From positions 1 to 15,123 of the forward strand of contig JAGREZ010000257.1 of NCBI GenBank assembly GCA_020446285.1: a stretch of DNA of 15,123 bases, in the 5' to 3' direction. Below, one piece after another: positions 1-15,123 of this stretch. Positions within the stretch are counted from its first letter, which is position 1. Each line of letters starts with the position of its first letter. The notes under the pieces were generated by a model. It made no database searches, was not told the origin of the DNA, and was given only the letters and a program-made list of their open reading frames with translations. Position numbers and translations under genes: made by a program. The DNA comes from Geminicoccaceae bacterium (GTDB lineage Bacteria; Pseudomonadota; Alphaproteobacteria; Geminicoccales; Geminicoccaceae).

Positions 1-148
1 ACCCCTTCTCGCGGGCGATCACGAGAGGAGCGTGGTCCGGATTGACGAACCAGTCCAGCATCACCGTGAGCCTTTCGGCGGCAAGCGCCGGGCCGGTCAG
101 CACGAGCGCCGCCAGAAATGCAAGCCAAGGAAGGGGAAAAATGTGCAT
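1..148 (-). CDS. thiY: ThiY-like ABC transporter substrate-binding protein, N-terminal fragment
   Basis: Only the first 49 codons are in the window; the gene continues past the left edge. The start ATG at 148 shares one base with the thiX stop codon (TGATG), so the two genes are translationally coupled. Residues 1-24 form a Sec-type signal peptide (short N-terminus, hydrophobic core, ALAA at the end). The mature protein begins ERLTVMLDWFVNPDHAPLVI, followed by AREKG, the characteristic opening of the NMT1/THI5-like domain found in ThiY, which binds formylaminopyrimidine or other pyrimidine precursors of thiamine in the periplasm. Family and position behind thiX agree; the exact ligand cannot be told from this fragment. 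The ATPase gene (thiZ) would be expected further left but is not visible. Confidence 0.85.
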   Translation of the reverse strand, partial: MHIFPLPWLAFLAALVLTGPALAAERLTVMLDWFVNPDHAPLVIAREKG

Positions 149-945
149 CAGACAGACTCCCTCGTGCTGTCACCGGTTTCATCGAACAGGGATTCGGACT
201 GCCATGGCGCAAGGCGCCGCGCCGCGCGGTCCACGGCCAGCCAGAGCAGCAGCGCCATGGCGGCGAGAACGAGCAGGCTCGCGAACATCAGGTCGATTTG
301 CATGCGCGCATTGGCGTGCAGCATGAGATAACCGAGACCGCCCGAAGAGCCGACCCACTCGCCGACGACCGCACCGATAGGTGCCACCGATGCGGCCACC
401 CGAAGGCCCGAGCCGAGCGCCGGCAATGCCGCGGGGATGCGGATGAGGCGAAGCGTATCCAGCCGCGTCGCTCCGAGCAGCCGGACAAGATCGAGAATTT
501 CCGGATCGGCGCGCCTGAGCCCGTCATAGAACGAAGCCGTGACCGGAAAGTAGATGATGAGCACCGCCATCGCGATCTTCGAGGTCATGCCGTAGCCGAG
601 CCAGAGGACGAGCACGGGTGCCAGCGCAAAGACCGGCAGCGCCTGACTGATGACCAGCAGCGGCAGCAGCCAGCGCCTCGCACCCACGAAACTCGCGAGC
701 AGGAGCCCGGAGCCGATGCCGACGAGCGCGCCGATGACGAAACCCAGCAGGATCTCGACCGCCGTGATCCATGCGTGCGATGCGATCAGCGGCAACCGCG
801 TGAACAGGGCCGACACGACCGGCGACGGCCCCGGCAGGATGTAGGGTGGCGCCCCGCTCACACTCACCACCACCTGCCATGCCGCCAGCAGCCCGGCGAC
901 GGTCAGACATGGCCGGATCCAGCCACGCACGTCAACTGCACGCAC
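148..945 (-). CDS. thiX: ThiX-like ABC transporter permease
   Basis: Inner-membrane permease of the ThiXYZ / nitrate-taurine (SsuC-like) family, expected to carry a thiamine pyrimidine precursor delivered by the ThiY-type protein encoded next. About six hydrophobic segments are visible. The EAA loop that contacts the ATPase lies near residues 153-174 (VRLLGATRLDTLRLIRIPAA). An early PPYILPGPSPV segment after the first membrane helix is typical of the family. The start is uncertain. The frame stays open to a TTG at 999, but that would overlap the upstream gene by 68 nt. I chose GTG at 945 (265 aa, 14-nt overlap, GGGAG about 12 nt upstream); GTG at 930, just after the upstream stop, is also possible. 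Function assigned from family and operon context. Confidence 0.85.
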   Translation of the reverse strand: MRAVDVRGWIRPCLTVAGLLAAWQVVVSVSGAPPYILPGPSPVVSALFTRLPLIASHAWITAVEILLGFVIGALVGIGSGLLLASFVGARRWLLPLLVISQALPVFALAPVLVLWLGYGMTSKIAMAVLIIYFPVTASFYDGLRRADPEILDLVRLLGATRLDTLRLIRIPAALPALGSGLRVAASVAPIGAVVGEWVGSSGGLGYLMLHANARMQIDLMFASLLVLAAMALLLWLAVDRAARRLAPWQSESLFDETGDSTRESV

Positions 946-2038
946 GTCCCGACCGGGCTCCCAGAAAGGACTGCAGCGAAACCTCCGACCAGGGCGCAAG
1001 CTCGCCCAGCATGGCCGTGTAGGAATCGTGGATCCGCTTCTCGATACCGCCCCTGGCGGCGAAACCGGCCATCACCTCGCCGGCCGACTCGCGCAGGGCG
1101 GCAATGACGTCGGACGGAAAGGTCCGAAGCTGCACGCCGTGATCGTTCACCAGAGAGCGCAGGGCGGCGGCATTGCGGCGCACACCCTCGGCGAGCGCGA
1201 AGGCGGCCTCCGCCCGGCAGGCATTTTCGACGATGGCGGCAAGCGATGGCGGCAGGCTCTCGAAGGCCGCGCGATTGACGATGCACTCGCCGCTGCCGTT
1301 GGGCTCATGAATGCCGGGACCATAATAGAAGGGTGCCGCCTTGTGGAAACCCAGCGCCAGATCGGACGACGGGCCGGCGAATTCGGTGGCGTCGATCACG
1401 CCGCCCTGCAATGCCGGCAGCACCTCGCCCGGCGGCAGTGATACCTGCACCACACCGAATGGCGCATACATCTCGCCACCGAGACCGGGCATGCGGAACT
1501 TGAGTCCCTTGAGGTCGGCAAGCCCGTAAATCTCGTTCTTGAACCAGCCGCCCATGGACATGCCGGTATTGCCGGCGAGGAAGGGCTTCACGCCATAGTC
1601 GCCATAAAGCTCGTCCCAGAGCGCCTGTCCGCCGCCCTGCTCGATCCATGCCACATGCTCGAGCGGCGTGAGACCGAAGGGCACGGCAAGGAAGAACGGT
1701 GCCGCCGGCATCTTGCCCGACCAGAACACCGCCGCCGTGTGCCCCATCTCGGCGACCTCGCCGCTCACGGCATCCATGACCTCGAATGCCGGCACGATCT
1801 CGCCGGCGGCGAAAAGCTCGATCTCCAGCCCGCCACCGGACATGGCGGTGATGCGGTCGGCAAGGCGTTGCGCGGTGACACCCGGCCCCGGCAGGTTGCG
1901 CGGCCATGACGTCACCATGCGCCACCTGACGGGCGTCTGCGCGCGGACCACCGACGGTGCCGCGACCATGCCGCCGGCGGCAGCCGCCCCGGCCAGACCG
2001 AGACCGGCCCCAAGGGCCTTGCGACGGTCGAGACTCAT
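932..2038 (-). CDS. TRAP-type (DctP/TakP-like) periplasmic solute-binding protein in the thiamine operon
   Basis: 368 aa. The N-terminus has a twin-arginine-like signal: DRRK, a long Ala/Gly-rich hydrophobic stretch, then VVRAQ as the likely cleavage site. The mature part matches the TRAP DctP family, 2-keto-acid (TakP) branch: VTSWPRNLPGPG, LADRITAMSGG, FAAGEIVPAFEVMDAVSGE, GNTGMSMGGWF (157-167 in the frame read from the GTG at 2044, two residues upstream), LKFRMPGLGG with the ligand-binding Arg, and GVIDATEFAGP. ATG at 2038 is the start: it overlaps the thiD stop by 4 nt (ATGA) and has GGGGAGGAG 5 nt upstream. TRAP binding proteins normally work with DctQ/DctM membrane proteins, and none is visible nearby. 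Its place in a TPP-riboswitch operon between thiD and thiX suggests a role in uptake of a thiamine-related compound, but that is inference. Family assignment is firm, ligand unknown. Confidence 0.88.
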   Translation of the reverse strand: MSLDRRKALGAGLGLAGAAAAGGMVAAPSVVRAQTPVRWRMVTSWPRNLPGPGVTAQRLADRITAMSGGGLEIELFAAGEIVPAFEVMDAVSGEVAEMGHTAAVFWSGKMPAAPFFLAVPFGLTPLEHVAWIEQGGGQALWDELYGDYGVKPFLAGNTGMSMGGWFKNEIYGLADLKGLKFRMPGLGGEMYAPFGVVQVSLPPGEVLPALQGGVIDATEFAGPSSDLALGFHKAAPFYYGPGIHEPNGSGECIVNRAAFESLPPSLAAIVENACRAEAAFALAEGVRRNAAALRSLVNDHGVQLRTFPSDVIAALRESAGEVMAGFAARGGIEKRIHDSYTAMLGELAPWSEVSLQSFLGARSGRACS

Positions 2039-2856
2039 GAACACTCCTCCCCTGCTTTCGGCCAGAACCGATGGAAATGATGCACCGGCCCGTGACCGGC
2101 GCCGATATCCAGACTGTCGGCGGCGATGATGGCCGCGGTGATGTAGTCCTTCGCCATCCGGACCGCTTCGGCGAGGGAGAGACCGCGCGCGAGGCCGGCG
2201 GCGATCGCCGAGGACAGGGTGCAGCCGGTGCCGTGGGTGTTACGCGTTTCATGCCGGACTGTCTCGAACCAGGTCTCGCGCTCGCCGTCGAACAGCAGGT
2301 CCGGGCTCGTGCCCGCATCGAGATGCCCGCCCTTGAGCAGCACCGCCGGAGCGCCGAGCCCGACCAGTTCGCGGACGGCCATGCGCATCTCCTCGCGCCC
2401 GCCGATCACGGCACCGCCGAGCAGCACGCCCGCTTCCGGAAGATTGGGCGTGATGAGCGAGGCGAGCGGCATCAGTTCGTCACGAAGCGCCGTCACCGCA
2501 TCGTCGCGAAGCAGCCTGTCGCCGCTCTTGGCGACCATCACCGGATCGAGCACAACCCGGCGCGGCTTCCAGTAGCGCAGGCGCTCCGCCACCGCGACGA
2601 TCGCCTCCACCCTGCCCAGCATTCCGATCTTCACCGCGTCTGCGCCGATATCCCCCATCACCGCATCGATCTGCAGGCCGATGAATTCCGGATCGACATC
2701 GAGGATACCGGTGACCGCCACGGTATTCTGCGCTGTCAGCGCCGTCATGACCGACGTGCCGAAGACACCGAGTGCCGAGAATGTCTTGAGATCGGCCTGG
2801 ATGCCGGCGCCGCCGCCACTGTCGGATCCGGCGATGGTGAGTGCGGTTGCCGTCAT
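2035..2856 (-). CDS. thiD: Hydroxymethylpyrimidine/phosphomethylpyrimidine kinase ThiD
   Basis: 273 aa, the usual single-domain ThiD length. It phosphorylates HMP and then HMP-phosphate to HMP-diphosphate, the pyrimidine donor for thiamine phosphate synthase, in the cytoplasm. Ribokinase-fold signatures are complete: [20 protein letters not shown] near residues 9-28, [12 protein letters not shown] at 101-112, ITPNLPEA at 135-142, LLKGGH at 173-178 and the anion-hole/catalytic motif [20 protein letters not shown] at 206-225. The family tail GHGPVHHFH is present at 254-262. The ATG overlaps the thiE stop by 4 nt and its own stop overlaps the next start by 4 nt, so translation is probably coupled throughout. 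Confidence 0.97.
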
Positions 2857-3494
2857 TGCAGGGCCCCGTCCACGACCGCACGCAAACGCCGGGTCGCCGC
2901 CTCGATATCCTCCGCCATGAAAATGTCGGAGATCACCGCCACCCCCCGCGCGCCGGCCCCGATCACCGATGCGGCGTTGGCATGGTCGATGCCGGCGATG
3001 CCGCAGGCCGGCACGCCGTCGAGCAACGGCAGGATCCGGCCGAGGCCGGACGGCCCGATCGGCGGATCCTGCGGGTCTTTGCTGGACGTCGCGAATACCG
3101 GGCCGATGCCGACATAGTCGACACCCTCGCGCGAAATCGCCCGCGCCTCGTGCGCGTGATGCACGGTCACACCGACGATGCGCTCGGAACCCAGCAGCCG
3201 GCGGGCGTCCCGCGCGTCCATGTCAGTCTGTCCGACATGGACGCCCGCAGCACCGCAGGCGAGTGCCACATCGACACGGTCATTGATGAGGACAGGAATG
3301 CGGAACGCATGCAGCCGCCGGATCACCGCGCGGGCGAGATCGACGAGCGCACGCGTTTCGACATCCTTGTGGCGGAGCTGGACGAGGGTCGCCCCGCCCC
3401 GTGCGGCCGCCTCGACACAATCGAGCGGATCGCGCCCGGCGGTTCGCGTCGGATCGAGAATGGCATACACACGGAGATCGACTTCTGGTTTCAC
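2853..3494 (-). CDS. thiE: Thiamine phosphate synthase ThiE
   Basis: 213 aa TIM-barrel enzyme that joins HMP-diphosphate and hydroxyethylthiazole phosphate to give thiamine phosphate. Visible motifs are QLRHK at 39-43 (diphosphate/Mg site), INDRVDVAL at 70-78, GVHVGQTD at 84-91, [14 protein letters not shown] at 127-140 and the phosphate-binding C-terminal strands CGIAGID and GVAVISD. The segment [10 protein letters not shown] at 108-117 stands where many family members have GVS-type residues; this is ordinary variation. The start ATG overlaps the thiM stop by 4 nt and the stop overlaps the thiD start by 4 nt, placing it in the middle of the coupled thiMED block. Confidence 0.96.
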
Positions 3495-4216
3495 GTTACC
3501 TTTGCCCGTTCGCGAATATCGTCAATGTCGATGCGATACAGCGCATCGAGGAGATGAGCCGGGAAGGTTCCCGGTCCAGCCGCTTTCTCCGCCGCCATCT
3601 CGCCGGCGATCCCGTAGATGAGAATGGCGCTCGCGGTGGCGAGGAACGCATCGGCTTCGACGGCGAGGAATGCACCCGTCAGCGCCGAGGCAGCGCAACC
3701 CATCGCCGTCACCCGGTCCATGAGCGGATGCCCGTTGGCCATCTCGAAACGGCGTCCGCCATCGGTGACATGATCGACCTCGCCGGTTTCGGCGACGACG
3801 ATACCGGGCGCTCCCTCAAGCGTTCCCACCTCGTCGCGATTGCAGCGGATCACCGCCGGACGCAGGTCCATGAGCATCCGGGCGAAGGCGAGCCTGCGGC
3901 CCGAGCGGTCCACCTTGACCGGATCGAGCAGCCAGGGCCGGCCGAGCCGGTTGGCCGCCGCGATCGCCATGGGCACGCTGATCTTGCGCCAGGGATCGAG
4001 CTGCCCGAGATTGACGACCAGCGAACGGGCGGAGCCGACAAACTCCTCGATCACCGTGTCATCGATGGTCATGGACGGTATGGCGCCGACGGCGAGCAGC
4101 ACGTTGGCGGAGACGTTCATGGCGACGAAATTCGTCAGCACATGTACCTTTGGCCGCTCCTCGCGCACTTGACGGAGACTGGCCGCGGCCCTGGTACACA
4201 AGTCTTCGGGTGTCAT
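3491..4216 (-). CDS. thiM: Hydroxyethylthiazole kinase ThiM
   Basis: 241 aa cytoplasmic kinase that phosphorylates salvaged 4-methyl-5-hydroxyethylthiazole, supplying the thiazole half to ThiE. Family features are VHVLTNFVAMNVSANVLLAV at 24-43, the trimer/substrate-site region AIPSMTIDDTVIEEF, WLLDPVKV at 95-102, the RVTAMGCAASALTG motif at 168-181 with the catalytic Cys at 174, and the C-terminal GPGTFPAHLLDALY. ATG at 4216 was chosen because GGGAGGAAAC stands directly in front of it; a TTG 18 nt upstream would place the Shine-Dalgarno inside the gene. It is the first gene behind the TPP riboswitch, so its ribosome-binding site is the controlled one. Confidence 0.96.
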   Translation of the reverse strand: MTPEDLCTRAAASLRQVREERPKVHVLTNFVAMNVSANVLLAVGAIPSMTIDDTVIEEFVGSARSLVVNLGQLDPWRKISVPMAIAAANRLGRPWLLDPVKVDRSGRRLAFARMLMDLRPAVIRCNRDEVGTLEGAPGIVVAETGEVDHVTDGGRRFEMANGHPLMDRVTAMGCAASALTGAFLAVEADAFLATASAILIYGIAGEMAAEKAAGPGTFPAHLLDALYRIDIDDIRERAKVT

Positions 4217-4304
4217 GTTTCCTCCCGCTCCCAACCTGAACTTCCGGATATCCGGCCAGGCCGTTCTAGGCTTCGGGAGGCGGGAAGGCTTGCGATTTGC
4301 AAGC
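4214..4304 (-). promoter_or_regulatory. thiM: Riboswitch expression platform: SD / anti-SD pair before thiM
   Basis: The mRNA-sense strand carries CGGGAGG (4221-4227) as the thiM Shine-Dalgarno and a perfect complement CCTCCCG (4274-4280) about 45 nt upstream, so the two can form a 7-bp helix hiding the start site. Between aptamer and anti-SD lies a small hairpin (4288-4304, GCTTGC/GCAAGC arms), and between anti-SD and SD a perfect 12-bp palindrome CCGGATATCCGG (4244-4255). No U-run follows a strong hairpin, so control at translation rather than transcription termination is inferred, as is usual for Gram-negative TPP switches. Confidence 0.7.
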
Positions 4305-4310
4305 GATCAT

Positions 4311-4398
4311 CCCAATTCCCTACGCCGGTATGATCCGGATCAGGTTCCACGGGTTGGCCAAGCCTCTCAGTCCGGAAATCTCCGGACACCCCGTTGAG
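4311..4398 (-). ncRNA. TPP riboswitch aptamer (THI element)
   Basis: Read on the minus strand, the segment has the conserved THI-box core: ACGGGGTGTCC, then ACTGAGAGG, then ACCCGTGGAACCTGATC and CGGATCATACCGGCGTAGGG. CUGAGA is the pyrimidine-sensing loop and the GCGUAGGGAA block the 3' part of the diphosphate-sensing arm. P1 can be closed by CUCAA (4394-4398) with UUGGG (4311-4315, one G-U pair). The optional P3 arm is short here (UCCGG AGAUU CCGGA type hairpin). It lies about 95 nt upstream of thiM and should repress the whole operon when thiamine diphosphate is abundant. Confidence 0.97.
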
Positions 4399-4407
4399 AC
4401 GAACCGA

Positions 4408-4436
4408 CAGTTACGCGCAATCGCACGGCCGTGCAA
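4408..4436 (-). promoter_or_regulatory. Possible promoter of the thiamine operon
   Basis: TTGCAC (4431-4436) and TAACTG (4408-4413) are separated by 17 nt and would start transcription near 4401, just before the riboswitch P1 helix. The hexamers are poor matches to the sigma-70 consensus (especially the -10), so the call rests mainly on spacing and position. A perfect 12-bp palindrome GCACGGCCGTGC (4423-4434) overlaps the -35 and spacer. Confidence 0.3.
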
Positions 4437-4464
4437 GGGGCACGCGCGGGAACCGGGCCGGACA

Positions 4465-4917
4465 TCAGAGCCAGCGGCGCACGCGCGCGCGGTAATCGTC
4501 GTAGGCCCGGCCGAACGTCGCGGCGAGCCGTGCTTCCTCGGGCCGGATCGCGCGACGGGTCACGACGGTAACGAACAGCGGCAGGCCGAGCCAGGCAGAG
4601 AGGCTGCCGAGCCAGAGTGCCCAGCCCGCAAGCAGAAGGACATCCGTCACATAGATCGGGTTGCGCGAAAGAGCGAAGATGCCGTCCGTCACCAGCGCCG
4701 AAGGCTGGTGATGCGGATGCACCGTCGTTCGCGCGCGGAACATCCGCACGGCCGCGAGGATCGCCGGAACCAGTCCGGCAACGGCCACCCACACCCCCGC
4801 CATGCGCAGCGTGTCCTGCGACGGCAGCGTCCAGACCGGCACCCAGCGGTCGAGACCGTACATGACGAGACCCGAGAGCAGCATGTAGACCGGCGGCAGG
4901 TCGAGGGAGCGGAGCAT
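4465..4917 (-). CDS. Isoprenylcysteine/phospholipid methyltransferase family membrane protein
   Basis: 150 aa integral membrane protein with about four hydrophobic segments and the ICMT/PEMT C-terminal SAM-binding signature: TVHPHHQPSALVTDGIFALS, RNPIY at residues 85-89, a paired Glu (RPEEARL, 127-128) and the closing FGRAYDDYRARVRRWL. Bacterial members methylate small or lipid substrates that are mostly unknown, so no specific substrate is given. The frame is open to an ATG at 4977, but that lies inside the upstream methyltransferase; ATG at 4917, 4 nt after that gene's stop, gives the usual family length, although no clear ribosome-binding site precedes it. Likely co-transcribed with the upstream methyltransferase. 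Confidence 0.85.
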   Translation of the reverse strand: MLRSLDLPPVYMLLSGLVMYGLDRWVPVWTLPSQDTLRMAGVWVAVAGLVPAILAAVRMFRARTTVHPHHQPSALVTDGIFALSRNPIYVTDVLLLAGWALWLGSLSAWLGLPLFVTVVTRRAIRPEEARLAATFGRAYDDYRARVRRWL

Positions 4918-4921
4918 CTGT

Positions 4922-5728
4922 TCAGCCGGTTGCCGGATCGAGGGTTGCCGAGAAGCGGAGACGGACATAGTCGGCAACCCAGTTGCCGGCCCGGTCGCAC
5001 AGTGACGGGCGCATCAGTGCCACCGCATGATCCAGCAGATCCGCATGACGTTCCCCCGGGACATGGGCGAGAAACGGTGCCGCGAATGTCTCAAGCCAAC
5101 CCTCCATGCCGGTTGGAAGCGGCGTCGGACGGGGAATGAGCTCGATCGAGGTCACGCTGAAGCCGCCCGCCCGCAGCAGGCCGCCATATTCCTGCGGTGT
5201 CGGGAAATACCATGGATGGATCGCCATGCCGTCGACGCCCTCGCGCTGGAGACCGGCCCGAAGGGCGGTCGCGATCGTCGCGACATTGGCGAAACCACCC
5301 ATCTCGCCGACGAACCGCCCACCCGGCACCAGCGCCCGCGCGACGCCGGCGATGACCTTTTCCGGCTCCAGCATCCAGTGCAACGCCGCATTGCTGAAGA
5401 TGGCATCGAACTCCCGCTCGAATGGAAGCGCATGCGCGTCCGCCAGCACCGTCTGCAGTCCGCGCCCGCGCGCGGCCCCGAGAAGCTCCGGCGATGCGTC
5501 CGTGCCGAGAACCTCCGGCCCGAGAGCGGCGATCCGCACGCTGAGCGAGCCGTCGCCGCAACCGAGATCGAGCACGCGCTCGCCCAGACGCGGTGCCAGC
5601 AGCTCGACGACGGGCATGCCGAGATCGGCGACGAACCGCGCATTGCGCGCATATCCCTCGGCCGACCAGCGCTGGCCGGCGGCTTCTCCCCCGTCGCCGT
5701 TCTCCGAACTTTCCCCAAGATTCACCAT
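4922..5728 (-). CDS. Class I SAM-dependent methyltransferase (Tam-like)
   Basis: 268 aa cytoplasmic methyltransferase. Motif I is RVLDLGCGDGSLS (51-63), the acidic ribose-binding residue is in GTDASPE (about 77), motif II region LADAHALPF (95-103), motif IV FSNAALHWM (111-119) and VPGGRFVGEMGG follows as post-motif strand. The NAALHW form resembles trans-aconitate methyltransferase (Tam) and BioC-type enzymes, but the substrate cannot be decided. The frame opens at 5779; ATG at 5728 was preferred because an AGAGG lies about 8 nt upstream and the preceding residues are not family-like. It is transcribed divergently from the GT2 gene and the membrane methyltransferase follows after 4 nt, so the two probably form an operon. 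Confidence 0.88.
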   Translation of the reverse strand: MVNLGESSENGDGGEAAGQRWSAEGYARNARFVADLGMPVVELLAPRLGERVLDLGCGDGSLSVRIAALGPEVLGTDASPELLGAARGRGLQTVLADAHALPFEREFDAIFSNAALHWMLEPEKVIAGVARALVPGGRFVGEMGGFANVATIATALRAGLQREGVDGMAIHPWYFPTPQEYGGLLRAGGFSVTSIELIPRPTPLPTGMEGWLETFAAPFLAHVPGERHADLLDHAVALMRPSLCDRAGNWVADYVRLRFSATLDPATG

Positions 5729-5844
5729 TGTACGACCTCTTCCACATCCACGCAGGACATCGGTTTTTTGAATCCACACGATTTCTTAACGCAATGATGA
5801 GAGATTCGAAACGGCCGGAACACGAGGAGGCGATTGCGGAGCGC

Positions 5845-7038
5845 ATGAGCGAAGACCGAGAGACCATGGTTGATCCCGGCGGCGTCCGGGAATCCGCGCC
5901 CGTTCTCGCGGTCGTCGTTCCGACCTATCGCGAACGGGACAATCTGCGGCCACTGACAGAGGCGATCGCGACGGCACTCGCGGGCATCCCCTTCGAAATC
6001 GTGATCGTCGACGATGATTCGCCCGACGGTACGGCCGCCCGCGCGCGCTCCATGGCGCAAGCGGACCCGCGCATCCGGGTGATCCAGCGCCTGCACCGGC
6101 GCGGCCTCGCGACCGCCTGCATCGAGGGCATGCTGGCGACCGCTGCACCCTATCTCGCCGTCATCGACGCCGACATGCAGCATGACGAGCGTCTCCTGCC
6201 GGAGATGCTGCGGACACTGCGCGAGGGGACATGCGACATCGTCATCGGCAGCCGCTACATCGAGGGTGGCGGCACCGGCGCATGGGCCGGGGAGCGCCTT
6301 CGCATCAGCCGGCTCGGCACGCTCGTGGCGCAGATGGTCCTGCGCCGGCCGATCGGCGATCCCCTGAGTGGTTTTTTCATGCTGGGGCGCGGCCTGCTCG
6401 ACCGCACGGCAAGACGCATGTCGAGCAGCGGCTTCAAGATCCTCGTCGATCTCCTGCTTTCCGCCGAAACCCCGCCGCGCGTGCTGGAACTGCCCTACAC
6501 CATGCGATGCCGCGAACTCGGCGAGAGCAAGCTCGACCTCGCCGTCGCCCTCGATCTCGTGCTCCTGCTGGTGCACAAGGGAATGCGCCGCGCCCTGCCG
6601 CCGCGCTTCCTGCGTTTTCTCGCATCGGGGCTGGTGGGCGGCGCCTTTCATCTGGCCGTGCTCGGCCTCTTCCATCTCGGCGCGGGCGTTGCCTTCCCGT
6701 TCGCCCAGGCGAGCGCCACCGGTGCCGCGATGACCATCAATTTCGCCGTCAACAACCGCCTCACCTATCGCGAGCGCCGGCTTCGCGGGCTGGCCGAACT
6801 GGGCGGGCTCCTGCGCTTCTGTCTTGCCAGCAGCATCGGCGCGGCGGTGAACATCGCCGTTGCCGACCGGCTGTTCGGACTTGGCGCGAGCTGGTGGATC
6901 GCCGGGCTTTGCGGAACGGCCCTGGGCTCGGTGCTCAATTTCGCCCTGAGCTCGCTCTTCGTCTGGGCGAGACCACCGCGCACCGACGAAATCGCCACGT
7001 TGCCGAGCCTCGGCTTTCTTCGCGAACAGGTCCGATGA
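5845..7038 (+). CDS. GT2 polyprenyl-phosphate glycosyltransferase with C-terminal GtrA domain
   Basis: 397 aa from the chosen start. Residues about 18-245 are a DPM1-like family 2 glycosyltransferase: VVVPTYRERDNL (23-34), IVIVDDDSPDGTAARAR (52-68), the metal-binding IDADMQHD (107-114), IGSRY (134-138) and GESKLDL (226-232). Residues about 254-375 are a GtrA-type four-helix membrane domain with the family pieces NFAVNNRLTY (299-308) and SVLNFALSSLFVW (362-374). Such fusions transfer a sugar from a nucleotide donor to polyprenyl phosphate and may help the product cross the membrane. ATG at 5845 has GGAG just upstream; in-frame ATGs at 5794 and 5866 are alternatives. It overlaps the next gene by ATGA. 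Confidence 0.92.
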   Translation: MSEDRETMVDPGGVRESAPVLAVVVPTYRERDNLRPLTEAIATALAGIPFEIVIVDDDSPDGTAARARSMAQADPRIRVIQRLHRRGLATACIEGMLATAAPYLAVIDADMQHDERLLPEMLRTLREGTCDIVIGSRYIEGGGTGAWAGERLRISRLGTLVAQMVLRRPIGDPLSGFFMLGRGLLDRTARRMSSSGFKILVDLLLSAETPPRVLELPYTMRCRELGESKLDLAVALDLVLLLVHKGMRRALPPRFLRFLASGLVGGAFHLAVLGLFHLGAGVAFPFAQASATGAAMTINFAVNNRLTYRERRLRGLAELGGLLRFCLASSIGAAVNIAVADRLFGLGASWWIAGLCGTALGSVLNFALSSLFVWARPPRTDEIATLPSLGFLREQVR

Positions 7039-7787
7039 GCGCTTTCGCACCTTCAGCCCCTGCCCCGCATCACCCATCGCCGGACATGAACCGGCCATTC
7101 GAGGATCGCGTGCCGCAGGGCTATTACGACCGGGCGATGAACGCACGCGGAATACAGTCGACCTGGCATCGGCAGAAATTCGAGCGCGTGCGCGAGGCCA
7201 TGGGCGGCTTCGAACGGCATCTCGACATCGCCTGCGGCCCCGGCACCTTCATTTCAATGCTCGGCGGCGAGCGGTCCGTCGGCGTCGATCTCGCCACCGC
7301 ACAACTGGCCTATGCGAGCCGGACCCATGGCGGCAGCGGGTCGCGGTGGATCGCCTGCGCCGCCGATGCCCTGCCCTTCGCGCCGGACAGCTTCGATGTC
7401 GTCACCTCCATCGAACTCATCGAACACATTTCCGAAGAAGCAGCGCTCACCATGCTCGAAACCGCGCGCGAAGTCCTGCGCGACGGTGGACGACTGGTAC
7501 TTACCACCCCCAACTTCCGCAGCCCCTGGCTCCTGCTCGAACCGCTGGTGTCGGTCCTCGGCGAGGTCGACTACCGTATCGAGCACATCACCCGTTATGA
7601 CCGGACGAGTCTTCACTCGCTCCTCGAACGCGCCGGCTTTCGTGACGTCACCGTCACCCGGTTCCAGCTCGCCGGGCCGTTTCTGGCCCCCTTCGGCCAG
7701 CGCCTCGCCGACGGCGCCGCCCGTTACGGAACGCTCGGGCTCGAAGCGCGGATGGGCTGCCTGCTGCTCGCCGAAGCGCAGAAATGA
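7035..7787 (+). CDS. Class I SAM-dependent methyltransferase in a glycan-type operon
   Basis: 250 aa soluble methyltransferase of the UbiG/BioC-like type. Motif I is LDIACGPGTFISML (63-76), VGVDLA follows with the ribose-binding Asp (85), then CAADALPFAPDSFDVVTSIE at 108-127, HISEEAALTM, and the post-motif strand DGGRLVLTTPN at 150-160. The substrate is not recognisable. The ATG at 7035 overlaps the GT2 stop and the stop overlaps the GT87 start, both as ATGA, so it is tightly coupled to two glycan-assembly membrane enzymes and may methylate a sugar or lipid head group of the same product (inference). An in-frame ATG at residue 18 is an alternative start. Confidence 0.88.
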   Translation: MSAFAPSAPAPHHPSPDMNRPFEDRVPQGYYDRAMNARGIQSTWHRQKFERVREAMGGFERHLDIACGPGTFISMLGGERSVGVDLATAQLAYASRTHGGSGSRWIACAADALPFAPDSFDVVTSIELIEHISEEAALTMLETAREVLRDGGRLVLTTPNFRSPWLLLEPLVSVLGEVDYRIEHITRYDRTSLHSLLERAGFRDVTVTRFQLAGPFLAPFGQRLADGAARYGTLGLEARMGCLLLAEAQK

Positions 7788-8998
7788 ACGCCACGTCGCC
7801 GCAAGTGCCGTGCGACCTGAACGGACCCGATGCGACGAAGACGAATCTCGTCCTGCCGGGAATCATTCTGGCCATCGGCCTCGCGATGAACCTCGCACAG
7901 ATCATCCTCGCGCTCGGCAACGGGTCGCAGCCAAGCGATTTCTTCGTTTTCTGGTCGGCCGCCTGCTTCATGGCCGGGAACGACCCGGGGTCGTTCCCGG
8001 CCATTTACGACCCGCTCGCGCTCGCAGACTGGCAGAACGGCCTGCCGTTCACCTCCGGGAAGATCCATCCCTTCGCCTACCCGCCAACGCTCCTCCTTTT
8101 CCTTCGCCCGCTTGCCGCCCTGGACTACGGAACCGCACGCATCCTCTGGCTGGCGGTGTCGTTCGCCGTGCTCGGACTTGCGGTCGGGGCGCATCGGCGG
8201 CCCGTGCTCTGGCTCGTGCTCGCTGCCGCACCGGCCTCGCTCATGAATATCGCCTTCGCGCAGAACGGGTTCTGGATGGCGGCTCTCGTTGCCGGCGGCC
8301 TCCTGCGCCTCGAACGCGCGCCCGTCCTCGCCGGCATTCTGATCGGTCTCGCCACGATCAAACCGCAGCTGGGATTGATGATCCCGCTGGTGCTTGTGCT
8401 TGCTCGCGCCTGGATTCCCCTGGCGATCGCCACTGCGACGGCCGCATTCATGGCGCTGGCCAGTCTTTTCTGGCTCGGTGACGGGGTCTGGCTCGCGTGG
8501 TTTTCGGTCCTCGATCTCATGGCCGCGGAAACGAGCCGCCATGTCGCGAGCCTCGCCCCCTGGCTTGCATCCGTACCTGCGGCAATGCTTGCAAGCGGAC
8601 TTGCCGGGCCTCCTGTCTGGATCGCACAGCTTGCGCTGATTGCGGGCGTCGGATCGCTGCTGCTTGCCATCGCCAGAACCGGCAATCGACGGGCACTGGT
8701 TGCCGCCGGCCTGCTCGCGACCCTCGCTGCAACGCCGTTTTCCTACGTCTATGACAGCGTGCTCGCCCTTCCGGCGATCATCCTCACTTTTTCCTCGCTC
8801 GCCGGACCGACCTCGACGCGCCTCGGGCGCGTAACGCTCACAGCACTATGGTTTGCGCCCTTTCTCTCGATAGAGTTCATGCCGTCCGGCCTGCCGGCCC
8901 TGCCTGTAACAGCCGTGGCGGTCGCCATACTCCTGTATCTCGAAACACGGGGTGCATCGGACCCCTTGTTGCCTGTCGGCGACACCGGGAGTGCGTGA
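7784..8998 (+). CDS. GT87-family (DUF2029) polytopic glycosyltransferase
   Basis: 404 aa integral membrane protein with roughly ten hydrophobic segments. Features of the GT87 polyprenyl-phosphate-mannose-dependent family are the early periplasmic loop acid in QPSDFFVFWSAACF (about 49-62), FAYPPT (97-102), FAQNGFWMAAL around 158-168 and LATIKPQLGLMIPL around 189-202. Such enzymes use lipid-linked sugar made by a DPM1-type GT2 enzyme, which is exactly the first gene of this operon. The acceptor is unknown. Start ATG overlaps the methyltransferase stop by 4 nt. It ends 29 nt from the convergent argG gene with no clear terminator between them. Confidence 0.87.
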   Translation: MNATSPQVPCDLNGPDATKTNLVLPGIILAIGLAMNLAQIILALGNGSQPSDFFVFWSAACFMAGNDPGSFPAIYDPLALADWQNGLPFTSGKIHPFAYPPTLLLFLRPLAALDYGTARILWLAVSFAVLGLAVGAHRRPVLWLVLAAAPASLMNIAFAQNGFWMAALVAGGLLRLERAPVLAGILIGLATIKPQLGLMIPLVLVLARAWIPLAIATATAAFMALASLFWLGDGVWLAWFSVLDLMAAETSRHVASLAPWLASVPAAMLASGLAGPPVWIAQLALIAGVGSLLLAIARTGNRRALVAAGLLATLAATPFSYVYDSVLALPAIILTFSSLAGPTSTRLGRVTLTALWFAPFLSIEFMPSGLPALPVTAVAVAILLYLETRGASDPLLPVGDTGSA

Positions 8999-9027
8999 CA
9001 TGCGCCGGCTCCCGGCCCGCAGATGGA

Positions 9028-10248
9028 TCAGCGTTCGCCCATGCGCTCCGACAGGGCCTTGATCCGCAGGCGCAGGGCGTTGAGCTTGATGAAGCCCTCG
9101 GCATCGCGCTGGTCGTAGACGGTGTCAGCCTCGAAGGTGGCATATTCCTCGCTGTAGAGGCTGCGGGGCGCCTTGCGGCCGACGACCGAGACATTGCCCT
9201 TGTAGAGCTTGAGCCTGACCGTTCCGGTGACGGTCTCCTGGCTCTTGTCGATCAGCGCCTGCAGCATCTCGCGTTCGGGAGAGAACCAGAAGCCGTTATA
9301 GATCATCTCGGCATAGCGCGGCATGATCTCGTCCTTGAGATGCGCCGCTCCCCGGTCGAGCGTGATGCTCTCCATCGCCCGATGGGCAACGAGCAGCACG
9401 CTGCCGCCCGGTGTCTCGTAGACGCCCCGCGACTTCATGCCGACAAAGCGGTTCTCGACGAGATCGAGACGGCCGATGCCATTGGCGCCGCCGAGATCGT
9501 TCAGTCGCCTGAGCAGGTTCGCCGGCGACAGGTTCTCGCCATCGACACTCACCGCATCGCCGCGCTCGAAACCCACCTCGATATAGGTGGGCGTTTCCGG
9601 AGCCATCTCGGGCGAGACGGAGCGGGTGAACATTTCGTCCGAAGGCTCGACCCACGGATCCTCGAGCGCCTGCCCCTCATAGGAAATGTGCAGGAGATTG
9701 GCGTCCGTCGAATAGGGCGGCTCGCCACGCTTGCCGCGCGGTATCGGAATCTGCCGGCTCTCGGCATAGGCAATGAGCTTCTCGCGGCTGTTCAGGTCCC
9801 ATTCCCGCCAGGGAGCGATGACCCGGATCGACGGATCGAGGGCATAGCAGCCGAGTTCGAACCGCACCTGGTCATTGCCCTTGCCGGTAGCGCCATGCGC
9901 CACCGCGTCGGCACCCGTCTCACGGGCGATCTCGATCAGCCGCTTGGCGATCAGCGGCCGGGCGATCGAGGTGCCGAGCAGATACACGCCCTCATAGAGC
10001 GTGTTGGCACGGAACATCGGGAAGACGAAATCGCGGACGAATTCCTCCTGGAGATCCTCGATGTGGATCTCCCCGACCCCCATCATCTCCGCCTTGGCGC
10101 GCGCCGGTTCGAGTTCCTCGCCCTGGCCGAGATCGGCGGTGAAGGTCACGATCTCGCAATCATAGACATCCTGCAGCCAGCGCAGGATGACCGACGTGTC
10201 GAGCCCGCCCGAATAGGCAAGCACCACCTTTCTGACGGCGCCCGTCAT
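9028..10248 (-). CDS. argG: Argininosuccinate synthase
   Basis: 406 aa, normal length. It condenses citrulline and aspartate with ATP cleavage to argininosuccinate, the penultimate step of arginine synthesis. The ATP-pyrophosphatase P-loop is [13 protein letters not shown] (10-22). Other family blocks are [54 protein letters not shown] and [23 protein letters not shown] at 10248 is preceded by GAGGGGA at a normal distance. It lies 66 nt behind grpE on the same strand, so it may be read from the hrcA-grpE transcript, from its own promoter, or both; a tandem 14-bp repeat sits in the gap. Confidence 0.98.
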
Positions 10249-10261
10249 GAAACTTCCCCTC

Positions 10262-10295
10262 GTTTTCCGTATGTTGTCACGGTTTTCCGTATGTT
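10262..10295. repeat. Tandem 14-bp direct repeat just upstream of argG
   Basis: GTTTTCCGTATGTT occurs at 10262-10275 and again, unchanged, at 10282-10295 on the plus strand (AACATACGGAAAAC in argG sense), 20 nt apart start to start. The second ends about 20 nt from the grpE stop and the first directly abuts the argG ribosome-binding site. Two helical turns of spacing would suit side-by-side binding of a regulator, but a simple small duplication is also possible. Confidence 0.8.
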
Positions 10296-10314
10296 CAGGC
10301 GAGATCGGCGACCC

Positions 10315-11034
10315 TCAGGCCGAGGTGTCGACGCTGCCGCCCCCGGTCATCCCTGCGGGTCGACCTCCCTCATCGCCTCCGGCCACCGCATCTCCCCCGG
10401 CCGCCGGAGCCGCCTTGGCGACACCGACCAGCGCCGGCCGCAAAAGACGTTCGGCGAGCACATAGCCCGGCTGGACGATATCGGCAATCGTGCCGGCGGG
10501 CCATTCCGCGGTCGGAACCTCATACATGGCCTGATGGCGATTATGATCGAACCGCTCTCCGCGATGCGGCTCGACCTTCTGGATCCTGTGTTTCTCAAAG
10601 GTGCCGAGCAGACTCTTCTGGGTCATTTCGACACCGGTCACGAGTGTCTCGAGAAAGCCGTTGCGACCGCGTTCGTCCTCGGGAACCGACTTGAGCGCGC
10701 GACCGAGATTGTCCAGCACCTCGAGCAGGTCGCGGGCGAATGCGGTCATCGCATATTTGCGCGCCTCATCCATCTCGCGTTCATGGCGCCGACGCAGATT
10801 CTCCATGTCGGCCATGAGCCTGAGCGCCTGATCCTTGAGCTCGCGCACCTGATCCTCGGTCCAGGCCTGCGCCTGTGCAGCATCCGCCCCGATCTCGCCG
10901 ATCCCGCCGATTTCCTCTTCGAACACCGGCGCCTGCAGCCCGTCCGCGGGCATGTCTTCGGCGCGGGCCGGATCCGGCACCTCGTTGCCGGGGTCCTGTG
11001 TCTCGACCTTCGGTTTCTTCCTGATGTCTGTCAT
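10315..11034 (-). CDS. grpE: Nucleotide exchange factor GrpE
   Basis: 239 aa cochaperone that releases ADP from DnaK. Residues 1-60 are a variable acidic region, about 60-115 the long coiled-coil (LKDQALRLMADMENLRRRHE, then FARDLLEVLDNLGRAL), and the C-terminal beta domain carries the GrpE signature: FDHNRHQAMYEVPT (162-175) and AGTIADIVQPGYVLAERLLR (180-199) followed by PALVGVAK. A Gly/Ala-rich tail of about 30 residues follows. ATG overlaps the hrcA stop (ATGA). DnaK/DnaJ genes are not in view, in line with the split arrangement common in alphaproteobacteria. Confidence 0.97.
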   Translation of the reverse strand: MTDIRKKPKVETQDPGNEVPDPARAEDMPADGLQAPVFEEEIGGIGEIGADAAQAQAWTEDQVRELKDQALRLMADMENLRRRHEREMDEARKYAMTAFARDLLEVLDNLGRALKSVPEDERGRNGFLETLVTGVEMTQKSLLGTFEKHRIQKVEPHRGERFDHNRHQAMYEVPTAEWPAGTIADIVQPGYVLAERLLRPALVGVAKAAPAAGGDAVAGGDEGGRPAGMTGGGSVDTSA

Positions 11035-12107
11035 GGATCCTTCTCGTGAAATTCGGGGCTGCCGAGCATTTGCGATATGACCCGCGCGGTATAGTCCACC
11101 ACGGGTACGATGCGCGAATAGTTCATTCTCGTCGGCCCGACCACACCGATCGCACCAACGAGGGACTTTCTCCCGTTCTCCTCTCGCGAACCGTAGGGGG
11201 CGATGATCGCCGAGCAGCCGGACAATGCGAAAAGCTCGTTTTCCGCGCCGATGAACACCTGCACGCCATTGCCCGCCTGCGCCGATTCGATGAGCCTGAG
11301 AAAGCTGCGCTTGGTCTCGAGTGCTTCAAACAGGTTGCGGATATGCTCGAGGTCGACGAGATTGTCGATGTCCTCGAGAAGCTTCGCCTGACCGCGGACG
11401 ATCAGCAATCCCTCGCTGTCGGTGCCGTTCGACCAGGTCGCCAGCCCCGCTTCCACCACCTTGCGGGTGAGCTCGCCGAGCTGGCCCTTCTGGGTCTCGA
11501 TTTCCGTTTCGATCTGGCGCCGCGCCTCGGCGAGGGTGCGTCCGCCGAGGCGCGCCGTCAGATAATTGCCCGCCTCCACGAGGGTCGATGCCGACATGCC
11601 CACCGGCACCTCGATCACCCTGTTCTCGACGACGCCATTGTCGGCAACGGTGACGACCAGCGCGCGGCCGGGACCGAGCGGCACGAATTCGACATGGCGA
11701 TAAGCGCGTTCGCTGGTCGGCGCCATGACGATGCCCGCATAGTGCGTGAGGCCCGAAAGGGTTTCGAGAGCGTCGGAAAGCACACCCTCCACACTGCGGC
11801 CGACACCGGCGCAATGGCTCTCGATCCGGGCACGTTCGTCATGGGCCACCGCACCGATCTCGAGAAGACCGTCGACATAGAGCCGGAGCCCCGCCTCCGT
11901 CGGCAGCCGCCCCGCCGATGTGTGCGGCGCGAACAACAGCCCCAGTTCCTCGAGATCGGACATCACGTTGCGAATGGTCGCCGGCGACAACTGCTCCTGC
12001 AGACGCCTTGAAACCGTGCGTGAACCGACCGGCACGCCCGACGTCATGTAAGCGTCGACGATATGCTTGAAGACCTCTTTCGAACGCTGGTTGAGTTCGA
12101 CGATCAT
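11031..12107 (-). CDS. hrcA: Heat-inducible transcription repressor HrcA
   Basis: 358 aa. HrcA represses heat-shock genes by binding the CIRCE element; GroEL modulates its activity. The N-terminal winged helix is LNQRSKEVFKHIVDAYMTSG (5-24), PVGSRTVSRRL and LSPATIRNVMSDLEELGLL (40-58), followed by the family signature PHTSAGRLPTEAGLRLYVD (61-79). The central GAF-like and C-terminal dimerisation parts (GAENELF, VGAIGVVGPTRMNYSRIVP, VDYTARVISQML) are complete. The ATG is preceded by only a weak ribosome-binding site, but the start fits the family. I found no CIRCE inverted repeat in front of it, so autoregulation by CIRCE is not supported here. Confidence 0.97.
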   Translation of the reverse strand: MIVELNQRSKEVFKHIVDAYMTSGVPVGSRTVSRRLQEQLSPATIRNVMSDLEELGLLFAPHTSAGRLPTEAGLRLYVDGLLEIGAVAHDERARIESHCAGVGRSVEGVLSDALETLSGLTHYAGIVMAPTSERAYRHVEFVPLGPGRALVVTVADNGVVENRVIEVPVGMSASTLVEAGNYLTARLGGRTLAEARRQIETEIETQKGQLGELTRKVVEAGLATWSNGTDSEGLLIVRGQAKLLEDIDNLVDLEHIRNLFEALETKRSFLRLIESAQAGNGVQVFIGAENELFALSGCSAIIAPYGSREENGRKSLVGAIGVVGPTRMNYSRIVPVVDYTARVISQMLGSPEFHEKDP

Positions 12108-12145
12108 GAACCGGCTCTGGCTGGAAACGTTCGCGGACCAAGCTC

Positions 12146-12174
12146 TATGTATGAAGGCGATCGTCCAGGATCAA
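12146..12174 (-). promoter_or_regulatory. Candidate sigma-70 promoter of hrcA-grpE
   Basis: TTGATC (12169-12174) and TACATA (12146-12151) are exactly 17 nt apart and would start transcription near 12139, giving a leader of about 32 nt to the hrcA ATG. The -35 matches the consensus at four or five positions when alphaproteobacterial TTGAC-type boxes are considered; the -10 is moderate. No good sigma-32 element was found closer to the gene. Confidence 0.35.
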
Positions 12175-12294
12175 TGGCCGGAGCAAAAGCACCCGCAAGC
12201 GCGGGCCGGAGGATGCGGACAGCCGCCCTCCACTTTCCGGTTGCTCGGAAAACACGTTCCCGACCGCAAAACGAGCCACACCGCGCTCCGACGC

Positions 12295-12316
12295 ATTCAC
12301 CCGCCGGAATCAGCGG
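12295..12316. repeat. Short palindromic repeat, copy 1
   Basis: 22-bp unit with core CCGCCGGAATCAGCGG, identical over its full length to copy 3 at 12428-12449 and similar to copy 2. CCGC and GCGG at the ends of the core can pair around an 8-nt loop. It lies in the gene-free stretch 12108-12474 between hrcA and the RRM gene, which otherwise holds no convincing coding region. Confidence 0.8.
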
Positions 12317-12386
12317 AGTATCCGTCCTTGCATTCAAGCGCCACGCAGGCTGCGCTCCCGGTCGGTCGCCAGTCGTCGCTTCGCTC

Positions 12387-12419
12387 CTCCATTCCCGCCG
12401 CAAACAGCGGGGAATGGAG
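12387..12419. repeat. Short palindromic repeat, copy 2, inside a strong hairpin
   Basis: The unit 12391-12410 (core CCGCCGCAAACAGCGG) is a variant of the flanking copies, missing two bases and changed in the loop while keeping the CCGC/GCGG arms and loop length. It is embedded in a larger hairpin: CTCCATTCCC (12387-12396) pairs with GGGAATGGAG (12410-12419), with an inner CGC/GCG stem, a 5-nt loop and a 2-nt bulge. No T-run follows on either strand, so it is not a standard intrinsic terminator, though it lies downstream of the RRM gene. Confidence 0.75.
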
Positions 12420-12427
12420 CCGAAGAG

Positions 12428-12449
12428 ATTCACCCGCCGGAATCAGCGG
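12428..12449. repeat. Short palindromic repeat, copy 3
   Basis: Exact 22-bp repeat of copy 1, 133 bp away, starting 26 bp beyond the stop of the RRM gene. With one flanking base on each side it can also form CCCGC/GCGGG (12433-12437 with 12446-12450) around an 8-nt loop. It may serve as a 3' stabilising hairpin for the RRM mRNA, or just be a member of a dispersed intergenic repeat. Confidence 0.8.
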
Positions 12450-12474
12450 GCCGTGGCAGGCAGGCGCCGGTCAA

Positions 12475-12873
12475 TCAGTAATCGTCGCGTCCACCCCGGC
12501 CACCGCCGAAGCCGCCGCCATAGCCGCCACCGCCGTAACCACCGCCGCCATGTCCGAACCGACCGCCACCGCCGCCGGGTCCGCGGCGCGGTCCACCACG
12601 GCCGCCGCCACCTCCACCGGGTCCGCGGCGTTCCTCGGCGACGCGCACGGCAAGCGGACGTCCGCCGAGATCATGGCCATTGAGAGCCTCGATAGCCTGC
12701 CCCGCTTCCTCAGCACTGCCCATTTCGACAAAACCGAAACCGCGCGAGCGGCCGGATTCCCGGTCTGTGGCAATCTTGGCGGAAACAACGGAACCATGCT
12801 GGCCGAACAGGTCGGTCAGTTCTTCCACTGTGGTCGAGAACGGAAAGTTGGCGACAAAGATCTTGTTGCTCAT
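12475..12873 (-). CDS. Glycine-rich RRM RNA-binding protein
   Basis: 132 aa. One RNA recognition motif fills residues 3-80: RNP2 is IFVANF (5-10) and RNP1 is RGFGFVEM (44-51), with the aromatic residues used for RNA stacking (F6, F46, F48) all present. Residues 84-130 are a low-complexity Gly/Arg tail with GGYGGG repeats, ending RDDY. Proteins of this layout in bacteria are often cold-induced and bind single-stranded RNA; a specific target is not known here. ATG at 12873 has GGAG 8 nt upstream and the RRM begins directly after it; the frame extends ten residues further up without family likeness. Single-gene unit with a long leader. Confidence 0.94.
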   Translation of the reverse strand: MSNKIFVANFPFSTTVEELTDLFGQHGSVVSAKIATDRESGRSRGFGFVEMGSAEEAGQAIEALNGHDLGGRPLAVRVAEERRGPGGGGGGRGGPRRGPGGGGGRFGHGGGGYGGGGYGGGFGGGRGGRDDY

Positions 12874-13097
12874 AGAGCAGCTCCAGAAGACGACAAGGTG
12901 CATGACCCGTCTCCATCACCCCTGGACGGCTGCTTCCGGCGTCCGTGCCGATCCCTTCTGCACGGTGCCGTTAACGAGATGAACGTCGCTGACATCCGCG
13001 CCACGCCGGCGGCCGGAACGGCCTGACCGGGTGCGAAAGGGTCGGGTGGGCAAACCTTCAGCGACGACCTTGAGCTATGGACGACACCATGAGTATA
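12874..13097 (-). promoter_or_regulatory. Long leader and candidate promoter of the RRM gene
   Basis: No gene is visible in 12874-13186. A good -10 box TATACT (13092-13097, minus strand) would start transcription near 13085 and give a leader of about 210 nt; no convincing -35 stands in front of it. The leader can form hairpins such as CCGTGC/GCACGG (12943-12948 with 12960-12965) and GGCCG/CGGCC (13011-13015 with 13019-13023). A long structured leader is typical of cold-shock mRNAs, which would suit the encoded protein; this is inference. Confidence 0.4.
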
Positions 13098-13140
13098 AGA
13101 CGAAATTGCGCGTCATGCGAGAAAAATCAGACATCATATG

Positions 13141-13170
13141 CACTGTTCAGCACCAATACTACCAACAGTG
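13141..13170. repeat. Inverted repeat in the AT-rich gap between the GST and RRM genes
   Basis: CACTGTT (13141-13147) and AACAGTG (13164-13170) are perfect complements separated by 16 nt. It lies 17 nt past the GST stop and upstream of the candidate RRM promoter, in a stretch (about 13076-13200) clearly richer in A/T than the rest of the window. It could be an operator for the RRM gene or part of a terminator for the GST gene; a TTTTT run comes 15 nt or so after it on the minus strand. Confidence 0.5.
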
Positions 13171-13186
13171 GAAATATCGATCAGTG

Positions 13187-13834
13187 TCATTCCCCTACTT
13201 CTTCATGTTCAATCATCCACGTTTCTTTCCGCGCCGCCTCGATCCAGTCACGAACCGGCGAAAGCGCCGAGAGCGTTTCAGCCCATTGTTGCGCGCCCTC
13301 GCCGAGGTCGATCCGGTAGGTACGAAAACGCATGACGACCGGCGCGAACATGGCATCCGCCGCGCAGAACGCACCGAACAGCATCGGCCCGCCCGATCGT
13401 GCGAGCGCATCCCCGAGCAGCCCGCGAATCCGCTCGATATCTTGCTTTTCCGGCTCGCCCGGCTCGATCCTCCTGCCGGTGGCACGGATATTCATGGGGT
13501 AGCGCTCGCGCACTGCCGTGAAACCCGCATGCATTTCCGCCGAGAGCGAGCGGGCACGGGCGCGCGCAGCCCTTTCCGCCGGCCAGACCTGCGGATGCGC
13601 CTCGGCGACATATTCGATGATCGCGAGCGAATCCCAGATATGAAGATCGCCGTCGATCAGCACCGGGACCCGACCGGCAGGCGAATAACGCGCGATCTCG
13701 GCGGCAGTACCGGGATGATCGAGCGGGATCGTCACCTCCTCGAACGCGAATCCGGCCATCTTCATGACCAGCCATGGCCGCAGCGACCATGACGAATAGT
13801 TGCGATTGCCGATCACCAGCTTTGGAACTGACAT
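13187..13834 (-). CDS. Glutathione S-transferase family protein
   Basis: 215 aa, normal two-domain GST length. The N-terminal thioredoxin-like domain begins LVIGNRNYSSWSLRPWLVM (6-24), where the Ser residues of YSSWS are candidates for activating glutathione. The cis-Pro is in GRVPVLI (54-60) and the gamma-Glu contact in WDSLAIIEYVAE (67-78). The C-terminal helical domain has the FCAADAMFAPVV N-capping segment (156-167). The physiological substrate cannot be told. ATG at 13834 was chosen over an upstream in-frame start at 13876 because GGAG lies 8 nt in front of it and the GST fold begins directly after it. Confidence 0.93.
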   Translation of the reverse strand: MSVPKLVIGNRNYSSWSLRPWLVMKMAGFAFEEVTIPLDHPGTAAEIARYSPAGRVPVLIDGDLHIWDSLAIIEYVAEAHPQVWPAERAARARARSLSAEMHAGFTAVRERYPMNIRATGRRIEPGEPEKQDIERIRGLLGDALARSGGPMLFGAFCAADAMFAPVVMRFRTYRIDLGEGAQQWAETLSALSPVRDWIEAARKETWMIEHEEVGE

Positions 13835-13904
13835 GAGACGTCTCCGGGTTTCCGCGATCCGTTTCGATCGCGGCACCCATCCTGATGCAGGACATGCAGT
13901 CAGG
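13835..13904. repeat. Hairpin-forming sequences in front of the GST gene
   Basis: Three symmetric elements stand in a row: the 10-bp palindrome GAGACGTCTC (13835-13844) overlapping the GST ribosome-binding site, an 8-bp perfect inverted repeat CCGCGATC/GATCGCGG with a 6-nt loop (13852-13873), and CCTGATGCA/TGCAGTCAGG, a 9-bp stem with one bulged G and 5-nt loop (13881-13904). They may be a leader structure or operator for the GST gene or the 3' end of the upstream GT4 transcript. No T-run is present. The rest of the 13905-14073 gap holds nothing convincing. Confidence 0.6.
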
Positions 13905-14073
13905 GAAACAGCGGTTCCTTATGGAGCCGATCAGCCGTCGTGATGGAGAATGCCGTCATGGCGGAGAACGATGCGGCAGGAAAACAATACAGCGAAGAGC
14001 GGGCCCGAATGCTCCGCCGCTGCCACCGCTATCACGCCGGCCGCCACGCCCACGCCGCCCTGGCGATGCCGGT

Positions 14074-15123
14074 TCAGTCCGGTGATCGCGGGGCGAGATC
14101 CGCCGGCTTCGGCGCAGTGGTGCGGCTCCGGCCGCCATTCGGATCCAGTTCGCCGGCGATACGCTCGACATGGGCGGCGTTGGCGGACCATGTGAGATTG
14201 CGGCGGATGAGGGTGGCACGGGCCTCGCCGGCGAGGCGTTCGCGCAGGCCGGCATCCGCCACCAGCCGGTCGAGACGTTCGGTCAGATCGGCGGGATCGC
14301 CCAGAAGGCCGTCATGGTCATCTTCGAGGATCTCTTCAATATTGGGCGTCCGGGGTGCCACGATCGCCTTGCGCGACGCCATATATTCGAAGAGCTTGAG
14401 CGGTGAGGCATAGTCGACGACCGCCGGTTGCAGGGCGATGTCGAATGCGGCAAGGCAGGCCGGAACGTCGTCACGCTCGATCACGCCGGGGAAAATCACC
14501 CGGTCGGCAATGCCGAGCCTGTGGGCCTGCTCGCGCAGGGATGGTATGGCCGGGCCGCTGCCGGCAATGGCGAGCACGATCCGTTCGTCGCCGGTGCGCG
14601 CAAGCCAGTCGACCACACGGTCGAGACCGTGCCATGGGCGCACGAAACCGATGAAGCCGAGCACGAACCGGCCCTCGAGCCCGAACCGGCGCTTTGCCTC
14701 TTCGGGTGCAGGTGCTTGGTCGAAGCGGTCGAGATCGATGCCATTGGGCATGACGATGATACGCGAACGGTCGACCCCGGCCGCTTCGATGCGATCGGCG
14801 AGCACCTCGGTAACGGCGACCACCCGGTCGGCGGAACGCCAGATCCAACCTTCGACCGCGCGCGCGAAACGCGGCATCCCGAGCCCGTCATGCCGCGCCC
14901 GTTCCTCGGCCAGCGGCGCGTTGACCTCGAGGATCATCGGCAGCCGCATGAGCCGCCTGACGAACGCGCCGGCGGGCGCATGCAGATTGTAGCGCTCGTA
15001 GAGCAGGTCCGGACGGCAGCGCCGTGCCGCGCGCCACAGGCGCCAGGTCGTCGCCAGGCCGTAACCGAGCTCCATCAACTCGTAGAGCCATTGCGGAATC
15101 CGCTTCTTGAGCGTGTCGATGGA
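14074..15123 (-). CDS. GT4-family glycosyltransferase, N-terminus beyond the window
   Basis: 349 residues are visible and the frame is still open at the right edge, so the beginning of the gene is missing; the TTG at 15078 is an internal Leu, not a start. The visible part opens with KKRIPQWLYELMELGY and RPDLLYERYNL, common in GT4 enzymes of exopolysaccharide and surface-glycan clusters. The C-terminal donor domain shows VMPNGIDLDRF (about 124-134), IGFVRPWHGLDRV (158-170), IAGSGP and the nucleotide-sugar site YASPLKLFEYMASRKAIVAP (238-257) with the conserved Glu. It transfers a sugar from a nucleotide donor with retention of configuration. Acceptor and pathway unknown from this piece. Confidence 0.9.
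   Translation of the reverse strand, partial: SIDTLKKRIPQWLYELMELGYGLATTWRLWRAARRCRPDLLYERYNLHAPAGAFVRRLMRLPMILEVNAPLAEERARHDGLGMPRFARAVEGWIWRSADRVVAVTEVLADRIEAAGVDRSRIIVMPNGIDLDRFDQAPAPEEAKRRFGLEGRFVLGFIGFVRPWHGLDRVVDWLARTGDERIVLAIAGSGPAIPSLREQAHRLGIADRVIFPGVIERDDVPACLAAFDIALQPAVVDYASPLKLFEYMASRKAIVAPRTPNIEEILEDDHDGLLGDPADLTERLDRLVADAGLRERLAGEARATLIRRNLTWSANAAHVERIAGELDPNGGRSRTTAPKPADLAPRSPD

Follow-up and report, generated by a model that had tools for sequence, protein, structure and literature searches.

A TRAP-family receptor gene of alphaproteobacterial thiamine operons and its candidate role in thiazole import

The gene dctP, which encodes a TRAP-type solute-binding protein, is a real and widespread component of thiamine salvage, undescribed as far as our searches reach. 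We propose that its product works in the periplasm as the receptor of an import system for thiazole salvage and captures thiazole-2-carboxylate (cHET) for a DctQM membrane pair encoded elsewhere, a reading to which we give a probability of roughly 0.55. The gene lies in a window of 15,123 nucleotides from a Geminicoccaceae bacterium, which is the whole of contig C619 in a 619-contig, 87% complete assembly.

A TRAP receptor gene within a TPP-riboswitch operon

The operon is encoded on the minus strand and reads, after its riboswitch, thiM-thiE-thiD-dctP-thiX-thiY, with dctP as the fourth gene:

4299..4403, minus strand: TPP riboswitch heading the operon (RF00059, 70.1 bits, gathering score 54.3)
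3491..4216, minus strand: thiM, hydroxyethylthiazole kinase (NF006830, 224.6 bits, cut-off 180; PF02110)
2853..3494, minus strand: thiE, thiamine phosphate synthase (TIGR00693, 189.6 bits)
2035..2856, minus strand: thiD, HMP/HMP-P kinase (TIGR00097, 337.1 bits)
932..2038, minus strand: dctP, the gene in question, TRAP family with a twin-arginine-type signal (PF03480)
148..945, minus strand: thiX-like ABC permease, followed by thiY (PF00528, BPD_transp_1, 105 bits on 148-912)
1..148, minus strand: 5' part of a gene for a thiY-like (NMT1/THI5) binding protein, first 49 residues, then the contig end

A sequence-only reading of the window had described a TRAP-type DctP inside a TPP-riboswitch thi operon, joined to thiD by an ATGA overlap and without DctQ or DctM beside it, and all three points were confirmed. 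DctP matched PF03480 at 142.9 bits (cut-off 23.4) over profile positions 14-281 of 286, and the riboswitch, thiM, thiE and thiD were recognized by the models given above. The dctP start codon (ATG, 2038-2036), preceded by GGGGAGGAG, shares an ATGA with the thiD stop, and neither DctQ nor DctM was found among the listed reading frames of the operon or in profile scans of its genes. DctP stayed below the NCBIfam DctP names (TRAP_S1, 47.1 of 50 bits; dctP, 45.1 of 175), and ThiM scored 192 bits against TIGR00694, below that cut-off of 256. The twin-arginine-type signal of DctP has its RR at residues 5-6, a pair invariant in 30 aligned orthologues, and the mature protein would start at about residue 35. 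DctP is 87% identical to one named as from a Geminicoccaceae bacterium.

The riboswitch at the head of the operon was the sole TPP riboswitch detected in this 87%-complete assembly, with 150 of 167 candidates scored. For the thiX-like permease, a GTG overlapping dctP is a plausible start, and none of the NCBIfam permease names was reached above cut-off. The thiY-like fragment translates as MHIFPLPW...LTVMLDWFVNPDHAPLVIAREKG, and its intact counterpart in a related locus (L028) matched PF09084 at 235 bits.

Conserved linkage and riboswitch control in relatives

A scan run on a single genome from each species confirmed 359 relatives, and the best 80 of these were retained. In 77 of these best 80, thiD lies directly upstream of dctP on the same strand. 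The gap is at most 100 nt in 74 of the 77 pairs, with a median of 0, and 38 pairs overlap, 21 of them by exactly 4 nt (dctP starts being estimates). The gene order thiD-dctP-thiX, which the sequence-only reading had proposed to search for in other genomes, was thus recovered in its thiD-dctP part, while the full trio occurs in a minority. Since ThiX was matched in just 14 of the 80 loci, the link of thiX to dctP is a local feature. Some relatives carry a fuller order, dctP-(tenA)-thiZ-thiX-thiY, and in five Hyphomicrobiales-type loci (L042, L070, L071, L096 and L099) no thi gene or DctQM was found 3' of dctP. The operon starts with dctP, still behind a riboswitch, in two f14-family genera and in G073; the order is dctP-thiM-thiE-thiD-tenA in f14 and dctP-thiM-thiE in G073, where no thiD was found adjoining.

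Riboswitch control was surveyed with a purpose-built covariance model, which detected a riboswitch in 75 of 88 sources. These 75 make up all but one of the 76 operon sources in which the upstream sequence was long enough. Ten of these 75 positives were the training set, each first detected by Rfam at gathering score, and two sources from the same genome (L080 and L132) are counted separately. Nine of the 13 riboswitch-less sources start within the operon or immediately ahead of it, three (L047, L097 and L101) have no thi genes, and the last (L102) gave no riboswitch match in 742 nt of upstream sequence. One further locus (L031), whose contig starts inside thiD, was omitted from the survey, and a separate look there gave no riboswitch. 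The idea that dctP is a chance neighbour of the thi genes was rejected in view of its conserved linkage to thiD and the riboswitch across relatives.

Association of the operon with the absence of ThiG

Whole-genome scans were made for 50 of the 80 kept-locus genomes. Among the 51 genomes reached via loci, ThiC was found in 23 and full-length ThiG (E<1e-90) in six. Weak partial ThiG matches just over the Pfam cut-off (~23 to 29 bits) in 13 further genomes were treated as other barrels and excluded from the ThiG counts. Thi4 was considered as an alternative thiazole source and rejected, with no match at E<=1e-10 in any of the 51 genomes (scored on up to 43 first-look candidates in each genome).

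These genomes were set against a class-wide sample of 289 genomes, in 16 of which the gene order around the best matches was read (20 regions). The operon was present in eight of the 16, in addition to the window's genome. The resulting set of 56 operon genomes comprises the locus set and these eight, and includes one genome counted twice, as G011 and G246; the two entries have identical match coordinates and are apparently the same genome. The 280 background genomes may still hide operons whose DctP is less than ~48% identical, and an operon DctP at 49% identity in G208 indicates that divergent members exist.

Within the 56 operon genomes, 18 have ThiC and no ThiG, six have both, 32 have neither and none has ThiG alone. 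The corresponding counts for the 280 background genomes are six, 90, 118 and 66. True ThiG was thus unfound in 50 of the 56 operon genomes, with ThiC kept in 24. ThiG is missing in 18 of the 24 ThiC-positive operon genomes, compared with six of the 96 ThiC-positive background genomes (Fisher p = 1e-11), while the difference in ThiC overall gave p = 0.23, kinship being ignored in both tests. The isolate Pseudolabrys sp. Root1462 (L099) is one of the ThiC-positive, ThiG-negative strains. The 32 operon genomes without either pathway are uninformative as to which half is imported. Assembly gaps are a poor explanation, as they would not easily produce 18 ThiC-positive, ThiG-negative genomes and zero reverse cases. 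Family f59 offers a contrast among close genomes: in G208 the operon occurs together with ThiC and ThiG is missing, whereas G108 and G288 carry the two enzymes and gave no match to DctP at E<=1e-60. The dctP operon is strongly tied to thiazole auxotrophy, and the tie is not strict because six operon genomes (G305, G019, G029, G036, G039 and G047) keep both ThiC and ThiG.

Binding pocket and proposed ligand

In a tree built by a quick method from 30 of the 78 first-set operon DctPs (77 loci and the window) plus eight more, the operon DctPs formed one clade of their own (41 rows, 100% SH-aLRT), next to the TakP receptors and outside the clade that the solved 2-oxoacid receptors form. The nearest solved structures are receptors that bind 2-oxoacids with Na+ or Ca2+. 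TakP (SmoM) of Rhodobacter sphaeroides (PDB 2hzk/2hzl), a 2-oxoacid TRAP receptor, shares the carboxylate-binding Arg and the cation-binding Glu214 with the operon DctPs, which differ from it in their separate clade and in replaced pocket residues; unlike takP, the operon dctP genes sit with thi genes and not with DctQM. Among PDB entries, the closest in sequence was Bordetella bronchiseptica BB0280 (4yic/4yzz, E 6e-72, barely ahead of 7ug8), which has the same fold. It is 37% identical to DctP and clusters with TakP in the tree. BB0280 was reportedly crystallised with picolinic acid, a heteroaromatic 2-carboxylate.

According to excerpts of PMC1839085, TakP holds pyruvate via Arg177 and Tyr100, and its cation is bound by Gln156, Glu214, Glu240 and the Trp215 carbonyl. 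These positions were compared in an alignment of 88 clade members with 19 comparison proteins (L132, from the same genome as L080, being dropped). Arg177 (Arg182 in the window's protein) and Glu214 are conserved in all 88 members. The position of Glu240, which is Glu in all 19 comparison proteins, is Glu in 43 members, including this protein, and Lys in 45, while position 156 is Cys in 41, Gln in 28, Ser in 17 (including this protein) and Asn in two. Judged from this alignment, the cation site is not uniform across the clade, since position 240 is Lys in 45 of 88 members and position 156 is not Gln in 60. TakP 156 and 240 correspond to DctP residues 161 and 245, and Cys156 is found in 41 of the 45 Lys240 members, as if Lys replaced the cation; in the Lys240 subclass, to which the Rhodoplanes elegans protein (L070) belongs, the bound cation is perhaps replaced in this way.

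Five columns split the clade sharply from the other proteins (at least 95% of members versus at most 15% of the 19 others), namely TakP positions 47, 120, 215, 242 and 243, of which 47, 215 and 243 are named pocket or cation positions of TakP and 242 is adjacent. Position 245 is Gly, Ala or Ser in all 88 members and Tyr99 is retained in none. Relative to TakP, the window's protein carries Ile47>Pro, Tyr99>Val, Gln156>Ser, Trp215>Phe, Pro243>Gly and Val245>Gly. The Pro243>Gly change and the small residue at 245 should enlarge the pocket, and because Arg177 and Glu214 are kept in all 88 members, the ligand of both the Glu and the Lys subclasses is very probably a carboxylate.

In excerpts of PMC5899164, the product of the bacterial thiazole synthase is described as a 2-carboxylate phosphate and a ThiE substrate, and the use of cHET in the alga Ostreococcus requires ThiM. 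The N3 and the carboxylate of thiazole-2-carboxylate may mimic the geometry of a 2-oxoacid, and by this analogy a TakP-like site would be a natural starting point for such a receptor. We infer the export route, the identity of the ligand, the use of a cation, the DctQM partner and transport itself, and the proposed mechanism would run as follows. When TPP is low, the riboswitch would permit expression of the operon, and exported DctP would capture in the periplasm a thiazole precursor of B1, of which carboxythiazole (cHET) is the most likely. Arg182 would clamp its carboxylate and, in the subclass of the window's protein, a cation would sit at Glu219/Glu245, as in TakP with a 2-oxoacid. DctP would then pass its cargo to a DctQM pair whose genes lie elsewhere. 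The thiazole would be phosphorylated by ThiM, and ThiE would couple the product to HMP-PP, which would come either from ThiC or, after import through ThiXYZ, from ThiD. Taken alone, the assignment of cHET as the ligand stands at about even odds. The fuller proposal, of a high-affinity cHET importer whose receptor has a remodelled cation-2-oxoacid site with Lys240 replacing the cation in about half of the members, is more tentative and falls a little short of an even chance.

The same role could be served with the uncharged thiazole HET, or intact thiamine, as the ligand and with the Arg/Glu site reused in another way. ThiM is named for HET, and the logic of the operon and the absence of ThiG fit HET and cHET equally. 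HET, however, has no carboxylate for the invariant Arg that forms the carboxylate clamp of TakP, and an Escherichia coli thiG mutant is satisfied by sub-picomolar cHET while its need for HET is about a million times higher (excerpts of PMC5899164). Intact thiamine would make ThiM and ThiE needless. We consider either of these ligands unlikely.

A further alternative, which the sequence-only reading had raised as a TPP-linked need for 2-keto acids, is that DctP remains a TakP-like receptor supplying pyruvate or branched oxoacids to TPP enzymes. It draws on the nearest solved relatives, which bind 2-oxoacids, and on the conserved Arg and Glu. Against this, 15 other alphaproteobacterial TakP-like proteins, several of them adjoining DctM genes, fall outside the fully supported operon clade; Tyr99 is absent throughout that clade, positions 47, 243 and 245 are replaced and the cation site is altered in about half of the members. 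Repression of carbon-source uptake by TPP would also make little sense. The 2-keto-acid option is further weakened by the concentration of the operon in ThiG-less genomes, which need no DXP for thiazole, and by the changed pocket, and we regard it as quite improbable.

Pyrimidine supply as a probable separate branch

TPP riboswitches were listed in 33 genomes with the clade's DctP, and 16 further regions of 3 to 7.5 kb were read, the position of each remaining listed riboswitch placing it at the operon, thiC or thiG. In eight of the ten ThiC-negative operon genomes read (G020, G027, G030, G033, G034, G042, G044 and G073), thiX, thiY or thiZ lies behind a further TPP riboswitch, and in the other two (G178 and G328) no thiX, thiY or thiZ was found behind the riboswitches read. 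ThiXYZ, an ABC importer of pyrimidine precursors, shares TPP-riboswitch control with DctP, and in the window thiX and the start of thiY are co-located with dctP. It differs in being of ABC type, with an NMT1/THI5-type receptor that belongs to a Pfam family other than that of DctP. Two side observations were made in the same survey: TPP riboswitches of f14 precede a membrane-protein-like frame without a query match (L243 and L244, in G178:C80 and G328:C20), and a second thiM with its own TPP riboswitch occurs in genomes already equipped with a thiM-dctP operon (L233 and L242, in G037:C28 and G178:C25).

These patterns bear on whether DctP binds a pyrimidine precursor such as HMP or FAMP. The adjacency of thiD in 77 of 80 loci, the presence of tenA in some operons and the two ThiC-negative genomes without riboswitch-led thiXYZ would all suit such a ligand. 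Conversely, the 24 operon genomes with ThiC can make HMP, the combination of ThiG without ThiC occurs in 0 of 56 operon genomes and in 66 of 280 background genomes, and in ThiC-negative genomes thiX, thiY or thiZ stands separately in eight of ten or within the operon. A pyrimidine ligand is disfavoured by this co-occurrence of ThiC and ThiG, and we hold it very unlikely. Pyrimidine supply, through thiC or through thiXYZ, looks like one TPP-controlled branch and the thiM-dctP module like another, and therefore thiazole is the likely cargo of dctP. Overall, we consider a role of DctP in thiazole salvage or import quite probable.

A dctP that merely hitch-hikes in these operons, with no role in thiamine metabolism, would account for the three of 80 loci (L047, L097 and L101) in which the clade's dctP has no thi neighbours. 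However, these Xanthobacteraceae copies nest inside the operon clade, the linkage outlasts rearrangement (dctP being last or first) with overlap in 38 of 77 thiD-dctP pairs, and the riboswitch travels with dctP, which makes this explanation highly improbable. The copies lie at L047:7962-9056, L097:1160-2239 and L101:1910-3022, and their neighbours appear by eye, without a profile, to be hemF-like and luciferase-like or FAH-like. The clade's DctP also occurs outside any thi operon in G048, a ThiG-positive genome. Lastly, the earlier suggestion that DctP hands its ligand to ThiX, and thereby to a ThiX-ThiZ ABC importer, follows from the adjacency of thiX in the window and is hardly credible, given that ThiX was matched in just 14 loci as against 77 with thiD-dctP, that thiXYZ already has ThiY as its receptor, and that TRAP receptors and ABC receptors of the ThiY type are different families.

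Candidate membrane partners

DctM (PF06808) was found in all 50 genomes searched, and the window's assembly contains DctM genes adjoining other DctPs. Nine DctM queries (E<=1e-8) gave no match in the flanks of the 80 loci, over up to 8 kb and less at contig ends. Two f14 genomes (G178 and G328) carry a DctQM pair next to dctP-thiM-thiE-thiD in divergent orientation. A search of 34 other genomes gave relatives of this DctM at 61-72% identity in six, and the relative in the window's genome is 51% identical. G030 and G033 carry a 63%-identical DctM with a DctQ. No DctP could be recognised across the 12 kb read there, a further DctM-like stretch lying 4 to 5 kb off, and this DctP-less arrangement would fit an unlinked pair. 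The divergent f14 pair and the DctP-less relatives of it in Stappia sediminis and Hongsoonwoonella zoysiae are thus the leading candidates for the partner. In each of the 14 other genomes read, the window's included, the f14-type DctM adjoins a different DctP, and a single DctM orthologue as universal partner was rejected on the grounds that its relatives mostly stand beside another DctP.

DctQM genes with a THI element of their own, a possibility raised by the sequence-only reading, did not materialize: none was found behind the TPP riboswitches of the 16 further regions read, which span 3 to 7.5 kb. The related TTT family is known to include receptors that lack a linked membrane component (excerpts of PMC5812351), and we consider it likely that DctP works with an unlinked DctQM. 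Of the three roles proposed at the outset, supply of a thiamine precursor to an unlinked TRAP permease has the best support, and the precursor has been narrowed to the thiazole half. In one locus, a cobalamin riboswitch (L141:8455-8666) was seen shortly downstream of a TakP-like DctP-DctM set.

Literature context and significance

Our literature searches, which had most subscription journals outside their scope, found no description of a thiamine-linked TRAP system. If the proposal is true, DctP would to our knowledge be the first case of a vitamin precursor handled by a TRAP system. ThiW, a predicted thiazole transporter, belongs to a protein class different from that of DctP; thiazole uptake under TPP control has been proposed for it, as we propose here for DctP. 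In excerpts of PMC6478431, thiW is a TPP/HMP-PP-controlled gene of a Clostridium. No thiamine-linked TRAP system appears in the accessible portions of PMC12542648, PMC3766115, PMC9870897 and PMC12577307, the supplement of PMC3766115 covering 19 TPP-linked transporter orthologues among which one may be mentioned, and the term 'thiamin' is absent from the main text of the TRAP/TTT review PMC5812351. The survey gene lists of PMC10881298 and PMC12236431, in the portions available, name pyrimidine and thiamine transporters and neither a thiazole transporter nor a TRAP system.

Thiazole auxotrophs are called rare in an excerpt of PMC10881298, while carboxythiazole is called a key currency in excerpts of PMC5899164, which state that the sequence identity of its transport systems is unknown. 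Microbes exchange the halves of vitamin B1, and DctP is a good candidate for the missing importer of the thiazole half in alphaproteobacteria. A marker gene for thiazole scavenging would make thiazole auxotrophs readable from genomes.
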